From the NCBI RefSeq assembly GCF_002109325.1, contig NZ_CP015348.1:897001-961000 (forward strand): DNA of 64,000 nt, in the 5' to 3' direction. Positions 1-64,000 of the stretch are shown here, in pieces. Each line of letters begins with the position of its first letter. Position 1 is the first letter of the stretch. The notes beneath the pieces were generated by a model. That model worked only from the letters and a program-made list of their open reading frames with translations, made no database searches and was not told the origin of the DNA. The position numbers and the translations under genes were made by a program. Origin of the DNA: Sporosarcina ureae (lineage in GTDB: Bacteria > Bacillota > Bacilli > Bacillales_A > Planococcaceae).

Positions 1-1
1 A

Positions 2-97
2 GTCTTCAAAAATGGTGAAAAGCATGCACACTTGCATAGTGCGTTTGCGAAGTCACCTGAACAAGTTATGGCGTTCTTAGATGAAGTAAAGATCTAA
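2..97 (+). CDS. C-terminal end of an unidentified protein (cut by left edge)
   Basis: The reading frame is open from the left edge for 31 codons and stops at TAA, just before an intrinsic terminator. The visible residues are hydrophilic and end in FLDEVKI. Only the tail is present, so no family can be assigned. A thioredoxin-like tail is conceivable but unsupported. Confidence 0.55.
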   Translation, partial: VFKNGEKHAHLHSAFAKSPEQVMAFLDEVKI

Positions 98-110
98 AGA
101 TGGTAATAAA

Positions 111-147
111 AATGCTGAGAGCCTCTAGGTTCTCAGCATTTGTTTTA
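111..147 (+). terminator. Intrinsic terminator of the left-edge gene
   Basis: A perfect 10-bp stem (aatgctgaga / tctcagcatt) with a 10-base loop is followed by a T-rich tract, 13 bases after the upstream stop codon. Confidence 0.85.
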
Positions 148-165
148 TAGTTTAGTTTGAAGGTC

Positions 166-293
166 TAAGAGCGGTTGCGTGGCGGCTATGAGTGGTTAAC
201 ACGGCTGATAGAGCGCTCAACGGCCTGGATAGGGCGGTCGCGCGGTTGGCTAGAGCAGTCTAACCGGTTACATAGAGCGGTCACGCGGATTCA
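166..293. repeat. Six degenerate tandem copies of a 21-22 bp unit
   Basis: Reading from 166, units begin at 166, 187, 209, 230, 251 and 273. Each starts TA(R)GAGCGGTY and continues with a CGG-containing second half; the approximate consensus is TAGAGCGGTCNNNCGGNTNG. Copies are 21 or 22 bp, about two helical turns. The array fills the gap between the upstream terminator and the C39-like gene. The GAGCGGTTG...GGCGGCT core of the first copy resembles the loop of the hairpin elements at 15574 and 15700. No coding function is apparent. Confidence 0.7.
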
Positions 294-350
294 TTGAGCA
301 TTTCAGCATTCCCAGCCCCATAACATACCCACTAAAAGGAGGCATTCAGC

Positions 351-866
351 ATGTCCAAATACATAGAAGTGAAAGGCAAATCACAATATGATCACGACAT
401 TGAACCACGCTATCGTCCATCGGCTTGCGGGTCTGTTACAGCGTATGTATTGTTGCGCCATTTCTTTCCCACCGAACAAACTCCTTCTATTAATGAGCTG
501 TATCGAACATTAGGTAGTACGAAGATTGGTTTGCCTACTTGGCGGTTTGTTCGTAGGCTGAACCAAATGCTCGGCTCGCAATGGAATGTGAAAGTTTGTA
601 CTGTACAGCAGGCAATTGAACAGATCGATGAAGACCGTCCTGTTGCGTTGAAATTTGATAAATGGTTCAAATTCAAATGGCGTAGTCGTTTTTCATTCAA
701 TTACCACTGGGTCGTAATGGTTGGCTATGAATATGTAGACAATCAACTGCTTGTACTCGTTCATGATCACGGTGGCAGAAATAGCGCGAGCCGTGTACGC
801 TCTATCCCTTATGAGCCGAATAAAAAGATTTTGACGTTTGTTACGATCGAACCGTTAAAACGGTGA
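351..866 (+). CDS. C39-like cysteine-protease-fold protein
   Basis: This 171-residue protein resembles the papain-like Peptidase_C39_2 group. A candidate nucleophile Cys26 sits in PSACGS, a candidate His119 in NYHWVVMVGYE and a candidate Asp139 in LVHDHGG. That order (Cys, His, Asp) and the spacing fit the family. There is no signal peptide or membrane segment, so it is probably cytosolic. AAAGGAGG lies eight bases before the ATG. Its 3' end overlaps the convergent ypcP gene by 12 bases. Such domains cleave leader peptides when fused to ABC exporters, but no exporter or precursor peptide is nearby. The substrate is unknown and proteolytic activity is inferred from the fold only. Confidence 0.7.
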   Translation: MSKYIEVKGKSQYDHDIEPRYRPSACGSVTAYVLLRHFFPTEQTPSINELYRTLGSTKIGLPTWRFVRRLNQMLGSQWNVKVCTVQQAIEQIDEDRPVALKFDKWFKFKWRSRFSFNYHWVVMVGYEYVDNQLLVLVHDHGGRNSASRVRSIPYEPNKKILTFVTIEPLKR

Positions 867-1742
867 AACCGGTAGGCCTTGTTTTGCAATCATGGAGTAG
901 CCCTGTTCTTCCATTACTTTGGCGGTTTCTACCGTGAACTCGGGAATGATCAATTCTTCTAGCGGATCATCCAGCTTGATTTCACAATGAATCGTTGCGA
1001 GATCTCTTGATATCATCAACATCTCTTCTTCTGCGTTTAGCTTCTTTTGCAAACCTGCCGTTAAGTTTTCTTTCGCTGCAAGCACGCCATCGACCGAACC
1101 ATACTCCTGTATGAGCTTCAATGCCGTCTTCGGTCCAATCCCCTTCACACCAGGATATCCGTCGCTCGAATCTCCAGTAAATGCTTTCATATCAATAAAT
1201 TGCTTCGGCGTAATTCCATACTCTTCTATAAAACGTGCTTCCGTGTATTCATCATACTGCGTGAATCCTTTTTTCGTTAGCGCAATCGACACATCCGGTT
1301 TCAACAACTGGAGTAAATCTTTATCCCCCGATACTACGGTCAATTTGGCTTCGTCTTTCCACGTTTCAACTAGCGAACCAATCAGATCATCCGCTTCCAT
1401 GTTCTTAATTCCATAACTCTTCCATCTTAGCGTTTCCGATACTTCGCGTGCCATATCGAACTGTGGAATTAATTCTGGTGCAGGTGCTGGGCGATGCGCT
1501 TTATAGTCTGCGAATAATTCATTACGAAATGTTTTCGATCCCATATCCCAGCACACCGCCAAATGTGTCGGTTGGAAAATCGAGATGGCACTCATCGTGT
1601 GACGTGCAAACCCTTGTACCCCGTTCGTCGGTACATCCATTGCATTGCGGAAAAACTGACCACTATGTGCCGTCGCAAAAAACGAACGGAACAAGAGCGC
1701 CATTCCGTCTACTACTAAAATATGCGGTTTATTTTCATTCAT
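855..1742 (-). CDS. ypcP: 5'-3' exonuclease YpcP (DNA polymerase I-type 5' nuclease)
   Basis: The 295-residue protein matches the stand-alone 5' nuclease of Bacillus, about the same length as YpcP (ExoA). Acidic metal-site motifs are visible: VVDGMALLFR at the N-terminus, MEADDLIG near residue 118 and VVSGDKDLLQ near 140. A helix-hairpin-helix clamp (PGVKGIGPKTALKLIQEYGS) follows near residue 200. The enzyme removes RNA primers and 5' flaps, a role redundant with PolA's own nuclease domain. The start is an ATG with a modest upstream ribosome site. It is monocistronic and convergent with the C39-like gene, overlapping it by 12 bases. Confidence 0.93.
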   Translation of the reverse strand: MNENKPHILVVDGMALLFRSFFATAHSGQFFRNAMDVPTNGVQGFARHTMSAISIFQPTHLAVCWDMGSKTFRNELFADYKAHRPAPAPELIPQFDMAREVSETLRWKSYGIKNMEADDLIGSLVETWKDEAKLTVVSGDKDLLQLLKPDVSIALTKKGFTQYDEYTEARFIEEYGITPKQFIDMKAFTGDSSDGYPGVKGIGPKTALKLIQEYGSVDGVLAAKENLTAGLQKKLNAEEEMLMISRDLATIHCEIKLDDPLEELIIPEFTVETAKVMEEQGYSMIAKQGLPVSPF

Positions 1743-1858
1743 TATAGTCCACTTCCTTCACCTATAGTTTAGCACAGCTGTCGAACGAAGAGAGAATAAG
1801 GTCAAATGACTATCAGGCTGCATATGATAAAACGAATAGAAAAAGGAGGCGTAATGAG

Positions 1859-2386
1859 TTGAATCCACAAGACGAATTTATGTGGTATCCACAATACACA
1901 GATCAAAATTGGCAAGGTGCTGATCCACAAGGCTTCTCTACAGCGCAATCGTTTTCACCTTGGCAACCTTGGTTTTCAGGATCACAAGGTTTTCCAGGTA
2001 TGCAGTGGTTCCCAGGTATGCCAGGATTCCCGGGGTCATCTGGTTTTCCACAGCAACCTAATTTCCCTGGACAGCAACCCGGTAGACCAGGAGGCAATCA
2101 AGGGTCACCCAATCAAGGTGGGCAGGCGGCCGCTCCTACTACTCCGCCACCGAATCAAGTTCCAAGTTACCCGGAATTCCAGACGTTCGCGGTAGATCCA
2201 GGTGCCATTGCGGGTTGCTTGTATCGCTTTACGTATGTATGGACATCTCGACGCAATGGATTCTGGTTCTACCCGACATTCGTCGGTAGACAATCCGTAG
2301 CAGGTTTTCAATGGAACGCGCGAAGATTCCGCTGGGAGTATATCGGTATTGACTTACAACGTATCGATCAGTTTCGTTGTGTTTGA
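1859..2386 (+). CDS. Gly/Pro-rich protein with conserved aromatic C-terminal domain (paralogue 1)
   Basis: The 175-residue protein starts at TTG; AAAAAGGAGG ends nine bases upstream, and a nearer ATG at 1853 is closed at once by a stop. Residues 1-100 are low complexity, with FPG/FPGM repeats and Gln/Pro runs. Residues 110-175 form a compact domain rich in Trp, Tyr and Arg (DPGAIAGCLYRFTYVWTS, then FYPTFVGR and FRWEYIGID, ending FRC) that is closely conserved in the next gene. There is no signal peptide. CATATGATA at 1821 would fit a SigK -10 box, so spore-coat expression is possible. A coat or exosporium-type role is inferred from composition; I do not recognise a named family. Confidence 0.75.
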   Translation: MNPQDEFMWYPQYTDQNWQGADPQGFSTAQSFSPWQPWFSGSQGFPGMQWFPGMPGFPGSSGFPQQPNFPGQQPGRPGGNQGSPNQGGQAAAPTTPPPNQVPSYPEFQTFAVDPGAIAGCLYRFTYVWTSRRNGFWFYPTFVGRQSVAGFQWNARRFRWEYIGIDLQRIDQFRCV

Positions 2387-2413
2387 AACAAGTAGAAAAG
2401 AAGGAGTGATAGT

Positions 2414-3040
2414 TTGAGTCAGCAGAATGAAGGTATGTGGTATCCGCAGTTGCCTGATGGTTATCCAGGGCGACAGCAAGAGACGTATCAACAGCATCAA
2501 CCGCAACATGGTCAATATCCACAACATGGGTGGCAAGGTGGAAATACCCCTGGTTATCCGCCACCCAATCAACAGAATCCTCAATGGCCACCTGGTTATC
2601 CAGGACAGCAGCCAGGATATCCTGGGCAACAGCACGGGCATACACCACAACCAGGATATCCCGGGTACCCTCAACAACCTTCATATCCAGGGTATCCTAG
2701 TCAACCAGGACATCATCAACAGCATTATCCAGGACAGCAGCCAGGTCATCAACACGGACACCAAGGTGGTCAACCACAACAAAGTGCACCGACTTTTGCT
2801 CCACCAAGCCAAACGCCGAGTTATCCCGATGCCCATTTACGTGCAGTCGACCCAGGCGGAATAGCGGGATGTCTGTACCGTTACACGTATGTATGGACTT
2901 CGCGGAATAATGGATTCTGGTACTATCCAACATTCGTTGGCAGAACTTCGATTGCCGGCTACCGATGGGATCCACGCCATTACCGATGGGAGTATTATGG
3001 ATTAGACTTAAAAAAGATTGATTCATTCAGATGTATGTAA
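2414..3040 (+). CDS. GYPGQQ-repeat protein with conserved aromatic C-terminal domain (paralogue 2)
   Basis: This 208-residue tandem paralogue begins at TTG with AAGGAGTGAT upstream, 27 bases after the previous stop. Residues 1-140 are GYPGQQ/YPGYP/HGH repeats, very rich in Gln, Pro, Gly, His and Tyr. The last 65 residues repeat the neighbour's domain (DPGGIAGCLYRYTYVWTS, YYPTFVGRTSIAGYRW, YRWEYYGLDL, FRCM). The head is more Gln/His-rich than in paralogue 1, so heads diverge while tails are conserved: a tandem duplication with a fast low-complexity arm. A terminator follows. A structural coat or surface role is plausible but unproven. Confidence 0.75.
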   Translation: MSQQNEGMWYPQLPDGYPGRQQETYQQHQPQHGQYPQHGWQGGNTPGYPPPNQQNPQWPPGYPGQQPGYPGQQHGHTPQPGYPGYPQQPSYPGYPSQPGHHQQHYPGQQPGHQHGHQGGQPQQSAPTFAPPSQTPSYPDAHLRAVDPGGIAGCLYRYTYVWTSRNNGFWYYPTFVGRTSIAGYRWDPRHYRWEYYGLDLKKIDSFRCM

Positions 3041-3068
3041 AAAGCATTTTATACAATTGATATATCGA

Positions 3069-3097
3069 AAAAAACCTGACTATTTGTCAGGTTTTTC
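3069..3097 (+). terminator. Intrinsic terminator after the Gly/Pro-rich pair
   Basis: The inverted repeat aaaacctgac / gtcaggtttt with a 5-base loop and a T-run lies 30 bases after the second paralogue. Confidence 0.85.
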
Positions 3098-3192
3098 TTA
3101 TTTACGACATATCTTTACAATGGACTCGTTTTACTCTAACATTTAAATAATGATATTTTTAAAATCATCCATATAAAGGAGTTGAAAATCAT

Positions 3193-3759
3193 ATGAAAAC
3201 CCGCATTCAACAATTAATTGAAAGCAAGAGAAATTTACATATTCTTTACTCCTACAAAGATCTAGATCACCATATCCAATTGGTTGCGGCGTATATTGAG
3301 GAAGGTGTTCGCGCGGGCGAATATACCATTCTAATAGACAATGAACGTATACATCTTTTGATAAAAAATGAGTTACAGAATAGGTTAAACGAAGAGGAAA
3401 TGAAATACCTTCATTTCATCAATAATTTCCACTTCTATTATTCTACTGGTAGCTATCATCCCGCTACGATTGAACAGTATTTAACAGAAACTGTCACGCC
3501 TTATGTAGAAAATCAATTACTATTCCGTTCATGGGCACATGTAGAATGGGCGACGATGGACGGTCCTTGGCATATTATAGAGGACTTGGAGAGGTTCGTA
3601 GACCACGCCGTGAACGAATTATCATTTCCGCTGATCTGTGCTTACAAAGAGGAAAGCATGCCCGAGCATTTGCAAGAATTACTATTTAAAACGCACCCGC
3701 TCATTATAGTAAATGATGAGCTCGTACAATCAGAGGTATACGAAAGAGAATGTAAGTAA
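3193..3759 (+). CDS. MEDS-domain (DcmR-like sensory) protein
   Basis: The 188-residue protein consists of a MEDS domain. HILYSYKDLDHHIQLVAAYI near residue 16 is followed by GVRAGEYTILIDNER, the LHFINNFHFYY strand and SFPLICAYKEESMPEHL. The domain is RecA/KaiC-like in fold and is found in sensory proteins such as DcmR and in Bacillus histidine-kinase partners. No output domain is attached, so it may act as a stand-alone sensor or a partner in signalling. AAAGGAG precedes the ATG. It is monocistronic between terminators. The ligand is unknown. Confidence 0.75.
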   Translation: MKTRIQQLIESKRNLHILYSYKDLDHHIQLVAAYIEEGVRAGEYTILIDNERIHLLIKNELQNRLNEEEMKYLHFINNFHFYYSTGSYHPATIEQYLTETVTPYVENQLLFRSWAHVEWATMDGPWHIIEDLERFVDHAVNELSFPLICAYKEESMPEHLQELLFKTHPLIIVNDELVQSEVYERECK

Positions 3760-3783
3760 AGTTCCTAGCGCCATTTACATAAC

Positions 3784-3812
3784 TAAAAACCTAGTCAATT
3801 AACTAGGTTTTT
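3784..3812. terminator. Bidirectional terminator between MEDS and alkD-like genes
   Basis: A perfect stem (aaaaacctagt / actaggttttt) with a 6-base loop has A- and T-runs on both sides, suiting both convergent genes. Confidence 0.85.
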
Positions 3813-3813
3813 G

Positions 3814-4500
3814 TCATTTCCTTTTCATACCACGAATGATCTCCTTCACGTCTGCCCCTACCCGTGTCGATTCCGTGATTTTCTGCAATGCTTTATTATA
3901 CGTAAACAAATCCAATGAGTGATCCCCTGTTAAATACTTCATCGTCTGATCGGGCAACTTCACAAAACAAATAGACAGCGCCCATGCAACTGCCATTTTT
4001 GCATAATATCCTTCATGTTGTACATCATCTAATAAATCAAGAACTCTGTCGATATAGTCAGGTTCAATATAATAATCAAGCAACATGACTATACCGAAGC
4101 GAAGTTCATACTCCTTGTCGGAAATCATATACGGTTGAAGGAATGACCATACACGTTCTTTATTTTGCTTGGTGAATTTTAACCCTGTACAAAAACTGTC
4201 GCAAACAGACCAGTTATCTATTTTGGGTACAAATGTCTCTACATACGTCAAAAGTTCCTCTACATCCGCTTTTGCATATCCAATGACTAAACCTTGTAAC
4301 ATCACTTCTTCAAAGTACTCGTCATTCGCAGTTTGCAAATATGTCCGCCAGTCACCTTTTGCAATCTCCTTTGCGAGTTTGCGGAGTTCCGGCATGCGCA
4401 CTCCGAGTACATTATCGATATTCGGTATGAGCGCGGATATAAACTTCTGATAGCTAGCCTCTTGTAGTTCAAAAATTTGTTTTCTGATCGTGTCTTGCAT
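3814..4500 (-). CDS. AlkD-like DNA alkylation repair glycosylase
   Basis: This 228-residue all-helical HEAT-repeat protein matches the AlkD family, which excises positively charged N3- and N7-alkylpurines without base flipping. The family's Trp/Asp/Arg active-site set appears conserved: Trp97 and Asp101 in DNWSVCDSF and Arg134 in ELRFGIVMLL, with the same W-x3-D spacing as B. cereus AlkD. AAAGGTGAT precedes the ATG. It lies just upstream of the shared terminator and has no obvious functional partner. Substrate range cannot be judged from the sequence. Confidence 0.88.
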   Translation of the reverse strand: MQDTIRKQIFELQEASYQKFISALIPNIDNVLGVRMPELRKLAKEIAKGDWRTYLQTANDEYFEEVMLQGLVIGYAKADVEELLTYVETFVPKIDNWSVCDSFCTGLKFTKQNKERVWSFLQPYMISDKEYELRFGIVMLLDYYIEPDYIDRVLDLLDDVQHEGYYAKMAVAWALSICFVKLPDQTMKYLTGDHSLDLFTYNKALQKITESTRVGADVKEIIRGMKRK

Positions 4501-4520
4501 AAAGTATCACCTTTTACGTT

Positions 4521-4934
4521 TTATTTTTTCGGTTCAATAATAGGTAGTGGTCTATTGACTAGTTTAGGTGGTAGGGGTGTGATAGTGCAAAAGCAATTGA
4601 TATTGACTATAATACAGCTTTTTGTCTTCTTGAGGGAGTAAAGTTCTTCGCAGTCTTCCACTGGATTCCCTTCCATATCGACTGGCTCGAGTAAGGTCAG
4701 AGTCGCGCAGCATGTATCTATATCGATTTTTTCCAATCTGAAATATGGAGTCTTTATACATTGATAGTGAGCACTGAACGGCTTTTGTAATGCACAGTCA
4801 TGCAGTGTAAAGGGGATTGTATCGTAGACAGGTAGTGAACAGACAAATTGTAATCCATGGCCGAATTTCTTCATCATCTCTTGTTCTTCCAGTAATTTTT
4901 TCATTGCTAGACAAATCACACTAGGTTCATTCAT
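4521..4934 (-). CDS. Spore coat protein, CotY/CotZ family
   Basis: This Cys-rich protein (137 residues from the chosen start, ten cysteines) follows the CotY/CotZ plan: DTIPFTL, then TPYFRLEKID, CCATLTLLEP, a Cys in VEDCEELY, and CIIVNINCFC near the end, then PKLVNRP. In B. subtilis these proteins form the disulfide-linked insoluble crust or outer coat. An ATG exists at 4952, but AAGGGAAGG lies inside that extension and is well placed for the ATG at 4934. It follows the ATP-grasp pair on the same strand, 100 bases downstream, which fits a spore-surface neighbourhood. Confidence 0.85.
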   Translation of the reverse strand: MNEPSVICLAMKKLLEEQEMMKKFGHGLQFVCSLPVYDTIPFTLHDCALQKPFSAHYQCIKTPYFRLEKIDIDTCCATLTLLEPVDMEGNPVEDCEELYSLKKTKSCIIVNINCFCTITPLPPKLVNRPLPIIEPKK

Positions 4935-5037
4935 CATTTTCCTTCCCTTCATATATACGTATCTCTTATATATATGCCAAAGTAGAATGACAGGTTAGGT
5001 TTGGGCAAGCATGAATAGATAATTATTTGAAACCTTA

Positions 5038-6057
5038 TTAAGTTGATTCATTTTTCTTGGCGACATACATGGCATAAGGAATATGGTTCTTTGCTATAGC
5101 GATTATGAAATCTACGCATCCCGGTCTCCAATTCACTTCGAAGATCCATAGCTTATTATTTTCATCGATACCTATATCAATACCCAGCTCATCGAATTCC
5201 ACGTCATAAGTACTTTCGAATTCAATCGTGAAGTGCTCAGCAAATTCCTCTAAAGTTTTTTTCATATTCATCCACTCATCATCAAATTCTCTTTGTAAAA
5301 ATGTTTTTAACTCTCCCTTACTACCGCCGCGTGAGATGTTGCTAGTCACTCGATCCGTCGTACCTATCCGAGGGAAAATGATGGGAATTATCCATTTCCC
5401 CTCTCTGTCCTTTTGAACATGCAGTCTTAAATCATACGGATTCCCATCTTTTGTTCGGCATAAAATATATGGTTGAACCAAATAGTCTTCCTCACTGATT
5501 AAGTCTTGAAGTTCGGAAATAAGTTGTTTTCGATTCGTAGTTGTCTTTTCTGTATCGACTACTTTCTGAAACAGCTCTCCATCTTGCTCTATAAACCAAA
5601 CCCCCTTCCCTTGACTGCCGGATACTGGTTTGATAATCACTTTTTTATATTTTGTCAAAGCCTCCAATACATCTTTCGGTTGATCCACCCGTATAGAAGG
5701 GATCAAATACTTTTCAAATCCTGACATTTTACTAATTCTCTTATAGACACTCATTTTATTGCCAACCGGTTGTGAAGTGAAAGGAATCATTTCACTTAAT
5801 TTATCGTAGACGGCAGTATCTTCATCGGTTTTCATCCAGTATGAATTGAAAATGACATCCGGGAACAACAATTCTTTTTGAATCCATTCGCCCTGTTCAT
5901 AAACATAGCCTGAAATTACGTTTGTCGTGAAATTAACATCGCGTGGTGAAAAGTAGTAAAAATTTATTCCTTCCATTTTAGCAACAGCTGCCCAGGCGAA
6001 AGCTCTATCTACTTTGCTTGGGTGTTTATTTGAATGCAACATTCCTACTGTAATCAT
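5038..6057 (-). CDS. YheC/YheD-family ATP-grasp protein (spore coat-associated)
   Basis: The 339-residue protein has the YheC/YheD layout: an N-terminal domain with VGMLHSNKHPSKV, then an ATP-grasp fold with the flexible loop KPVSGSQGKGVWFI at residues 143-156, a strand VQPYI, and metal/phosphate ligands in DIGIDENNKLWIFEVNWRPG near residue 305. ATP-grasp enzymes couple a carboxylate to an amine or thiol with ATP. B. subtilis YheC/YheD are coat-associated. The start codon follows AGGAGTGAG, which overlaps the stop of the upstream ATP-grasp gene; only 6 bases separate the two, so they are very probably co-translated. Substrate unknown. Confidence 0.85.
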   Translation of the reverse strand: MITVGMLHSNKHPSKVDRAFAWAAVAKMEGINFYYFSPRDVNFTTNVISGYVYEQGEWIQKELLFPDVIFNSYWMKTDEDTAVYDKLSEMIPFTSQPVGNKMSVYKRISKMSGFEKYLIPSIRVDQPKDVLEALTKYKKVIIKPVSGSQGKGVWFIEQDGELFQKVVDTEKTTTNRKQLISELQDLISEEDYLVQPYILCRTKDGNPYDLRLHVQKDREGKWIIPIIFPRIGTTDRVTSNISRGGSKGELKTFLQREFDDEWMNMKKTLEEFAEHFTIEFESTYDVEFDELGIDIGIDENNKLWIFEVNWRPGCVDFIIAIAKNHIPYAMYVAKKNEST

Positions 6058-6063
6058 CTGCGC

Positions 6064-7287
6064 TCACTCCTCATTCGTTTCTATATAGAACTTGATATTC
6101 TTCGCTGCATGCAAGGCATTTTGTTTCGCTTTTGATGCTGAATCGCCCGAAGCTATGACGTAACCATATCGATTTCCCATCGAAGTGGGTGGAGTCATGA
6201 ACGTGCCTTTACGTGGCTTCACGTAGACTTCACGCACACCTTCATATATCATGGCATTGTTTTTTCCTGTCACTTTCAGTAATGTACCGTAAGCATTCAC
6301 GGTAATATAATGCGTATAAATATAATTTTCGTGCCTTCTCTTCAAATTCATTTCTTCTCCAATAAAAAGCTTCAATGTCTCTTCCATTAAATTAATTCCA
6401 TACGCCTCTTCTATCATGCGATTCATAGCACCACCCGAAATTCTTGGGTTCAATTCAATCAACTTCCAGGTATCCCTGACATATCGTAGTTCAAGGTGAC
6501 AGGCTACATTTTTTGCACCTAAATCCTCACAAATAGATTCTATTGTCTTGAAAAGCTTATCGTATAAACTTTTCTCCAGTGATAATTGAAAATCATAACC
6601 GGTAATGATGAACTTCAAGTCTTTTTGAATGTCCTGTTTAATCACTGCAACTAGGTGGTGCTCCCCGTCAACCACTACAAGTTCAACTAAATATTGAGGT
6701 CCATCCAAGTATTCTTCAACGACAATTTGCTGGCCAGGGTGGACTTTCAACATGCCCTTCATGACACGCATCATTTCTTTTCGATCTTCAACGAGATATA
6801 CGTCTCTTGATGCCTTTGAAAGTGGCGACTTGATGATGAGGGGAAATACCTCCTGTTCGATGATGAACTGTTTCAAATTTGCCGATGTTTCATAAATCAT
6901 AAACTTAGGTGTCGCTTCGTTCTTAGCTAATGCTGTTCTAGTTAATACTTTGTCCTCCATTTTCAGATAGGCATCAGCGGAAATTTTCGAATCGCAAAAT
7001 TCATTCGCAAGATGGGCAGTCATCGAAACAAATGGATCTACGAAACTGAAAATCCCTTTCAACTTCATTCCCGACTTCTGTAGTGAATGAATCTGATGAC
7101 GAATCACCACTTCCGTTAGGCTGTCAACATGAATCATATGTGTAACTTCGGGGAACTCTTCCCTTTGCTCGAGATACTTCATATTCTCGGTTAGCAAGAC
7201 CGTTACATAGCCTATCCTTTCTGCAGCCTTTATGGCTTCTCTGCTCGAACCACTCTTCGTGGTTTCCACAAACAAAATAGTATCCAT
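6064..7287 (-). CDS. ATP-grasp carboxylate-amine ligase-like protein
   Basis: The 407-residue protein has a biotin-carboxylase-like N-domain (residues 1-100), a lid with FPLIIKSPLSKASRDVYLVE near 150, and an Mg-ATP site with LIELNPRISGGAMNRM near 285. The ELNPRxSGG motif is typical of carboxylate-amine ligases such as dipeptide ligases and PurK-like enzymes. There is no biotin or carbamoyl-phosphate domain. AAGGAGAG precedes the ATG. It is the first gene of a two-gene ATP-grasp operon, with a CotY/Z gene downstream. I infer a small peptide or amino-acid conjugate, possibly for the spore surface; the substrate is not readable. Confidence 0.8.
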   Translation of the reverse strand: MDTILFVETTKSGSSREAIKAAERIGYVTVLLTENMKYLEQREEFPEVTHMIHVDSLTEVVIRHQIHSLQKSGMKLKGIFSFVDPFVSMTAHLANEFCDSKISADAYLKMEDKVLTRTALAKNEATPKFMIYETSANLKQFIIEQEVFPLIIKSPLSKASRDVYLVEDRKEMMRVMKGMLKVHPGQQIVVEEYLDGPQYLVELVVVDGEHHLVAVIKQDIQKDLKFIITGYDFQLSLEKSLYDKLFKTIESICEDLGAKNVACHLELRYVRDTWKLIELNPRISGGAMNRMIEEAYGINLMEETLKLFIGEEMNLKRRHENYIYTHYITVNAYGTLLKVTGKNNAMIYEGVREVYVKPRKGTFMTPPTSMGNRYGYVIASGDSASKAKQNALHAAKNIKFYIETNEE

Positions 7288-7484
7288 TTCACACTCTCCT
7301 TCGTCAAAGCCTGTTATTCATTTGCATATGTTAATGAAAATACAAACAAAACAGTCACTTATTTTGGCGTTCTTTTAATCATATGAAAGAGTATAGCTAG
7401 TCGGATAGGCCTTCGAACATGCGTACATATAGTTTTTGCATCTGGGAAACATTGAATATAAAAAGAATAATTAGGAAACTTCCA

Positions 7485-7512
7485 TTGAATTGTTCAGATT
7501 AGCAAGTATAAT
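7485..7512 (+). promoter_or_regulatory. Candidate SigA promoter for the dehydrogenase-transporter operon
   Basis: TTGAAT at 7485 and TATAAT at 7507 are separated by 16 bp, 90 bases upstream of the dehydrogenase start. A second TATAAT follows at 7515. Confidence 0.45.
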
Positions 7513-7525
7513 AGTATAATGTTCG

Positions 7526-7548
7526 TTAGAATAGTTATAAAATTCTAA
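7526..7548 (+). promoter_or_regulatory. Candidate repressor operator
   Basis: A perfect 7-bp inverted repeat (TTAGAAT / ATTCTAA, 9-bp spacer) sits just downstream of the -10 box, where a repressor would block transcription. No regulator gene adjoins it. Confidence 0.35.
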
Positions 7549-7601
7549 TCAATGGAACTACTTTCAATAAAATGAATTCAACATACAAGGAGAGAACAAC
7601 T

Positions 7602-9002
7602 ATGACAGCAACTACTGAGAAAATCGTCCAAGCCCTGAAAAAGGTATTAACCGATGAACAAGTAACGATCAATGAAACCGTGCGCGAACTTCATGGTAAA
7701 GATGAGTCTTACCATACGATGAAACTTCCGGATATTGTGGCGTTCCCTTCGTGTACGGAAGACGTCAGCAACATCATGCGCATCTCAAAAGAACTGCACG
7801 TTGCGGTCATTCCATTCGGACTTGGCTCAAGTCTAGAAGGCAGTGTCATCCCTGATAACGGTGGGATCACAATCGACTTTTCAAACATGAACGCGATTCT
7901 AGATGTGCGCGCAGAAGATTTCCTCGTTACTGTACAACCGGGCGTTACGCGTACTCAATTAAATAAGGAACTGAAGAAACATGGGTTATTCTTCTCTGTC
8001 GATCCAGGAGCAGACGCGACACTTGGAGGCATGGCAGCAACGAATGCTAGCGGTACGACTTCCGTCAAATACGGCGTCATGCGTGATCAAGTACGTGATC
8101 TGGAAGTTGTTACGGCTGACGGAACTGTTATACATACTGGTAATAAAGCAGCTAAATCTGCGTCGGGTCTCCATTTGAACGGATTATTCGTCGGCTCTGA
8201 AGGAACTCTTGGTTGCTTCACTGAGCTGACATTGCGCGTCTATGGTATTCCTGAATTCACAACGGCAGCTCGCGCATCCTTTCCTTCTGTAAAAGATGCG
8301 GTAGAAGCCGTAGTATCCATCCTGCAAGCTGGCATTCCAATCGCGCGCGTGGAATTAGTCGACGAACCATCGATGCGTCAAGTAAATATATTCAGTGAAA
8401 CGGAGTATAAAGAACAGCCAACACTATTCCTAGAATTCCATGGCAATGAAGCCGGACTTCAACAAGACGTCGAATTCACGAAAGAAATTGTGGCGGATCA
8501 TCACTGTGAAAACATTGAGTTTGAAACGGACAATGCCGAACGCAATCGATTGTGGGAGGCTCGACACAACTTGGCTTATGCTTTCATTCACGGCAACCCA
8601 GGTAAGAAGCTAATGGTGACGGATGTGTGCTTGCCTATTTCAGAACTAGCAGATGCAGTCAATCATGCGCGTGAAGTCGTTGAATCATTGAATGTGCCAG
8701 CCGGAATTGTCGGCCACGTTGGTGACGGTAACTTCCACGTACTATTGATGATGGACGTCAACGATCCAGCTGAAATCGCCAAAGCGGATGAGTTGAATGA
8801 AAAAATTGTTCTGTATGCACTCGAGCGTGGCGGTACATGTACTGGAGAGCATGGCGTAGGAATCGGCAAACAGAAATACCAGCAACAAGAACATGGCCCT
8901 GCCCTTCTAGTCATGCAAAAAATCAAACAAGCTCTCGATCCGGATCATTTACTCAATCCAAATAAAATCTTCCACCTTGATTTAGAGGTGACAAAGCCAT
9001 GA
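7602..9002 (+). CDS. FAD-linked 2-hydroxyacid dehydrogenase (D-lactate dehydrogenase/GlcD family)
   Basis: From the chosen start the protein has 466 residues, normal for GlcD/D-LDH enzymes. A PCMH-type FAD domain is marked by PFGLGSSLEGSVIP and GGMAATNASGTTSVKYG; the C-terminal FAD-oxidase domain carries GHVGDGNFH and GEHGVGIGK. It should oxidise D-lactate or glycolate to the 2-oxo acid and pass electrons to the respiratory chain. An ATG lies at 7572, but AAGGAG at 7587 places the real start at 7602. Its stop overlaps the transporter start by four bases (ATGA), so the two are translationally coupled. Lactate and glycolate cannot be distinguished here. Confidence 0.9.
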   Translation: MTATTEKIVQALKKVLTDEQVTINETVRELHGKDESYHTMKLPDIVAFPSCTEDVSNIMRISKELHVAVIPFGLGSSLEGSVIPDNGGITIDFSNMNAILDVRAEDFLVTVQPGVTRTQLNKELKKHGLFFSVDPGADATLGGMAATNASGTTSVKYGVMRDQVRDLEVVTADGTVIHTGNKAAKSASGLHLNGLFVGSEGTLGCFTELTLRVYGIPEFTTAARASFPSVKDAVEAVVSILQAGIPIARVELVDEPSMRQVNIFSETEYKEQPTLFLEFHGNEAGLQQDVEFTKEIVADHHCENIEFETDNAERNRLWEARHNLAYAFIHGNPGKKLMVTDVCLPISELADAVNHAREVVESLNVPAGIVGHVGDGNFHVLLMMDVNDPAEIAKADELNEKIVLYALERGGTCTGEHGVGIGKQKYQQQEHGPALLVMQKIKQALDPDHLLNPNKIFHLDLEVTKP

Positions 9003-9973
9003 AAGCACTCGAAGCCATTAGTTCTATAGCAGGAAAGTTCTTTGCATTTTGGGTCATCATTGTTGCGGTTATTGCATTCATGTTCCCGAGTCCTTTTCTT
9101 GGATTAGGTGCCTATATTACGATTTTATTAGGCGTCGTCATGTTTGGAATGGGACTGACATTACGCGCTGTGGATTTCAAAATCATTTTGACTAATCCGC
9201 TACCCGTGATCATTGGGGTTGCCGCACAATTTGTTGTTATGCCATTGGTTGCTTTCGGTTTAGCCTATTTATTGAAGCTACCACCTGAACTAGCAGCTGG
9301 CCTTGTATTACTTGGATCTGTTCCAGGCGGTACCGCTTCAAACGTTATGGTCTATCTGGCAAAAGGGAATCTTGCATTATCTGTCGCTATGACGTCCCTT
9401 TCCACATTATTGGCACCACTCGTCACACCGTTATTGTTATTATTGTTAGCAGGTCAATGGCTTCCGGTAGATGCGTTGTCGATGTTTAAGTCAATCGTAC
9501 AAGTGATTATCATTCCAATCGTTCTTGGGCTACTTATTCAACGGTTCTTCCCTAGAGCGGTTGCAAAAAGTGTATCCGTCGTACCGATTATTTCAGTTGT
9601 TGCTATTCTCATCATTGTCGCTGCGGTTACTTCCGCGAATGCAGGCAATGTAGCGAGTTCAGGTTTCATCGTGTTTATCGCGGTATTCTTGCATAACGGT
9701 ATCGGATTACTACTCGGCTATCTAATTGCGCTTGGACTCGGATTAAATGAAAACGACAGACGCGCCATCTCACTTGAAGTCGGCATGCAAAACTCAGGTC
9801 TTGGTGTAGCACTCGCTACCGCTCACTTCGGGCCACTCGCAGCCCTCCCCAGTGTCTGGGGTGCCATCTGGCATAATATCTCTGGTCCGATTCTAGCAAC
9901 CATTTGGTCAAAAAAGCCGACTGGCGATACCCAAGAGGATCATGTGATCAACCAAGTGAAAGTACATTCATAA
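8999..9973 (+). CDS. Bile acid:sodium symporter (BASS) family transporter
   Basis: The 324-residue polytopic protein (about nine or ten membrane segments) has the BASS motifs GSVPGGTASNVMVYLAKGN near residue 105 and EVGMQNSGLGVALATA near 260. The family moves organic acids with Na+; plant relatives carry pyruvate or glycolate, and bacterial ones other organic anions. Coupling by an ATGA overlap to a 2-hydroxyacid dehydrogenase suggests it imports that enzyme's substrate or moves its 2-oxo product. The last 25 residues are a hydrophilic tail. A terminator follows directly. Confidence 0.9.
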   Translation: MKALEAISSIAGKFFAFWVIIVAVIAFMFPSPFLGLGAYITILLGVVMFGMGLTLRAVDFKIILTNPLPVIIGVAAQFVVMPLVAFGLAYLLKLPPELAAGLVLLGSVPGGTASNVMVYLAKGNLALSVAMTSLSTLLAPLVTPLLLLLLAGQWLPVDALSMFKSIVQVIIIPIVLGLLIQRFFPRAVAKSVSVVPIISVVAILIIVAAVTSANAGNVASSGFIVFIAVFLHNGIGLLLGYLIALGLGLNENDRRAISLEVGMQNSGLGVALATAHFGPLAALPSVWGAIWHNISGPILATIWSKKPTGDTQEDHVINQVKVHS

Positions 9974-9979
9974 AAAAAG

Positions 9980-10024
9980 AAACCGCCAGACCTCGATCTT
10001 TTTGTCGAAGTCTAGCGGTTTTTA
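9980..10024 (+). terminator. Terminator of the dehydrogenase-BASS operon
   Basis: The stem aaaccgccagac / gtctagcggttt (one mismatch) is followed by a T-run, right after the transporter stop. Confidence 0.85.
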
Positions 10025-10158
10025 TACATAATGGTAAAATATATAAGTTTTTTATTACAATTCCAATTTTTGATTGTTTACCAATCTACTAATGTGCTAT
10101 CGTTAACTTTGGAAACCTACATAGGAATAGCATTTATAGATTTGGAGAGATTAACTTG

Positions 10159-11292
10159 ATGAGGAAATGGCTTGTGGCTTCATTGGTCTTTGTCTGGACC
10201 GTTGGCGGCATAATTTTATGGAATGATTGGAATACTAGAGAGTATGGACTAACTTCAGAAAAGAAAAGTACGGTGACGAGTACGGAAGCAAAGGACACGA
10301 CTGAAAAAGTAACAGAAGTGAAAGCAGAACAAAAGGTGGAAGAAACGATTAGTACTACAGCAACGATTGGAATGATCGGAGATGTGCTTTTACATAATCC
10401 CATCTACACGTATCCGAACTTTGATTTTGCATTTGAAGAAATAAAAGATAAAACGGCAAGTATTGATTTTCTATTAGCGAACCAAGAATCTATGCCAGCT
10501 GGTGTCGAACTTGGATTGTCTACGTATCCAAAATTCAACAGTCCCAAACACATACTGCCGGCTTTGCAAAACATTGGTGTCGATATGGTTACCTTCGCGA
10601 ACAACCATACATTCGATAAAGGAGAAGCCAGTGTACGAAAGTCAATTGAGCATGCAAATGAATATGGGCTTGAGTATGTTGGCGCCTATGAATCATTTAA
10701 AGATCGCAAGACGCAACGGATTGTCGAAGTCAACGGCATCAAAATTGGAGTACTTGCCTATACATATGGCACAAACGTGGAGCTAGACTTGCACGACAAA
10801 GAGTACTTGGTCAACTACATCGACCGTGAACGGATGGAAAATGAAATTAAAGAAATGAAACCGATGGTAGACGTTACAATCGTATCATTGCATTGGGGGC
10901 CTGAATATCATCTCGAAACGTCTGAAGATCAAGCAGAACTTGCACAATTCGTTTCAGATGCGGGTGCAGATGTACTATTTGGACATCATCCACACGTCTT
11001 ACAACGCTATGGAGAAGTAGGAAACACGAAAGTTTTCTTCTCACTTGGCAACTTCTATTCCGCTCAACCATTTGACTATACGAACTTTGGCGGAATCGCT
11101 AAGCTATCGGTGACAAAAGAACAAACAGGCGATCAAAAAACGGTAACTATCGAAGATCCACGATTTTTCCCAACTGGCGTCATTCGAGATCGAGATAGGC
11201 GTTTCAAAGTCGTCCCCCTTAGCAAAGCTAACCCAACGATTAAATACAATGATGAATGGGTTGAAAACCATGTAGGCGTACCAAAATGGTAA
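10159..11292 (+). CDS. CapA-family metallophosphatase-like protein
   Basis: This is a membrane-anchored protein (signal anchor at residues 4-22, then a Thr/Glu/Lys-rich linker) with a PGA_cap metallophosphatase domain. Metal-ligand motifs appear in order: IGMIGDVLLHN, FANNHTFDKG, SLHWGPEY, FGHHPHVLQ and FFSLGNF. CapA/PgsA proteins act in poly-gamma-glutamate export or anchoring, but no pgsB/pgsC genes are near, so polyglutamate synthesis here is not implied. TTG at 10156 is directly followed by ATG at 10159, and GGAGAG favours the ATG. It is monocistronic between terminators and acts outside the membrane. Confidence 0.87.
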   Translation: MRKWLVASLVFVWTVGGIILWNDWNTREYGLTSEKKSTVTSTEAKDTTEKVTEVKAEQKVEETISTTATIGMIGDVLLHNPIYTYPNFDFAFEEIKDKTASIDFLLANQESMPAGVELGLSTYPKFNSPKHILPALQNIGVDMVTFANNHTFDKGEASVRKSIEHANEYGLEYVGAYESFKDRKTQRIVEVNGIKIGVLAYTYGTNVELDLHDKEYLVNYIDRERMENEIKEMKPMVDVTIVSLHWGPEYHLETSEDQAELAQFVSDAGADVLFGHHPHVLQRYGEVGNTKVFFSLGNFYSAQPFDYTNFGGIAKLSVTKEQTGDQKTVTIEDPRFFPTGVIRDRDRRFKVVPLSKANPTIKYNDEWVENHVGVPKW

Positions 11293-11307
11293 CATTCCCG
11301 AACACTG

Positions 11308-11345
11308 AAAAAGCCTTTCTAATCCTAGGATTAGAAAGGCTTTTT
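11308..11345. terminator. Strong bidirectional terminator
   Basis: A perfect 18-bp stem (aaaaagcctttctaatcc and its complement) with almost no loop serves both the capA-like gene and the convergent SCO1 gene. Confidence 0.9.
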
Positions 11346-11367
11346 CATATAGTTACATCTTTTCGGC

Positions 11368-11940
11368 TTACGCGCCGAGTACCGTCTTGACGTCTTCTAT
11401 TAACAATTCATTCTCAGTCGCTGTCAGCCCATCGTATCTTTTCACAATCTCACCGTCAGGGTTTACTAAATAAAAGTAATAGCTATGGGCGCGTTGATCT
11501 AGCGCTCCCTTTTCCAATATAGAAAGGAAAGTGTTTTTTGAAATATCTTGGATCGTTTCAAAATCATAGCCTGTCAAAAAACTCATCGTATTCAAATCCG
11601 CTCCAAAATCCGCAGCATACTTCTTCAGCACTTCAGGTGTATCATAATCAGGATCTATACCGAATGATACAATTTGAGGTTTCAGACCCTCTTCTTTTAA
11701 TTTTTCTTGAACATCGACCATATTCGCTGTTGTTCTTGGGCAGACTGTAATGCAGTTCGTATAGGAGAAATACGCAATCCACCAGTCCCCTTTTAAATCA
11801 TCCAATCCAAGAGGTTTGTCATCTTGTGTAGTAAATGTAAAATCAGGTATTTTTTCAGACATATTTGTTTCGATTTTCTTATTACATGCACTCAGAAATA
11901 AAATGGTCGCGCATAAAAGAATAGCTACTTTAATTTTCAT
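11368..11940 (-). CDS. SCO1/SenC-family lipoprotein (copy A)
   Basis: A 190-residue thioredoxin-fold lipoprotein: signal peptide with lipobox LSAC and Cys19, copper/redox motif CITVCPRT, and the conserved His in RAHSYYFYLVNPDG. SCO proteins deliver copper to, or reduce cysteines of, cytochrome oxidase CuA; some have a general thiol role. An upstream ATG at 12000 would bury the signal peptide; AGGAGG before 11940 fixes the start. It is a close paralogue of the SCO1 gene at 18883 and lies beside a decayed GMC-oxidoreductase fragment, while the other copy lies beside an intact one. Confidence 0.9.
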   Translation of the reverse strand: MKIKVAILLCATILFLSACNKKIETNMSEKIPDFTFTTQDDKPLGLDDLKGDWWIAYFSYTNCITVCPRTTANMVDVQEKLKEEGLKPQIVSFGIDPDYDTPEVLKKYAADFGADLNTMSFLTGYDFETIQDISKNTFLSILEKGALDQRAHSYYFYLVNPDGEIVKRYDGLTATENELLIEDVKTVLGA

Positions 11941-12146
11941 GAAGATCCTCCTACTTTTGGTATATCGCAATGAAGAAAGTAAGTATACCACATTCGACAT
12001 CTATTTATAATTGCAGTTTACTCATTGTCTAACCCCGGTCTTGGAATGATTGTATCATCATTTCCTTGTTCAATGTGAATGAGCTATTTTTGTTGAAACT
12101 ATTCTATAAGCCAAATGTAGTGTTATTTATTAGTTATATCAAAAAA

Positions 12147-12290
12147 ATAGCAGATGCAGAACTTACAAAAGCAGGATAAAACGTAGTCATATTAGAACGA
12201 GGTAAAAACAAATAGCATGAAGTCTTCATCGGAAAGAAAGATGAATTACGCCACTCTAAAAGATATGAGCAGAAGGCGGCAATGTTGTAG
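12147..12290 (+). pseudogene. Decayed N-terminal fragment of a GMC oxidoreductase
   Basis: Reading + frame from 12147 gives AELTKAG, a stop, NVVILERGKNK, a stop, then FIGKKDELRHSKRYEQK. This aligns with residues 24-65 of the intact GMC oxidoreductase at 19538 (AELTKKGYKVVGLERGK, FVGSKDELRYD). Two in-frame stops, no start and no downstream FAD-domain sequence show it is dead. It diverges from the intact gene at enough positions to derive from a related paralogue rather than a recent copy. Confidence 0.75.
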
Positions 12291-12330
12291 CTGCATCACT
12301 TGAGAAAAATGCTTGATTTGAATGAAAAAA

Positions 12331-12373
12331 CACGCCATCTATTCGTCTAAAAAGACAAATGACGGCGTATTTT
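12331..12373. terminator. Imperfect terminator hairpin
   Basis: CGCC-AT-C...TCGTCT pairs imperfectly with AGACAAATGACGGCG, flanked by an A-run and a T-run. It lies downstream of the convergent OsmC-like gene and the GMC remnant. Confidence 0.6.
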
Positions 12374-12403
12374 TATACCTATTTATAACCTGGCTCCATA
12401 CAA

Positions 12404-12883
12404 TCACTTAATATGCAACGTAACGTCTTCTTTCAAGCTAGAGAGAATCGGTGAACGTTCAATTGCAATGGCCGCAATCTCTGCTAGATGTCCTTTATTC
12501 GTAGCAGACTGTGCTGATAAGACGATCATTGGTTTCGTAATTCCACTATTTCCACTTTGAATTCCTAAAAACGGTGCTTTATCACATACCCCACTGAAGA
12601 CAATTTCCGCTCGATCCACAATTACACCTTGATTATGTGCTTCTAAATGAAATGTAACGCCAAAACTAGTAGTTGCGGCAGCGATCAATAACTCAATCGG
12701 CATCACTTGCTTTTCTCCTGGCTTCGCAAATCCTTCTAAATCAATTTCGTGCAGATCTTTCGTTTCAAGCGATATCATTTCACCCACTACATAATGACAC
12801 GTCCCCTGCCATTCACTAATGGCGAGTGACGGATCTTGCTCTATCAATCGTTTAATTTCAGTCATGATTTTAGTTGTACTCAT
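12404..12883 (-). CDS. OsmC-family protein lacking the catalytic cysteines
   Basis: This 159-residue protein shows the OsmC/Ohr fold: VMPIELLIAAATTSFGVTFHLEA in the middle, then AEIVFSGVCDKAPFL, and AEIAAIAIERSPILSSL near the end. Ohr/OsmC enzymes reduce organic hydroperoxides with one Cys in the central helix and one in an E-x-C-P motif. Here those sites read TTSFG and ERSPI, so both are apparently lost; the only Cys in the second half is in GVCDKAP. AGGAGG precedes the ATG. It may be a non-peroxidatic OsmC relative. It is monocistronic. Confidence 0.8.
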   Translation of the reverse strand: MSTTKIMTEIKRLIEQDPSLAISEWQGTCHYVVGEMISLETKDLHEIDLEGFAKPGEKQVMPIELLIAAATTSFGVTFHLEAHNQGVIVDRAEIVFSGVCDKAPFLGIQSGNSGITKPMIVLSAQSATNKGHLAEIAAIAIERSPILSSLKEDVTLHIK

Positions 12884-13139
12884 ATTATGGCCTCCTGTTT
12901 ATCTAAGATGTATTTAGTGTATATGCAAATCAGGAAAGTCTAATCCACTCTGACTGTATTGCCCCCTAGTATAGGTTGCTAGGCGAGCGTGTTGTAGATG
13001 AAGTGATTCCTTACGTGTTAAAAAGTTTATACTACTCATTTCCTTTACCATGATTATATACTGAATCTCTTCAATTAGTGGAACTACTATCCACTCTCGT
13101 CGTATATATATTATAATCAAAAATCAAAGAGGTGATGGG

Positions 13140-13559
13140 ATGAAAAAGAAAGTTGTTATAGGGTCCATTCTAGTGCTGCTGATCGTACTAGTTTTCGCCT
13201 CGACTTTCCTACATAGGGCGACTGAAGATCCGATTCTTGCCAAGCGAATTGAGGAACAAGCCAACAGTGGTGTGATGAAAATCCCATTGAGTACATTAAC
13301 AAATTTCGACTGGGATCAAGCCATGGTCTTCGGTCCATATACTTCGAGAGAAATGATTGAGGAAAGTTTGGATATTACAGTCAAAGGCAGTATACAAAAT
13401 ATTGATTTTAGAGATGATCTATTCTTGCTTGTTTTTGCTAACGGCAAGTATGCGGTTAAAACTGTTGAACTACCTAGAAGAACTTTTGATTTTACCAACA
13501 ATAATTTTATACTAACGCCGACCTATGACGGGTTAAATATCAGTCGTTATTCGCAATAG
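13140..13559 (+). CDS. Signal-anchored small protein of unknown function
   Basis: The 139-residue protein has a strong N-terminal hydrophobic segment (residues 4-23) after KKK and an extracytoplasmic domain with FDWDQAMVFGPYTSREMIEE near residue 58 and DDLFLLVFANGKY near 100. Similar small anchored proteins with a 'FDWD..FGPY' motif occur in Bacillales, but I know no function. GAGGTGATGGG precedes the ATG. It is monocistronic. Confidence 0.75.
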   Translation: MKKKVVIGSILVLLIVLVFASTFLHRATEDPILAKRIEEQANSGVMKIPLSTLTNFDWDQAMVFGPYTSREMIEESLDITVKGSIQNIDFRDDLFLLVFANGKYAVKTVELPRRTFDFTNNNFILTPTYDGLNISRYSQ

Positions 13560-13648
13560 AATTGACGCAACTATAAACGGTATGGTGAAGTTTCAAGAAA
13601 AGCATCCCCCTCGTTGCACACTATATAGAGAATAAATCCAAAAGGGAT

Positions 13649-13690
13649 AGTGCGTGTGGAAATCTTTTGTCCACACGCACTTTTTCTTTT
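13649..13690 (+). terminator. Intrinsic terminator
   Basis: A perfect 12-bp stem (agtgcgtgtgga / tccacacgcact) is followed by TTTTTCTTTTC. It lies 90 bases after the small anchored protein gene. Confidence 0.85.
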
Positions 13691-13881
13691 CTTTGTAGTT
13701 TTCTTAAATGCTTAGGTTATTGCTAGGTGCAAAACTCTCCCATGGAACGGAGCAAATTTGTCTACTACATAGACTGTTTTGCTCTCTTCGTACAATCTAT
13801 TTGAGCAAAATATAAAACAAAAAAACCCTTTTTTGCTCTATATAGAGTAAAGAAAGTAAATGGGATACTAAATAAACGATT
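13691..13881. other. AT-rich spacer with repeated GAGCAAAA/TTTTGCTC words
   Basis: The spacer holds several copies of GAGCAAA or its complement (near 13761, 13783, 13803 and 13836). The pair gagcaaaa / ttttgctc at 13803-13840 could form a weak hairpin downstream of the HNH gene. No open frame with a ribosome site is seen. Confidence 0.3.
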
Positions 13882-14802
13882 TTATTTTTTGAGCATATGC
13901 TTCTTATGCCATTTAAAGTAATATTTATTTTCTTCCATACGTACAATTTTCACTTTTGGATGTATTGCATACTTCTCATAATCCTCTTCCGGAATTTGCG
14001 AAGAAATATGGATCTTTCCCTGACCATCGAATGCGATGAAACCTTCGTCATATAGTGCCGCATGATTACGGCATAGTAATAGCCCATTATACCGATTTAA
14101 TCTTTCCGCTTCAGTGCTATCCTTCCAGGGCTTGGAATGACTAGCTTTCAACAAAGCGGGTAGCTTAATTTCACAAATCGCACATGTACCATTCCATTGA
14201 TCCATCAATTCATTTCTGAACTTCTGTTTGCCTAGCCGCACTTTCGTTTTAGCTTTCGATTCCGTTTCAGTCAACATAGGGATGAACGTATTATGTTCGG
14301 TTCTTTTCACAATCCCAATAGCAAATTCCAACTGTTCGTCATCTTCTACAAAAATATTCAACTCACCAATCAGTTCCACTAACTTAATCAATAATTCTTC
14401 ATTACACGGATATAGGTAGCCTTGATTTCCATTTGAATCTTGTTGGAATGGAGAATATTTCATCGGGAGGTAAGGTTCGATATGAGTAAAATGATCGCGA
14501 ACATTTAATGGAATTTCTAACTCATGATACTCTAAGTGAACTAGATATCCTTCTTCATTGTCTTCTAGATGTGTCCTCATACTCGAAGGCTTTTCTGCGA
14601 TCACATAGTCAGATGTAGCCACGCTCATTGCGACAATATATCCTTTCACGTAATGCAGGATCCGATCTCCTGCACGCACTTCCCTTACGCGCTCCCATGA
14701 ATGTTGCTCTTGTCCAATACGATCTTTTCGGGGTGTCCAAATGATTCCTACTTCTCGTTCTTCGTGATATGTACGTCCTTGCATGACGATGAAACTTTGC
14801 AT
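13882..14802 (-). CDS. HNH endonuclease with EVE/PUA-like N-terminal domain
   Basis: From the chosen ATG the protein has 306 residues. Residues 1-150 resemble the EVE/PUA-like modified-base-binding fold (FIVMQGRTYHEER, GIIWTPR, WERVREVRAGDRILHYVKGYIVAMS). The C-terminus is an HNH_2-type nuclease: Cys217 and Cys220 in GTCAIC, ASHSKPW with His232, NRYNGLLLC with Asn249, RNH with His257, and Asp262. This pairing is seen in modification-dependent (type IV) restriction enzymes such as ScoMcrA-like proteins. AAAGGAG places the start at 14802; an upstream ATG at 14904 would run into a neighbour's terminator. No methyltransferase adjoins, consistent with type IV. Activity is inferred. Confidence 0.8.
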   Translation of the reverse strand: MQSFIVMQGRTYHEEREVGIIWTPRKDRIGQEQHSWERVREVRAGDRILHYVKGYIVAMSVATSDYVIAEKPSSMRTHLEDNEEGYLVHLEYHELEIPLNVRDHFTHIEPYLPMKYSPFQQDSNGNQGYLYPCNEELLIKLVELIGELNIFVEDDEQLEFAIGIVKRTEHNTFIPMLTETESKAKTKVRLGKQKFRNELMDQWNGTCAICEIKLPALLKASHSKPWKDSTEAERLNRYNGLLLCRNHAALYDEGFIAFDGQGKIHISSQIPEEDYEKYAIHPKVKIVRMEENKYYFKWHKKHMLKK

Positions 14803-14887
14803 CAATGAGAACTCCTTTCTGAACCGATTTCGTATACTAGTACTCTTATCATATCTGGTACGGTTAAAAAGTGCATTCTTTGCAAAC

Positions 14888-14930
14888 GAAAAACTGCAGA
14901 CCACTCTACTTAGTGGGGTGTCTGCAGTTC
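14888..14930 (-). terminator. Terminator of the helical protein gene
   Basis: The stem aactgcagac / gtctgcagtt contains a nested ccact / agtgg stem; on the minus strand it ends in a T-run, 37 bases after the 14967 stop. Confidence 0.8.
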
Positions 14931-14966
14931 GATTGTTTTGTATTTAATTATCGTATGAAGGAAGAT

Positions 14967-15359
14967 TTACTTCTCAAACATACTCTCAATCAATTCTTCC
15001 ATATCCTCTGCGGCGTGCAGTTCCTTCGACTGGAGGGCATCCAGCTCACCGTTCTCCATCGCTTCCACGCTGAACTTCTTCGTCTTCTCTTCTACACAGT
15101 TGACGAATATCGTATAGGCTTCTTTTAGTTCATTGCCTTCCGTTTCAAACGCGTTCGGAACTTCCAATGCATTCATGTCAGCGAGGATCTGCTTGAACTC
15201 TTCTACTTTAACTAGCCATTGTTCTTTCATAGCTGAAATATCGAGTTCTTGTTTAGAAATAAATTCTTCAGAAATTCCTTCGTATTCTTCTGACGCTATA
15301 ATCAAGCGTTCATGTAATCCAATGATTTTCTGTAAGTAATCTTTTCTGCTGAGTGCCAT
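14967..15359 (-). CDS. Helical hypothetical protein
   Basis: A 130-residue, acidic, almost entirely helical protein with no signal peptide or membrane segment. Glu/Lys-rich heptad-like stretches (SRKDYLQKIIGLHERLI, then KVEEFKQILADMNALEVP) suggest a helical bundle or coiled coil. AAGGAGATGATACT precedes the ATG, so it is a real gene. I do not recognise the family and the neighbours give no functional clue. Confidence 0.65.
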   Translation of the reverse strand: MALSRKDYLQKIIGLHERLIIASEEYEGISEEFISKQELDISAMKEQWLVKVEEFKQILADMNALEVPNAFETEGNELKEAYTIFVNCVEEKTKKFSVEAMENGELDALQSKELHAAEDMEELIESMFEK

Positions 15360-15573
15360 AGTATCATCTCCTTGTATGAGTATACCTGTTTAGTATTTCA
15401 TCATACATCTTCCAATGCAAACGGGAGGGTTCGGGCACTTCTTTCTTACTTCTTGAAATTGAAGTTCTTGTCTTTTTCATCAACTATAACGAGTACTTGA
15501 TCCATCACATAGTTTCAATCGCTAGTATGTCTGTAATACTTGTATCACGCTATTTAAACGATTATGTATACAC

Positions 15574-15638
15574 ACCAGACCGGCTCTATATAGCGAGCGG
15601 TTGGTTGACGGCTTATGCAAAACAGGTGCCGGTCTGGT
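15574..15638. repeat. Structured hairpin element, copy A
   Basis: A perfect 11-bp stem (accagaccggc / gccggtctggt) encloses a 43-base loop containing agcgagcggttggttgacgg, nearly identical to copy B. T-rich sequence follows on the + strand. The loop resembles the 21-bp repeat array at 166. Confidence 0.75.
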
Positions 15639-15699
15639 ATGTTTTCTATTTCTTGCTTCGATAGTGCTTCCCATGGTTATTGCTCATGTTACATATAAT

Positions 15700-15770
15700 G
15701 AAAACCAGGCTGGCTCTATAAGCGAGCGGTTGGTTGACGGCTAGTGCTGAACAGGTGCCAACCTGGTTTC
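15700..15770. repeat. Structured hairpin element, copy B
   Basis: The stem is gaaaaccaggctggc / gccaacctggtttc, different in sequence from copy A yet still paired; its one non-Watson-Crick position would be G.U in minus-strand RNA. The loop shares agcgagcggttggttgacgg and acaggtgcc with copy A. The minus-strand reading ends in ggttttcatt, so it could also terminate the anti-sigma operon. Confidence 0.75.
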
Positions 15771-15815
15771 TTTGAGGCTATATTTGGCATCACCTCCTTT
15801 AAAGTCTTTAACAGA

Positions 15816-16892
15816 TCAATTTTTCACAATCCACTGTCCAGATTTAGCGTCTCTTCCCATAGAGAACGCTTGCTCCACGACTCCTTCGCGTCCATATTGA
15901 TAACGTATTTCCACTCTGTCTTCATTGATTGGAATGGCTCTGCGATAAGCAGCCTCGAGGAATAGTTCTCCGATTCTGCTCGTTTCCGCGAATACCGATG
16001 ACTCAGGTAGTTTATTCAAACCGGTGAGCTGATCATATAAATACAAATCGAAGTACTCTTCGGCTGTATAATCACTCTTCATTTGATCAGTCAAATAATC
16101 GATGTAGATTGACTCGGTTCTTTCTTCAGTTGCGACACCAATTAATTTACCGTAAATTTTATGCACTGGCGTGACGGTCGCTCCTTGAACCGTCCCCTTT
16201 GCCGGGAAGTGGTTCAGCAGTAAATATTCCCGCGCGTTCAACAACTGATCATATCCGCCAGCAATCTTGACGTTTTGTTCTGTATAGCGATCCATCAGCT
16301 CGGACGATAACTTGTTGCCGTTAATGTTCAGCTTACCGTCTTGCAAGACAACACGATCTCCAGGTACCGCCACGACTTCATAATAAACACCTGTATACGT
16401 CGGCAAGTGACTATTCGTATTCGTAAAGGTCTTCACTATGTCACCTGGCTCATAGACCGTAGCATCGTATAGATCCGCTTTACGTTCTAGAACTGGATGA
16501 TATGTGTCCGTACTAAATTGCAGTGAAAAAGATTCATCATCGACATATAATAGACCGTCCACTTCCTTCGCCTCAGGCAATGAAGAAAATTCTTCGTAAT
16601 CAATGGACGATAGTTGTTCTTTCTTTTGAAGCGCAGAAATCAACGCCATATCGTCAAGTGGATCATACGGTGTGCCCGGTCCTTGATCAGAAGAGATTTG
16701 ATTGTCCGGCATCAAGTTGAACACGAGCAACAAGGCGACAACGGGTAATGCCGCTGTGACGAGCAAAGCTTGCCAAGAAAACTGTCTCTTTCGCGAAGGT
16801 TGGAGGTCATCGTGCACGCGCTGTTTAATTCGACGTTCCTGTTCTGTTGTATCGCCCATCATTTGGTCGAGTTTTCGTTTAAAGTCATTCAA
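15816..16892 (-). CDS. Anti-sigma factor with signal-peptidase-I-like extracytoplasmic domain
   Basis: From its TTG start the protein has 358 residues: about 37 cytoplasmic residues (MNDFKRKLDQMMGD...) for sigma binding, one membrane segment (roughly 38-58), and a large outer domain. Part of that domain reads like signal peptidase I boxes C-E: EPGDIVKTF, YYEVVAVPGDRVVLQDGKLN, EYLLLNHFP and IYGKLIGV. The catalytic Ser box is not evident and the box D Lys-Arg pair reads Tyr-Glu, so it should be inactive. AGGAGGTGG six bases before TTG at 16892 and the overlap with the sigma gene's stop fix the start and imply coupling. It presumably holds the neighbouring ECF sigma factor. Confidence 0.8.
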   Translation of the reverse strand: MNDFKRKLDQMMGDTTEQERRIKQRVHDDLQPSRKRQFSWQALLVTAALPVVALLLVFNLMPDNQISSDQGPGTPYDPLDDMALISALQKKEQLSSIDYEEFSSLPEAKEVDGLLYVDDESFSLQFSTDTYHPVLERKADLYDATVYEPGDIVKTFTNTNSHLPTYTGVYYEVVAVPGDRVVLQDGKLNINGNKLSSELMDRYTEQNVKIAGGYDQLLNAREYLLLNHFPAKGTVQGATVTPVHKIYGKLIGVATEERTESIYIDYLTDQMKSDYTAEEYFDLYLYDQLTGLNKLPESSVFAETSRIGELFLEAAYRRAIPINEDRVEIRYQYGREGVVEQAFSMGRDAKSGQWIVKN

Positions 16893-17385
16893 AGTCGTCC
16901 ACCTCCTCATCTTCAAAAAATCCCTTCAATTGCAACTTTGCTCTACGTAATCGAGTCTTGACCGTGTTTTCATTGAGCCCTAGAAATAATGCGATTTCCG
17001 CAATCGATTGCTCGTCATAATAATATAAAAGTAGAGGCTCGCGATATTTCAGCGGCAGTTGGAATAAGTGTTTTTCAAGTGAAGCGAGCTGCTCTTGCTC
17101 AATGATTTGTTCTTCCGAGCTTTTGGTTGATACGAAAATCGTTTCAAATACGACATCTTTTTTATGCTTCCAGGAGCGCAAATAATCTTTTGCACGATTC
17201 GCCGTCATTTTCGTCAAATACGTTTTAAGAGAGGCTTCATTGCGAAATTGGTCGCTCTTCTGGAAGTACGTGACGAAGACTTCCTGCACGACATCTTCAG
17301 CAGTTGACCAGTTTTTCACGTATAGATAAGCGATTCGTACTAAATAACGCGAATGCTCATTCATTATTTGATCCATTTCATTCAT
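16885..17385 (-). CDS. ECF-type RNA polymerase sigma factor
   Basis: A 166-residue group IV sigma factor. Region 2 (residues 8-65) holds RYLVRIAYLYVKNWSTAEDVVQEVF; region 4 (105-160) is a helix-turn-helix with LPLKYREPLLLYYYDEQS, then LGLNENTVKTRLRRAKLQLK. It belongs with the SigV/SigM/SigX-like proteins of Bacillales. It is the middle gene of a three-gene operon: deacetylase 19 bases upstream, anti-sigma overlapping downstream. The operon promoter has the ECF consensus, so the factor probably drives its own expression. Confidence 0.93.
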   Translation of the reverse strand: MNEMDQIMNEHSRYLVRIAYLYVKNWSTAEDVVQEVFVTYFQKSDQFRNEASLKTYLTKMTANRAKDYLRSWKHKKDVVFETIFVSTKSSEEQIIEQEQLASLEKHLFQLPLKYREPLLLYYYDEQSIAEIALFLGLNENTVKTRLRRAKLQLKGFFEDEEVDDFE

Positions 17386-17404
17386 TTGGGTTAGTCACTC
17401 TCTT

Positions 17405-18694
17405 CTATGGCCATCTCATGTCTCCGTCAACATACGTTGCAAAATCTTTAAACGACCTTTTTTCTGTCATGCCAAATCGATTCACTTCATAATTGGAACG
17501 ATCCATATTGGCATATCCTTCTACTGTTGTATAGCCAATTAGTAATCCTACTTCTTTAGCAGCCGCGATAAATTCATCATTATATTGGCCATATGGATAC
17601 GCGATCGAAATAGCTGACGGTACATGGTGCAAATTCAGCTTCAAATCTTCGATAATTTCCTCTTCGGAATGTTCGAAAACTAAACCCGCTCCGCTTTCTA
17701 TCCCTAGCTCGTGCAATGCGCATGTGTGGGCTTCAAACTGGAAGACATCTGTCATTTCTTTCAGATCTTCCGCATCAAGATACTTCAACAACCCGCCACC
17801 GTCAAATGCCGGTGCCCCTTTTCCTCTGTCCAAACGTGAAGAAATGATGTGGTGAGGTGAAGTAAAACCGTATTGCTTCAAGACGGGATACGCATATTTC
17901 TTCGATGATAATAATCCATCGTCAAATGTAATAATCAAAGCTTTTTCGGGTATGACTAATCGCCCTTCAAGATAATCATACAATTCTTGTGAAGTCAGCG
18001 TCGTAAATTGTTCATTGGCTAAATACGCCATTTGCTCTTCAAATTTTTCAAGTGAGATTGTACTCATTTCTGTTTCCATTAGTTTACGTGGCAGTACTTG
18101 GTGATACAGCAATACCGGCAAGCCTTCATCCATTTCCGCGGATGACTTATGAATATAGCCGGCACGTTCACCGACTTTGATAATATACCAATCGTTTTCT
18201 TCCTGCACAACTGGATAGCGATAACCTTCCCTCAATTGCATGAGGATACCACTTTCACGATTTGCTTCCGAATAGACCGGTGTTTCTTCAGCTGTTTTTA
18301 CTGCCCCGAGACGTTCTGCATGTAACGGTGCTTTGATCACGTTCTTTTCCACCTTTGCCTGTCCTTTACGAATAAAAGCTGGCATCTTACCTACTCGAAT
18401 CTCGTAATATTCCTCATCTTCACCAATGATCGCAACCGCTTGATTCGCTTGCAGTTCACCAATTCGGACAAGATTCTCTTGCTTCATATACATCGGTTGG
18501 TTTTGTGTAAGTGTGACTACCTGTTCAAATTCTCTCTCTGTAATGAACGGTTTGCTTTGTATAGTTTCCGCAAATGCCGTGGCTGGCTGCTCATGGAACA
18601 GTGGCACTTCATTCAAATTCCACTTGGCTCCATCTCCCATTATAAATAAGAGTAAGCTCGCTAGTAACAACACACAGCTATATATTTTCTTCAT
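17405..18694 (-). CDS. Secreted polysaccharide deacetylase with SH3-like N-terminal region
   Basis: The 429-residue protein has a signal peptide (residues 1-20), an SH3b-like region (about 60-190, with YYEIRVGKMPAFIRKG and WYIIKVGERAGYIHKS) and a NodB deacetylase domain from about 200. Catalytic motifs are ITFDDG, the metal-binding His pair in FEAHTCALH, and IAYPYGQYN. Carbohydrate esterase 4 enzymes of this type (IcaB-like) remove acetyl groups from GlcNAc polymers at the cell surface. It leads the ECF sigma operon, behind a matching ECF promoter; the SH3-like region suggests wall binding. The polymer substrate is unknown. Confidence 0.9.
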   Translation of the reverse strand: MKKIYSCVLLLASLLLFIMGDGAKWNLNEVPLFHEQPATAFAETIQSKPFITEREFEQVVTLTQNQPMYMKQENLVRIGELQANQAVAIIGEDEEYYEIRVGKMPAFIRKGQAKVEKNVIKAPLHAERLGAVKTAEETPVYSEANRESGILMQLREGYRYPVVQEENDWYIIKVGERAGYIHKSSAEMDEGLPVLLYHQVLPRKLMETEMSTISLEKFEEQMAYLANEQFTTLTSQELYDYLEGRLVIPEKALIITFDDGLLSSKKYAYPVLKQYGFTSPHHIISSRLDRGKGAPAFDGGGLLKYLDAEDLKEMTDVFQFEAHTCALHELGIESGAGLVFEHSEEEIIEDLKLNLHHVPSAISIAYPYGQYNDEFIAAAKEVGLLIGYTTVEGYANMDRSNYEVNRFGMTEKRSFKDFATYVDGDMRWP

Positions 18695-18728
18695 GTGAAT
18701 CCCCCTATTATCATTTGCGCACCCTACA

Positions 18729-18754
18729 GACGGAGGAATACAGAAAAAGTTTCA
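18729..18754 (-). promoter_or_regulatory. ECF sigma promoter of the deacetylase-sigma-anti-sigma operon
   Basis: On the minus strand TGAAAC (18754-18749) and CGTC (18732-18729) are separated by exactly 16 bp, the SigM/SigV/SigW-type consensus. The site is 35 bases before the deacetylase start, so it should give an autoregulated operon. Confidence 0.8.
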
Positions 18755-18800
18755 AAAGTTTTTTAGAAAGTTTTTTATCGATGAGAACCGTATAACGTAC

Positions 18801-18847
18801 ATAAAAAGAAAAAGCATACTTTCGCCCTTTTTAGAACGAAAGTATGC
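18801..18847 (-). terminator. Terminator of the GMC/SCO1 operon
   Basis: A perfect 11-bp stem (gcatactttcg / cgaaagtatgc) followed by a T-run on the minus strand, 36 bases after the SCO1 copy B stop. Confidence 0.85.
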
Positions 18848-18882
18848 CTGATTTAGTTATATAAATTATTTTTCAAATAACG

Positions 18883-19452
18883 CTACTTCCCTAAAATCGT
18901 CTTCACATCTTCGACTAGCAAGTCATTATCCGTAGCGCTCATGCCATTATACTGTTTGACAATCTCGCCGTCAGGATTAATTAAATAAAAGAAAAAGCTG
19001 TGGGATCGCTGACCGAGCGCTCCTTTTTCCAATACCGCCTTAAATGTATTCACAGACAACTTACGAATTTCTTCAAAATCATAGCCTGTTAAAAACGTCA
19101 TCGTATCTAGGTCGGCTCCATAATCTCTTGCATAATCTCGCAATATTTCAGGTGTATCCAATTCCGGATCGATACTGAACGAAACAATTTGCGGTGTTAC
19201 ACCTTCTTCTTTCAAACTCTCCTGAATACTGACCATATTCGCTGTCGTTCGTGGACAGACTGTTGTACAGTGCGTATAGGAAAAATAAGAAATCCACCAA
19301 TCACCTTTCAAATCATCCAGCGCGAGTGTATTCTCGTCTTGTGTAGTAAACTCGAAATCCGGTAATTCTTCGGACATATTCGTTTCGATTTGATTGGAAC
19401 AAGCACTGAGAAATACGGCTGTCAACAGGAGAAAAAGTATTCGGATATTCAT
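18883..19452 (-). CDS. SCO1/SenC-family lipoprotein (copy B)
   Basis: A 189-residue paralogue of the SCO1 gene at 11368, sharing nearly every motif: lipobox LSAC, CTTVCPRT metal/redox site and the conserved His in RSHSFFFYLINPDGE. GAGGAAA is best spaced for the ATG at 19452 rather than the one at 19458. It is the last gene of an operon with a GMC oxidoreductase and its subunit 3-like partner, which suggests a redox or copper maturation role tied to that enzyme or to the terminal oxidase it feeds. Confidence 0.9.
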   Translation of the reverse strand: MNIRILFLLLTAVFLSACSNQIETNMSEELPDFEFTTQDENTLALDDLKGDWWISYFSYTHCTTVCPRTTANMVSIQESLKEEGVTPQIVSFSIDPELDTPEILRDYARDYGADLDTMTFLTGYDFEEIRKLSVNTFKAVLEKGALGQRSHSFFFYLINPDGEIVKQYNGMSATDNDLLVEDVKTILGK

Positions 19453-19537
19453 AAGCATCTTTCCTCGCTATAATCTATATAAAGAAAGGAGAGAGGCTTC
19501 GATCTCCCTCTCCCCCCTTGTCACATCTTTAATTGGT

Positions 19538-21298
19538 TTACGCTTTTGCGCTTTCTTCCTTTTTGACCAACTGGCCTCCGCCGTCCTCGAGGAACTTGAT
19601 CATTCCTTCAGCTGCACGATACGCGAGAGCACCAACTGTCGCTGTAGGATTGGAGCTACCCATCAATGGGAATGAAGATGCCCCTACTACGAATAAATTA
19701 TCCATATCCCATACTTGTGAATAGTTATTGACAGCAGATGTTTCAGGATTGTCTCCCATGATGACGCCGCCACCCGTATGATCGGAAAGTGATGTCTTAT
19801 CAAATTCTGTTTCATCCGTAATTTCAGGAACTGTAATATAATCCGCGCCCATTTGCTCTAGTAACTCTTTTCCTCTTTGGTGAGCATATCGGACAATATT
19901 GCGGTCTTGGTCATGGAACTTACTCGTAACACGCAGCAATGGATCACCAAACATATCTGTATACGTCAGATCTAAGTCCATATAGTTTTCACGCCAAGCG
20001 AGTGCACCATTTTGTTGCTGAACGTCTATACGACGGTTTGCATAGAAAATGGACTTGTCTTTAAATTCTTTCCCCCAAGAAGGAACACCTGCCGGAACGT
20101 GGTTATTCGTAATCGGTCGATCTCCTCTTTGAGACGTACGCAAACAGAAACCATGCAAGAAATCGAGTTTCGTATGATCCAGTTGCTCCACGTTGAAATC
20201 ATCCATCGTCACACCAAGTGCACCCGTACCTGCATAGCGGTTGAATTTCTTCTCATCGAAGAATCCACGTACGCGTGTGTGCGTCAAGTTACGTTGGTGT
20301 GCTGTCAAGTGACTACCGATCACACCCGTTCCATTTTTCGGATTATACGGTTTCCCGATTTCCGATAAAAGCATTAAACGCGTATTCGTAAATGTAAATC
20401 CTGCCACTACGACTAGATCAGCCGGTTGGATGAACTCATCACCTGTTTCCGTATCTACATATTTGATACCGACAGCTTTTCCATTTTCATGTACAATTCG
20501 GACTGCATATGAATTATTGCGTAACTCATAATTACCCGTTTTATTGGCAGTAGCCAAGACCGTAGCGATTGGATCCGCTTTCGCTCCAAAATCACAGCCA
20601 AACGATTCACAAAATGCACAGTAAACACACGCATTAATTGTTTCGCCGTCTGGATTTGTATATGTTTCTGAAATGTTGGCAGAAGCAATACGATACGGGT
20701 GATACCCTAAATCTTTCGCTGCTTTCGTGAATGTACGAATGATATCCGTTTCTTTCATCGGTGGTGTAGGATAATCATCTGAACGCTGACCTGGTCGCAA
20801 TGGATCGGGCTCCCCAGAGATGCCTCCCGTTTTTTCAAACTGGTCATAATACTTTTCTAGTTCGTCGTATTTTATACCCCAGTCCTGAAGTTGCATATCT
20901 TTCGGAATGATTTCCTCTCCATACTTTTCCACAGTCTTCGTGCGAATTTCGAAATCTGTCGGAAGCCAGCGATAAACCATACCGTTCCAGTGAACACCTG
21001 AACCGCCAGTAGCAGTACCATTAATAGCATTCGTATCGTTACTACGGTTTGGTGTCGCAGTTTCATCCAGCGTATTACGAATCGTCAATGTTTCCTTGTT
21101 CAATTCCTGGAACATGAGTTTCCGCACATCATAACGCAATTCATCTTTTGAACCGACGAAATCGTCTCGTTTCTGTGCCTTACCTCTCTCCAGACCTACT
21201 ACTTTATATCCTTTTTTCGTTAATTCAGCTGCTGCAATACCGCCTGCCCAGCCTGAACCTACGACTACTACATCTACTTTTTCCAATGTTTTTACCAT
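19538..21298 (-). CDS. GMC-family FAD oxidoreductase (gluconate/sugar dehydrogenase large-subunit type)
   Basis: The 586-residue protein has an N-terminal FAD site VVVGSGWAGGIAAAELTKKG, a Cys-rich stretch ACVYCAFCESFGCDFGAK near residue 223, and a C-terminal GMC block (SSFPLMGSSNPTATVGALAYR). It matches large subunits of membrane gluconate or sorbitol dehydrogenases. There is no export signal; the partner subunit encoded upstream carries a Tat signal and probably exports it by hitch-hiking. AAAGGGGAG precedes the ATG, 24 bases after the partner's stop. No cytochrome c subunit is encoded nearby, so the electron acceptor is unclear. Confidence 0.9.
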   Translation of the reverse strand: MVKTLEKVDVVVVGSGWAGGIAAAELTKKGYKVVGLERGKAQKRDDFVGSKDELRYDVRKLMFQELNKETLTIRNTLDETATPNRSNDTNAINGTATGGSGVHWNGMVYRWLPTDFEIRTKTVEKYGEEIIPKDMQLQDWGIKYDELEKYYDQFEKTGGISGEPDPLRPGQRSDDYPTPPMKETDIIRTFTKAAKDLGYHPYRIASANISETYTNPDGETINACVYCAFCESFGCDFGAKADPIATVLATANKTGNYELRNNSYAVRIVHENGKAVGIKYVDTETGDEFIQPADLVVVAGFTFTNTRLMLLSEIGKPYNPKNGTGVIGSHLTAHQRNLTHTRVRGFFDEKKFNRYAGTGALGVTMDDFNVEQLDHTKLDFLHGFCLRTSQRGDRPITNNHVPAGVPSWGKEFKDKSIFYANRRIDVQQQNGALAWRENYMDLDLTYTDMFGDPLLRVTSKFHDQDRNIVRYAHQRGKELLEQMGADYITVPEITDETEFDKTSLSDHTGGGVIMGDNPETSAVNNYSQVWDMDNLFVVGASSFPLMGSSNPTATVGALAYRAAEGMIKFLEDGGGQLVKKEESAKA

Positions 21299-21321
21299 TC
21301 TGTTCTCCCCTTTCCTAAAGT

Positions 21322-22101
21322 TTATTTAGGTTGATAATCCGTCAGGCTGACCTGATCCATTTTAATAAATTTATCTTCTTCGATCATGTTGGCGTAAGAT
21401 GCGATAGCTACTGGATATTCTTTCATTTTCCAGCCTTTCATATCTCGGTTACCACCATATAAGGGATCACAGTACGCTCCTTCAAGCGTAGTTGAACGCA
21501 ATAGTGCAAAGAATGCCTTTGAGGTAATTCCTTTTACTTCTACTTTGTCATCTGCAAAGTCCGTCATGATTTCTAATTGTTGATCTTCTGTTGCTTTAAT
21601 GAAATTCGTATCGAATCTCTTTTGGCTCTCCATATCCATTGCACGCAGTCCATTAATGAAAATCTGCCCACGATCTAGGCTTGAATCTGCTGCGGAAGTT
21701 TTAGGACCTTTAAAGGGACCTTGTCTGTAATCGCCAACGTTAGACCCGTAAGGACCCGCAAGTTGCTTGTCAATATAATACGGAACGCCTAACTCTATAG
21801 CACCAGGACCGTTATCGTCTTCAGGGAAGATTCGCTCAACGGCTTGCTCCAAAATAGCAAAGTCCGCCATGCGCGTGAAATACATACGCGCTTCTTCATA
21901 ACGCTTCTCTTTAGCTGTTCCTTTGTCCGCAGTGGAATTCGCGTTGTTGTTATTTTTAGAGCGGCTTGTAAATAGTCCTCCAAGCAACGCACCACCGGCT
22001 ACCCCACCGACAGCAATTCCTGTGTTCTTGACGAAACTGCGGCGGCCCGGATCTGAAACTTCATTTGTGTTTTTGGGGTTATTTGTATTATTATCTGCCA
22101 T
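21322..22101 (-). CDS. Gluconate 2-dehydrogenase subunit 3-like protein with Tat signal
   Basis: The 259-residue protein begins with an Asn-rich stretch and a Tat signal, PGRRSFVKNTGIAVGGVAGG (twin Arg at residues 19-20), then a domain of the subunit 3 family (FPEDDNGPGAIELGVPYYID, and YCDPLYGGNRDMKGWK near residue 213). Such small subunits pair with a GMC FAD subunit and carry it through the Tat system. AAAAAGGAGGA precedes the ATG. It is the first gene of the three-gene operon ending in SCO1. Confidence 0.9.
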   Translation of the reverse strand: MADNNTNNPKNTNEVSDPGRRSFVKNTGIAVGGVAGGALLGGLFTSRSKNNNNANSTADKGTAKEKRYEEARMYFTRMADFAILEQAVERIFPEDDNGPGAIELGVPYYIDKQLAGPYGSNVGDYRQGPFKGPKTSAADSSLDRGQIFINGLRAMDMESQKRFDTNFIKATEDQQLEIMTDFADDKVEVKGITSKAFFALLRSTTLEGAYCDPLYGGNRDMKGWKMKEYPVAIASYANMIEEDKFIKMDQVSLTDYQPK

Positions 22102-22474
22102 GAGCTTGTCCTCCTTTTTTGTATGAATACATCACTTCTACAACACCGTTGCACTCTTCATATATACACAATAATTAATAATTTGAATGCGTATGCACAG
22201 ATGTATGAATTTGTACATGTAGACAATGCGATCAGAAGATATAAATAATATCACAATAATAATTTACTATTCTAAATATTTTAGAGTACTATGTACAGTG
22301 AAATGTTCAGTGTATCTATTTCAATCTATTAAACCTGCATATTTCATTTTTAGACAGTAATCTACATTAGCGATTCAACGTTCGCTAGTATATTTATTTT
22401 CATTCCTATAACTATTTCCTAAAATGGCACATCATCACCCCTCTTTTTCATACACTATGAGTGAGGTGAAAACT
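22102..22474. other. AT-rich divergent intergenic region
   Basis: This 373-base gap between the divergent GMC operon and cwlJ must hold both promoters. It is AT-rich with many short A/T blocks. I cannot assign a convincing -35/-10 pair and see no open frame with a ribosome site. Confidence 0.4.
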
Positions 22475-22915
22475 ATGGCGAGAGTCAAATATCGAAATTC
22501 AGATGTCGACTTAATGGCAAGAATGATGAGAGCGGAAGCCGAGGCGGAAGGTAACCAAGGCATGCTATATGTTGGAAATGTAATTGTCAATCGCGCAGTA
22601 GCCGATTGTCTGGACTTCAGGGATGTGCGTTCGATCAACGATGTAATCTTCCAAATACAAGGCAATAATTATTCATTCGAAGCCGTACAAAAAGGAAACT
22701 TGTTCTACCAACGTGCAAGAGAATCTGAAAAAAGATTAGCTGAACGGACTCTAACAAACTGGCGTCAACATCCTGCCCACTATGCGCTATGGTATTTTAA
22801 TCCATACGCCCCTTGCCCGCCTACTTGGTATGGTCAGCCGTTTACAGGGCAATTTAAAAATCACTGTTTCTATGAACCGCAACCTGGGACTTGTGATAGT
22901 GTCTATATGGGTTAA
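22475..22915 (+). CDS. cwlJ: Spore cortex-lytic germination hydrolase CwlJ
   Basis: From the ATG at 22475 the protein has 146 residues, like B. subtilis CwlJ. It matches throughout: SDVDLMARMMRAEAEAEGNQ with the catalytic-type Glu, GMLYVGNVIVNRA, FEAVQKGNLFYQRARESEK, LWYFNPYAPCPPTWYGQPF and KNHCFYEP. CwlJ is a coat-associated cortex hydrolase activated by Ca-dipicolinate during germination; it has no signal peptide, as here. GTGAGGTG lies before 22475; the upstream ATG at 22424 adds an unconserved extension. No gerQ gene is adjacent. Confidence 0.92.
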   Translation: MARVKYRNSDVDLMARMMRAEAEAEGNQGMLYVGNVIVNRAVADCLDFRDVRSINDVIFQIQGNNYSFEAVQKGNLFYQRARESEKRLAERTLTNWRQHPAHYALWYFNPYAPCPPTWYGQPFTGQFKNHCFYEPQPGTCDSVYMG

Positions 22916-22991
22916 AAAGCACCATAGATTAGACTCAATTGAACATTTTGAATGAAACTGATAAACTGTACCTATTACACTATTTAACGCG

Positions 22992-23040
22992 AAAAATAAC
23001 CACCTTCCACTCAGGCAGAGCAGAGGGTGGTTATTTTTTT
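22992..23040 (+). terminator. Terminator of cwlJ
   Basis: The stem aaaaataaccacc / ggtggttatttttt with a 21-base loop ends in a T-run. Confidence 0.85.
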
Positions 23041-23072
23041 ACTAACTCACATATTGTCTAGGGGGACTATCA

Positions 23073-25658
23073 GTGCAAATTATTACATCACACGTCAATA
23101 CTGACTTTGACGCGCTCGCTTCAATGATTGCGGCGAAAAAGCTGTATCCGGATGCACAGTTGATCATTTCCGATAAGCTGGAAGGTCGCGTACAACGTTT
23201 CTTGAATATTTACCGAGATGTCTTCGACTTCGTGCCAAGCGCTCGTATTGATTGGAATCAAGTAACAGAAATGATTATCGTGGACGTCGCTTCACTTTCT
23301 AGAATCGGTAGACTCCCCGATGATTTCGACGTCTCAAAACGCAAAGTCATTATTTATGACCACCATCAAAAAGGCGAAAAGGACCTAGCATACGATGAAG
23401 GGACTGTGGAACTTACAGGGGCTGCTGTGACATTGCTTCTTGAGGAAATCCAGAGAAAGAACGTATCGATCACAAGTTTTGAAGCTTCCTTATTCGGTCT
23501 CGGCTTGTATACAGACACAGGAAACTTTACATACGCGAATACAACGGTCCGTGACATGAAAGCTGCTGCTTATTTACTCGAACAAGGAATGAGCCTTGAG
23601 ATGGTTGGCAGTTTCGCGGAGGAATCATTAACTTCAGACCAGCAAGATTTGTTGGATCAATTGCTTACACATACAGAAATTCATGAAGTCGATGGTCTTG
23701 AAATTGCAGTCAGTACGCATGAGTTGGATAGCTTCTTGAACGGTTTGGCATTGATTACCACCAAAGTACTGGGTGTGAAAGGAACGGATGCGGTCATTAC
23801 TGTCGTCAAAATGAAAAATACGGTATGCGTCGTAGGGCGTGCAAATTCTGAACGTATTACACTGCAACCTATCCTGAAAAAACTAGGCGGCGGAGGTCAC
23901 AAGCATGCAGGTTCCGCCACTGTGAAAAAAGGAGATAAAGACGCCATTCTTGAGGAAATCAACAATAGTATGAGTACAATGTTGCGCCCTGCGATTACTG
24001 CAAAAGAGTTGATGACGTCGCCTGTCAAAACACTAACGCCTGATACAACGATCGAAGAAGCAGGCCATCGCATGTATCGATACGGGCATTCAGGCTACCC
24101 TGTCGTCGAAAACAATAAATTGGTCGGTTTAATTACGAGACGTGATCTAGATAAAGCAAATCACCACGGACTCGGTCATGCACCGGTGAAGGCATATATG
24201 ACGACTAAAATCTATTCAATCGGACCCGATGCTTCACTTGAAGAAATACAGGAACTCGTCATCAAGCATAATATCGGTCGCTTACCTGTGCTAATTGACG
24301 GAGAAATCGTTGGGATTGTCACACGGTCGAATATTATCGAAGTGCTCTATAGCGATATGACAGCTGACAAGCAAACAGAAAACACGTCCCCTACCACTGA
24401 ACTGATTGAAAAGATGGACAAGCATATGAGTGAAGAAGTTTCGCAATTGCTAAAAGACATCGGTGAAACGGCTAGCCGCATCCATACACCTGCCTACTTA
24501 ATCGGTGGGATTGTACGGGATATTTTACTCGACAAGCCGAATTATGACATCGATATTGTGGCGGAAGGCAATGGAATCGAACTGGCGAAAAGTATGATGG
24601 AAACCCATGGCGGTGAAGTAGTGGAACATGAAAGCTTCGGCACTGCGACGTGGAATACCCCGTCCGGCCTATCCATTGATATGGTATCGTCAAGGCTCGA
24701 ATATTACGAACAGCCAGCTGCTTTACCTGAAGTTGAAATCTCCATTCTCGAAGATGATCTGCAACGACGTGATTTCACGATCAATGCGATGGCAATCCGT
24801 TTGAATACGGAAGCGTTTGGTGAGTTGATCGATCCGTTTGGCGGACAAGAAGACTTGCGCCAAAAGAAAATCAAGATTCTCCATAATATTAGTTTCATTG
24901 AAGACCCGACACGTATTTTCCGTGCGGTACGCTTTGAAGAACGTTTCGGTTTCTCGATGGATGAGCAAACAGAAAAATTGGCACTGGAGTCAATTGATAA
25001 AGTCATCCACTTGTCACCGCAGCGTATTAATGAAGAAATGATTCGTTTATTCACAGAAGGCAGACCACAAGAAGTCATTCGTCGCCTATTTGAATTAAAA
25101 GTTTGGCAACAGTTTGGTGTCAGCGAGAAACAGTTAGGTGCTTCCGTCATGGCCGCTAGTAACTTAGAAAAGCTGTACAACGAACAAGTACGTCAAATCG
25201 CAAATCTAAAAATCGGTGAAAAACCAAGTTGGTTCAATTACTTCTTGTTGCCGTTCTACTGTAATGATAGCTTGTATGCAGCGGAAAAATTCACACTGCG
25301 AAAAAACCGTAGGAAGCTGTTGGAAGAAATCACGGCATTGCAGCGGCATGATCAATGGAATGCAGCAAAACAATCTGGAGACTACCACTTGTTCCTTCAC
25401 GATTTTTCTGACGAAGCAATCCTGTTTATCCTAGTGGCGGATGAAGTAGCGCACCTGGAATCCGTCATTGATTATTTGTACAAACGCAACCAACTTCAAA
25501 ATCTATTGTCGGGTGGCGATTTAATGAAAGCCGGACTCAAGCCTGGACCAGCATTCGCTAAGATCTTGCTCCTTCTGGAAGTAAGTCAGCTAAATGGAGA
25601 TATTGCCTCCAAGGATGATGCGTTGAAGTGGTTAGAGGAGTATTTATGTAAGAATTAA
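23073..25658 (+). CDS. DHH-CBS-tRNA nucleotidyltransferase fusion protein
   Basis: The 861-residue protein starts at GTG with AGGGGGA upstream. Domain order: a DHH phosphoesterase (THVNTDFDALASM, DHHQKGEKD near residue 94), DHHA1 (LKKLGGGGHKHAGSA near 270), two CBS domains (about 305-430), then a class II poly(A)/CCA nucleotidyltransferase head (YLIGGIVRDILLDKPNYDID near 473, RRDFTINAMA near 565) and its RNA-binding part (DPTRIFRAVRFEERFGF). Such fusions are known and usually described as CCA- or A-adding enzymes. The DHH part could hydrolyse oligonucleotides or dinucleotides and the CBS pair could bind adenosine nucleotides. It is monocistronic. Whether it acts on tRNA cannot be read from the sequence. 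Confidence 0.9.
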   Translation: MQIITSHVNTDFDALASMIAAKKLYPDAQLIISDKLEGRVQRFLNIYRDVFDFVPSARIDWNQVTEMIIVDVASLSRIGRLPDDFDVSKRKVIIYDHHQKGEKDLAYDEGTVELTGAAVTLLLEEIQRKNVSITSFEASLFGLGLYTDTGNFTYANTTVRDMKAAAYLLEQGMSLEMVGSFAEESLTSDQQDLLDQLLTHTEIHEVDGLEIAVSTHELDSFLNGLALITTKVLGVKGTDAVITVVKMKNTVCVVGRANSERITLQPILKKLGGGGHKHAGSATVKKGDKDAILEEINNSMSTMLRPAITAKELMTSPVKTLTPDTTIEEAGHRMYRYGHSGYPVVENNKLVGLITRRDLDKANHHGLGHAPVKAYMTTKIYSIGPDASLEEIQELVIKHNIGRLPVLIDGEIVGIVTRSNIIEVLYSDMTADKQTENTSPTTELIEKMDKHMSEEVSQLLKDIGETASRIHTPAYLIGGIVRDILLDKPNYDIDIVAEGNGIELAKSMMETHGGEVVEHESFGTATWNTPSGLSIDMVSSRLEYYEQPAALPEVEISILEDDLQRRDFTINAMAIRLNTEAFGELIDPFGGQEDLRQKKIKILHNISFIEDPTRIFRAVRFEERFGFSMDEQTEKLALESIDKVIHLSPQRINEEMIRLFTEGRPQEVIRRLFELKVWQQFGVSEKQLGASVMAASNLEKLYNEQVRQIANLKIGEKPSWFNYFLLPFYCNDSLYAAEKFTLRKNRRKLLEEITALQRHDQWNAAKQSGDYHLFLHDFSDEAILFILVADEVAHLESVIDYLYKRNQLQNLLSGGDLMKAGLKPGPAFAKILLLLEVSQLNGDIASKDDALKWLEEYLCKN

Positions 25659-25661
25659 TCA

Positions 25662-25706
25662 AAGACACCCGAAACTTCAACTGAAGTTTCGGGTGTCTTG
25701 TTTTCT
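25662..25706. terminator. Terminator after the DHH-CBS-nucleotidyltransferase gene
   Basis: A perfect 18-bp stem (aagacacccgaaacttca and its complement, 2-base loop) ends in a T-rich tract. Confidence 0.9.
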
Positions 25707-25732
25707 CTATTAAATATCTAAATATAGATTAT

Positions 25733-27130
25733 TCAATCTTTTTTACTCTTACATATTTCCAGAAACAAGACTATACATGTCGCTAAAATCGCAGACAATT
25801 TAGTAGTTTCTCTGTCTAGACTTACTCTCGCACTTATTTTAAGTGGTACCTCTTCGACTTGGCACTCTTTATCTTCTCGTTCCATTATGTCCTTTTCACC
25901 TTGTGTATTCGTTTCCTCAACTATATTTTTACTCTTGATAAATTTATCGTAAATAAGGTTGATCACTATACTAAAGAAAAGTAATTGTAATAAAAAACCA
26001 ATAAACATTTCTAACACAACTATAAAGCGTATATTTCCATTAGGAATTACATCACCATACGATCCACCAAAGAAAGTAGTGCCACTTAAATATAGATAAT
26101 CACCTAAATCATTCAGATGATCTGTCCCGCCATTTACGGAAATATGATCTCCTATAACTTCTTTGTCGTCAGTGTATATTTTTCCCGAAAAGAAATCCTC
26201 TTGAGTTATATGAACTATTCGTGGATTATCAAATACAGCATACACAAATGTAAAATAAGAAATAACTACTAGGACTGACCCGACAATGAGGGCACTTAAC
26301 TTCTTGATATTCAATATTTCTATGTGTTTCAATATGAATTTAGATAGAATGTAAAAAATAACTAGTATGATAATTAAACAGATTCCTAAATATATCATAG
26401 CAGCCATTTTATATTGAATCGCTACTATGATCACTGGAAAAGGAATAAACAATAAGGAAATGAATCCATAGAACAATCCTGACCAACTCGGAATATTTGA
26501 TAACTGTTTTATAGTGAATAGCAAGTACATCAAGTTAACTATACTAATTACCGCTAATACTTTATATATTCCTTTCCCCATAATAACTTCCGAATTGCTT
26601 ATCGACTTGCTTTGATAACGGATGCCCCAAATCCCTGATTGATTATCTTTAGCCATCTTTTCCGCATGTAAAAAACGCATTTTATAGTCTGGTTTAATTA
26701 GGTCGTCCATATTAGCTAAACCTTCCGCAACAATTAACTCATTTATAGTTAGATCATCATCAGCTGAAAAAGATATGAGATAGTCGTCCTGTTCAACTTC
26801 CTTCAAGTAAATAGTTTTGTTTAATAGAATCTTTTCAATTTCATTTACAGCATCTTGCTGATCAAAAGTAACTATATCCTCCACAAACAGTACTGCGTCT
26901 TTTATTTTTTTAGATTCTATTTTTAGTGGAGCCTCTTCAAAATTCCCTTTAAACTCTTCGTACTCTTCGAACATACTAGTTGAGATGCCATAAAGATGAA
27001 TTCGATTCGTGTCATTGACTTCTATAGTATAAGGATCGATAATCTTCGTCACAGTATTCTCTTCAGCGGATGACACATCGGGAAATAAAATGATAAATAA
27101 TACGACTACACATAGCTTGAATATCTTCAC
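25733..27130 (-). CDS. Membrane protein: nuclease-fold-like extracytoplasmic domain fused to K+-channel-like pore
   Basis: The 465-residue protein starts at GTG after GAGGAGTG. Signal peptide at residues 1-22; residues 25-170 resemble a thermonuclease (SNase/OB) fold: VTKIIDPYTIEVNDTNRIHL, INELIVAEGLANM, FLHAEKMAKDNQSGIWG. The Arg/Glu catalytic set of active SNases is not visible. Four membrane segments follow (about 190-207, 217-239, 245-268, 279-300), then a pore-loop region with TTFFGGSYGDVIP at 351-363 and a last helix (368-395), resembling the two-transmembrane K+ channel module whose filter is TxGYGD. A charged tail and a further hydrophobic stretch close it. It is monocistronic. Function is inferred from two weak domain matches. 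Confidence 0.65.
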   Translation of the reverse strand: MKIFKLCVVVLFIILFPDVSSAEENTVTKIIDPYTIEVNDTNRIHLYGISTSMFEEYEEFKGNFEEAPLKIESKKIKDAVLFVEDIVTFDQQDAVNEIEKILLNKTIYLKEVEQDDYLISFSADDDLTINELIVAEGLANMDDLIKPDYKMRFLHAEKMAKDNQSGIWGIRYQSKSISNSEVIMGKGIYKVLAVISIVNLMYLLFTIKQLSNIPSWSGLFYGFISLLFIPFPVIIVAIQYKMAAMIYLGICLIIILVIFYILSKFILKHIEILNIKKLSALIVGSVLVVISYFTFVYAVFDNPRIVHITQEDFFSGKIYTDDKEVIGDHISVNGGTDHLNDLGDYLYLSGTTFFGGSYGDVIPNGNIRFIVVLEMFIGFLLQLLFFSIVINLIYDKFIKSKNIVEETNTQGEKDIMEREDKECQVEEVPLKISARVSLDRETTKLSAILATCIVLFLEICKSKKD

Positions 27131-27208
27131 TTATACACTCCTCATGTTTTTTTATACGGAGAGGCTTACAGTTTGATTTTTATGTACAGATATCTTTTAC
27201 AAATTACA

Positions 27209-27242
27209 AACACCCCAAACTCTACCTGAAATTTGGGGTGTT
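27209..27242 (-). terminator. Hairpin after the pentapeptide-repeat gene
   Basis: A perfect 11-bp stem (aacaccccaaa / tttggggtgtt) with a 12-base loop; the downstream T-tract is weak. Confidence 0.7.
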
Positions 27243-27294
27243 GAACTTATTACAACCATCATTTATAAAATTCTATCAAAGTTAAACAAGAATC

Positions 27295-28629
27295 CTATTT
27301 CGAATCCGCCCTAAACCCCGATTTATCATAGCCATATTTATCATAACCATTTCTATCGTAGCCTAACTTATTAAAGCCTCTTCGGTCATAGCGCTCTTCA
27401 TCATAGCCCGACTTATCGTATCCTTCATCATCGCGATCCGTCCCGTTTCGGTGAATCCCTTGAGGAGTAAAGCCGTTGCAATCGAATCCTTTAGTATCAT
27501 ATTTCGTACCGTTCGCATGTTTGCCATCCCGATTGAAACCGTGTGGATCGTAGCCGAAACGATTATAGCCGTCTTTATTGAAGCCATTCTTATCATATCC
27601 TTGCAGATTAAAGCCTTTCTTGTCATAGCCTTGTCGGTTTCGGCCGTTCTTGCCAAAGCCTTCTCGGTCGACACCTGCTTTATTGAAGCCATCGCGATTA
27701 TAACCTTCGCGGTCGATGCCATGCTTATTGAAACCATTTACATCATAGCCTTCACTATCGTAGCCGAGCGAATTAAAGCCGGATGCATTGTACCCTGCTT
27801 TGTCAAAACCATCTCGATTGTACCCGTGCTGATCATAACCCGCTTCATCATACGTTTTTTCGCTGATATGGCCACCATCCCGTGTAAAACCTTCACGGTT
27901 GTATCCTCTTCTATTAAAACCTTGTTCATCAAAGCCTTCTTGGTCATACCCTTGTTCGTCAAATGAACTGTTATTTTTATGGACACCTTGGAAATCAAAA
28001 CCGCTGCCATCATACATCGTGCCATTCATATGCTTGCGATCGCGATTGAAGCCTCTTTTATCGTAACCAAATTTATTATAGCCTTGACGATTGAAGCCGT
28101 TCTTATCGTAACCCAAGTTATTAAACCCGTCTGTCCGATAACCTTGTGCACTGACACCGTATTTATTGAAGCCATATTTATCATAGCCTTGTTTATTGAA
28201 TCCTGCCCGATTGAAGCCGTTGACATCATAACCTTCTTTGTTATAGCCATTTTTGTGATAGCCTTGGCGATTGAAGCCATCCGCTTTATAGCCGTCTTTG
28301 TCATAGCCTTGCACGTTATAACCGTTCTTATTATAACCGTTTGCATCATAGCCGTAGCGATCATAACCCGTCCGATCAAAGCCTGCTTTATTAAAGCCCG
28401 TTGCCTTAAAGCCTTCTTTATCATAGCCTTGATTGTCATAGCCGTTTTTATCGAAGCCCTGTGCATCAAAACCATATTTATCAAAACCACTAGCATTATA
28501 TCCATGTTCATTAAACCCATGACGATCATAACCAAACTTATTGAACCCTTGTCTATCGAAGCCCTCACTGTTATAAATCGTTCTATCTGGTTCAATGTTT
28601 TTATTGTTTAACGGATCCCCATAATTCAT
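27295..28629 (-). CDS. Pentapeptide G(Y/F)(D/N)xx repeat protein
   Basis: From the ATG at 28629 the protein has 444 residues. Almost all of it is a five-residue repeat, G-[YF]-[DN]-x-x, about 80 copies, usually as GYDKNGFN-like pairs. Three islands break the pattern about 205, 262 and 383 residues from the longer start, each with a K-H/NGT-type stretch (RKHMNGTMYD, GGHISEKTYD, GKHANGTKYD). There is a single Cys and no signal peptide or membrane segment. Lys/Arg and Asp/Glu balance. GGGGGT precedes 28629; an ATG at 28644 has no ribosome site. I do not recognise a named family; surface, coat or condensate-forming roles are all speculative. Confidence 0.75.
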   Translation of the reverse strand: MNYGDPLNNKNIEPDRTIYNSEGFDRQGFNKFGYDRHGFNEHGYNASGFDKYGFDAQGFDKNGYDNQGYDKEGFKATGFNKAGFDRTGYDRYGYDANGYNKNGYNVQGYDKDGYKADGFNRQGYHKNGYNKEGYDVNGFNRAGFNKQGYDKYGFNKYGVSAQGYRTDGFNNLGYDKNGFNRQGYNKFGYDKRGFNRDRKHMNGTMYDGSGFDFQGVHKNNSSFDEQGYDQEGFDEQGFNRRGYNREGFTRDGGHISEKTYDEAGYDQHGYNRDGFDKAGYNASGFNSLGYDSEGYDVNGFNKHGIDREGYNRDGFNKAGVDREGFGKNGRNRQGYDKKGFNLQGYDKNGFNKDGYNRFGYDPHGFNRDGKHANGTKYDTKGFDCNGFTPQGIHRNGTDRDDEGYDKSGYDEERYDRRGFNKLGYDRNGYDKYGYDKSGFRADSK

Positions 28630-29022
28630 GTCGTACCCCCGCATAATTTGTTTTCGAATTCCAACTCTCTATGCATCATACTACAAAAAGGGAGTAAACT
28701 CATCAAGTTTCGCAGTATGACGATACGTAGGAAGTGAATGAATATGGGCAGGAGCACAAAAACCTACCAGATTATTTTTCTGATAGGTTGAATAAACATA
28801 TATTTTAAGCTGTAATCTGTACATTTCTTTTCATTTCGATACTTAGTCGAATCAATGCTTCTCGATCTACCATGCGCACGTCATGCAGGTGTATACGTCA
28901 CTGCCTACCTGAAACTTGAAAACGGCGTACCGGCAGACACAATAATAAATCCAACCACTTGATCTAGTAATTTTTGCTCTTTCTTCGTTCGATTATTCAT
29001 AGTGAGTCGCTCACCCTTCATT
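28630..29022. other. Intergenic region with a terminator and broken short frames
   Basis: Apart from the terminator at 28756, a minus-strand frame runs from ATG at 29000 to a stop at 28905 (31 residues, including LLDQVVGFIIVSAGTPFSSF). A second minus frame ending at 28805 reads MVDREALIRLSIEMKR. Together they may be remains of a frameshifted small gene; neither has a convincing ribosome site. Confidence 0.3.
28756..28789 (-). terminator. Terminator downstream of the SH3 protein gene region
   Basis: The imperfect stem aacctaccaga / tctgataggtt has a T-run on the minus strand, 230 bases after the SH3 protein's stop. Confidence 0.65.
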
Positions 29023-29988
29023 TTAAGGAATACTGTTATTCATCGTATTGTACGAAATCCATCCCACGTAAGAACCTTCATTTGTGTAGGCTCTCACTTT
29101 ACACCACGTTCTACTAGCACTCTCTACGTGCGTCTCCAAAATATATACTTCAGTTCCTTTATACAATACTATTCCCACATTCCCACCTAAAGTAGGCGCA
29201 TCTCTTAGATTGGCGATTTTACTCGTTGTATAAAGAGTTTTATTCACCAAATTAGCACCCGTTATTCTCGCTTGTTCTAATTCCCACTTACCTGTTTCCT
29301 TACTTTTAGCACTTGCTATGGCTATGGCTTCTTGTTTTCTCTTTTCATCTTCAATCGCTTTTGCCTGTTTTTCTTCTTCGCTCTTCGCTTGTGCAATCTT
29401 TTGATCTTCTTCTGCTTTAGCTACGGCGTTTTTCTTAGTAACATCTTTTTCTATAGCTAGTAAAGTGTCCTTTAAATTGCTGATTCTTGCAGAGCCTGGA
29501 GCTGCTTTCAGATACGCATTCACGATGTCATGAGCTTCATCGAATTCTTGATCCCCTATCAATTCTTCAATTTCGGCAGCAGTCACATCTTCAATGTCTT
29601 GTAATTCAGTTGTTGCTTTTTCATATAATTTGGTATCGTTCTCAGGCACTTTTGAAAAATACTTCAGCGCTTTGTATCGATCATTATGATCTAGTGACTC
29701 CATGCCTCGCTCATAATTTTCATTTGCTTCCATTAATTCAATCGCATTTTCACGCTTTGCCATTACATCGTCCGAGTATTTCTTCGTTAGCATCGTGTCA
29801 TAGATTGCGATGCCATTTTCATACTTTCCTATCGCAACCAATGAATCTGCTTGCTTGATCGTTTTATTGTCTTTAATGACAGTGAATAAAAATACACTTA
29901 CCGCAATGACTGCCACGGATAATATAGTTAAAATGATTTTATTTTTATTGCTTTTAGCGTTTGTGGAACTAGTACTCCTCTTTTCCAT
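29023..29988 (-). CDS. Membrane-anchored coiled-coil protein with C-terminal SH3 domain
   Basis: From the ATG at 29988 the protein has 321 residues: a basic N-terminus, one membrane segment (about 18-38), a helical TPR-like stretch (45-180), a charged coiled coil rich in Glu, Lys and Ala (185-235), and an SH3b domain at the end (SKIANLRDAPTLGGNVGIVL, GTEVYILETHVESASRTWCK, YVGWIS). SH3b domains usually bind peptidoglycan, so it probably spans membrane to wall. TTG at 29997 is also possible; AAGGGG fits the ATG better. No functional neighbour is obvious. Confidence 0.8.
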   Translation of the reverse strand: MEKRSTSSTNAKSNKNKIILTILSVAVIAVSVFLFTVIKDNKTIKQADSLVAIGKYENGIAIYDTMLTKKYSDDVMAKRENAIELMEANENYERGMESLDHNDRYKALKYFSKVPENDTKLYEKATTELQDIEDVTAAEIEELIGDQEFDEAHDIVNAYLKAAPGSARISNLKDTLLAIEKDVTKKNAVAKAEEDQKIAQAKSEEEKQAKAIEDEKRKQEAIAIASAKSKETGKWELEQARITGANLVNKTLYTTSKIANLRDAPTLGGNVGIVLYKGTEVYILETHVESASRTWCKVRAYTNEGSYVGWISYNTMNNSIP

Positions 29989-30350
29989 TCTTCCCAACCC
30001 CTTCCGATTGACTATATGTACGTGTAAACTGTGTGAATGGATAATGTGTGGCGACTGATTTCATTGGACATCTTTCATTGCCCCCACAATAGTAATCAAT
30101 TTCTAGTAGAATTTAGCATTTTATGAATCTATCATACTATGGAATAACGCAAACTGTACATAGAATTCTCTAATTATTTGAAGTGCGAAACAGAATATAC
30201 ACAATGCTTCAACACACGAGCATACGAGTAAATAATGAAATATAGTCAACCTACTTCTAAGCTGCATTGAATTTGTCTTTTCACACACAAAAGCCCACCA
30301 GTTTAAACTGATAGGCTTTTGACATCATCATCTTTTCCTATATATCACCG
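29989..30350. other. Intergenic region with terminator
   Basis: The only clear signal is the terminator at 30288. The rest is AT-rich and presumably holds the promoter of the SH3 protein gene; I see no supported gene. Confidence 0.4.
30288..30321 (-). terminator. Terminator of the deaminase/NnrD operon
   Basis: The stem aaaagcc / ggctttt encloses a nested cagtttaaactg palindrome and is followed by a T-rich stretch on the minus strand. Confidence 0.75.
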
Positions 30351-30827
30351 TTACTTCGCGTGATACTGGCGATGCAGCTCATGAACTTGCTCTGCTAGTT
30401 CTGGAACAGGCCCTTCCACTTCCGCGTTCAAAATGACACCCTCGATCGGAATCGATTGAATGCTTTGGGATTCGACCCCCAGTTCTTTCTTCCACTCTGA
30501 TAACTGTTTGGATGAACTCGCATACACGATTTTCCCTAGACCGACTAATCCATGAGCAGCCGAGCACATCGGACAATGCTCTCCGGAAGTATAGACGACT
30601 GCGTTTTTCTTTTCTTCAGCTGTCATATTTTCGCCAGCCCAACGTGCCAAAGCAAATTCAGGATGTTGCGTCGCGTCACCGTTTCCTACCCGATTACGAT
30701 CCTCAGCCAACACCTTGCCTTCAGCTGAAACAAGTACCGAACCAAACGGCTGATCACCGTGGTCTACTGCTTCTTTCGCCAACTCCACACATCTTTGTAA
30801 ATGCCGTAAATCCGTTTCATTGATCAT
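30351..30827 (-). CDS. Nucleoside/nucleobase deaminase (CDA superfamily)
   Basis: From the ATG at 30827 the protein has 158 residues, with AAGGAGG upstream. Zinc motifs of the cytidine-deaminase fold are present: H-P-E at residues 55-57 (HPEFALARWA) and GEHCPMCSAAHG with Cys85 and Cys88; DQPFGSVLV lies near 25. Relatives include guanine deaminase and nucleoside deaminases; HPE rather than HAE argues against a typical tRNA TadA. It follows the NAD(P)HX dehydratase gene by 24 bases, so it is probably co-transcribed. The substrate is not certain. Confidence 0.87.
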   Translation of the reverse strand: MINETDLRHLQRCVELAKEAVDHGDQPFGSVLVSAEGKVLAEDRNRVGNGDATQHPEFALARWAGENMTAEEKKNAVVYTSGEHCPMCSAAHGLVGLGKIVYASSSKQLSEWKKELGVESQSIQSIPIEGVILNAEVEGPVPELAEQVHELHRQYHAK

Positions 30828-30851
30828 AATAAAATCCTCCTTATTCACTTA

Positions 30852-32081
30852 CTAGTTTGTTGTCCAATCATGTAATAACTTTCTGCTACCTTCAATAATA
30901 TCAGGTGCAGTCACGCCATATTCCGAATGAAGAGCCGACTGATTTTCACCAGCTGACGCATGCAAGTAAGTTGCCGCAATCAACGCTTGTTTTGGTTTAG
31001 CTCCTTGAGCAAGGAATGAGGCGATCAAACCCGTCAGCACATCCCCCGATCCGCCTTTGCCAAGCGCGCTACTACCTAAGGGGTTAATATACACTTCCCC
31101 TTCAGGTGTCGTGATAACCGTACGATGCCCTTTCAACACTAAATACAGCCGATGCTCCAACGCAAATTGTTTCGCTATATCCAATCGATTCGCTTCCACG
31201 TCCTGTACGGTCGTATTCAGCAAAGCACCCATTTCACCAGGATGCGGTGTAAACACTACAGGGCCATCATATACACTAATTATGTCCAGCAGATCGCGTG
31301 ATAAATACAACCCATCCGCATCGACTACAACCGCTTGTCCGTCCAATGAATGCCATAGACTTTTCATCCACTCTTCACCGCCTGCAAATCGACTCAACCC
31401 AGGTCCGACCGCCACTACGTCATACGAATTGAATGATTCTTGCTCACATGAAGTTACAGCGAGATGACCATCCGTTTCTGCCATTGGCCAAAACAGTGCT
31501 TCGGGTAACTGCGTAGCCGCCATCGGATAGATCCCTTCTGGAACACCGAGCGTCACAAGCCCCGCACCCGAATGCAATGCAGCTTTAGCAGTGAAGATTG
31601 GTGCACCTACATATGACTTCGAACCGCCCAGAACGAGCACATGACCGAATGTTCCTTTATGTCCATGTTTTGGTCGTTTCGGCAACGCATGGATGGCATT
31701 GTTTTCCGTAATCACTTGTGGCAGTTCCAGTGTAAGCTCGTCAGCTATAGAAGATGGGACTGAAATATCAACTACTTTCCATTCGCCGATATGCTCTGGT
31801 CCTTGCTGCAGGAAGAATCCAACCTTCGGGGCAACGAACGTAATCGTATAATCCGCTCGTATAGCTATATCTGCCACTTCTCCAGTATCGCTATTTACCC
31901 CGGATGGAATATCTACCGAGACGACTCTACTCCTTGATGAATTGATTAGCTCTATAACTGAGCGAACAGGCTCACGTAGTTTGCCCGTACATCCTGTTCC
32001 TAACAACGCATCCACAATGATGACGTTTTCACTTAACAATAGCTTTATATCCGGAATAAGTTCTTCTATAAAAGGCACCAT
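30852..32081 (-). CDS. nnrD: ADP-dependent NAD(P)HX dehydratase with C-terminal part of the epimerase domain
   Basis: This frame encodes 409 residues. Residues 1-125 continue a YjeF_N epimerase domain (IVDALLGTGCTG, VVSVDIPSGVNSDTG), and residues 130-409 are the carbohydrate kinase-like dehydratase (GTFGHVLVLGGSKSYVGAP, HPGEMGALL, ALGKGGSGDVLTGLIASF). The enzyme repairs hydrated NAD(P)H using ADP. The ATG at 32081 directly abuts a TAA at 32082 in the same frame as the upstream epimerase piece, so the ancestral gene was one bifunctional frame. No ribosome site precedes this ATG; translation would depend on reinitiation or readthrough. Confidence 0.85.
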   Translation of the reverse strand: MVPFIEELIPDIKLLLSENVIIVDALLGTGCTGKLREPVRSVIELINSSRSRVVSVDIPSGVNSDTGEVADIAIRADYTITFVAPKVGFFLQQGPEHIGEWKVVDISVPSSIADELTLELPQVITENNAIHALPKRPKHGHKGTFGHVLVLGGSKSYVGAPIFTAKAALHSGAGLVTLGVPEGIYPMAATQLPEALFWPMAETDGHLAVTSCEQESFNSYDVVAVGPGLSRFAGGEEWMKSLWHSLDGQAVVVDADGLYLSRDLLDIISVYDGPVVFTPHPGEMGALLNTTVQDVEANRLDIAKQFALEHRLYLVLKGHRTVITTPEGEVYINPLGSSALGKGGSGDVLTGLIASFLAQGAKPKQALIAATYLHASAGENQSALHSEYGVTAPDIIEGSRKLLHDWTTN

Positions 32082-32396
32082 TTAAAGTTTTCGATTCTTG
32101 TAGACATCATAATGAACTTTCGCATCGCCTTGCAAGGAGGATGTATTGGTAACGATAAGCATGCAAGATTTGCCTTCATCCTGTAATCGGCGAGCGATAA
32201 CAAATCCGTCTCCGCCATTATTACCTGCACCTGCGAACACGAGGAATCTTGTGTCAGGCTTATCACGGGTCAGTTTTAACAGCTCATCAGTCACTTTCAT
32301 GCCGGCGTTTTCCATAAGAATCGCCCCCGGCAGTCCAAGCGTTTCAATCGCATAATGATCCATCCGTCGCATATCCTCTCGTCCCACTGCAAACAT
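32082..32396 (-). pseudogene. nnrE: N-terminal part of NAD(P)HX epimerase, cut by an in-frame stop
   Basis: The 104 residues after ATG at 32396 (AGGGAG upstream) are the first half of a YjeF_N epimerase: DHYAIETLGLPGAILMENAG and FAGAGNNGGDGFVIARRL. A TAA at 32084-32082 interrupts the domain, and the rest continues in the same frame in the next entry. Either this is a nonsense mutation, a base-call error, or two peptides that reassemble. NnrE epimerises R-NAD(P)HX for the dehydratase. Confidence 0.8.
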
Positions 32397-32446
32397 TGAC
32401 TTCACTCCCTATAGTTGATGGAATTTTACTGACATCTTGCATACAG

Positions 32447-33229
32447 TCAAACCTCTCGGATACGCACAGCAGACGGATGGACCAAATCAATCTGCCACCA
32501 TTTCCATTTAAAATTCAACTTCCCGATGACTGCGATCTGATACACTTTGTCAAACTCAACATCATCTTTATTCGAACCTCTATATATTTGCGTTCTATAT
32601 TTCCATTCGCCTAACTTATTCTCTGTCCATAATTTGAGTAAGTAATAAGTGAATTTCTTCCCTTTTTTATTTACAGCTTCTTTTTCAGTCACTTCCAATT
32701 TAACTTTTCCATATAAAAGACGGATATCTGTTCCGTCAGATGCGTCAATCCAGCTCGTTAAACTTTTTCTTCTGATTGCTTTCACTTCTTGAAGCTCTTT
32801 TTTATCCCCATGAATCAACATCGGATTTTGCTCTTCTTTAGTCGTTTTCTGGTTATGATCCTGCTGTCTCGATTGTCGATGTGTATTCTTAAATAGAATG
32901 CGCATCATGGAATCCAGCTTATCTTGGACTTTATCGTAGTTGAGATTTTCCACATACTTCTCTATCAATTTCTTAGATGCATACTCATACATATAAGAGC
33001 ATCCTTCACGATGGTCCGAAGTGGGTTTCTTTTTCAAATGGGTCCTTGCCGAAGATGATTTACTCACTAAAAACAAATCCGCCATTTCACATTCGGGACA
33101 TCGCATGAAGCCTTCATATGGAGAATAGTCGCCCTGATTAGCAATGGCGTAATCTACTACCTCTTCTATAAAATGATTCTCATCCGTTTTAGTATAATAA
33201 AATTCTTCGAAGCTTTTTGATTTCACCAT
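32447..33229 (-). CDS. Hypothetical protein with zinc-ribbon-like N-terminus
   Basis: A 260-residue, lysine-rich, soluble protein. Near residue 43 it has RCPECEMADLFLV and, 30 residues on, HREGCSYMYEY, a Cys/His set that could bind zinc. A polar linker (about 110-150) separates a C-terminal part with strands such as IRLLYGKVKLEVTEKE and VYQIAVIGKLNFKWKWWQIDL, which could be an OB-like fold. GGAGGGATGGT precedes the ATG. It lies 50 bases upstream of the NnrE piece. Function unknown. Confidence 0.7.
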   Translation of the reverse strand: MVKSKSFEEFYYTKTDENHFIEEVVDYAIANQGDYSPYEGFMRCPECEMADLFLVSKSSSARTHLKKKPTSDHREGCSYMYEYASKKLIEKYVENLNYDKVQDKLDSMMRILFKNTHRQSRQQDHNQKTTKEEQNPMLIHGDKKELQEVKAIRRKSLTSWIDASDGTDIRLLYGKVKLEVTEKEAVNKKGKKFTYYLLKLWTENKLGEWKYRTQIYRGSNKDDVEFDKVYQIAVIGKLNFKWKWWQIDLVHPSAVRIREV

Positions 33230-33390
33230 ACCATCCCTCCTGCCATAAAATAAAATACTTATATGAGTCCATATTCCGTGTCTATTATCTCATATCTATC
33301 TATTCAAATGGTACCAGGACCACAAACAATTCAGAATGTTTATGCTATGATACACATAACCAATACTACTCTATTAAAAGAGGTGAGCGA

Positions 33391-33942
33391 ATGAATTTCA
33401 TGGCTTGGTTGATTATTGCTTGTGAAATAGGTTTTTGGGTCGTTATTCTTGCCGGTCTTATTACACGCTATGTATTCAACAAAAAACGGCTCGGCTTATT
33501 TTTTCTAGCGTTAACACCAGTCATCGATTTACTCTTGCTAGTCGTCACGGCTACCGATTTATATAACGGCGCTGTTGCCACACAAGTTCATGCCATTGCG
33601 GCGATCTATCTCGGAGTATCGATCGCATTCGGAAAAAGCATGATTCACTGGGCGGACGAACGCTTTCTTTACTACGTCAAGAAAGAAGGCACAAAACCTG
33701 CGAAGAAAACAGGATATGCCCATGCGCGCCATTCCGTAAAAGGTGCGTTGCAACATGTACTAGCATTTATCATCGGTGGCGGGTTCTTGTTTGTCATGAT
33801 TTACCTAATTGGAGATACCAATAAAACCGAAGCACTTTCTCAAATGCTGAAGTTATGGGCGCTCATCGTTGGCCTTGATATGGTCGTCTCACTCTCCTAC
33901 TTCATTTGGCCACGGGCTGAAAAAGTTCATCGGCATAGGTAA
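33391..33942 (+). CDS. Uncharacterised integral membrane protein
   Basis: From the ATG at 33391 (AGAGGTGAG upstream) the protein has 183 residues with about five hydrophobic segments, at residues 2-22, 32-50, 60-80, 120-142 and 150-170. A basic loop lies between segments 3 and 4. An in-frame extension to 33217 has no ribosome site. It resembles small conserved membrane proteins of Bacillales (YmcC-like in layout), but I cannot assign a role. Confidence 0.7.
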   Translation: MNFMAWLIIACEIGFWVVILAGLITRYVFNKKRLGLFFLALTPVIDLLLLVVTATDLYNGAVATQVHAIAAIYLGVSIAFGKSMIHWADERFLYYVKKEGTKPAKKTGYAHARHSVKGALQHVLAFIIGGGFLFVMIYLIGDTNKTEALSQMLKLWALIVGLDMVVSLSYFIWPRAEKVHRHR

Positions 33943-34255
33943 CACGCTGTTCTTAAAGAGATACGAGGTGCGGTACATGCGGAGTAAACAATATGTAGCA
34001 CGGCAGATTGTAAATCACCTTTTATTTGATGAACAAATTAACAACAGCACATAACTAAATGCGCCACAGCTAATTGTGTTATTAAATTTCCTTATGAATG
34101 GATAAGTGGGATGGCACCAGAGAATATATTTCGGGGGAATTTAATACGTCGAAGTTAAAAAAGGGTTTTTATGTTAAAATGGATTGTAAGAGATTGGCTT
34201 GTTAAGCAAACGGGCCAGTTAGCTTAAGAAAGAACGTTCAAAGGGGGATTGCAAA
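33943..34255. other. Intergenic region without a supported gene
   Basis: A 25-codon frame starting at 33977 (MRSKQYVARQIVNHL) follows a GAGGTG, but it is too short to call. The rest is AT-rich and probably holds the promoter of the next small gene. Confidence 0.3.
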
Positions 34256-34435
34256 TTGCAAAAGACAACATATTTATTAATTACAATTTTAATAATGCAT
34301 TTAATTACAATCGCAAATATAACAATCTTTAATGGGGATTGGAATGGTATAGTGATGGCAGTTAATACAGTTTTACTTGTTCTAGCCTTCGGTTTAGTTT
34401 TACCGATAAAGAATAAAAAGAAAGTTAATAATTAA
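34256..34435 (+). CDS. Small two-helix membrane protein
   Basis: A 59-residue protein starting at TTG; AAAGGGGGAT ends six bases upstream. It has two hydrophobic segments (about residues 5-25 and 31-50) and a basic end (KNKKKVNN). It is monocistronic, followed by a dispersed repeat. No family is recognised. Confidence 0.6.
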   Translation: MQKTTYLLITILIMHLITIANITIFNGDWNGIVMAVNTVLLVLAFGLVLPIKNKKKVNN

Positions 34436-34444
34436 CTACTCAAT

Positions 34445-34633
34445 TATCGGGCGCGATTGTCGCATACGCTTTTTGTACTCACTTAGTTGATCTTCGTTAC
34501 AGCCAGCCACTCCGGGAGGATCAGCGAAAGCCGTAACGAAGAACGGCTTTTGCGAGTAAAAGCGTAGCGTTAGGAGCACATCTTTGCACTAGCCCACCCA
34601 TAGGACACGCGTCCGGCTGCAACGCAGATCAAC
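34445..34633. repeat. Dispersed intergenic repeat, copy 1
   Basis: It shares blocks with the inverted copy at 52738: atcgggcgcg, actcacttagttgatc, gggagg and a 20-base-plus block from 34598 that starts cccataggacacgcgtccgg. GTTGATC (34486) and GATCAAC (34627) bound the core as inverted repeats. Here the core also carries an extra hairpin around agccgtaacgaagaacggctt. Confidence 0.75.
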
Positions 34634-34762
34634 AGTTTCAAACCACTACTCCCCTTAGTTCACTCGAGCAGACACTCCAGAAATTTCAGCGAGAGCTGCA
34701 GCAATGAACGACTGGTGTCCACCCTCCACCTCATTCAATGTCCATATTTAAGATGTTCCCCG
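34634..34762. other. Spacer between the repeat and the aminotransferase fusion gene
   Basis: These 129 bases contain no supported gene or clear terminator. Confidence 0.3.
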
Positions 34763-36340
34763 TTACGCACCCCCTACTAAACAACGTAACAATTCCAGAA
34801 ACCTCTCCATCTCCTCATCTGATGGCTCATTCATTGCCGCCACTTGCAACCAATTACGCGTCTGTAAATAACTACTTTCATAATGCGTGCGGTAGCCATT
34901 CAGAAGCAAATCATCACCGAGACGCTTCGAACCTATCTCTTTCGGAAGTACGAACGTCAGAATGCCAGGATTTGTTGACTCTTTCGGCGACAACACCTCC
35001 ACACCTACCCCTTCTACACCCTCACGCAAACGATCTGCGCAATAGCGAATACGCTGAAAACGGCGTTGCGGATCCACTAATAGATTTTCAAGCGCCTGAT
35101 GCAACGCAACTACTGCATTAGACGACTGCGTATACGGAATTCCATCGTATTTCCCATATTGACCGAGATCCAAATAGCGCGGAATCGTATCATCCGGCAC
35201 TATCGCCTCTTGATGGAACACTAGACCAAGCCCCGCGTACGAAGCCAGTCCTTTCCCACTAACTGAAGAAGCGAAATCGACGTCACGCAAATTCACAGGC
35301 ACTGTCCCGATTGAACTCGCACAGTCCACAGCAATCCGAACAGCACGTGCGCGACAAAGTGCTGTAATCTGTTCCAACTCATGCAACACACCCGTCGACG
35401 TTTCACAATGAACCATCCACAGCCAACTATATTCTTGAGCATCCAATTGCTCCGCTAACATTTCCAGCGATAACACTTCGCCCCATTCTTGTTCCAAGCA
35501 ATCAAAAACTAAACCAAAACGCGTCGCATGATCGCATAACCGTTGACCAAATTCTCCATTGACTACAATGAGTCCCCTTCCCCCAATTCTAGTCAACTGA
35601 GCCGCCACCGCATCATTCGCAAGCGTCCCTGTTCCTTGTAACAACTGGACGTAGTTCGCTCCCGTTAAGTCGAGTAATTGACGTTTAACCGTCGCGACTA
35701 ATCGTGTATATTCAGCCGAACGATGGGAAAATGCGTCACGTGCAAAAGCTTCTTTAACATTTTCAGCAATTTTCGGTGGACCTGGCAAAAAATTCACGAC
35801 AGGCGCAACGAGACGTTTCGCCGCACTTTTTTCATACGTGGCGAACGACGATATCATCGGCACATATTTCGCTTCCTCCGTACCGACCGGATCGGCAAAC
35901 GGCTCAAAGCCCATATGATGGTAAAGCTTCAGCTCACGCACTGTACCCGAAATCACCGCGGCATCATATCCCGCTTGCTTGCACCAATTCACTAGCCCCT
36001 GCATCAAACCGAAAAATGCACGACCGCGACGATGTGCTCGATCCACTACAAGTAATCTAATTTCTACAGGATGCTGTGGCTTTTGTTCAAGCCATTCCTC
36101 AATCGGACCAATCTTTTTATCCAATGAAAACGGACGAACTGAACGCAATGCCAACATCCCAACAATTTCATTGTCCTTCAAACAAACGATGTATGTATTT
36201 TCTTCATGAAACGGATCGACCAACAAACGCTGTTCATTGGATGCATGTTGCGGAATTTCTTCCACAAACGCCCGATAATTCAACTGATGAATTCGCTCCG
36301 CATCTTGTGGAAGTACGGCAAGCCGATAATAATAGGTCAT
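34763..36340 (-). CDS. GNAT acyltransferase-class V aminotransferase fusion
   Basis: From the ATG at 36340 (GGAGG upstream) the protein has 525 residues. Residues 1-165 form a GNAT domain resembling N-acyl-amino-acid or acyl-homoserine-lactone synthases (YRLAVLPQDAERIHQLNYRA, FVEEIPQH, RLLVVDRAHRRGR). Residues 180-525 are a class V PLP aminotransferase like alanine-glyoxylate enzymes: VNFLPGPP, LLQGTGTLANDAV, VDCASSIG and the PLP Lys at about 363 in SVSGKGLASYAGLG. It starts 17 bases after a PlsY-like acyltransferase gene, which points to an acyl-amino or lipid-linked product. The exact reaction is unknown. Confidence 0.85.
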   Translation of the reverse strand: MTYYYRLAVLPQDAERIHQLNYRAFVEEIPQHASNEQRLLVDPFHEENTYIVCLKDNEIVGMLALRSVRPFSLDKKIGPIEEWLEQKPQHPVEIRLLVVDRAHRRGRAFFGLMQGLVNWCKQAGYDAAVISGTVRELKLYHHMGFEPFADPVGTEEAKYVPMISSFATYEKSAAKRLVAPVVNFLPGPPKIAENVKEAFARDAFSHRSAEYTRLVATVKRQLLDLTGANYVQLLQGTGTLANDAVAAQLTRIGGRGLIVVNGEFGQRLCDHATRFGLVFDCLEQEWGEVLSLEMLAEQLDAQEYSWLWMVHCETSTGVLHELEQITALCRARAVRIAVDCASSIGTVPVNLRDVDFASSVSGKGLASYAGLGLVFHQEAIVPDDTIPRYLDLGQYGKYDGIPYTQSSNAVVALHQALENLLVDPQRRFQRIRYCADRLREGVEGVGVEVLSPKESTNPGILTFVLPKEIGSKRLGDDLLLNGYRTHYESSYLQTRNWLQVAAMNEPSDEEMERFLELLRCLVGGA

Positions 36341-36357
36341 ACTGATTGCCTCCAATG

Positions 36358-36906
36358 CTAGTTAATGAAATAACTACGATGTGTATAGACGACTAGCGCA
36401 ACCAAACAGATAGCAACAATTCCCGCCCATTCACCGTAGCCAATAAAAATAGCTGGAATAATGGCCGACAGTCCAAGCACAGCCGCTTTCGTTTTCTGAC
36501 GAATCCACGAGTACAACAGCCCTGAAAAAATAAGGGCTAACAGCAAGACAAGTGGCTGAAAGACGATCATACCGCCGAGTAAAGAAGCCGCCCCTTTCCC
36601 TCCACGCAAGCGATGAAACAGCGGAAAACAATGCCCAAGTATGACCGCGAAAAGCATCAACAATATAAGTTCGGGACTGAATCCAAGGGCACGCGAGACG
36701 AGGATCGGCAATGCCCCCTTGGCCGCGTCAAGAAACAACACAATAAAGAACATCGACTTACCGAGCACTCTCCCTGCATTACGCGCTCCTGGATTTCCAC
36801 TACCTTCTACACGTAAATCTAGTCCTTTTCTTTTTCCTATATAAAGCGCAGGCAATATGCTACCGACAACGTACCAAATGATGAAGAAAATGATGAGCTG
36901 TAACAA
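36358..36906 (-). CDS. PlsY-like glycerol-3-phosphate acyltransferase family membrane protein
   Basis: The 182-residue polytopic protein starts at TTG with GGAGG seven bases before it. PlsY motifs are present: GSGNPGARNAGR near residue 36 and RGGKGAASLLGG near 103; the end YTHRSYFIN is a truncated form of the usual HRxNIxRL motif. PlsY transfers acyl groups from acyl phosphate to glycerol-3-phosphate. This protein is about 15 residues short and sits with a GNAT-aminotransferase fusion rather than with parE/parC as housekeeping plsY often does, so it is probably a specialised paralogue. Confidence 0.85.
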   Translation of the reverse strand: MLQLIIFFIIWYVVGSILPALYIGKRKGLDLRVEGSGNPGARNAGRVLGKSMFFIVLFLDAAKGALPILVSRALGFSPELILLMLFAVILGHCFPLFHRLRGGKGAASLLGGMIVFQPLVLLLALIFSGLLYSWIRQKTKAAVLGLSAIIPAIFIGYGEWAGIVAICLVALVVYTHRSYFIN

Positions 36907-37154
36907 ACTTTGGCCTCCAACTATGTTTCTATATACTAGTATCTTTATGTAAATACATAATCTACTTTAATTATATAGTGAAGTGCATCTTTTTCAAATT
37001 GTAAATACAAAAAGCAACTCCGAAATTCTCTAATTGCATTACCTCCTTCTATCTATTCCCCTACTAGGTACCAATAATCATATTCTCACTAATCTAGTTT
37101 ATGAATGAAGGAGGCGGGTAGAAAACACATATAATATGAAAAGGAAGTGATGGT

Positions 37155-38288
37155 ATGAAAGCAGTAACATTTCAAGGAAAGAAGTCGATGGTCACAAAAG
37201 AAGTGAAAGCTCCGAGTATCCAAGAAAATAGTGATGTAATCGTACGCATTACGACAAGTGGTATTTGCGGATCGGATTTGCATCTGTACCATGGTGGGAT
37301 TGTGCCCGAGAAAGATTATGTAGTCGGTCATGAACCGATGGGGATTGTCGAAGAAGTAGGTTCTGAAGTGAAAACATTAAAGAAAGGCGATCGTATCGTC
37401 GTTCCTTTTAATATAGGCTGTGGAGAATGTTTCTTCTGCCAACACGAAATGGAAAGTCAATGTGACGAATCCAATCCGCACGGTGAAGTAGGTGGGTTAT
37501 TTGGTTTTGCTGAGCCAAACGGGAACTTCCCGGGAGGTCAAGCCGAATATTTACGTGTTCCATACGCAGATTTCACGTCATTTAAAGTACCGGAGAACAG
37601 CGAACTAGATGACGAGCATCTTGCCTTACTATCTGATGTTATTCCGACAGCGTATTGGAGTGTACTTCATAGCGGATTGAAAAAAGGCGATACCGCAATT
37701 ATTCTTGGCTCCGGACCTATTGGATTAATGGCGCAGAAGTTTGCTTGGATGCAAGGCGCGAAACGAGTCATTTCAGTGGACCATGTAGATTATCGTTTAG
37801 ACCATGCCAAGAAGACGAATAAAGTAGAAACGTATAATTTTAAAGAACATGACGACATCGGCAAATTATTGCATGAAGAAACGAAAGGTGGCGCAGACGT
37901 CGTCATTGATTGTGTAGGAATGGACGGAACTGTACAACCAGGCGAAACATTCAGATCTAGTGGAGATAACCAATTTGGAACGATCAGCCCGATTGTCACG
38001 GCTTCACAAGTCGTAAGGAAATTTGGTACGGTGCAATTGACAGGTGTCTATGCGACAGACGCCAACAACTTCCCACTGGGTGATTTCTTCACACGCAATG
38101 TTTCTTTGAAAATGGGACAAGCGCCCGTTATTCACTTAATGCCTGAGTTATTTAAAAAGATCGAAGCAAAAGAATTCGATCCGACAGATATTATTACGCA
38201 TAAAGTAAAATTGGAAGACGCAGCAGATGCTTATTCTATTTTTGATAAGAAAGAAGACGGTTGTATCAAAGTATTGATTCAGCCTTAA
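37155..38288 (+). CDS. Zinc-dependent alcohol/formaldehyde dehydrogenase (MDR family)
   Basis: The 377-residue protein has catalytic-zinc residues Cys38 (GICGSDLHLYHGG) and His59 (VGHEPMG), a structural-zinc set Cys89, Cys92, Cys95 and Cys103 (GCGECFFCQHEMESQC), and an NAD-binding Rossmann motif ILGSGPIGLMAQ near residue 182. The central insertion (about 255-290) and overall length match glutathione-independent formaldehyde dehydrogenase-like members. AAGGAAGTGAT precedes the ATG. It is monocistronic with its own terminator. Substrate uncertain. Confidence 0.9.
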   Translation: MKAVTFQGKKSMVTKEVKAPSIQENSDVIVRITTSGICGSDLHLYHGGIVPEKDYVVGHEPMGIVEEVGSEVKTLKKGDRIVVPFNIGCGECFFCQHEMESQCDESNPHGEVGGLFGFAEPNGNFPGGQAEYLRVPYADFTSFKVPENSELDDEHLALLSDVIPTAYWSVLHSGLKKGDTAIILGSGPIGLMAQKFAWMQGAKRVISVDHVDYRLDHAKKTNKVETYNFKEHDDIGKLLHEETKGGADVVIDCVGMDGTVQPGETFRSSGDNQFGTISPIVTASQVVRKFGTVQLTGVYATDANNFPLGDFFTRNVSLKMGQAPVIHLMPELFKKIEAKEFDPTDIITHKVKLEDAADAYSIFDKKEDGCIKVLIQP

Positions 38289-38291
38289 TAT

Positions 38292-38326
38292 AAAAAACGC
38301 GATGAGTTGTTCATCGCGTTTTTTTA
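38292..38326. terminator. Terminator of the alcohol dehydrogenase gene
   Basis: A perfect stem (aaaaaacgcgatga / tcatcgcgtttttt) with a 5-base loop and long T-run; it can also serve the convergent acyl-CoA operon. Confidence 0.9.
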
Positions 38327-38365
38327 TACCTAATATGCTGTTCCATCTTACTCGCCTGCTTTGTT

Positions 38366-39511
38366 TCATAGCCCCATATTCTTCGCAATAATCACTTTCA
38401 TAATTTCATTCGTCCCGGCATAAATCGAACTGACTGCCACATCGCGATACCTTCTAGCGATTTCGTATTCTTCCATATAGCCATAGCCACCATGAAATTG
38501 CATACACTGAATCGCCACGTCTTGTGCCAAATCACTCGTCCACCATTTCGCCATCGATACTTCATCTACGACGTTTTTGCCTTGAATATGCTCGATAATT
38601 AAACGATCAACAAATGTTTGACCAATGATGGCCTTCGTTTGCATCTCTGCCATTTTAAATTGCGTATTTTGGAAATCACCGATCCGCTTGCCGAAAGCCT
38701 GTCGCTCTTTTACATACGCTAATGTAATATCTAGCATTTTCTGTACAGAAGCTACACTTTGAATGGAGCACATTAACCTTTCTTGCTGGAGTTTCTCCAT
38801 CAAATAGTAGAACCCTTTCCCTTCCTCACCCAGAAGGTTTTCTGCCGGAACCGCTACATCTTCAAATATCAATTCACTCGTGTCATTCGCATGCTGTCCT
38901 ACTTTATTGAGTTTCTTCCCTCTTGTAAACCCAGGCATTCCTTCTTCCACTACGAGCAAGCTGATGCCTTTATGAGCAGGTGACGCGGTAGGATCCGTTT
39001 TACAGACGACAATAACGAAGTCGGCAGAAGAGCCATTCGTGATGAATGTCTTTTCTCCATTAATAATATAATGGTCTCCCTTTCTTATCGCAGTCGTCCG
39101 CACTGCAGCGAGATCGGAACCTGTGCCTGGCTCCGTCATTGCAATGGCACTAATCATATCTCCGGTTACAGCTTTCGTGAGCCAACGCTCTTTCTGTTCG
39201 GCCGAACCAAAGGATTGTATATAAGGAATGACAATATCATTATGCAATCCAATTCCACCGATGCCGCTTGCCACTTTTTCAAACTCTTCATTAATGACGA
39301 CAGCATAGCCAAAATCCGCGCCTATCCCGCCGTATTTTTCTTCAACGGATGGTGCGATCAATCCTTGGGCGGCAGCTTTCTTCCAAAATGATCGAGGCAC
39401 TTGCTGTGCTTTCTCCCACTCATCTATATAAGGTACGGCTTCCTTCTGCAAAAACTTCTGCACTGATTTTCGGAGCTGTTCATGCTCTTCCGTCATAAAT
39501 GGTCGCTTCAT
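38366..39511 (-). CDS. Acyl-CoA dehydrogenase
   Basis: The 381-residue protein is of normal length. Family blocks are present: AMTEPGTGSDLAAVRTTA, GEKTFITNGSSADFVIVV, RQAFGKRIGDFQNTQFKMAEM, QFHGGYGYMEEYEIARRYRD and YAGTNEIMKVIIAKN, the last near the usual catalytic-base region. It introduces the 2,3-double bond into an acyl-CoA using FAD and passes electrons to ETF. AGGAGTGG precedes the ATG. It is the last gene of the six-gene operon. Chain preference cannot be read from sequence. Confidence 0.93.
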   Translation of the reverse strand: MKRPFMTEEHEQLRKSVQKFLQKEAVPYIDEWEKAQQVPRSFWKKAAAQGLIAPSVEEKYGGIGADFGYAVVINEEFEKVASGIGGIGLHNDIVIPYIQSFGSAEQKERWLTKAVTGDMISAIAMTEPGTGSDLAAVRTTAIRKGDHYIINGEKTFITNGSSADFVIVVCKTDPTASPAHKGISLLVVEEGMPGFTRGKKLNKVGQHANDTSELIFEDVAVPAENLLGEEGKGFYYLMEKLQQERLMCSIQSVASVQKMLDITLAYVKERQAFGKRIGDFQNTQFKMAEMQTKAIIGQTFVDRLIIEHIQGKNVVDEVSMAKWWTSDLAQDVAIQCMQFHGGYGYMEEYEIARRYRDVAVSSIYAGTNEIMKVIIAKNMGL

Positions 39512-39554
39512 GCATCCGCCACTCCTTTACTCTCCTGTAAGAAAGCTTCTATTT

Positions 39555-41099
39555 TTATACGTGAGGATTAACAGGTCGATTGGAAACTAGTGCTTCCCGA
39601 ATACGATATTTCAATACTTTCCCTGATGCATTTCTCGGGATCTCTTGTTCTTCGATAAATTCAACTGGCACTTTATAATCCGCTAAATGGGTTTTACAGA
39701 ACGCTTTTAACTCTGCATAATCGAGCGTCTCGTCTTTCTTTGCTACTACAATCGCGACTACTTTCTCTCCCCACACCGGGTCCGGTAAGCCGACCACTGT
39801 TGAATCTAGCAGTTGAGGATGTCTATACAGCGCTTGTTCTACTTCCGTTGAGTAGACATTCTCTCCTCCAGAAACGATCATATCTTTCTTTCTGTCTACT
39901 AATGTAACGAAACCGTCTTCGTCGATCGTCGCCAAATCACCGGTATAGAGCCAACCGTTCCGGATCGCTTTCGCCGTTTCTTCTGGTTTATTATAATAGC
40001 CTTTCATGACCATCTCGCTTTGGATAATAAATTCTCCTACTTCACCAGGAAGTATATCCTCATCATGATCATCCACCACGCGTATTTCCGTGTTCAGCGA
40101 AGCTTTTCCACCCGTACCGATTTTATCTTTATGATCTGCTGGCAGAAGAAAAGCACCACCACCTGGTCCGCCTTCTGTCTGACCACACATATTGTAAAAC
40201 TGGTCTGTACTGAAAAGTTTCATGATCTGTTCCAACAAAGCGACAGGCATCGGCGCCGCACCGTATCCACATCGTGTAACAGAAGATAGATCGTATTGCT
40301 GTTTATCTGGAACTTGCAGCAAGAAATTATACATCGTCGGCACACCGAAGAAGAAGCTGATTTTATATTGATCGATTGCTTGTAATACTTTTTGAGGTTC
40401 GAAGTTTTGATGAACGACTTGCGTGCAGCCTAAATAAATTCCTGGTACGAGAAATAAATTCAATTGTGCGGAATGAAACAACGGTGCCGCATGAAGCAAT
40501 ATGTCATCGGGATTGATTTTGAGGATTAAAGAGGTGTTAAAGGCGACATGAAGCACACGGTGATGATCAAATAACGCGCCTTTCGGATAGCCAGTTGTAC
40601 CGGATGTATATAATATTTCTGCATCATCCGCTTCATCGACAGAGATCTCGGGATCATCTGTACGATTTTGTACTACATCTTGATAAAGGACTTGGTCACT
40701 TATTGCTGTAGCACCTGTTGTGATTTTCAAATTGATTTTGCTATTTGTCGCTGTTGCTTGATCGATTAACGAAGCATACTCTTCATCAAACAGCACAACA
40801 CTTGCATCACTGTCATCCAAAATATACGACACTTCAGTAGCGGTTAAGCGGAAATTCACGGGTACTGTAATAGCTCCAGCTTTCAATATGGCATAGTAGA
40901 CGATGATAAATGTATCTGAGTTTTTCATCATAAGCGCGACTTTGTCACCTTTTTTCACGCCATGCTGAATCAGTCCATGTGAAAGTTTATTCACCTCTTG
41001 ATTCAGCTCGCGATACGTATAACGTCGATCCTCATAAATAACTGCTGTTTTCTCAGGTATTCTGCGCGCGTTACGGGAAAGTGATAATCCGATATCCAT
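39555..41099 (-). CDS. Fatty-acid (acyl) CoA ligase, AMP-binding family
   Basis: From the ATG at 41099 (AAAGGGG upstream) the protein has 514 residues. An in-frame extension to 41195 would overlap the preceding gene. ANL-superfamily motifs are clear: ILYTSGTTGYPKGALFDH near residue 165, GWLYTGDLATIDEDG near 375, DRKKDMIVSGGENVYSTEVE and the catalytic Lys in NASGKVLKYRIRE near the end. It activates a carboxylic acid to its CoA thioester via an acyl-AMP, feeding the operon's dehydrogenase and thiolase. Confidence 0.92.
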   Translation of the reverse strand: MDIGLSLSRNARRIPEKTAVIYEDRRYTYRELNQEVNKLSHGLIQHGVKKGDKVALMMKNSDTFIIVYYAILKAGAITVPVNFRLTATEVSYILDDSDASVVLFDEEYASLIDQATATNSKINLKITTGATAISDQVLYQDVVQNRTDDPEISVDEADDAEILYTSGTTGYPKGALFDHHRVLHVAFNTSLILKINPDDILLHAAPLFHSAQLNLFLVPGIYLGCTQVVHQNFEPQKVLQAIDQYKISFFFGVPTMYNFLLQVPDKQQYDLSSVTRCGYGAAPMPVALLEQIMKLFSTDQFYNMCGQTEGGPGGGAFLLPADHKDKIGTGGKASLNTEIRVVDDHDEDILPGEVGEFIIQSEMVMKGYYNKPEETAKAIRNGWLYTGDLATIDEDGFVTLVDRKKDMIVSGGENVYSTEVEQALYRHPQLLDSTVVGLPDPVWGEKVVAIVVAKKDETLDYAELKAFCKTHLADYKVPVEFIEEQEIPRNASGKVLKYRIREALVSNRPVNPHV

Positions 41100-41160
41100 T
41101 ATTGTTGTCCCCTTTCTCTCACTAAACTTCCTGTCGTTTACATACCGCCTACCGATTTTT

Positions 41161-42285
41161 CTAGTATCCCCGAAGAACTTCTTCTGTATGTTCACCTAAA
41201 CTTGGAGCAGCGCCTTTAATTTTCCCTGGTGTTCGCGATAGCTTAATAGGCGTACCGATATGCTGGATTACTCCGAGCACGGGATCCTCTATTTCCTGAA
41301 TCATGCCACGCGCTTTCACGTGCGGATTCTCTACCACTTCACCAAATGAAAGAATGGGTGAGACACATGCAGAGATCTGTTCGAAAATCTCCATCCATTC
41401 CTCACGTGTTTTCTGCCACATAATTTCCTGAATTTCTTTTTTCATCTGTGTCTGCACATCGATCGGATCACGGACCTTTGGGACGAACTCTTCTTTTCCA
41501 ATCACCTGACAAAACTCACGCCAAAATTTCGGTTCGAGTGCGCCGACAGACAACCATTTTTGATCTTTCGTTTCATAGACTGCATAGCAAGCAAGCTTTC
41601 CACTTAAATCCAGTTCGCCTCTTTTTGACTCCTGCCTCGACGCAAGAAAGTTCGGGAAGAATGTTGGCATCCAAGATATCGCCCCATCCATCATGGAGAT
41701 ATCGACCATTTGGCCTTTTCCTGTCTTCTGTCTCTCAAACAATGCAAGCAGAATTCCCATCGCCGCTGGATATGCCCCGCCACCAATATCCGCGATTTGT
41801 GTGGCTGGAATTTGCGGCGCACCTCCTTGTTCCCCCATCATATTTAGCAATCCTGCGTAACTGAGAAAATTCACATCATGTCCCGGCATCTCCGCGTATG
41901 GACCCTCCTGCCCATAACCCGTGATCGCACAGTACACTAGACTCGGGTTAATTTCATTCAACGTTTCATAATCTAGCCCCAACCGCTTCATCACGCCAGG
42001 ACGGAATGACTCAATCACCACATCCGAATCTTTCACGAGCTGTAAGAACTTCGCTTGATCCTCTGCCGCTTTTAAATTAAGGCAAATACTCTTCTTACTA
42101 CGATTCAATGAATGAAACAGCGCACTATCTTCCCCTAGCTTCGGATATTCCGCCCGCGCATAATCACCCACGTTAGGCTCTTCCACTTTGATCACCTCTG
42201 CACCAAAATCGGCAAGAAGCATCGAACAGTATGGCCCTGGTAATAAGCGAGATAAATCCAGTACCCGAATAGCGTCTAATGGCAA
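41161..42285 (-). CDS. CaiB/BaiF-family CoA transferase (alpha-methylacyl-CoA racemase-like)
   Basis: The 374-residue protein starts at TTG after GAGGAGGG. It has the class III CoA-transferase opening LDLSRLLPGPYCSMLLADFG followed by AEVIKVEEPNVGD, and AITGYGQEGPYAEMPGHDVN with the catalytic-type Asp near residue 150. Length and context favour an alpha-methylacyl-CoA racemase over formyl-CoA transferase. In this operon it would convert 2R- to 2S-methylacyl-CoA so the dehydrogenase can act. Transferase activity remains possible. Confidence 0.88.
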   Translation of the reverse strand: MPLDAIRVLDLSRLLPGPYCSMLLADFGAEVIKVEEPNVGDYARAEYPKLGEDSALFHSLNRSKKSICLNLKAAEDQAKFLQLVKDSDVVIESFRPGVMKRLGLDYETLNEINPSLVYCAITGYGQEGPYAEMPGHDVNFLSYAGLLNMMGEQGGAPQIPATQIADIGGGAYPAAMGILLALFERQKTGKGQMVDISMMDGAISWMPTFFPNFLASRQESKRGELDLSGKLACYAVYETKDQKWLSVGALEPKFWREFCQVIGKEEFVPKVRDPIDVQTQMKKEIQEIMWQKTREEWMEIFEQISACVSPILSFGEVVENPHVKARGMIQEIEDPVLGVIQHIGTPIKLSRTPGKIKGAAPSLGEHTEEVLRGY

Positions 42286-42327
42286 TGAAATCCCTCCTCT
42301 CTACGTCTTGACTAGCGTGATCAGCAG

Positions 42328-43479
42328 TTACTCCAACCTTTCCAAAATGGTCGCATTGGCCATGCCGTGACCTTCACACATTGTCTGCAAACCATAGCGG
42401 CCACCTGTTCGTTCGAGTTCACTCATCATCGTGATCATCAAACGTCCGCCGCTTGCACCGAGTGGATGACCTAGAGCGATAGCCCCGCCGTTAGGATTTA
42501 ACTTCTTTGGATCTGCACCTGTTTCTTTCAACCATGCGATCGTCACAACAGAAAACGCCTCGTTTACTTCAAACACATCGATATCCTCCATAGTCAGTCC
42601 CGACTTTTCCAATGCTTTTTGCGTAGCAGGTATTGGCCCTGTTAGCATAAGTGTTGGATCGGAACCTACGACTACACGCGTGAGTACTTTAAACTTCGGC
42701 TTCAATCCAAGTTCTTCTGCTTTTTCACGTGACATCAACAAAATCGCATTGGCACCGTCGCTGATTTGGCTCGAGTTTCCTGCCGTCACATCGCCATTTT
42801 CTCTAAAAGGAGTTTTCAACTTGCTGAGCTTTTCCATCGTCGTATCTTCCCTCGGTCCTTCATCATCCTTCACGGTTATGTTTGTACCGTCAGGAAGTGT
42901 GACCTCGATTGGCATGATTTCGCTATCAAACCTACCTTCTTTTCGAGCAGCGATAGCTTTCTCATTGCTTTCGAGTGAGTAACGATCCATTTCTTCTCTT
43001 GTGATCTCCCACTGTTCAGCAATTCTTTCGGCTGACTCACCTTGGTGAACCATTTCATATTTCGATGTAAGTTCTTCACTGAATGCAACGCCTAGTCGAG
43101 TACTGCCCATCGGTACTCGAGACATACTCTCGACGCCTCCTGCCACGACGACATCCATATCTCCACTAATAATCGCTTGCGCCGCGAAATGAACAGCCTG
43201 TTGACTTGATCCACATTGTCTATCCACTGTAGTCCCCGGTACTTCAACTGGATATCCTGCCTGCAAAGCAGCGACACGCGCGATATCAAAGGATTGTTCC
43301 CCTACTTGCGATACACAGCCGAAGATTACGTCCTCTACTAGTCCGGCATCGATTCCAGCTCGTTTGATTACTTCTGCCAGCGGCTTAGCTGCCAAATCCT
43401 CAGCCCGCACGGTACTCAATACACCATTTCTTTTTCCTACTGGCGTTCTTACCCACTCCACAATTACTGCTTCTCTCAT
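42328..43479 (-). CDS. Acetyl-CoA C-acyltransferase (thiolase)
   Basis: The 383-residue protein has the nucleophile Cys in VDRQCGSSQQAVHFAAQ near residue 90, the NEAF motif (FEVNEAFSVV), and NPNGGAIALGHPLGASG with the catalytic His. The usual C-terminal CxGGGxG is written CEGHGMAN, a variant seen in some degradative thiolases. It cleaves 3-oxoacyl-CoA with CoA. GAAGGAAGAGGG precedes the ATG. It is third in the operon. Confidence 0.92.
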   Translation of the reverse strand: MREAVIVEWVRTPVGKRNGVLSTVRAEDLAAKPLAEVIKRAGIDAGLVEDVIFGCVSQVGEQSFDIARVAALQAGYPVEVPGTTVDRQCGSSQQAVHFAAQAIISGDMDVVVAGGVESMSRVPMGSTRLGVAFSEELTSKYEMVHQGESAERIAEQWEITREEMDRYSLESNEKAIAARKEGRFDSEIMPIEVTLPDGTNITVKDDEGPREDTTMEKLSKLKTPFRENGDVTAGNSSQISDGANAILLMSREKAEELGLKPKFKVLTRVVVGSDPTLMLTGPIPATQKALEKSGLTMEDIDVFEVNEAFSVVTIAWLKETGADPKKLNPNGGAIALGHPLGASGGRLMITMMSELERTGGRYGLQTMCEGHGMANATILERLE

Positions 43480-43560
43480 GTCGATCCCTCTTCCTTCAAT
43501 ATATTTGTAAGCCCTTACATTTTATTAGATACAAGCAGGTCAGTCTTTACGCATAACGCC

Positions 43561-44331
43561 TTACTTAGGCTGCATGCGGACTGCGCCATCGAGGCGAATT
43601 GTTTCCCCATTTAGCATCGTATTTTCGAAAATACCTTTTACTAGTTGTGCATATTCTTCAGGGTAGCCTAGTCGCGAAGGGAAAGGGACCATCGCCCCAA
43701 GAGATTCTTTTGCCTTCTCTGGCAATGAAGCAAACATCGGTGTTTCAAACAAACCCGGTGCGATGGTCATCACGCGGATTCCTTCAGATGCTAAGTCTCT
43801 CGCCAGCGGCAATGTCATACTGACGATCCCGCCTTTCGATGCCGCATACGCTACTTGGCCAATCTGTCCGTCAAATGCCGCCACAGATGCTGTATTTACA
43901 ATAACTCCTTTTTCTCCATTATCATTCGGTTCATTCTTCGCCATATGTTCGGTAGCGAGTCGGATCGTATTAAATGTTCCGATTAAATTTATCTGAATGA
44001 CTTTACTAAAGTTCTCTAAGTTATGTGCGCCTTTTCTGCCGCTGTACGTTTTCTCCGCGACACCAATTCCCGCGCAATTGACAACTGCATTAATCGTGCC
44101 AAAAGTACTGACGGCATGATCTAACGCAGCTTGAACACTTTCTGCGCTAGTGACATCCGTCTTTACGAATGTCGCATGATCGCCAAGCTCCTTCACCAAC
44201 TTATTCCCTCGATCTTCCTGCAAATCAAAAATCGTAACGTTTCCGCCAGACGCGACGATCTCTCTTGCTGTCGCTTCGCCTAACCCTGATGCGCCTCCTG
44301 TAATAACTGCTGATACGTGATCCATATTCAT
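43561..44331 (-). CDS. 3-hydroxyacyl-CoA dehydrogenase, SDR type (HSD17B10-like)
   Basis: The 256-residue short-chain dehydrogenase has the cofactor motif [23 protein letters not shown] near residue 88, the catalytic Tyr-Lys in YAASKGG near 163, and the preceding VNTASVAAF Ser region. The pattern through GLFETPMF and [12 protein letters not shown] is that of type II 3-hydroxyacyl-CoA dehydrogenase, whose mammalian form oxidises 2-methyl-3-hydroxybutyryl-CoA. It fits a branched-acyl degradation operon beside a racemase-like gene. AAGGGAGAG precedes the ATG. Confidence 0.9.
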
Positions 44332-44371
44332 AATATATTCTCTCCCTTTCTCGTCTTTAGGATTTACGATA

Positions 44372-44956
44372 TTAGACTAAGATCTTCAGTAAATAATCGG
44401 CAATCGAATTGGCTAACTCTTGTATACTTTTACTACCTTTTGGAGAATACCAAATCACCACATTATTCATGGCACCTAGGATAATATTATTCACAATATT
44501 ACTATCTACATTTGCAAAACTACCATCCTCAATCCCTTGTTTAATCAGTCCGTCCATGCAATCACTGTATTCATTTCGTAGACGTATGATTTCCTCTAAA
44601 TGCTCTCCTACGAAAACTTGATCCGGCTTAGCACCTATAAAGAAGTCCGTTCTTTCTGTAATGACATATTCCATATGGACAATCATAGCCTTCCGAAGCT
44701 TCGCTATAGAAGGAAGTTCTTCCGCCAACACTTCGTTAAGTTGCTCGATACTTTGTTCTAGAAGTATTTTGTGACTGTCATACACTAGTGCTTCTTTATC
44801 TTTAAAATAATAGTAAACGGAACCCTTCGTCATGAGTAACTTCGCTGCAATGTCTTCCATCGTAGTAGCATGATATCCTTTTTCCGCAATCACACTCATA
44901 GCGGATTGCCGAATCTCTTCTTTTTTCTTTTCTACTTTCTTCTCTCGTAATGACAT
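44372..44956 (-). CDS. TetR-family regulator of the acyl-CoA operon
   Basis: From the ATG at 44956 (AAGGAAGTGAG upstream) the protein has 194 residues. The N-terminal helix-turn-helix is typical: [20 protein letters not shown] then [19 protein letters not shown]. The C-terminal domain, about 150 residues, would bind the effector. It is the first gene of the operon, 41 bases from the SDR gene. By analogy with FadR-type TetR repressors of Bacillus the effector may be an acyl-CoA; this is inference. Confidence 0.9.
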
Positions 44957-45015
44957 GAATTTCTCACTTCCTTCACATTGCCACATCTCGTTGTGTTTAC
45001 ATTCTAAGTTTTCAG

Positions 45016-45037
45016 AATTTGAATGTCAAGTCAAATT
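45016..45037 (-). promoter_or_regulatory. Candidate TetR operator upstream of the acyl-CoA operon
   Basis: A perfect 7-bp inverted repeat (AATTTGA / TCAAATT, 8-bp spacer) lies 60 bases before the TetR gene, a usual place for autoregulation. It is not the FadR consensus. Confidence 0.35.
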
Positions 45038-45250
45038 TTAACGTTTGAGTATTCATATTGATAATTATGTATGGGAAGGTACTAGGTCCTGAAAGAGATG
45101 TTGCTCCTCTGGGATTCTATATTTCTCTACTATGTAATACAATTGAAGTGGTACCATCCTATTGTCAGAGTAGTCTCTAAACATAGTATTTTATTGTGAT
45201 ACTTGTGATACGATGAATATAGAAAAACAGTAAATTAGAGGGGGTTCTTG

Positions 45251-45814
45251 ATGCAGGGATATATTGCTGTTACAACCATTTCACTATTAATCATACTCGT
45301 AATTATTCGGTCGATTCAATTAAAGAAATTCGGCATTAACGTATTTAAATTTGGTCACATGGACAAAAAAGATTTCATCATACCGCCCTTTGCGTTGCTG
45401 TTGTTATATTTAATCACTTCAAACGCTTTTAATTTACCAAGGTTGGGAACAGAGCTATTTACTAACGGCATTGTGGGGTGGATTGGTGTCGCCCTTTGCT
45501 CCGCTGGACTTTTGCTATTCCTTTATAGCTTAATTTCATTCGGGAAAAGCTTTAGGGTAGGCATTGATGAAGAGAGCCCAGGTACACTGATTACTACTGG
45601 CGCTTTTTCCATTAGTCGAAACCCGATTTATACTGCTTTTGGAATGGTCTTATGTGGTGAATTTCTCATTTACCCCAATTGGATCCTATTAATATATTTG
45701 ATTTCAGCTTTTTGGTTATTTAATCGACAAGTACGACTCGAAGAACAGTCTTTAGTAAAAATTTATGGAGAAGAGTACGTACAGTACTGCCAAAACGTTC
45801 GTCGATACATATAA
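45251..45814 (+). CDS. Isoprenylcysteine carboxyl methyltransferase-family membrane protein
   Basis: From the ATG at 45251 (AGAGGGGG upstream; TTG at 45248 possible) the protein has 187 residues, with about five membrane segments. The ICMT/PEMT motifs lie in the second half: SISRNPIYTAFGMVLCGEFL, and near the end RLEEQSLVKIYGEEYVQY. Members methylate lipids or small molecules with S-adenosylmethionine at the membrane. Two very small membrane proteins follow. Substrate unknown. Confidence 0.85.
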   Translation: MQGYIAVTTISLLIILVIIRSIQLKKFGINVFKFGHMDKKDFIIPPFALLLLYLITSNAFNLPRLGTELFTNGIVGWIGVALCSAGLLLFLYSLISFGKSFRVGIDEESPGTLITTGAFSISRNPIYTAFGMVLCGEFLIYPNWILLIYLISAFWLFNRQVRLEEQSLVKIYGEEYVQYCQNVRRYI

Positions 45815-45845
45815 CTAGGACCTACTCTCGAAAAGGAGCTACAAA

Positions 45846-46007
45846 ATGAAAAAATATCAAAAACGTACTATATATATTTCAATTGCCGCACTAGCTTTCT
45901 TCTTAGTATTATCTTTACTAACAAAGAATTGGGGTTTCTTTTTATGGAGTTTGCTACCTATCTTTATAGTGTTGATGACTACATTTTCCACAAAGTTCGA
46001 TAAATGA
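45846..46007 (+). CDS. Small two-helix membrane protein
   Basis: A 53-residue protein with AAAAGGAGC before the ATG. After a basic start (MKKYQKR) it has two hydrophobic helices split by TKNWG. It lies 31 bases after the ICMT-like gene, so it may be co-transcribed with it. No family recognised. Confidence 0.55.
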   Translation: MKKYQKRTIYISIAALAFFLVLSLLTKNWGFFLWSLLPIFIVLMTTFSTKFDK

Positions 46008-46060
46008 AATAACGCTGAATAAAAGATTGCCATTACTGGCCAGAATGGGAGTTGATTCAA

Positions 46061-46225
46061 ATGAAAAATATCAAACTGATTTTTAAAGCAGTTGCATTGG
46101 CAATGGGTGTTAGTACACTTGTTTTAAGTATTTTAGGGGATGTATCTGTAGATACCGCCATCACACTACTGTCCATTGGTGTTGCTTGTCTAGCAATTGT
46201 CCAACTACAAGACAAAGAAAAGTAA
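46061..46225 (+). CDS. Small membrane protein
   Basis: A 54-residue protein with GGGAG before the ATG; hydrophobic segments at about residues 8-25 and 32-48 and a charged end (QLQDKEK). It follows the previous small gene by 53 bases. Function unknown. Confidence 0.5.
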   Translation: MKNIKLIFKAVALAMGVSTLVLSILGDVSVDTAITLLSIGVACLAIVQLQDKEK

Positions 46226-46302
46226 CTATCACTATAAGCACCAGGTCCCGACATTATTCTGAATCGGCCTTCCGTTGTGTAGCGTTCGGATACCTCGATC
46301 AT

Positions 46303-46353
46303 TGAAAAAAGCACCAGCCCTCAAACAATATTCATTGTTTAAGAATCTGGCGC
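46303..46353 (-). terminator. Terminator of the DASS transporter gene
   Basis: The stem gcaccag / ctggcgc contains a nested aaacaat / attgttt stem; on the minus strand it is followed by TTTTTT. One pair is G.U only in minus-strand RNA, which agrees with that direction. Confidence 0.75.
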
Positions 46354-46396
46354 TCACTAAAGAGTCTAACTATTGACGAAAGTCATTCATTTTCTG

Positions 46397-48064
46397 TTAT
46401 TTAAAATTCGCATAAAACTCTTCTGGTACCACTTGCAAATCAATTCCCCAAAGAAGTGGTAGTAAGAAGTAGGCAGCTAATACAATGAGAATTAGCACAA
46501 ACACATTAATGATAAATCCAACGCGTACCATTTCACTTAAGCGGAGTTTCTCCGTAGCGAAAATGATAGCATTTGGTGGTGTACCTACTGGCAACATAAA
46601 TGCACAGTTTGCAGCCATGGCAGCGGGTACCATCAATGCATACGGGTGGATATTCATTGTTAGAGCTAGAGCAGCCAATATAGGCAGAATCATTGTAGCG
46701 GTCGCTGTATTGGAAGTGAACTCCGTTAAAGCTAAAACAAGGAATGAGGAAGCCGCAATGATCACAATCATATGAAGTCCTTCCAAAGCCGTCAATTGCG
46801 ATCCAATCCATTCAGAAAGCCCCGTTTCACGGAAACCTGCTGCGATCGCTAGTCCTCCACCGAACAACAACAAGATGCCCCATGGAATTTCTTTGGAATC
46901 TTCCCATCCTAGAATACGTTTGCCGAATTTCTTGGAAGTTGGAATAGTAAACAACAATGCTGCAGCTATTACCGCAATCATGCCGTCTTTTAATGACGGA
47001 AGAATATTAATCCAAAGGAATTCTCGTGTAATCCACATAAACGCCGCAAATGCGAAAACAGCTCCCACTGCTTTCTCTTCGAATGTCATCTTCCCTAATG
47101 CTTTCCGTTCTTCTTGGATCACTTCTTTTCCACCCGGAAGACCTTTAATATTCATCTTAAAAGCAAATCGTCCCAGATAGATCCATGTCGAAAACAAGAG
47201 AACTATAACAATAGGTACCGCGATCAGCATCCAACCTGCGAAGGATATCTCGACACCGAATAATTCTTTTACTTGTGCCGCCAGAATAATATTGGGTGGT
47301 GTACCTATTAACGTACCTAGTCCACCAATCGTTCCTGCGTAACCAATACCGAATATAAGTGTCTTTTCAAACTTCGGCAGTTCTTTTTCTTCCGGTGTGC
47401 CCTTTAAAGCGGCTGCCACCTGAGCGGTAATCGCCAAGCCCATCGGAATCATCATCATAACTGCTGCGGTATTAGAAACCCACATCGATAAAAATGCGGT
47501 CGCAGTCATGAAACCAAGCAAAATCCGCTGCGTTCCTGTACCGATGAACGCGATAATACCAAGTGCAAGTCGTTTATGTAAGTTCCATTTTTCCATCGCT
47601 GTGGCAATAAAGAATCCACCTAAAAACAAGAAAATAATATCATTACCGTACGAAGAGGTTACTGCATCCGCTTCCATAGCGCCCGTTAACGGTAATAAAA
47701 CGATAGGAAGCAACGAAGTGACGGGAATCGGAATCGCTTCAGTAATCCACCAAGTCGCCACCCACAGAGTCACCGCAAGCACCGATTTCGCTGCCGGATT
47801 CATCCCTTCAGGAGATAAAAAGAACATCATAATAATAAATAAAAGCGGACCTAGAATTAGACCGACGCGTTGGACGGTAGAATAGGACGTACTTTTATCC
47901 GAATTCTGATCAGGAGGTTGGGGCGAAGCCTGTTGCCCACCTACTTGTACGTGATCTTGTGCGGTCGTTAGTTTTTTCTTATGTGAAAAGAAATTCAATA
48001 AATCTTTCGCCTGATTATGTGAACGCCATAATCTTTGCCAAGTAGTTGATGCCATTTCCTTCAT
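46397..48064 (-). CDS. DASS-family (SLC13) sodium:dicarboxylate symporter
   Basis: The 555-residue protein has an unusual 65-residue hydrophilic N-terminus, then about 12 membrane segments. Family signatures are visible: the SNT motif MWVSNTAAVMMMIPM near residue 195, TLIGTPPNIILAA near 258, a second TSNTATATMILPI near 450 and PVGTPPNAIIFAT near 500. Such carriers import succinate, malate or related acids with Na+. GGAGGG precedes the ATG. A CitA/DcuS-type two-component pair lies just upstream on the same strand and probably controls it. Confidence 0.92.
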   Translation of the reverse strand: MKEMASTTWQRLWRSHNQAKDLLNFFSHKKKLTTAQDHVQVGGQQASPQPPDQNSDKSTSYSTVQRVGLILGPLLFIIMMFFLSPEGMNPAAKSVLAVTLWVATWWITEAIPIPVTSLLPIVLLPLTGAMEADAVTSSYGNDIIFLFLGGFFIATAMEKWNLHKRLALGIIAFIGTGTQRILLGFMTATAFLSMWVSNTAAVMMMIPMGLAITAQVAAALKGTPEEKELPKFEKTLIFGIGYAGTIGGLGTLIGTPPNIILAAQVKELFGVEISFAGWMLIAVPIVIVLLFSTWIYLGRFAFKMNIKGLPGGKEVIQEERKALGKMTFEEKAVGAVFAFAAFMWITREFLWINILPSLKDGMIAVIAAALLFTIPTSKKFGKRILGWEDSKEIPWGILLLFGGGLAIAAGFRETGLSEWIGSQLTALEGLHMIVIIAASSFLVLALTEFTSNTATATMILPILAALALTMNIHPYALMVPAAMAANCAFMLPVGTPPNAIIFATEKLRLSEMVRVGFIINVFVLILIVLAAYFLLPLLWGIDLQVVPEEFYANFK

Positions 48065-48159
48065 TGTTATCCCTCCGAAAACGCTTTCTTCATAGAAAAC
48101 TATAAGTGAGATAATTCAGGAAATATACGTTGCGTAACTAAGTAAATACTTTTGTAACT

Positions 48160-48204
48160 AAAAAAAGCAACACGAGCAACAGCGAACTTCTCGCTACATT
48201 GCTC
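48160..48204 (-). terminator. Terminator of the two-component operon
   Basis: Nested stems gagcaa / ttgctc and agcga / tcgct are followed by a 7-T run on the minus strand, 26 bases after the regulator stop. Confidence 0.75.
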
Positions 48205-48230
48205 GGATGCTTAGTCATGAAACAGAAATA

Positions 48231-48950
48231 TTATTCACGTAGGAGTGATTGAAGGATATACACTTTTTCAAGTCGCAGTCGGTAGTTCGTTAGCGGACGA
48301 CCTGTTTCCTGATACACTACATCGGTATCGATTAGTTTATGTGCCACTAGATAATGTAAATACTTTCGTGTCGATACGCTCGAAACCCCAATATCGTCTG
48401 CGAGCTCCGCTGTAGAAAATGTACTTCCTTGCCATGCGATAATTTTCTTGGCGATACGAGTGAATGTCGTTTTCGTCAGACCTTTCGGCAATTCAAATAG
48501 GTCACTGTTTATTCGATCTGAAGCATGAAGCAAATTATCAATTTCATCCTGGCTAATTTCGTCATGCTGATTCATCAAATAAAATTGCTTTTTAAACTGC
48601 AGCAAGGCATTCTGAAACCGTTCAAAAGTAAATGGCTTGATCAAGTAGTCAACGGCTCCATAGCGAAGCGCCTGTTGTACAGAGTCTTTATCATTAGCTG
48701 CTGTGATCAAAATCACATCTACCGAGTCGCCTTCTTTCCGAAGTTCCGTTAATAAATCGAGTCCAGTCGGTCCTTTCATATAGACATCCAGTAAAATGAG
48801 ATCCACTGGCGAAGACTCCAAGAACGTCCGACCTTCGGCTACATTTTTCGCAAAGCCTGCTATTGTAAAGCCTGGAATGCTTTCTAAATAAATCCCATTA
48901 AATTTCGCTACCATAGGATCATCTTCAATTATTAACACTCGAATCATCAT
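48231..48950 (-). CDS. CitB/DcuR-family response regulator
   Basis: The 239-residue protein has a receiver domain with IIEDDPMVAKFN at the start, the phospho-acceptor Asp near residue 57 in LILLDVYMKGPTG, and KPFTFERFQ. A C-terminal helix-turn-helix is at about 180-225 (TAELADDIGVSSVSTRKYLHYL). It overlaps the kinase gene by four bases (ATGA). The family activates transport genes for citrate or C4-dicarboxylates, consistent with the DASS gene downstream. Confidence 0.92.
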   Translation of the reverse strand: MMIRVLIIEDDPMVAKFNGIYLESIPGFTIAGFAKNVAEGRTFLESSPVDLILLDVYMKGPTGLDLLTELRKEGDSVDVILITAANDKDSVQQALRYGAVDYLIKPFTFERFQNALLQFKKQFYLMNQHDEISQDEIDNLLHASDRINSDLFELPKGLTKTTFTRIAKKIIAWQGSTFSTAELADDIGVSSVSTRKYLHYLVAHKLIDTDVVYQETGRPLTNYRLRLEKVYILQSLLRE

Positions 48951-50545
48951 TCTTCACCTGTATATGGCACACGAACCGTAAATTCTGTCCCATTCCCTTT
49001 CGTAGAAGATACCGTCCACTCGCCGTTTAATTCATCCAATGCGATTTTAGCTAAATACAATCCATATCCATGCCCTTCTCCTTTGGACGAGATTCCCTGT
49101 TCAAATACTTCTTCTATATTTTCTAAAAGGATCCCCGGCCCATTATCTCGTACGCTGAATTGTAATTGTGACGCTACGTAATCCAGAGTCAATTGAACCT
49201 CACCGTCGACTTGTTCACTTACCACGTCGCAAGCGTTGTCGAGTAAATTCCCTACTATAGTAATGATCTTGTCCATATGCTCCATCTTTTGTAACGGAGG
49301 CAGCGGATGATTTCCATCTAACTTGATAAGTATGCCTGACTCGCGTGATTCACTTAATTTGCTCATTAAATAGCCCGCGATGACAGGATCTTTAACAAGT
49401 CTAGATACGACACCTGTTTCCTTTTGGTACGTATCTGAAATATAAGACGTATACTCTTTTAACTCATCATAGGATTTCGTATGAACCATTGCCATGATGA
49501 CATGTAGTTTATTCATGAATTCATGTGTTTGATGTCTTAATGTTTCCGCATATATTCTAGCGCCAGTTAGTTGTTCCACTAGGGAAGTGAGTTCGGATTT
49601 ATCACGGAATATAGCAAGTGCACCGACTAACTGATCATTGGAAATGACAGGTACTTGCGTCACTACGACATCTAGCCCATTTAATTTCAGCTCTTGATCA
49701 TACTGGGGCTTTTTATCTTCGAGCATCTGCTGCAGAGGAAGTGACGGAACAAACGATTGAATCGACTTTCCAAGAGGATTGCCTTCTACACCCGCCGAAC
49801 GGAAAAGTGTAATAGCCGCTTGATTCACTAACACAATTTCTGCTTGATCATTAATCGCAATAATCCCGTCACGAACCGCTTCTAGCATCGCTTCTCGTTC
49901 GCGAAGTTGCTGGGCGATTTCCCCCGGTTCCAGTCCAAATAACGTACGCTTCACTTTTCTTGCCAATAAAATAGCGCCCACTAAACCGATCAGTAAACCA
50001 AATCCAATTCCAATAAAACTAGAATTGACGCTTTCTAAAACAGCGGAACGGACGTTATCCATCATAATACCGACCGCAACCACACCGATAATCTGACCTT
50101 CCGCCCAAATGGGAACGAACGCCCTCATCGATTTCCCAAGCGTCCCTGTCGCCATCGACGTATACTGCTGCCCGTCAAAAGCCAAGTCTTCGTCACCGCC
50201 AACAAAATATTGACCAATACGTTCAGCTACTGGATGGGATTGTCGGATACGTTCAGTATTCATGACGACAATATATTCCACTTGTGTTTCGTCTTGAACC
50301 GATTGTGTAAACGCCTGAATTTCCTCAATCGGCCCTTTTCCTGTTAAACCATCAATGACCGACTGTGTATGGCTTATCGTGATGGCGATATTCATCGCTT
50401 TTTCCGATTGTGAATCCCTCGCCCGATCCGCTGCACTGCCTCCAATTAAAAAACCAGTGACAGAAAGAGAAACGAAGACCACTAGACCGACCAAAGCAGT
50501 CAACCAGACTTGCATACTAATCGGTCTCTTATTATGTTTTTTCAT
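48947..50545 (-). CDS. CitA/DcuS-family sensor histidine kinase
   Basis: The 532-residue protein has two membrane helices (about 13-33 and 172-192) enclosing a PDC/Cache sensor domain, a PAS domain (about 210-320, with MLEAVRDGIIAINDQAEIVLV), the phospho-acceptor His in LRHQTHEFMNKLHVIMAM, and an ATPase domain with NLLDNACD, DNGPGI and GHGYGLYLAK. It should sense an extracellular dicarboxylate or citrate and phosphorylate the coupled response regulator. Confidence 0.93.
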   Translation of the reverse strand: MKKHNKRPISMQVWLTALVGLVVFVSLSVTGFLIGGSAADRARDSQSEKAMNIAITISHTQSVIDGLTGKGPIEEIQAFTQSVQDETQVEYIVVMNTERIRQSHPVAERIGQYFVGGDEDLAFDGQQYTSMATGTLGKSMRAFVPIWAEGQIIGVVAVGIMMDNVRSAVLESVNSSFIGIGFGLLIGLVGAILLARKVKRTLFGLEPGEIAQQLREREAMLEAVRDGIIAINDQAEIVLVNQAAITLFRSAGVEGNPLGKSIQSFVPSLPLQQMLEDKKPQYDQELKLNGLDVVVTQVPVISNDQLVGALAIFRDKSELTSLVEQLTGARIYAETLRHQTHEFMNKLHVIMAMVHTKSYDELKEYTSYISDTYQKETGVVSRLVKDPVIAGYLMSKLSESRESGILIKLDGNHPLPPLQKMEHMDKIITIVGNLLDNACDVVSEQVDGEVQLTLDYVASQLQFSVRDNGPGILLENIEEVFEQGISSKGEGHGYGLYLAKIALDELNGEWTVSSTKGNGTEFTVRVPYTGEE

Positions 50546-50792
50546 TTTTTCACCCGAGTGTTTGTATAGTAGTTTCTTCTATACTAAGCATATACCAAAA
50601 TGAGAGGCGTGGGTAGCGCATTTCCTATCGGAGATTCCTAATATAATAGTCTTTCCAAGACCAAACCATTCCTCTGAATTCAACTATCTAAGCCTCTATG
50701 TTATGATAGCAGGATCAATTAGAACTTGTCGGTGGAAGGGAAAAATTCTCCAAACCGCAAATTACATACAGTAAAAGAGGAGGAATCATGAC

Positions 50793-51494
50793 GTGAATAT
50801 TCATCCAATCAAAGCCTTTTCTGATAATTATATATGGTGCATTCAAGAAGAAACAGAGGTAGTTGTGGTGGATCCAGGAAAAGCGAGTGTTGTCCTAGAT
50901 TACCTTGAAGAAAATCAGCTTCGTTTGGCTGCCATTCTTTTAACGCATATGCATGAAGATCATACTGGCGGAGTACGAGAGATTCTCGCGAGTCATCCGG
51001 AATGTCTTGTTTATGGACCGGAAGAAACGAAAGACTTGGTGAATAGTGTGGTAAAGGAAGAGGACTCCTTTAACTTGTTGAGCCAAACTTTCCAAGTCTA
51101 CGAATCAGGAGGTCATACGCATGGCCACATCAGTTTCTTAATGGGAAATCATCTATTTTGTGGAGATGCCTTATTTTCAGCAGGATGCGGTCGGGTCTTT
51201 ACAGGCGATTACGAAGCTCAATATGAAACGTTGCAGAAATTTAAGCACTTGGACGATGATATAAACGTTTATGCCGGTCACGAGTATACCGAAACTAATT
51301 TACGTTTTGCATACGAAATACAGCCGGATAATAAAAAAATCTCCAACTCATTGGATGAAGTCCAAGAAATGCGTGCTAAAGATCAGCCAACGCTCCCGTC
51401 AACAATCGGCAGAGAGAAGGAAATTAACCTCTTTTTGCAAGCGGAAACTTTGGAAGACTTTATCGAATTACGTAACGCGCGTGATAATTTCTAA
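50793..51494 (+). CDS. gloB: Glyoxalase II-like metallo-beta-lactamase-fold hydrolase
   Basis: The 233-residue protein starts at GTG with AAGAGGAGG upstream. It has the GloB opening HPIKAFSDNYIW, metal site THMHEDHTGG, GGHTHGHISF with the third metal His, FCGDALFSAGCGRVF and YAGHEYTETNLRFA. The C-terminal segment matches hydroxyacylglutathione hydrolases. In Bacillales the thiol would be bacillithiol. A glyoxalase I-like gene follows, so together they probably detoxify methylglyoxal. Confidence 0.88.
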   Translation: MNIHPIKAFSDNYIWCIQEETEVVVVDPGKASVVLDYLEENQLRLAAILLTHMHEDHTGGVREILASHPECLVYGPEETKDLVNSVVKEEDSFNLLSQTFQVYESGGHTHGHISFLMGNHLFCGDALFSAGCGRVFTGDYEAQYETLQKFKHLDDDINVYAGHEYTETNLRFAYEIQPDNKKISNSLDEVQEMRAKDQPTLPSTIGREKEINLFLQAETLEDFIELRNARDNF

Positions 51495-51582
51495 GACAAC
51501 TGACTTTGTTCAATCGCATAAAGTGTATTGAAATAGTATCTATGATAAGATTAGGTCAATAAAATCATGGAGGATGATAGTG

Positions 51583-51963
51583 ATGAACCAAGTACTTGTT
51601 GAAATTTGTTTACGTGTTAGAGACATTGATGCGACTTTAGATTTTTATACGGAGCTCTTTGATTTTGAAGTAGCCAGTCGCAGAGAATTCCCAGAGCATA
51701 AATTTGATTTAATCTATCTAAATTCACCAGGCGCGTCAGTACAAATAGAACTTACGTATAATTATGATGCAGAACCATATGTTATTGGAAATGGTTTCAG
51801 TCATTTAGGCGTAACCGCAGATGATTTAGAAAAAATGCATGAAATTTGTAAAGCTTCTCCTTATGAAACAGGTGAGTTAAAAGGACTTGCAGGTGGAGCA
51901 CCATCTTACTTCTTCGTTACTGATCCTGACGGCTATAGAATTGAAGTAAAGCGTAAGCACTAA
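51583..51963 (+). CDS. gloA: VOC-family lactoylglutathione lyase-like protein (glyoxalase I)
   Basis: From the ATG at 51583 the protein has 126 residues, one VOC domain pair: LVEICLRVRDIDATLDFYTE, FGFEVA-like FDFEVASRRE, an Asp/Glu strand SVQIELTYNY, FSHLGVTADDL and FFVTDPDGYRIEVKRKH, whose His, Glu and His/Gln positions fit the metal site. GGAGG at 51569 suits this start rather than ATG at 51574. It follows the glyoxalase II gene by 88 bases; both precede one terminator. Confidence 0.82.
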   Translation: MNQVLVEICLRVRDIDATLDFYTELFDFEVASRREFPEHKFDLIYLNSPGASVQIELTYNYDAEPYVIGNGFSHLGVTADDLEKMHEICKASPYETGELKGLAGGAPSYFFVTDPDGYRIEVKRKH

Positions 51964-51989
51964 AACATTCCAAAAACCAAAATGATTGT

Positions 51990-52049
51990 AAAAAGCCTAC
52001 CCCTCGACACTCTTTTACCAAAAATATAAATGAGGGGTAGGCTTTTTTT
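51990..52049 (+). terminator. Terminator of the glyoxalase genes
   Basis: A perfect 16-bp stem (aaaaagcctacccctc and its complement) with a 26-base loop ends in a 7-T run. Confidence 0.9.
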
Positions 52050-52167
52050 GTCGTGTTATTTGGTCTGTATTAATAAGGGATTTATATGTAGCCGAGCGCG
52101 TGGTGAACCCTCTTCGCTTATTTAAAACCCACATCAGTCGCAGCTATAGAGAGTATAAGAAGTTCAG

Positions 52168-52668
52168 TTATAAGTGACCCATATTAGAAAAAGGGCTGTT
52201 GCCTGATTGGCGCTCTATTCTCGATTTCAATTTAAATAATCTCGGCCGATTATATCGTTGAATTAAGCAAAAAGGGATATGAATGAGGAAATTAACAACA
52301 GAACAAATAAAGGCCATCCAAAAATACTCATTAGGGTTAATGAATATTGAAAGAAAACCTAATACAGCTATGGTTAAATGCCCAACTTCAGCATAATAAG
52401 TTTGCATAATCACTTGATCCAAGTATTTAGGATTTAATTCTTTTTTCAAACGTTTAAGAGTAGAATTCACTGCCGGTAGTTGATCTTTCCATTTGTTGAT
52501 TTTTATTAACTTGTATAGTTTTCTTTCAAATGATTTTTCTTTGAAAAACAAATTACTTTGAAAGATCCCCTTAGGCAATAAACGACTTCCATACGCTACG
52601 CCATAGTTGAGTATAAGCCAAAATGAAGTGTTAATAATTATCATATATAGTAAATGGCAAATTCTCAC
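52168..52668 (-). CDS. CrtO-like carotenoid glycoside acyltransferase-family membrane protein
   Basis: The 166-residue protein (GTG start; start uncertain) has four hydrophobic segments. It matches the glycosyl-4,4'-diaponeurosporenoate acyltransferase (CrtO) family of staphylococci: SRLLPKGIFQSN near residue 28, KSFERKLYKLIKINKWKDQLP, and IQRYNRPRLFKLKSRI near the end. CrtO adds a fatty acid to the glycosyl carotenoid in staphyloxanthin synthesis. Other crt genes are not adjacent; a desaturase-like gene lies 1.7 kb upstream on the same strand. A carotenoid role is therefore only suggested. Confidence 0.7.
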   Translation of the reverse strand: MRICHLLYMIIINTSFWLILNYGVAYGSRLLPKGIFQSNLFFKEKSFERKLYKLIKINKWKDQLPAVNSTLKRLKKELNPKYLDQVIMQTYYAEVGHLTIAVLGFLSIFINPNEYFWMAFICSVVNFLIHIPFCLIQRYNRPRLFKLKSRIERQSGNSPFSNMGHL

Positions 52669-52737
52669 CCTTTTAATAGTTTTCGGCTTAATTTATTAAG
52701 TAACCCGTATCCGATTGCGGGATAGTGGTTGGAGGCC

Positions 52738-52862
52738 GTTGATCTGCGCTGCAGCCGGACGCGTGTCCTATGGGCGTGCGGTGAACCTCCCAGTGTCGCC
52801 GGCTTCCACTCCGATCAACTAAGTGAGTGCTTTAAACTTTATTCTTTCAACGCGCCCGATTG
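52738..52862. repeat. Dispersed intergenic repeat, copy 2 (inverted relative to copy 1)
   Basis: The core runs from GTTGATC (52738) to GATCAAC (52819) and contains gctgcagccggacgcgtgtc, with the flank aactaagtgagtgct and cgcgcccgattg. Read on the minus strand it matches the copy at 34445 block by block, but with a shorter middle. It separates the crtO-like gene from the next membrane-protein gene. Confidence 0.75.
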
Positions 52863-52884
52863 CTAAGTATAAAATTCTATATTT

Positions 52885-53304
52885 TTAAGACTGTCCCAGT
52901 AAATTAGCTCTTGTCTTTATGGCAAGTTTATTCAAAAACAGCCAAATGTGAAGATAAAGAACAGAGCCCACAACTCCTAAAACTAGATATTCCATAACTC
53001 CTTCGCCCCATCCGTTTCTTACCAAATCTCCTAAGGCATAAATGTTATAAGCTATTCCCAAAAATATAAATATAATTAAAGAAATAAAGTAATTTTTTGA
53101 TTTAAAAAACTCCTGTACAAAGAAATCTACGCATAAAGCGATAAAACCACCAATCAAAAAGACTGGCAATACAAAAAATCCCCATAATGCAAGAAAATCA
53201 GTTAGCTCAAAGTAATTTAATGAATCAAAATAACTTAATGAAATCAGTTGTACAAATATAAAACTGCTAACAAAACTAGTGACTGCGTAGATAATTAATA
53301 TCAT
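52885..53304 (-). CDS. Four-helix membrane protein of unknown function
   Basis: A 139-residue, very hydrophobic protein with about four membrane segments (residues 2-22, 36-62, 70-92 and 105-128) and a short polar end. AAAGGAGAATGAAG precedes the ATG. No conserved motif is recognised. Confidence 0.65.
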   Translation of the reverse strand: MILIIYAVTSFVSSFIFVQLISLSYFDSLNYFELTDFLALWGFFVLPVFLIGGFIALCVDFFVQEFFKSKNYFISLIIFIFLGIAYNIYALGDLVRNGWGEGVMEYLVLGVVGSVLYLHIWLFLNKLAIKTRANLLGQS

Positions 53305-53406
53305 TCTTCATTCTCCTTTTTAACAAAGAAAGGACCATTCCATTTAAGAATCTGGCCCTATTGCTGTATTGGGGCATTTGCCTATATAACAAACGCACCC
53401 AAAAGT

Positions 53407-53610
53407 TTATATATTTCGTTCTCTTTTTTGGCGTATTGACCATCTTGAGTAAAATAGTAACTCCCCGATTATTAATCCAAATAAAATGGCGACAAGGCCA
53501 GATGTATAATCAGGTTGATCAAATAAAAATGTAACAATTATAAATCCAATTAATAAACCAACAGCGATACTTATATAAGATTTATATCTTTCTTTTAGAT
53601 ACATTCTCAT
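53407..53610 (-). CDS. Small two-helix membrane protein
   Basis: From the ATG at 53610 (AAAGGTG upstream) the protein has 67 residues: a basic start, two membrane helices (SISAV-type SYISIAVGLLIGFIIVTFLF and SGLVAILFGLIIGELLFY) and a basic end. Unknown function; it lies among other small membrane-protein genes. Confidence 0.6.
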   Translation of the reverse strand: MRMYLKERYKSYISIAVGLLIGFIIVTFLFDQPDYTSGLVAILFGLIIGELLFYSRWSIRQKRERNI

Positions 53611-53773
53611 AGTCAATCACCTTTCTGATAACTATTCAGTAATCTGGTTCAAATACTTAACCATTAGCCTACTTATACGTCAAAATGGCACCGTTCATTC
53701 GAATGCCATTTGTTGTTCTTATTTTTCTATACTCGCTTGTTTTTTCAGCTCTTGTACCATTCAACTGAACGGG

Positions 53774-54346
53774 TTACGCTTGCTCTTTCCAATTGTTCAA
53801 CTTCTCCATCACAAGATCATACGTCTTTTGCGAAATATCAGGGAGTGTTCCACCAAGCGCTTGCTTCGCTTGATTAAACCCTTCTTCAATGGAACTCTTA
53901 AGAAGATCAAACTTACTTTTGTCTCCTCCTGAAATAGCGTTGGCGAATTCTAGGATCCGATCACTGACTTTTTCGGGACTTTGCTCTCCCCCTTCGCCAA
54001 TGGACTTCTCCGCATCTAACCGCAGTTTTTCATCCACTACAATAGTCTTCTTGCCGCTACGTACATCTTCCACGGTGATCCCTTGTCTTTCGAGAAGTTC
54101 GCGCACCAAGTTCTGTAAATTCTCATACGCTTTCTCGCTTTCCGCCTTCAGCCGTTCAATCGTCGGTCCATCAATTTTGGTCATCGGCTTGTCATACCCC
54201 GCATTTTTGAAGTTTGTTGAGGGTATATACTGATCAACCGGTTTATTAGTTGTCGATTCATTGTTCTTCGTAGCGTCTTCTTTTTCAGGAGCTGGCTTTT
54301 GTGTTTGAGGCATCTTAAAAGTAGATAGGTTTGGTGTAATCTTCAT
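53774..54346 (-). CDS. Hypothetical soluble protein
   Basis: A 190-residue protein with a disordered, polar N-terminus (about 1-60, rich in Lys, Pro, Asn and Thr) and a helical remainder (AESEKAYENLQNLVRELLER, then GITVEDVRSGKKTIVVDEK, and SQKTYDLVMEKLNNWKEQA at the end). GAGGAGG precedes the ATG. A DUF5610-like relation is possible from the tail, but I cannot confirm it. Confidence 0.65.
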   Translation of the reverse strand: MKITPNLSTFKMPQTQKPAPEKEDATKNNESTTNKPVDQYIPSTNFKNAGYDKPMTKIDGPTIERLKAESEKAYENLQNLVRELLERQGITVEDVRSGKKTIVVDEKLRLDAEKSIGEGGEQSPEKVSDRILEFANAISGGDKSKFDLLKSSIEEGFNQAKQALGGTLPDISQKTYDLVMEKLNNWKEQA

Positions 54347-54418
54347 TTAATTTCCTCCTCTATAATTTGTATTTGACTATTCTGTTATTATATCGGTCAC
54401 TTCTATAGTTTTTGTAGA

Positions 54419-55900
54419 TTATGTTATGGGCCATTCCTTCAAAATGGCCCGCGCAATATGTGAACCACTTAGCGCGGAAGACAAAGTACCGGGACCTGGG
54501 AACGACTGCTCGCCCGCAATATAAAACTGCGGCAACGCTGAACGCACACTCTTCGGCTTGAGAATCGCGTTTCGTACCGTCAATGGAAACCCACCTACGC
54601 TCGTCTTCCCGATGTAGGTCTTATAAGTTTCGGGCGTTCCCGCTTCCGAATAAATCAAATAATCTTCAATAGGAAAGACTTTTTGAATTTCTGTCAACAT
54701 CGCTTTTGTCATGGCTTCCTTCAATTGTTTATACTCGTCTTTGGACAATAATCCCCACTGTTCTGTATCCGCATGGATCGAGCACGTCATCATCACTTCA
54801 TCTTCGATTCGTTCGTTACGTTTATCGTAAGCTGGCTGGAAAGTTACGTATACGGGTCCGTGTCCGTCCGAATATAATATAGACTGGGCTTTATCAGGTA
54901 TAATTTGGAGTGCGAAAGGAAGTTGTCTGCCACCTAGCTCCCGTTGCCAGAAAGTTCCGTTCAGAAGCGCATCGATCCGGAAAGCCCCCCAAGAAAACTG
55001 CTTCGATTCCGAATGACTTGTCCGCGGACCAAACGAAATACCTGAATTGTTGATGACAAGATCATACGTACCTGAACGCTTCCTACTCTTCACATGCCAC
55101 TTCTTGTCTTTATAAAACAATTCATTCACCGCGGACGCTTTGACCACTTCGCCACCTAGTTCAATAATCCGCTCCGCCAGTGCCACACTTAACTGCGACA
55201 TGCCCTTATCAACATAGAAGCTGCCTCTTCCATAGATCGTCAGCGCAAGACTCGAGGGTAATAAAGCGGCTTTTGTGCAATACGTTTGTGCCGCATCAAG
55301 CAGTTGCGCGTCAAGAAATTGCCGTAGCGGTTCATATGTATCTAGCTTATATACACGCAGCAAATCTTCCACCGTGCGTGTCGCATAGCGTGCCAATCGC
55401 AACATACTGCCCGCATGGAATACAGCATGGCCAGGTAGTTTCCCGAGATCATACATATGCTGAATGGGTAAAGAAACACCGGTAGCCGTCACATCAAATA
55501 CCCCTGCGCTAATTTGCTCTACTCTATTCCAGAAAGCCAAGACATCTCGTTTTCTTTCATGAAAGACTTGGCCGAGCTCTTCTTTCCACGCGGTTCTGTC
55601 CCTGTACAATGATATTCTGCGGTCTTCTAGCAAAACATCCATTGGGTGATCGAGCAATGTGTATGGAATATTCATATCGAGTTCATTGAATAACGTATCA
55701 AGCAAACCGTGTTCTTCCAAACCGAAAGCAATCGTCGCACCAGTAGGAAATGTATGCTTGTTTCGTACATACGACCCCGCTGATCCACCTACTTTTGTCG
55801 CTTTTTCCAAAACAGTGACCGCGTAGCCTTCTTTTGCTAACAAAGCGCCTGCCATCAGCCCTCCGATACCTGCTCCAATGATGCAAACGGTTTTAGTCAA
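54419..55900 (-). CDS. Carotenoid desaturase-like FAD oxidoreductase (phytoene desaturase family)
   Basis: The 493-residue protein starts at TTG after AAGGAGAT. It has the FAD motif CIIGAGIGGLMAGALLAKEG followed by YAVTVLEKATKVGGSAGSY, and the family's C-terminal block FYIAGEQSFPGPGTLSSALSG. CrtN/CrtP/CrtI and CrtISO-type enzymes share this plan; which one this is cannot be told. No phytoene or squalene synthase is adjacent. It lies on the same strand as a CrtO-like gene and may act in a carotenoid pathway encoded elsewhere. Confidence 0.82.
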   Translation of the reverse strand: MTKTVCIIGAGIGGLMAGALLAKEGYAVTVLEKATKVGGSAGSYVRNKHTFPTGATIAFGLEEHGLLDTLFNELDMNIPYTLLDHPMDVLLEDRRISLYRDRTAWKEELGQVFHERKRDVLAFWNRVEQISAGVFDVTATGVSLPIQHMYDLGKLPGHAVFHAGSMLRLARYATRTVEDLLRVYKLDTYEPLRQFLDAQLLDAAQTYCTKAALLPSSLALTIYGRGSFYVDKGMSQLSVALAERIIELGGEVVKASAVNELFYKDKKWHVKSRKRSGTYDLVINNSGISFGPRTSHSESKQFSWGAFRIDALLNGTFWQRELGGRQLPFALQIIPDKAQSILYSDGHGPVYVTFQPAYDKRNERIEDEVMMTCSIHADTEQWGLLSKDEYKQLKEAMTKAMLTEIQKVFPIEDYLIYSEAGTPETYKTYIGKTSVGGFPLTVRNAILKPKSVRSALPQFYIAGEQSFPGPGTLSSALSGSHIARAILKEWPIT

Positions 55901-55973
55901 AGCGATCTCCTTCTTTCTTTGTCCGGTATATGTTTATGTACTAGATTGAAAAAACTAAAGGCAAGCAATCATC

Positions 55974-56615
55974 TCAGAACTCTTTTTTCCACAACGGCAA
56001 GAACCATTTGACGCCACGCTTGTTAACAGGAAGGATCTTTAAGTCCGCGATGAGATGACTAATATAACCGGCAAGCCCCGCAGCGACTAGTCCTTCGATC
56101 GGCCACTCTGCATGCAGATGTTGCAAAATATACCCATAGAACACAATGCCGAGAATGGAATGTGTATACGATCGATGCGGTATGAAGGAAGCAATAATAA
56201 TATAGCTTCCCGCGAGTAAAATGCCTGTTGACTGATCCAGTACGAAACCGAGAAGCATGACGAGAATTCCTGTGATCGTCAGCATTCGCCGTTGTGTGAT
56301 GATGCGTGAAACAATGAGCAACAGAAGACCAATACCACCATACACATAAATATCTTGGCTAAGCCCTTGTGTAATGACTTGATAACAAAGCGTCAATAAA
56401 ATCACGATACCCGCAGTCTCCATCAACCATTTACTTACTTTTTTACTTAGTGTAATACTATTGCTCGCGAGCCCATTCGTGTCCAGATCTGGCACAACGC
56501 CAGATATCCCACCTACTGCCGCACCAATCAATGCGGTCTTAATATCCGGCTGGACAGCATAGCCCGCAATGGCCCCGACGGTTGTACCGATCAATAAATG
56601 TGAAGTGCCTTTCAT
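55974..56615 (-). CDS. YdjM-like metal-dependent membrane hydrolase
   Basis: A 213-residue polytopic protein of the YdjM/LexA-binding inner-membrane hydrolase family: GTSHLLIGTTVGA near the start, GVVPDLDTNG, IPHRSYTHSILG and HLIADLKILPVNKRGVKWFLPL, whose His and Asp residues form the proposed metal site. GAGAGGT precedes the ATG. The physiological role of the family is unclear. Confidence 0.88.
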   Translation of the reverse strand: MKGTSHLLIGTTVGAIAGYAVQPDIKTALIGAAVGGISGVVPDLDTNGLASNSITLSKKVSKWLMETAGIVILLTLCYQVITQGLSQDIYVYGGIGLLLLIVSRIITQRRMLTITGILVMLLGFVLDQSTGILLAGSYIIIASFIPHRSYTHSILGIVFYGYILQHLHAEWPIEGLVAAGLAGYISHLIADLKILPVNKRGVKWFLPLWKKEF

Positions 56616-56857
56616 ATGTAAACCTCTCTAGTTGTATAGTGTACGGTCGAATCAAGAACGTATATTCGTTCCGTCTTTTTTAGTATAATTGATTCTCATG
56701 CGAAAGGGAAAAGTTTATGTGTTGTAGAAACTTCTTGTGAATGATAGATTGTAAATTTACATAGTTAGATGTTAAACTAAACGGTTGATTTAACGTAAAT
56801 GTGGGCGTATATTGAGCCTGTAGATAGTAATTACATGTATATAAAGGAGTGTTTAGT

Positions 56858-57631
56858 ATGACAGGAATGATGGCAGGAAAAGCAGGATTAGTTACAGGAT
56901 CAGGTTCGGGTATCGGTAGAGCATCTGCACTTGCATTAGCAAAAGCAGGCGCAAAAGTTATGGTCTCTGATGTAAGTGAAGAGGCTGGACAAGAAACGGT
57001 ACAAATGATCAAAGACCTTGGTGGCGAAGCAGCCTTCATAGCATGTGATGTAAGTAATGAAGAGCAAGTCATCGCACTAGTAGATAAAACAGTTGAAACG
57101 TTCGGCCAGTTAGACTTCGCACTGAATAATGCAGGCATTAACAAAGGTCAAAAACCGATCGGTGAATTGGATTCAAAAGACTGGGATCTTACGCTTAAAG
57201 TCAATCTGTACGGCACATTCTACTGCATTAAGCATGAAGTAAACGCTATGCTAAAAACGGGTGGCGGTGCAATTGTCAACACGGCATCCGGTGCAGGTCT
57301 TGAAGGTTCACCAAATATGACACCCTACACTGCATCCAAACACGCCATTGCCGGCTTAACTAAATCCGTTGCGTTGGAATACGGTCAACAAGGCATCACG
57401 ATCAACTCGATCGCTCCAGGTGCTACAATTACCCCTGCTATCGAAGGCTGGGCCAAAACATCTCCCGAGCAATACGAAGCAGTACTTGCATCACTTCCAG
57501 CTGGAAGAATGTCCACTGCAGAAGATCAAGCAAACGCGGTAGTCTTCCTATGCTCAGACCTCGCCAGATCAATCAGCGGCGTCACACTTGCGGTAGATGG
57601 CGGGTATACTGCCGGTAAAATGCAGTCGTAA
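56858..57631 (+). CDS. SDR-family oxidoreductase
   Basis: From the ATG at 56858 (AAAGGAGTG upstream; GTG at 56849 overlaps this site) the protein has 257 residues. Classical SDR motifs: TGSGSGIGRASALALAKAG near residue 12, NNAGINKG near 88, the Ser region NTASGAGLEG, catalytic YTASKHAI near 158, and VFLCSDLARSISGVTLAVDG near the end. It would interconvert an alcohol and ketone with NAD(P); the substrate is unknown. Monocistronic with a terminator. Confidence 0.9.
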   Translation: MTGMMAGKAGLVTGSGSGIGRASALALAKAGAKVMVSDVSEEAGQETVQMIKDLGGEAAFIACDVSNEEQVIALVDKTVETFGQLDFALNNAGINKGQKPIGELDSKDWDLTLKVNLYGTFYCIKHEVNAMLKTGGGAIVNTASGAGLEGSPNMTPYTASKHAIAGLTKSVALEYGQQGITINSIAPGATITPAIEGWAKTSPEQYEAVLASLPAGRMSTAEDQANAVVFLCSDLARSISGVTLAVDGGYTAGKMQS

Positions 57632-57652
57632 TGAATGGAAACGTTAAAAATC

Positions 57653-57693
57653 AAAAAAAATGGATCAGGCATAGTGCCTAATCCATTTTTTTC
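57653..57693. terminator. Terminator of the SDR gene
   Basis: The stem aaaaatgga / atccatttttt with a nested aggcatagtgcct hairpin ends in a T-run. Confidence 0.85.
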
Positions 57694-57737
57694 TGATATC
57701 TTACAAGCCAAAGTATTTCAAACAGCTCTATACATGA

Positions 57738-58400
57738 TTAATTCAAGATGTTGTGTACATAACTCCAAGAAGTTAAATCAGTCAACTCATCCATTTGCAA
57801 TTCAACGTTGCCGCCTAAATAAACGGTATCTCCTTCGATCGCTAATACCATCGTTTGTAGAATGGGTTTACTGCTGTTGCATTGATAGATGTCTCCGATT
57901 TTAGGTATATACGTTTCCGGTGTGTGGACTTCCTTCTTGATTAGTTTTTGTTCATTTATATAATCAGCGTCTGGGTTTTCGAGATCAATAATGTTCGCGC
58001 CTTCTTCAAGCCCTGGGATCATCGTCCAATATTCGTTATGCTTGATCCCGTTTGACTGGTTGCTGATTACGCCATTCGATTCAATTGACGAGACGATCTC
58101 CATCGCATGAAGATGATAATGGTCAAATGAATCCGGCTGTGGGTTAATAATTAAAATATAGTCCCCCACTTTTGCTTTCTCATCTTTATGCAGAGTGTAT
58201 CGTTTATGATTCACAATAAAACTATCCATATGCTGTGGTCTATACAATGTAATTTCCTTAGCCGTCGCCAACTGCTGTTCATAATCTTCGAGACGAATAA
58301 GGTGAACCGACTGCTTAAAGAAAGCTTTCACAGAATAGACTTGATGCAGTTTTTTTTGATAGTAAACAAACTGGCCTTTTCTAACATTTAATAAATTCAA
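57738..58400 (-). CDS. Conserved hypothetical protein
   Basis: The 220-residue protein starts at TTG after AAGGTGTGAC. It seems all-beta with repeated short strands (KGQFVYYQKKLHQVYSVKAF, VGDYILIINPQPDSFDHYHL, GDIYQCNSSKPILQTMVLAI, then VYLGGNVELQMDELTD). No signal peptide or membrane segment. I do not recognise a functional family. Confidence 0.65.
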   Translation of the reverse strand: MNLLNVRKGQFVYYQKKLHQVYSVKAFFKQSVHLIRLEDYEQQLATAKEITLYRPQHMDSFIVNHKRYTLHKDEKAKVGDYILIINPQPDSFDHYHLHAMEIVSSIESNGVISNQSNGIKHNEYWTMIPGLEEGANIIDLENPDADYINEQKLIKKEVHTPETYIPKIGDIYQCNSSKPILQTMVLAIEGDTVYLGGNVELQMDELTDLTSWSYVHNILN

Positions 58401-58628
58401 TAGATGTCACACCTTGTTAAGTATTTTCTGCTGGCTATTGTCCTTTTATATCATCTAATCACCACAAAGCGTTTCATTGGAATTAGAGAACATCGCGCAG
58501 AATCTATACTTATCATAACAATAATTGAAATTTTAAGAAAGTTAGCCGGTCTGGGCGTAACTGTGAAATATTTCAGCATCTGCAACGTGCGGTAATGTGT
58601 TGCGAATTTTTACTGGATCCATTTCCTC

Positions 58629-59552
58629 TTACAACTTCACGATCGGTTCCATCACCGTCAATGTTCGATTCACGGTATCCATATTTACATTAGCGCCAAT
58701 AGGTACGGCCGCTTTGTAATGGCTATGTGCGGTGGCTAGGTTGGTCAGTAAAGGTTTACCAAGTGGCACTAAAAATTCATTGATCAAATCTACATAGCTT
58801 TTTCCGTATGCCGTTTCACAGTTCGTACATTGTCCCATAATAATTCCTACACAATCCTCAAATTTCCCTGCCAACTTCAAATGGCTTAAGTATCGGTACA
58901 CCGTATTGATCGGTTCATGCGTCTCTTCTAATAAAATAATTCTGCCTTCCGTATTGATTTCATAGGACGTACCTAACGTGCCTATAAATGACGTGAGATT
59001 CCCACCGACAATCGGCCCTGTAACATTTCCTGGCACTACTCCGATCAGCGGAACTTCAGGTGGATTGACAATGGGCCAGGGCGCCGTGATAGTCGATGTT
59101 GCGGCAAAGAATTGATTGAAATTATAGGCAGGAGTTCGTGAATTGAAGTCTAACAACAATAAACTTTGTAAACCGATAAGATCGCCATATTCAAACAACG
59201 CATTCAATAATATTGTAATGTCACTATATCCCGAAACAATTTTAGGGTTTTGTTTTATTACGTTAAAATCAAGGAACGGTAAAATACTCGCCACACCGAC
59301 GCCACCTCGCGTAGGTAAAATCCATTTCACTGCCGGATTTGTAAACATCTTCATTAAATCTGAAGCCCTTTGCTGAGGAGTCGCGGCAAGAAAGCCGTCA
59401 GCTGAATACACATGTTCACCCACCACGACTTTATAGCCCATACTTTGCAACATTCGAATCCCTTCCGTAATACGATTTGCTGCGAGCGGACTTCCAAGCG
59501 TTACAATCCCTACCGTGTCACCTCTTTTTAATTGCTGCGGTTTCGTAGCCAT
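58629..59552 (-). CDS. Peptidase S66 family protein (LD-carboxypeptidase/MccF-like)
   Basis: From the ATG at 59552 the protein has 307 residues. It has the S66 plan: KRGDTVGIVTLGSPLA near the start, the stretch PTRGGVGVASILPFLDF, the nucleophile Ser in GYSDITILLNAL near residue 115, the catalytic Glu in IILLEETHEP near 213, and a His in ATAHSHYKAAVPIGAN near 277. LD-carboxypeptidases trim tetrapeptide stems of peptidoglycan; MccF relatives cleave microcin-type amide bonds. GAGAGGGG precedes it. The two roles cannot be separated from sequence alone. Confidence 0.88.
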   Translation of the reverse strand: MATKPQQLKRGDTVGIVTLGSPLAANRITEGIRMLQSMGYKVVVGEHVYSADGFLAATPQQRASDLMKMFTNPAVKWILPTRGGVGVASILPFLDFNVIKQNPKIVSGYSDITILLNALFEYGDLIGLQSLLLLDFNSRTPAYNFNQFFAATSTITAPWPIVNPPEVPLIGVVPGNVTGPIVGGNLTSFIGTLGTSYEINTEGRIILLEETHEPINTVYRYLSHLKLAGKFEDCVGIIMGQCTNCETAYGKSYVDLINEFLVPLGKPLLTNLATAHSHYKAAVPIGANVNMDTVNRTLTVMEPIVKL

Positions 59553-59639
59553 CAATCAGTAACCCCTCTCCCCTAGTAAGTAGCACAAACCTATTCTATT
59601 GTAGTAGCATATGTTCGCGGATCTTTTTTTGGGACGCGA

Positions 59640-59674
59640 AAACTCCGCCAGTTTGTATAAAACTAGCGGAGTCT
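59640..59674 (-). terminator. Terminator of the 87-residue gene
   Basis: The stem aactccgc / gcggagtc with a further cagttt / aaacta-type pairing is followed by a T-rich stretch on the minus strand. Confidence 0.75.
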
Positions 59675-59724
59675 ATTTGTTAGAATATATGAATGAATAA
59701 CTTTGCAACCAAGTAATATTGAAA

Positions 59725-59988
59725 TTACTTACCTGCGATATCTAGACACCAAGTGAAATTTTCCCATGCTGAATACCAGCCAGTGAATTGCTCGTGCGAA
59801 TCATCCCAACGAACTTCAAACTTCTTTTGACCGTCTACCTCTATCAAATACAGCATCAACGTAGCGTCTTCCTTAGCCGTCGCTAACTTCATCCCATTTT
59901 GAAGTTCATCTTCAGTCAATTGTACATCTGAAACGGATCGCAACTGGGCTTGCTCAAATACCTGTTTGTTACTAATTCTATAATTCAT
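59725..59988 (-). CDS. Small hypothetical protein
   Basis: An 87-residue acidic soluble protein with GTGGAGGG before the ATG. It ends in an aromatic block (EQFTGWYSAWENFTWCLDIAG). No membrane segment or recognised motif. Confidence 0.6.
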   Translation of the reverse strand: MNYRISNKQVFEQAQLRSVSDVQLTEDELQNGMKLATAKEDATLMLYLIEVDGQKKFEVRWDDSHEQFTGWYSAWENFTWCLDIAGK

Positions 59989-60294
59989 AAAGACCCTCCA
60001 CTAAAACTTTTATTATTACTAATCATACATACTTCTTGCGTACTGTAAAGAAGCACAGAAGTATATTTTATACGTATTAACCGATGAAATCAAAGGGGAA
60101 GTTTAATAACTGAATGGAATAGCGCAACGACATCAAAAAAACACTATATATTTGGCTGTAATTTCCTCCACATTGAAGAATCTAGTAATTAGAATTCCCT
60201 TCTGTTCTATACTGTATAGTACTCACCGTTACTGGCGACAATTAATTATGATATGATTTATGCAATAAAAAGAAAGTCAAAATAGAGGGATACA
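59989..60294. other. Intergenic region without visible features
   Basis: A 306-base AT-rich divergent spacer. It must hold promoters for both neighbours, but I see no convincing -35/-10 pair, repeat or small gene. Confidence 0.4.
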
Positions 60295-61368
60295 ATGATG
60301 TTTATATTTTTATTTTTTACGGTTCTTATTCTGGCGATCACCGTTAGACGCCTTGGACATAAGCCAGTGATTTCCACAGTTGCCGGCGCTCCGCTTATGT
60401 CGATGGGCATAGCACTGAAAAGCGTCGGATTCGTATATTTTCCGCACGTAAACAGTACCGTATTTTACGTACTTATTGCGGGCGCTTTTTGGATACTGAT
60501 TCATTACGTATTCGATGTATTTCAGAAAGATTTTTATTTGCTTCATGTACAAGACCCGATATCGAGTTTTTCAATCGGCACTTGGATTGCCTCTGTTTCG
60601 ATCATACTTATTTTACTGTCCGATCAAAACATCTCCAGTTCAATGAACATTCTCTTTTACATTAATCTCACATTTTGGTTTATTTATATTGGACTCGTTA
60701 TAAGAAATTATAGTCTCATTTTCACCAACCTGAAAAAGTATATAGATCAAATTCATGGCGGATTGCTGCTGACGTGCGTGTCCACACAATCCATTGTGAT
60801 TTCTGGCTACCATGTTTTCACTGGTGAGAATTGGACAGTTCCCGTTACTACTCTGCTCATTATTGGTTCACTGTTTTACATACTAAACTTTTTGCTGATC
60901 GTGTTTCGTTATGTAAATGCTTCGACTAACGACTTAACAGTCAACTGGATTAATACGAATTGCATTTTACACGGCGCTATATCCATTACAGGCGTGGCTT
61001 TGACATTCTCCCATCCTGCAGCCTTCTCCCTCCTATACATCGTTTGGATTCTTTCATTCGTTTTCTTCTTGGTCATTGAACTAATTGAGATTCTGTGGGC
61101 TTTTCAACGTATTCGGAAACTCGGCTGGCATCATGGTATCTTTGTCTATTCACCAACGCAATGGGCTCGGGTTTTCACATTCGGCATGTTCCTTTTCTTT
61201 ACGGAACGAATTCCTGCGGGCCAGCATGAATGGATCGATGTGTTAGCACAGTTGCTGCAACTCTTCTTGCCGGTTGTGATTGTTCTATTAATTATCGCGG
61301 AAGTTGCGTTGATGAGCATGCAGATTGATCGTCAACTACGGTCGGAAAGAAACGGAGCGATTGATTGA
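60295..61368 (+). CDS. Polytopic membrane protein of unknown function
   Basis: A 357-residue, highly hydrophobic protein with about nine membrane segments. AGAGGGATACA precedes the ATG. Conserved-looking stretches are VNWINTNCILHGAISITG near residue 221 and IFVYSPTQWARVFTFGMFLF near 284. The number of helices would allow a transporter of the TDT/TehA type, but I see no decisive motif. Monocistronic. Confidence 0.7.
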   Translation: MMFIFLFFTVLILAITVRRLGHKPVISTVAGAPLMSMGIALKSVGFVYFPHVNSTVFYVLIAGAFWILIHYVFDVFQKDFYLLHVQDPISSFSIGTWIASVSIILILLSDQNISSSMNILFYINLTFWFIYIGLVIRNYSLIFTNLKKYIDQIHGGLLLTCVSTQSIVISGYHVFTGENWTVPVTTLLIIGSLFYILNFLLIVFRYVNASTNDLTVNWINTNCILHGAISITGVALTFSHPAAFSLLYIVWILSFVFFLVIELIEILWAFQRIRKLGWHHGIFVYSPTQWARVFTFGMFLFFTERIPAGQHEWIDVLAQLLQLFLPVVIVLLIIAEVALMSMQIDRQLRSERNGAID

Positions 61369-61468
61369 ATGACTGTAAACGATACCAGATCCATACACGA
61401 CTCTAGTTCAATTTCGAACGATTTTCGGGTGGTGTTTCGGACTGGTATTCAATCTGTTCTTGTATAAA

Positions 61469-61520
61469 CTTAACTAATATGTTAAGGTATTAATTCAGAC
61501 GACTTTCTTAATTTATTAAG
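61469..61520 (+). promoter_or_regulatory. Pair of CTTAA inverted repeats upstream of the Opu operon
   Basis: CTTAAC-N6-GTTAAG (61469-61486) and CTTAAT-N2-ATTAAG (61507-61520) lie 100 bases before the ABC ATPase gene. They could be repressor sites (GbsR/OpcR-type control is known for opu genes). The second one also lies within agacg...cgtct followed by TTTTTTT at 61534, which could attenuate transcription. Confidence 0.4.
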
Positions 61521-61603
61521 GAGCCACGTCTATTTTTTTAATTCCTTATTTCAAAACCGAATAGTTATAAGGATTTCCCTTTAATAACACACAGGAGGTA
61601 CTT

Positions 61604-62740
61604 ATGCTAAAGTTTGAAAATGTTACAAAAGTGTACGATGGTGGATTTCAAGCTGTGAAATCTGTCAACTTCGAGATTGCTGAAGGTGAATTACTAGTTC
61701 TCATAGGACCCAGTGGTTCAGGTAAGTCTACTACGATGAAAATGATTAACCGGATTATTCCACACACAAGTGGGAAAATTTCTATCAACGGCAAAGATAT
61801 CAAATCTTATAATGCCGCTGATCTCCGCAGAAATATCGGTTATGTCATTCAGCAAATCGGTCTTTTCCCTCATTATACAATCGAAAAAAACATTTCTATT
61901 GTACCGCAACTTAAAAACTGGGATGAAAAAGAAATTAAAGCACGTGTACTCGAACTACTTGAATTAGTCGGACTGGATCCGGAAATCTATGCTACACGGT
62001 ATCCAAAAGAATTATCAGGTGGACAGCAACAACGTGTCGGAATTGCGAGAGCGCTTGCAGCGAATCCAGATGTGATTTTAATGGATGAACCGTTCAGTGC
62101 GCTGGACCCCATTACACGGGAGCAATTGCAAGAAGAATTACTGAAGTTACATAAAAAGTTAAAGAAGACTATTGTCTTTGTTACACACGACATGGACGAA
62201 GCGCTAAAGATGGGCGATCGTATTGCCATTATGAAAGACGGCAATTTACTTCAGCTAGACACGCCAGAGAAATTACTACATGAACCCGCTCACGGCTTTG
62301 TAGAAGAATTTATGGGTAAGCATCGTATTATCCAAAATCCTGAACTGATGCCGGTTACGGAAATCATGGCAGAAAAGGTCGTCACTACACGTTCTACTAC
62401 TTCTCCAGAACGAGCCATTTCTCTAATACGTCAACGTAAAATTACGGATCTTCTCGTTGTAGATGATCATAAGAAATTACTTGGCATCGTCTCCGCTTAC
62501 GATTTAATTAAAAATTTGGATAGCATCAAAACCATTGATGACGTAATGAAACCCGCAGTACCTTTTTTATTGGATACAGCAACGGCGAAAGATGCCATTA
62601 TTATGATGGACACTTCCCCGTTCGGCATGATTCCAATTGTCAATGAACAGCATATATTGGTAGGTCTTGTAAACCGCGGCTCCTTGCTCTCTGCGATGTC
62701 TAGTCAATGGACAGATAAGGGGGCAGATTTAGATGAATGA
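61604..62740 (+). CDS. opuCA: Compatible-solute ABC transporter ATPase (OpuCA/OpuBA type)
   Basis: The 378-residue protein has an ABC domain with Walker A GPSGSGKSTTMK, signature LSGGQQQRVGIARAL, Walker B VILMDEPFSALDP and the H-loop FVTHD, then two C-terminal CBS domains (about 250-365). This is the plan of OpuCA/OpuBA, which imports betaine, carnitine or choline; the CBS pair senses ionic strength or c-di-AMP. CAGGAGGT precedes the ATG. It overlaps the permease gene by eight bases. Confidence 0.92.
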   Translation: MLKFENVTKVYDGGFQAVKSVNFEIAEGELLVLIGPSGSGKSTTMKMINRIIPHTSGKISINGKDIKSYNAADLRRNIGYVIQQIGLFPHYTIEKNISIVPQLKNWDEKEIKARVLELLELVGLDPEIYATRYPKELSGGQQQRVGIARALAANPDVILMDEPFSALDPITREQLQEELLKLHKKLKKTIVFVTHDMDEALKMGDRIAIMKDGNLLQLDTPEKLLHEPAHGFVEEFMGKHRIIQNPELMPVTEIMAEKVVTTRSTTSPERAISLIRQRKITDLLVVDDHKKLLGIVSAYDLIKNLDSIKTIDDVMKPAVPFLLDTATAKDAIIMMDTSPFGMIPIVNEQHILVGLVNRGSLLSAMSSQWTDKGADLDE

Positions 62741-63386
62741 TTTAAATATATGGCAACAACTTGTGGAACAAACCAAACTACGATGGCCGGAAGTGCTCGA
62801 AGCAACTTCCATCCATATTCAACTCGTATTCTTCTCAATGATCCTCGCTGTAGTCATTGCGGTAACGCTCGGTATTCTTATTACACGTGTACCTAAACTA
62901 AAAACTGGGGTACTTGGTGCGGCAGGCATTATGCAAACCATACCTAGTTTAGCTGTGCTCGGCTTTATGATTCCCATTTTCGGAATTGGCGTCAAAACAG
63001 CTATTGCTGCGTTATTCCTTTACTCTTTACTGCCTATTATGCGAAACACTTATACAGGCATTAAAGACGTTGATCCCGCCACAATCGAAGCGGCGAGAGG
63101 TATGGGTATGACCAACATGCAAATTTTGTTTAAAGTAGAATTACCCCTTGCTATTCCTATTATTATGGCCGGTATTCGAACAGCTGCGGTTATTAACGTC
63201 GGAAACGCGACACTTGCAGCATTCATCGGAGCAGGTGGACTTGGTGACTTCATTTTCCTCGGTATTACACGTGGAATTGACGGATTGATTTTACTTGGGG
63301 CCATTCCAGCAGCGATCCTTGCGATTGCCCTTGAAACGTTCTTTAGCGCCGTTGAACGTTGGACGACGCCGAAAGGATTGAGATGA
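62733..63386 (+). CDS. opuCB: Compatible-solute ABC transporter permease (OpuCB/OpuBB type)
   Basis: A 217-residue permease, exactly the usual length for OpuCB. It has about six membrane segments and the EAA loop EAARGMGMTNMQILFKVELP followed by LAIPIIMAGIR. GTGG at 62703-62706 and the ATPase coding end provide the ribosome site; the start overlaps the ATPase gene by eight bases, so the two are coupled. Confidence 0.92.
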   Translation: MNDLNIWQQLVEQTKLRWPEVLEATSIHIQLVFFSMILAVVIAVTLGILITRVPKLKTGVLGAAGIMQTIPSLAVLGFMIPIFGIGVKTAIAALFLYSLLPIMRNTYTGIKDVDPATIEAARGMGMTNMQILFKVELPLAIPIIMAGIRTAAVINVGNATLAAFIGAGGLGDFIFLGITRGIDGLILLGAIPAAILAIALETFFSAVERWTTPKGLR

Positions 63387-63387
63387 C

Positions 63388-64000
63388 TTGAAAAACAAAC
63401 TGACACTGTTGCTCGTCACGACCTTACTGGCTAGCCTACTTTCAGGCTGTATTTTCAATGAAAAAGATTCACTTAGACTCGGTTCTCGAAATAATACGGA
63501 AAGTATTATTTTATCTAATATCATGGGACAATTAATTGAAGATCGCTTAGGTGTAGATATTATTTACAAAGAAAACTTAGGTGGCTCATCCGTCGTCTGG
63601 AACGCGATGACTAATGACCACATCGACGTCATCCCTGACTACACGGGAACTATTGTCGTGACGTATTATCAAGAAGAGCCTGGAACAGCTGAAGAAACAC
63701 TAGCTTCGACCAAACGACTCGTCGCCGGTGACAACATTACCGCACTCGGTACGTTCGGATTCAATAACACGTATACACTAGCACTTGATGAAGAGAAAGC
63801 GGAAGAGCTAGGCCTCGTGACATTTAGTGATTTCGCTAAAGTGTCGAACGATTTCACTCTCGGCGCCGTATTCGAATTTATTGATCGACCAGACGGATTA
63901 CCTGGTTTCGAAAAAGAATATGACATCGAATTTAAAGACGTCAAAGGGATGGATCACGGTATGATGTATCGTGCGATTGGCGCAAATGAAGTAGATGTCA
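63388..64000 (+). CDS. opuCC: Compatible-solute-binding lipoprotein (OpuCC/OpuBC type), cut by right edge
   Basis: It starts at TTG one base after the permease stop, with AAAGGA upstream. Lipobox LSGC places the lipidated Cys at 21. The visible 204 residues form an OpuAC-type binding domain: LRLGSRNNTESIILSNIMGQ, IDVIPDYTGTIVVTYYQEEP and the FGFNNTYTLAL strand. It binds the substrate outside the membrane. The C-terminal third and the expected second permease gene lie beyond the window. Confidence 0.9.
   Translation, partial: MKNKLTLLLVTTLLASLLSGCIFNEKDSLRLGSRNNTESIILSNIMGQLIEDRLGVDIIYKENLGGSSVVWNAMTNDHIDVIPDYTGTIVVTYYQEEPGTAEETLASTKRLVAGDNITALGTFGFNNTYTLALDEEKAEELGLVTFSDFAKVSNDFTLGAVFEFIDRPDGLPGFEKEYDIEFKDVKGMDHGMMYRAIGANEVDV

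Follow-up and report, generated by a model that had tools for sequence, protein, structure and literature searches.

The protein encoded at positions 25733-27130 of the Sporosarcina ureae DNA analysed here (the window, 64,000 nucleotides) joins an SNase-like domain without a catalytic set to a K+-channel-type pore module with the filter GGSYGD. Both domains, the loss of the catalytic residues, the predicted pore topology and the conservation of the filter in two species were established computationally. We interpret the protein as a five-helix surface channel that is probably not strictly K+-selective and is regulated by its SNase-like domain on the outside, and give this reading a probability of about one half. 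The SNase-channel architecture itself is real and maintained, and it is rare in what was searched.

The gene, its site and its orthologue

An open reading frame at this position had been pointed out in an earlier note without naming the strand. It is present, encodes 465 amino acids and is read on the minus strand, 27130 to 25733 (465 codons, GTG start); its one orthologue found (see below) is intact. A likely ribosome-binding site, GAGGAG, lies 7 bases before the GTG (27138..27143, minus strand). One terminator-like hairpin (25662..25699, plus strand) is located between the channel gene and the convergent A-adding tRNA nucleotidyltransferase gene and another (27209..27242, minus strand) follows the upstream decapeptide-repeat gene; two such hairpins were found in the region versus 0.7 expected by chance. 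Since one hairpin follows the decapeptide-repeat gene and the other separates the channel gene from the convergent tRNA nucleotidyltransferase gene, the channel gene is probably transcribed alone. A simple scan for a promoter-like site between the 27209..27242 hairpin and the GTG found none. The G+C content of the channel gene is 32%, versus 41% for the window.

We also considered other origins. A passenger reading frame or chance match was rejected after reading both strands and in view of purifying selection relative to the orthologue (see below). The protein had no match on plasmids at E 1e-5 or in phages at E 0.01, while six stretches of viral contigs matched and none was confirmed; thus the plasmids, phages and viral contigs searched gave no indication that the gene derives from a phage or a mobile element. 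PADLOC gave no defence-system annotation, only the weak SNase profile SNc+LTD (E 2.3e-4, 18.5 bits), and the only NCBIfam match was PspC, far below its cut-off (17.1 versus 136 bits).

Two neighbouring genes are worth recording. The upstream gene (27295-28644, minus strand) encodes a 449-amino-acid protein that is built mostly from decapeptide repeats of the G-[FY]-[DN] type and scores below the cut-off of Pfam Decapeptide. In relatives it is about 88% conserved and lies next to the tRNA nucleotidyltransferase gene. The bifunctional NAD(P)H-hydrate epimerase/dehydratase gene (30852-32405, minus strand) is present as two adjacent reading frames in one frame with an in-frame stop between them; in the relative L077, it is a single reading frame of 530 amino acids.

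Within the family, 2 of 261 genomes had a full-length match, and a search at the level of the order gave the identical tally and rows. In the overlapping samples of the class and the phylum, 1 of 398 genomes matched in each case, which was the window's own. Within Sporosarcina, 2 of the 68 genomes encode the protein. A contig scan covering 84,980 species, which detects close relatives only, yielded 26 stretches matching the pattern, of which one was confirmed: Sporosarcina sp. P34.

The site could be followed through the tRNA nucleotidyltransferase gene, which has a near-full-length match in 18 Sporosarcina genomes besides those of the window and P34. Of these 18 genomes, 8 were inspected at the site. 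Five (G228, G196, G230, G195 and G229) have the decapeptide gene next, without any reading frame of at least 100 amino acids in between, and lack the channel gene there. Other genes follow the tRNA nucleotidyltransferase gene in G194 and G198. In G231, the closest genome by tRNA nucleotidyltransferase (98%), the contig ends at the site, and no channel match was found in this genome. On this contig (L072, G231:C50), 178 bases remain beyond the final tRNA nucleotidyltransferase codon that was matched. Judged by eye, the terminal bases of the contig resemble one end of a mobile element, a possible reason why the channel gene is missing in G231. The P34 genome (G197) carries the channel gene at the same site as the window. 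This pattern fits a gain of the gene in the ancestor of the two species, perhaps followed by a loss in G231; loss in other lineages is a possible alternative to gain.

The P34 orthologue is 91% identical, has equal length and an identical filter and pore. The GGSYGD filter is thus not an artefact of one genome. Between the two genes, 49 changes are silent and 40 alter an amino acid (dN/dS 0.20), and neutrality was rejected over the whole protein (P = 1.8e-12, two sequences). S5 (residues 273-303) and the stretch from the pore to S6 (345-398) together showed 0 amino-acid versus 12 silent changes. For these segments neutrality was likewise rejected (P = 1.6e-8), and their constraint exceeded that of the remaining protein (Fisher P = 4e-4); both figures come from a small sample of two sequences and from a segment split chosen by us. 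Silent differences between the species occur at three codons in and next to the filter (352, 355 and 358), and the turret and the ectodomain change more than S5 and the pore/S6 stretch. The 12 silent changes without a single amino-acid replacement argue that the odd filter is maintained.

A K+-channel-type pore with an altered filter

T-V-G-Y-G filters are among the most conserved of all channel sequences. Residues 338-393 of the window protein matched Pfam Ion_trans_2 (PF07885) with 26.6 bits versus a curated cut-off of 22.5 (E 5.6e-6), and in a genome search for Ion_trans_2 the protein reached 34.6 bits and was the sole match at E 0.001 in its own genome. In alignments with relatives GGSYGD (residues 355-360, 26051..26068, minus strand) stands in place of T-V-G-Y-G-D, and it aligns to the K+-channel filter without gaps. 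Together, the Pfam score and this alignment bear out the earlier note, which had seen a K+-channel-type pore with GGSYGD for TVGYGD. Beyond Ion_trans_2 and SNase, Pfam returned only a sub-threshold Flu_B_M2 match and no substrate-binding domain (most matches above E 0.1 were filtered).

To judge how unusual the filter is, we compared 32 relatives that were picked by similarity and not by motif, with a fetched locus and a match starting after residue 300; L042 (match from 278, filter SIGYGD) and several weaker matches without a fetched locus were left out. Their filters were SVGYGD (17), SIGYGD (5), TIGYGD (4), SIGFGD (3), TVGYGD (2) and AGGYGD (1). That is, 31 of the 32 carry [ST][VI]G[YF]GD, and the Gly at the position of Ser357 is kept in all 32. 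The one AGGYGD belongs to a small channel (L035:1450-1842, minus strand), which likewise departs at the T and V positions. Most similar to the C-terminal part are reading frames of 131-200 amino acids from Bacilli, Planococcaceae among them; three longer ones of 289-318 amino acids also belong to this set and are counted in the 32. Among the 68 Sporosarcina genomes, Ion_trans_2 had 22 matches, 17 of them with T[VI]GYGD; the other five comprise one TMGYGN, two VNTG without GYGD, and this protein with its orthologue. Both VNTG alignments (L061 and L066) come from a single genome, G187.

The K+-channel signature, worded as TXXTVGYG in excerpts of one paper (PMC6385376), is replaced by T-F-F-G-G-S-Y-G in the window protein. 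In KcsA, the residue at the position of Ser357 is G77, where, according to sections of another paper (PMC5711375), constriction is linked to non-conduction. Ser357 in place of Gly77 may hence hinder a K+-type filter, and this is the main reason for doubting conduction.

Profiles of the channel alignments reached KcsA, KirBac, K2P and Lmo2059 in the PDB, while the window protein alone matched no PDB chain at E 1. When viral contigs were searched for K+-channel relatives with one of the channel alignments, 20 stretches matched and none was confirmed.

After the signal-like start, hydropathy analysis placed helices near residues 187-205, 220-238, 244-262, 278-296 and 375-393. Combining hydropathy with a structural model, we predict (all on the minus strand) membrane helix 1 at residues 187-207 (26510..26572, ends approximate), helix 2 at 217-239 (26414..26482, broken near prolines, pLDDT about 56), helix 3 at 244-265 (26336..26401) and helix 4, the S5 of the pore module, at 275-300 (26231..26308). 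A long acidic turret (301-341, 26108..26230) follows, part of which is under pLDDT 50 in the model. The model and Pfam Ion_trans_2 then indicate a re-entrant pore helix (342-353, 26072..26107), and the model places helix 5, the S6, at 367-401 (25928..26032). By hydropathy, the protein ends in a charged tail (402-465, 25736..25927) with a weaker hydrophobic stretch at 442-460.

The model covers residues 180-402 as a monomer and was folded with 53 sequences: the P34 orthologue and 52 viral-contig channels, which among the matches listed were fetched by the pattern T-[VIM]-G-Y-G-D, so that they have a canonical filter by construction and are no census. Folding was limited to these residues because the composite alignment, in the rows listed, laid SNase fragments partly over the pore; a whole-protein model from two sequences was unusable (mean pLDDT 34.6). 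The restricted model had a mean pLDDT of 70 and a pTM of 0.55, with blocks of about 79-92 pLDDT for the pore helix, the filter and most of S6, 71-89 for S5, which it placed at residues 275-299, and 56-76 for helices 1-3. The earlier note had made its reading depend on TTFFGGSYGD forming a re-entrant loop, and in the model the filter does follow the re-entrant pore helix. The model thus supports a pore but is no independent proof, because the 52 canonical channels that guided it lean the fold that way. Among the listed fold families that the comparison covered, its best structural matches were KirBac channels (Z 10.9, rmsd 2.1 over 104 residues); for helical proteins, a Z of this size does not settle the fold. 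Foldseek found no match at E 0.001 or better (best E 0.075).

Three helices before S5 are the number needed for an outside N-terminal domain when the P-loop enters from outside; if it does, the topology fits such a location of the domain. The loop 266-279 (3 K/R, 1 D/E) lies inside in this arrangement. The voltage-gated six-helix plan does not apply: three hydrophobic helices precede S5, not four, the third has one Lys (Lys264) and no Arg, and the second is split in two in the model.

An acidic SNase-like ectodomain

The protein begins with a signal-peptide-like hydrophobic stretch (residues 1-22 by hydropathy, 27065..27130, minus strand) that ends in SSA directly before EE, the cleavage site being placed by eye. 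Pfam and a profile alignment then identified an SNase-like domain without catalytic set (residues 25-172, 26615..27058, minus strand). The Pfam SNase match (PF00565, residues 93-168) passed by a narrow margin, with 22.3 bits versus a curated cut-off of 21 (E 1.9e-4). A profile of 45 SNases, built from a non-redundant set of genome and viral-contig proteins (the SNase scan contributed the best 80 of its 266 confirmed matches), aligned to the first 185 residues with 41 bits over two stretches, 17-51 and 94-177. The unaligned stretch inside the domain is an insertion of about 40 residues (52-93).

We take D21, R35, D40, E43 and R87 (SNase numbering) to be the catalytic residues of SNase. In the profile alignment DGDT becomes DPYT and VRLIGIDT becomes IHLYGIST, so that D21, R35 and D40 correspond to Tyr34, His45 and Ser50 of the window protein. 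E43 falls into the unaligned insertion and R87 into a gap, and neither has a counterpart. Asp32 and Thr35 are what remains of the DGDT motif. The earlier suggestion of an exported SNase domain stripped of its catalytic set hence agrees with the profile alignment.

The ectodomain (25-172) has a net charge of -15 in 148 residues, or -10.1 per 100 residues, and none of the 45 SNases compared is as acidic (nearest -9.2 per 100). The insertion contributes -7; without it, the ectodomain carries -8 in 106 residues and is exceeded in acidity by that one of the 45 (-9.2 per 100). The strong acidity of the ectodomain and the loss of the catalytic arginines disfavour nucleic acid as its ligand. Loss of nuclease activity is likely but not proven, because some degenerate domains stay active: excerpts of PMC5900569 describe SN domains of Tudor-SN as active despite mostly degenerate catalytic residues. 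Compared with the secreted thermonuclease or SNase family (PF00565), which it resembles in sequence over residues 17-177, the window protein has lost the catalytic residues, carries insertion 52-93, is strongly acidic and continues into a channel.

Known systems and possible function

The earlier note proposed a new bacterial ligand-gated channel architecture. In this width the claim does not hold, since bacteria are already known to have channels in which a K+-type filter is combined with an extracellular ligand-binding domain, with 12 'Group 1' proteins of the GluR0 kind described in parts of PMC2950845. The features that look new are the filter, a pore that is not inverted and an ectodomain of SNase type. 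GluR0 and other prokaryotic glutamate-receptor channels are likewise bacterial and place an extracellular ligand-binding domain on a pore with a K+-like filter, but their substrate-binding-protein domain is split by the pore and the pore is an inverted K+-channel pore (excerpts of PMC2950845 and PMC6385376). In the window protein an SNase-type domain precedes a pore expected to enter from the outer side, and Pfam detected no GluR0-type two-part glutamate-binding domain flanking the pore. NaK is a second comparison, a K+-channel pore fold in which a changed filter lowers selectivity. Its filter is TVGDGN with only sites S3 and S4 kept (PMC9822992), whereas the window protein has the inner T-V-G changed and Y-G-D kept.

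Closer to hand, the small K+-channel-like proteins of Bacilli share S5, pore helix, filter position and S6, but they have no SNase domain, one helix before S5 (by eye) instead of three, a mostly shorter turret and a canonical filter in 31 of 32 cases. A protein of another Sporosarcina (L062:1495-2418, minus strand) also has an accessory domain before a pore module with a changed filter, TMGYGN, but there the domain is pentapeptide-repeat-like (by eye). In open-access papers we found nothing on an SNase-channel fusion or on such odd filters.

We infer a conducting tetramer of altered selectivity that is gated by its ectodomain. Each subunit would consist of an exported SNase-type domain outside, three membrane helices, the S5-pore helix-filter-S6 unit and a cytoplasmic tail, and four subunits are expected to form one pore. 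With the outer Y-G-D kept and Thr, Val and the first Gly of TVGYGD replaced, the inner ion sites would be altered, which favours a monovalent cation pore of weak selectivity over a channel strict for K+. Probably without nuclease activity by now, the acidic domain outside would most likely control opening or assembly by binding a putative ligand there, for which a protein, protons or cations are better candidates than nucleic acid. Ion_trans_2 and SNase scores over cut-off, small canonical channels as best relatives of the C-terminal part, the topology of the model and its KirBac matches, the three helices before S5 and the constraint on S5 and pore/S6 all count for a channel. Counting against it are the Ser at the Gly77 position, a full protein known from two sequences only, the best Foldseek E of 0.075, the absence of a PDB chain at E 1 and the canonical channels guiding the model.

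Part of this evidence can be read differently. The pore module might be a non-conducting relic that serves as scaffold for assembly or as membrane anchor, with the protein acting as a sensor or surface-binding protein through its SNase-like domain. The inner T, V and G are all replaced, including the Gly that all 32 relatives keep, and kinship to channels says nothing on conduction; pure scaffolding, however, would not predict that S5 and pore/S6 are the most conserved segments, where none of 12 changes alters a residue. We regard this reading as possible yet somewhat doubtful. An ordinary K+ channel, in which the SNase part is passive or stabilising and GGSYGD still selects K+ by virtue of the kept Y-G-D, seems unlikely to us. 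A K+-handling role is conceivable for the sole Ion_trans_2 match at E 0.001 in the genome, and the AGGYGD of L035 indicates that the T and V positions tolerate change, but 31 of 32 relatives keep [ST][VI]G[YF]GD and a protein found full-length in only 2 of 68 Sporosarcina genomes is not a housekeeping channel.

It is quite improbable that the exported domain is still an active nuclease, merely anchored by a channel-derived membrane part. The Tudor-SN precedent (excerpts of PMC5900569) and the remaining Asp32 and Thr35 speak for activity; against it stand Tyr, His and Ser in place of D21, R35 and D40, the missing counterparts of E43 and R87 and a net charge beyond that of all 45 SNases compared. 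Least credible is a recently arrived or decaying chimera without function. The low G+C content, the presence in two species only and the absence from the same site in five close relatives would suit it, but both copies are intact, with a dN/dS of 0.20 and P = 1.8e-12 against neutrality.

Returning to the regulated surface channel, a bolder version of it is that the protein represents an undescribed receptor-channel, in which a retired exported nuclease domain serves as outside sensor that opens a K+-derived pore, with GGSYGD passing other cations. We hold this version only tentatively. Pentameric channels in bacteria couple an outside ligand to a pore. If true, the receptor-channel would be a further bacterial coupling of this kind, beside the glutamate-receptor-like and the pentameric channels. 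A naturally maintained GGSYGD in a K+-channel scaffold offers a direct test of how much conduction and selectivity need TVGYG. How pores came to be gated by outside domains is a further question to which the fusion is relevant, as a secreted enzyme domain was apparently recruited here, on a short evolutionary branch on which presence and absence of the gene can still be compared at the same site.
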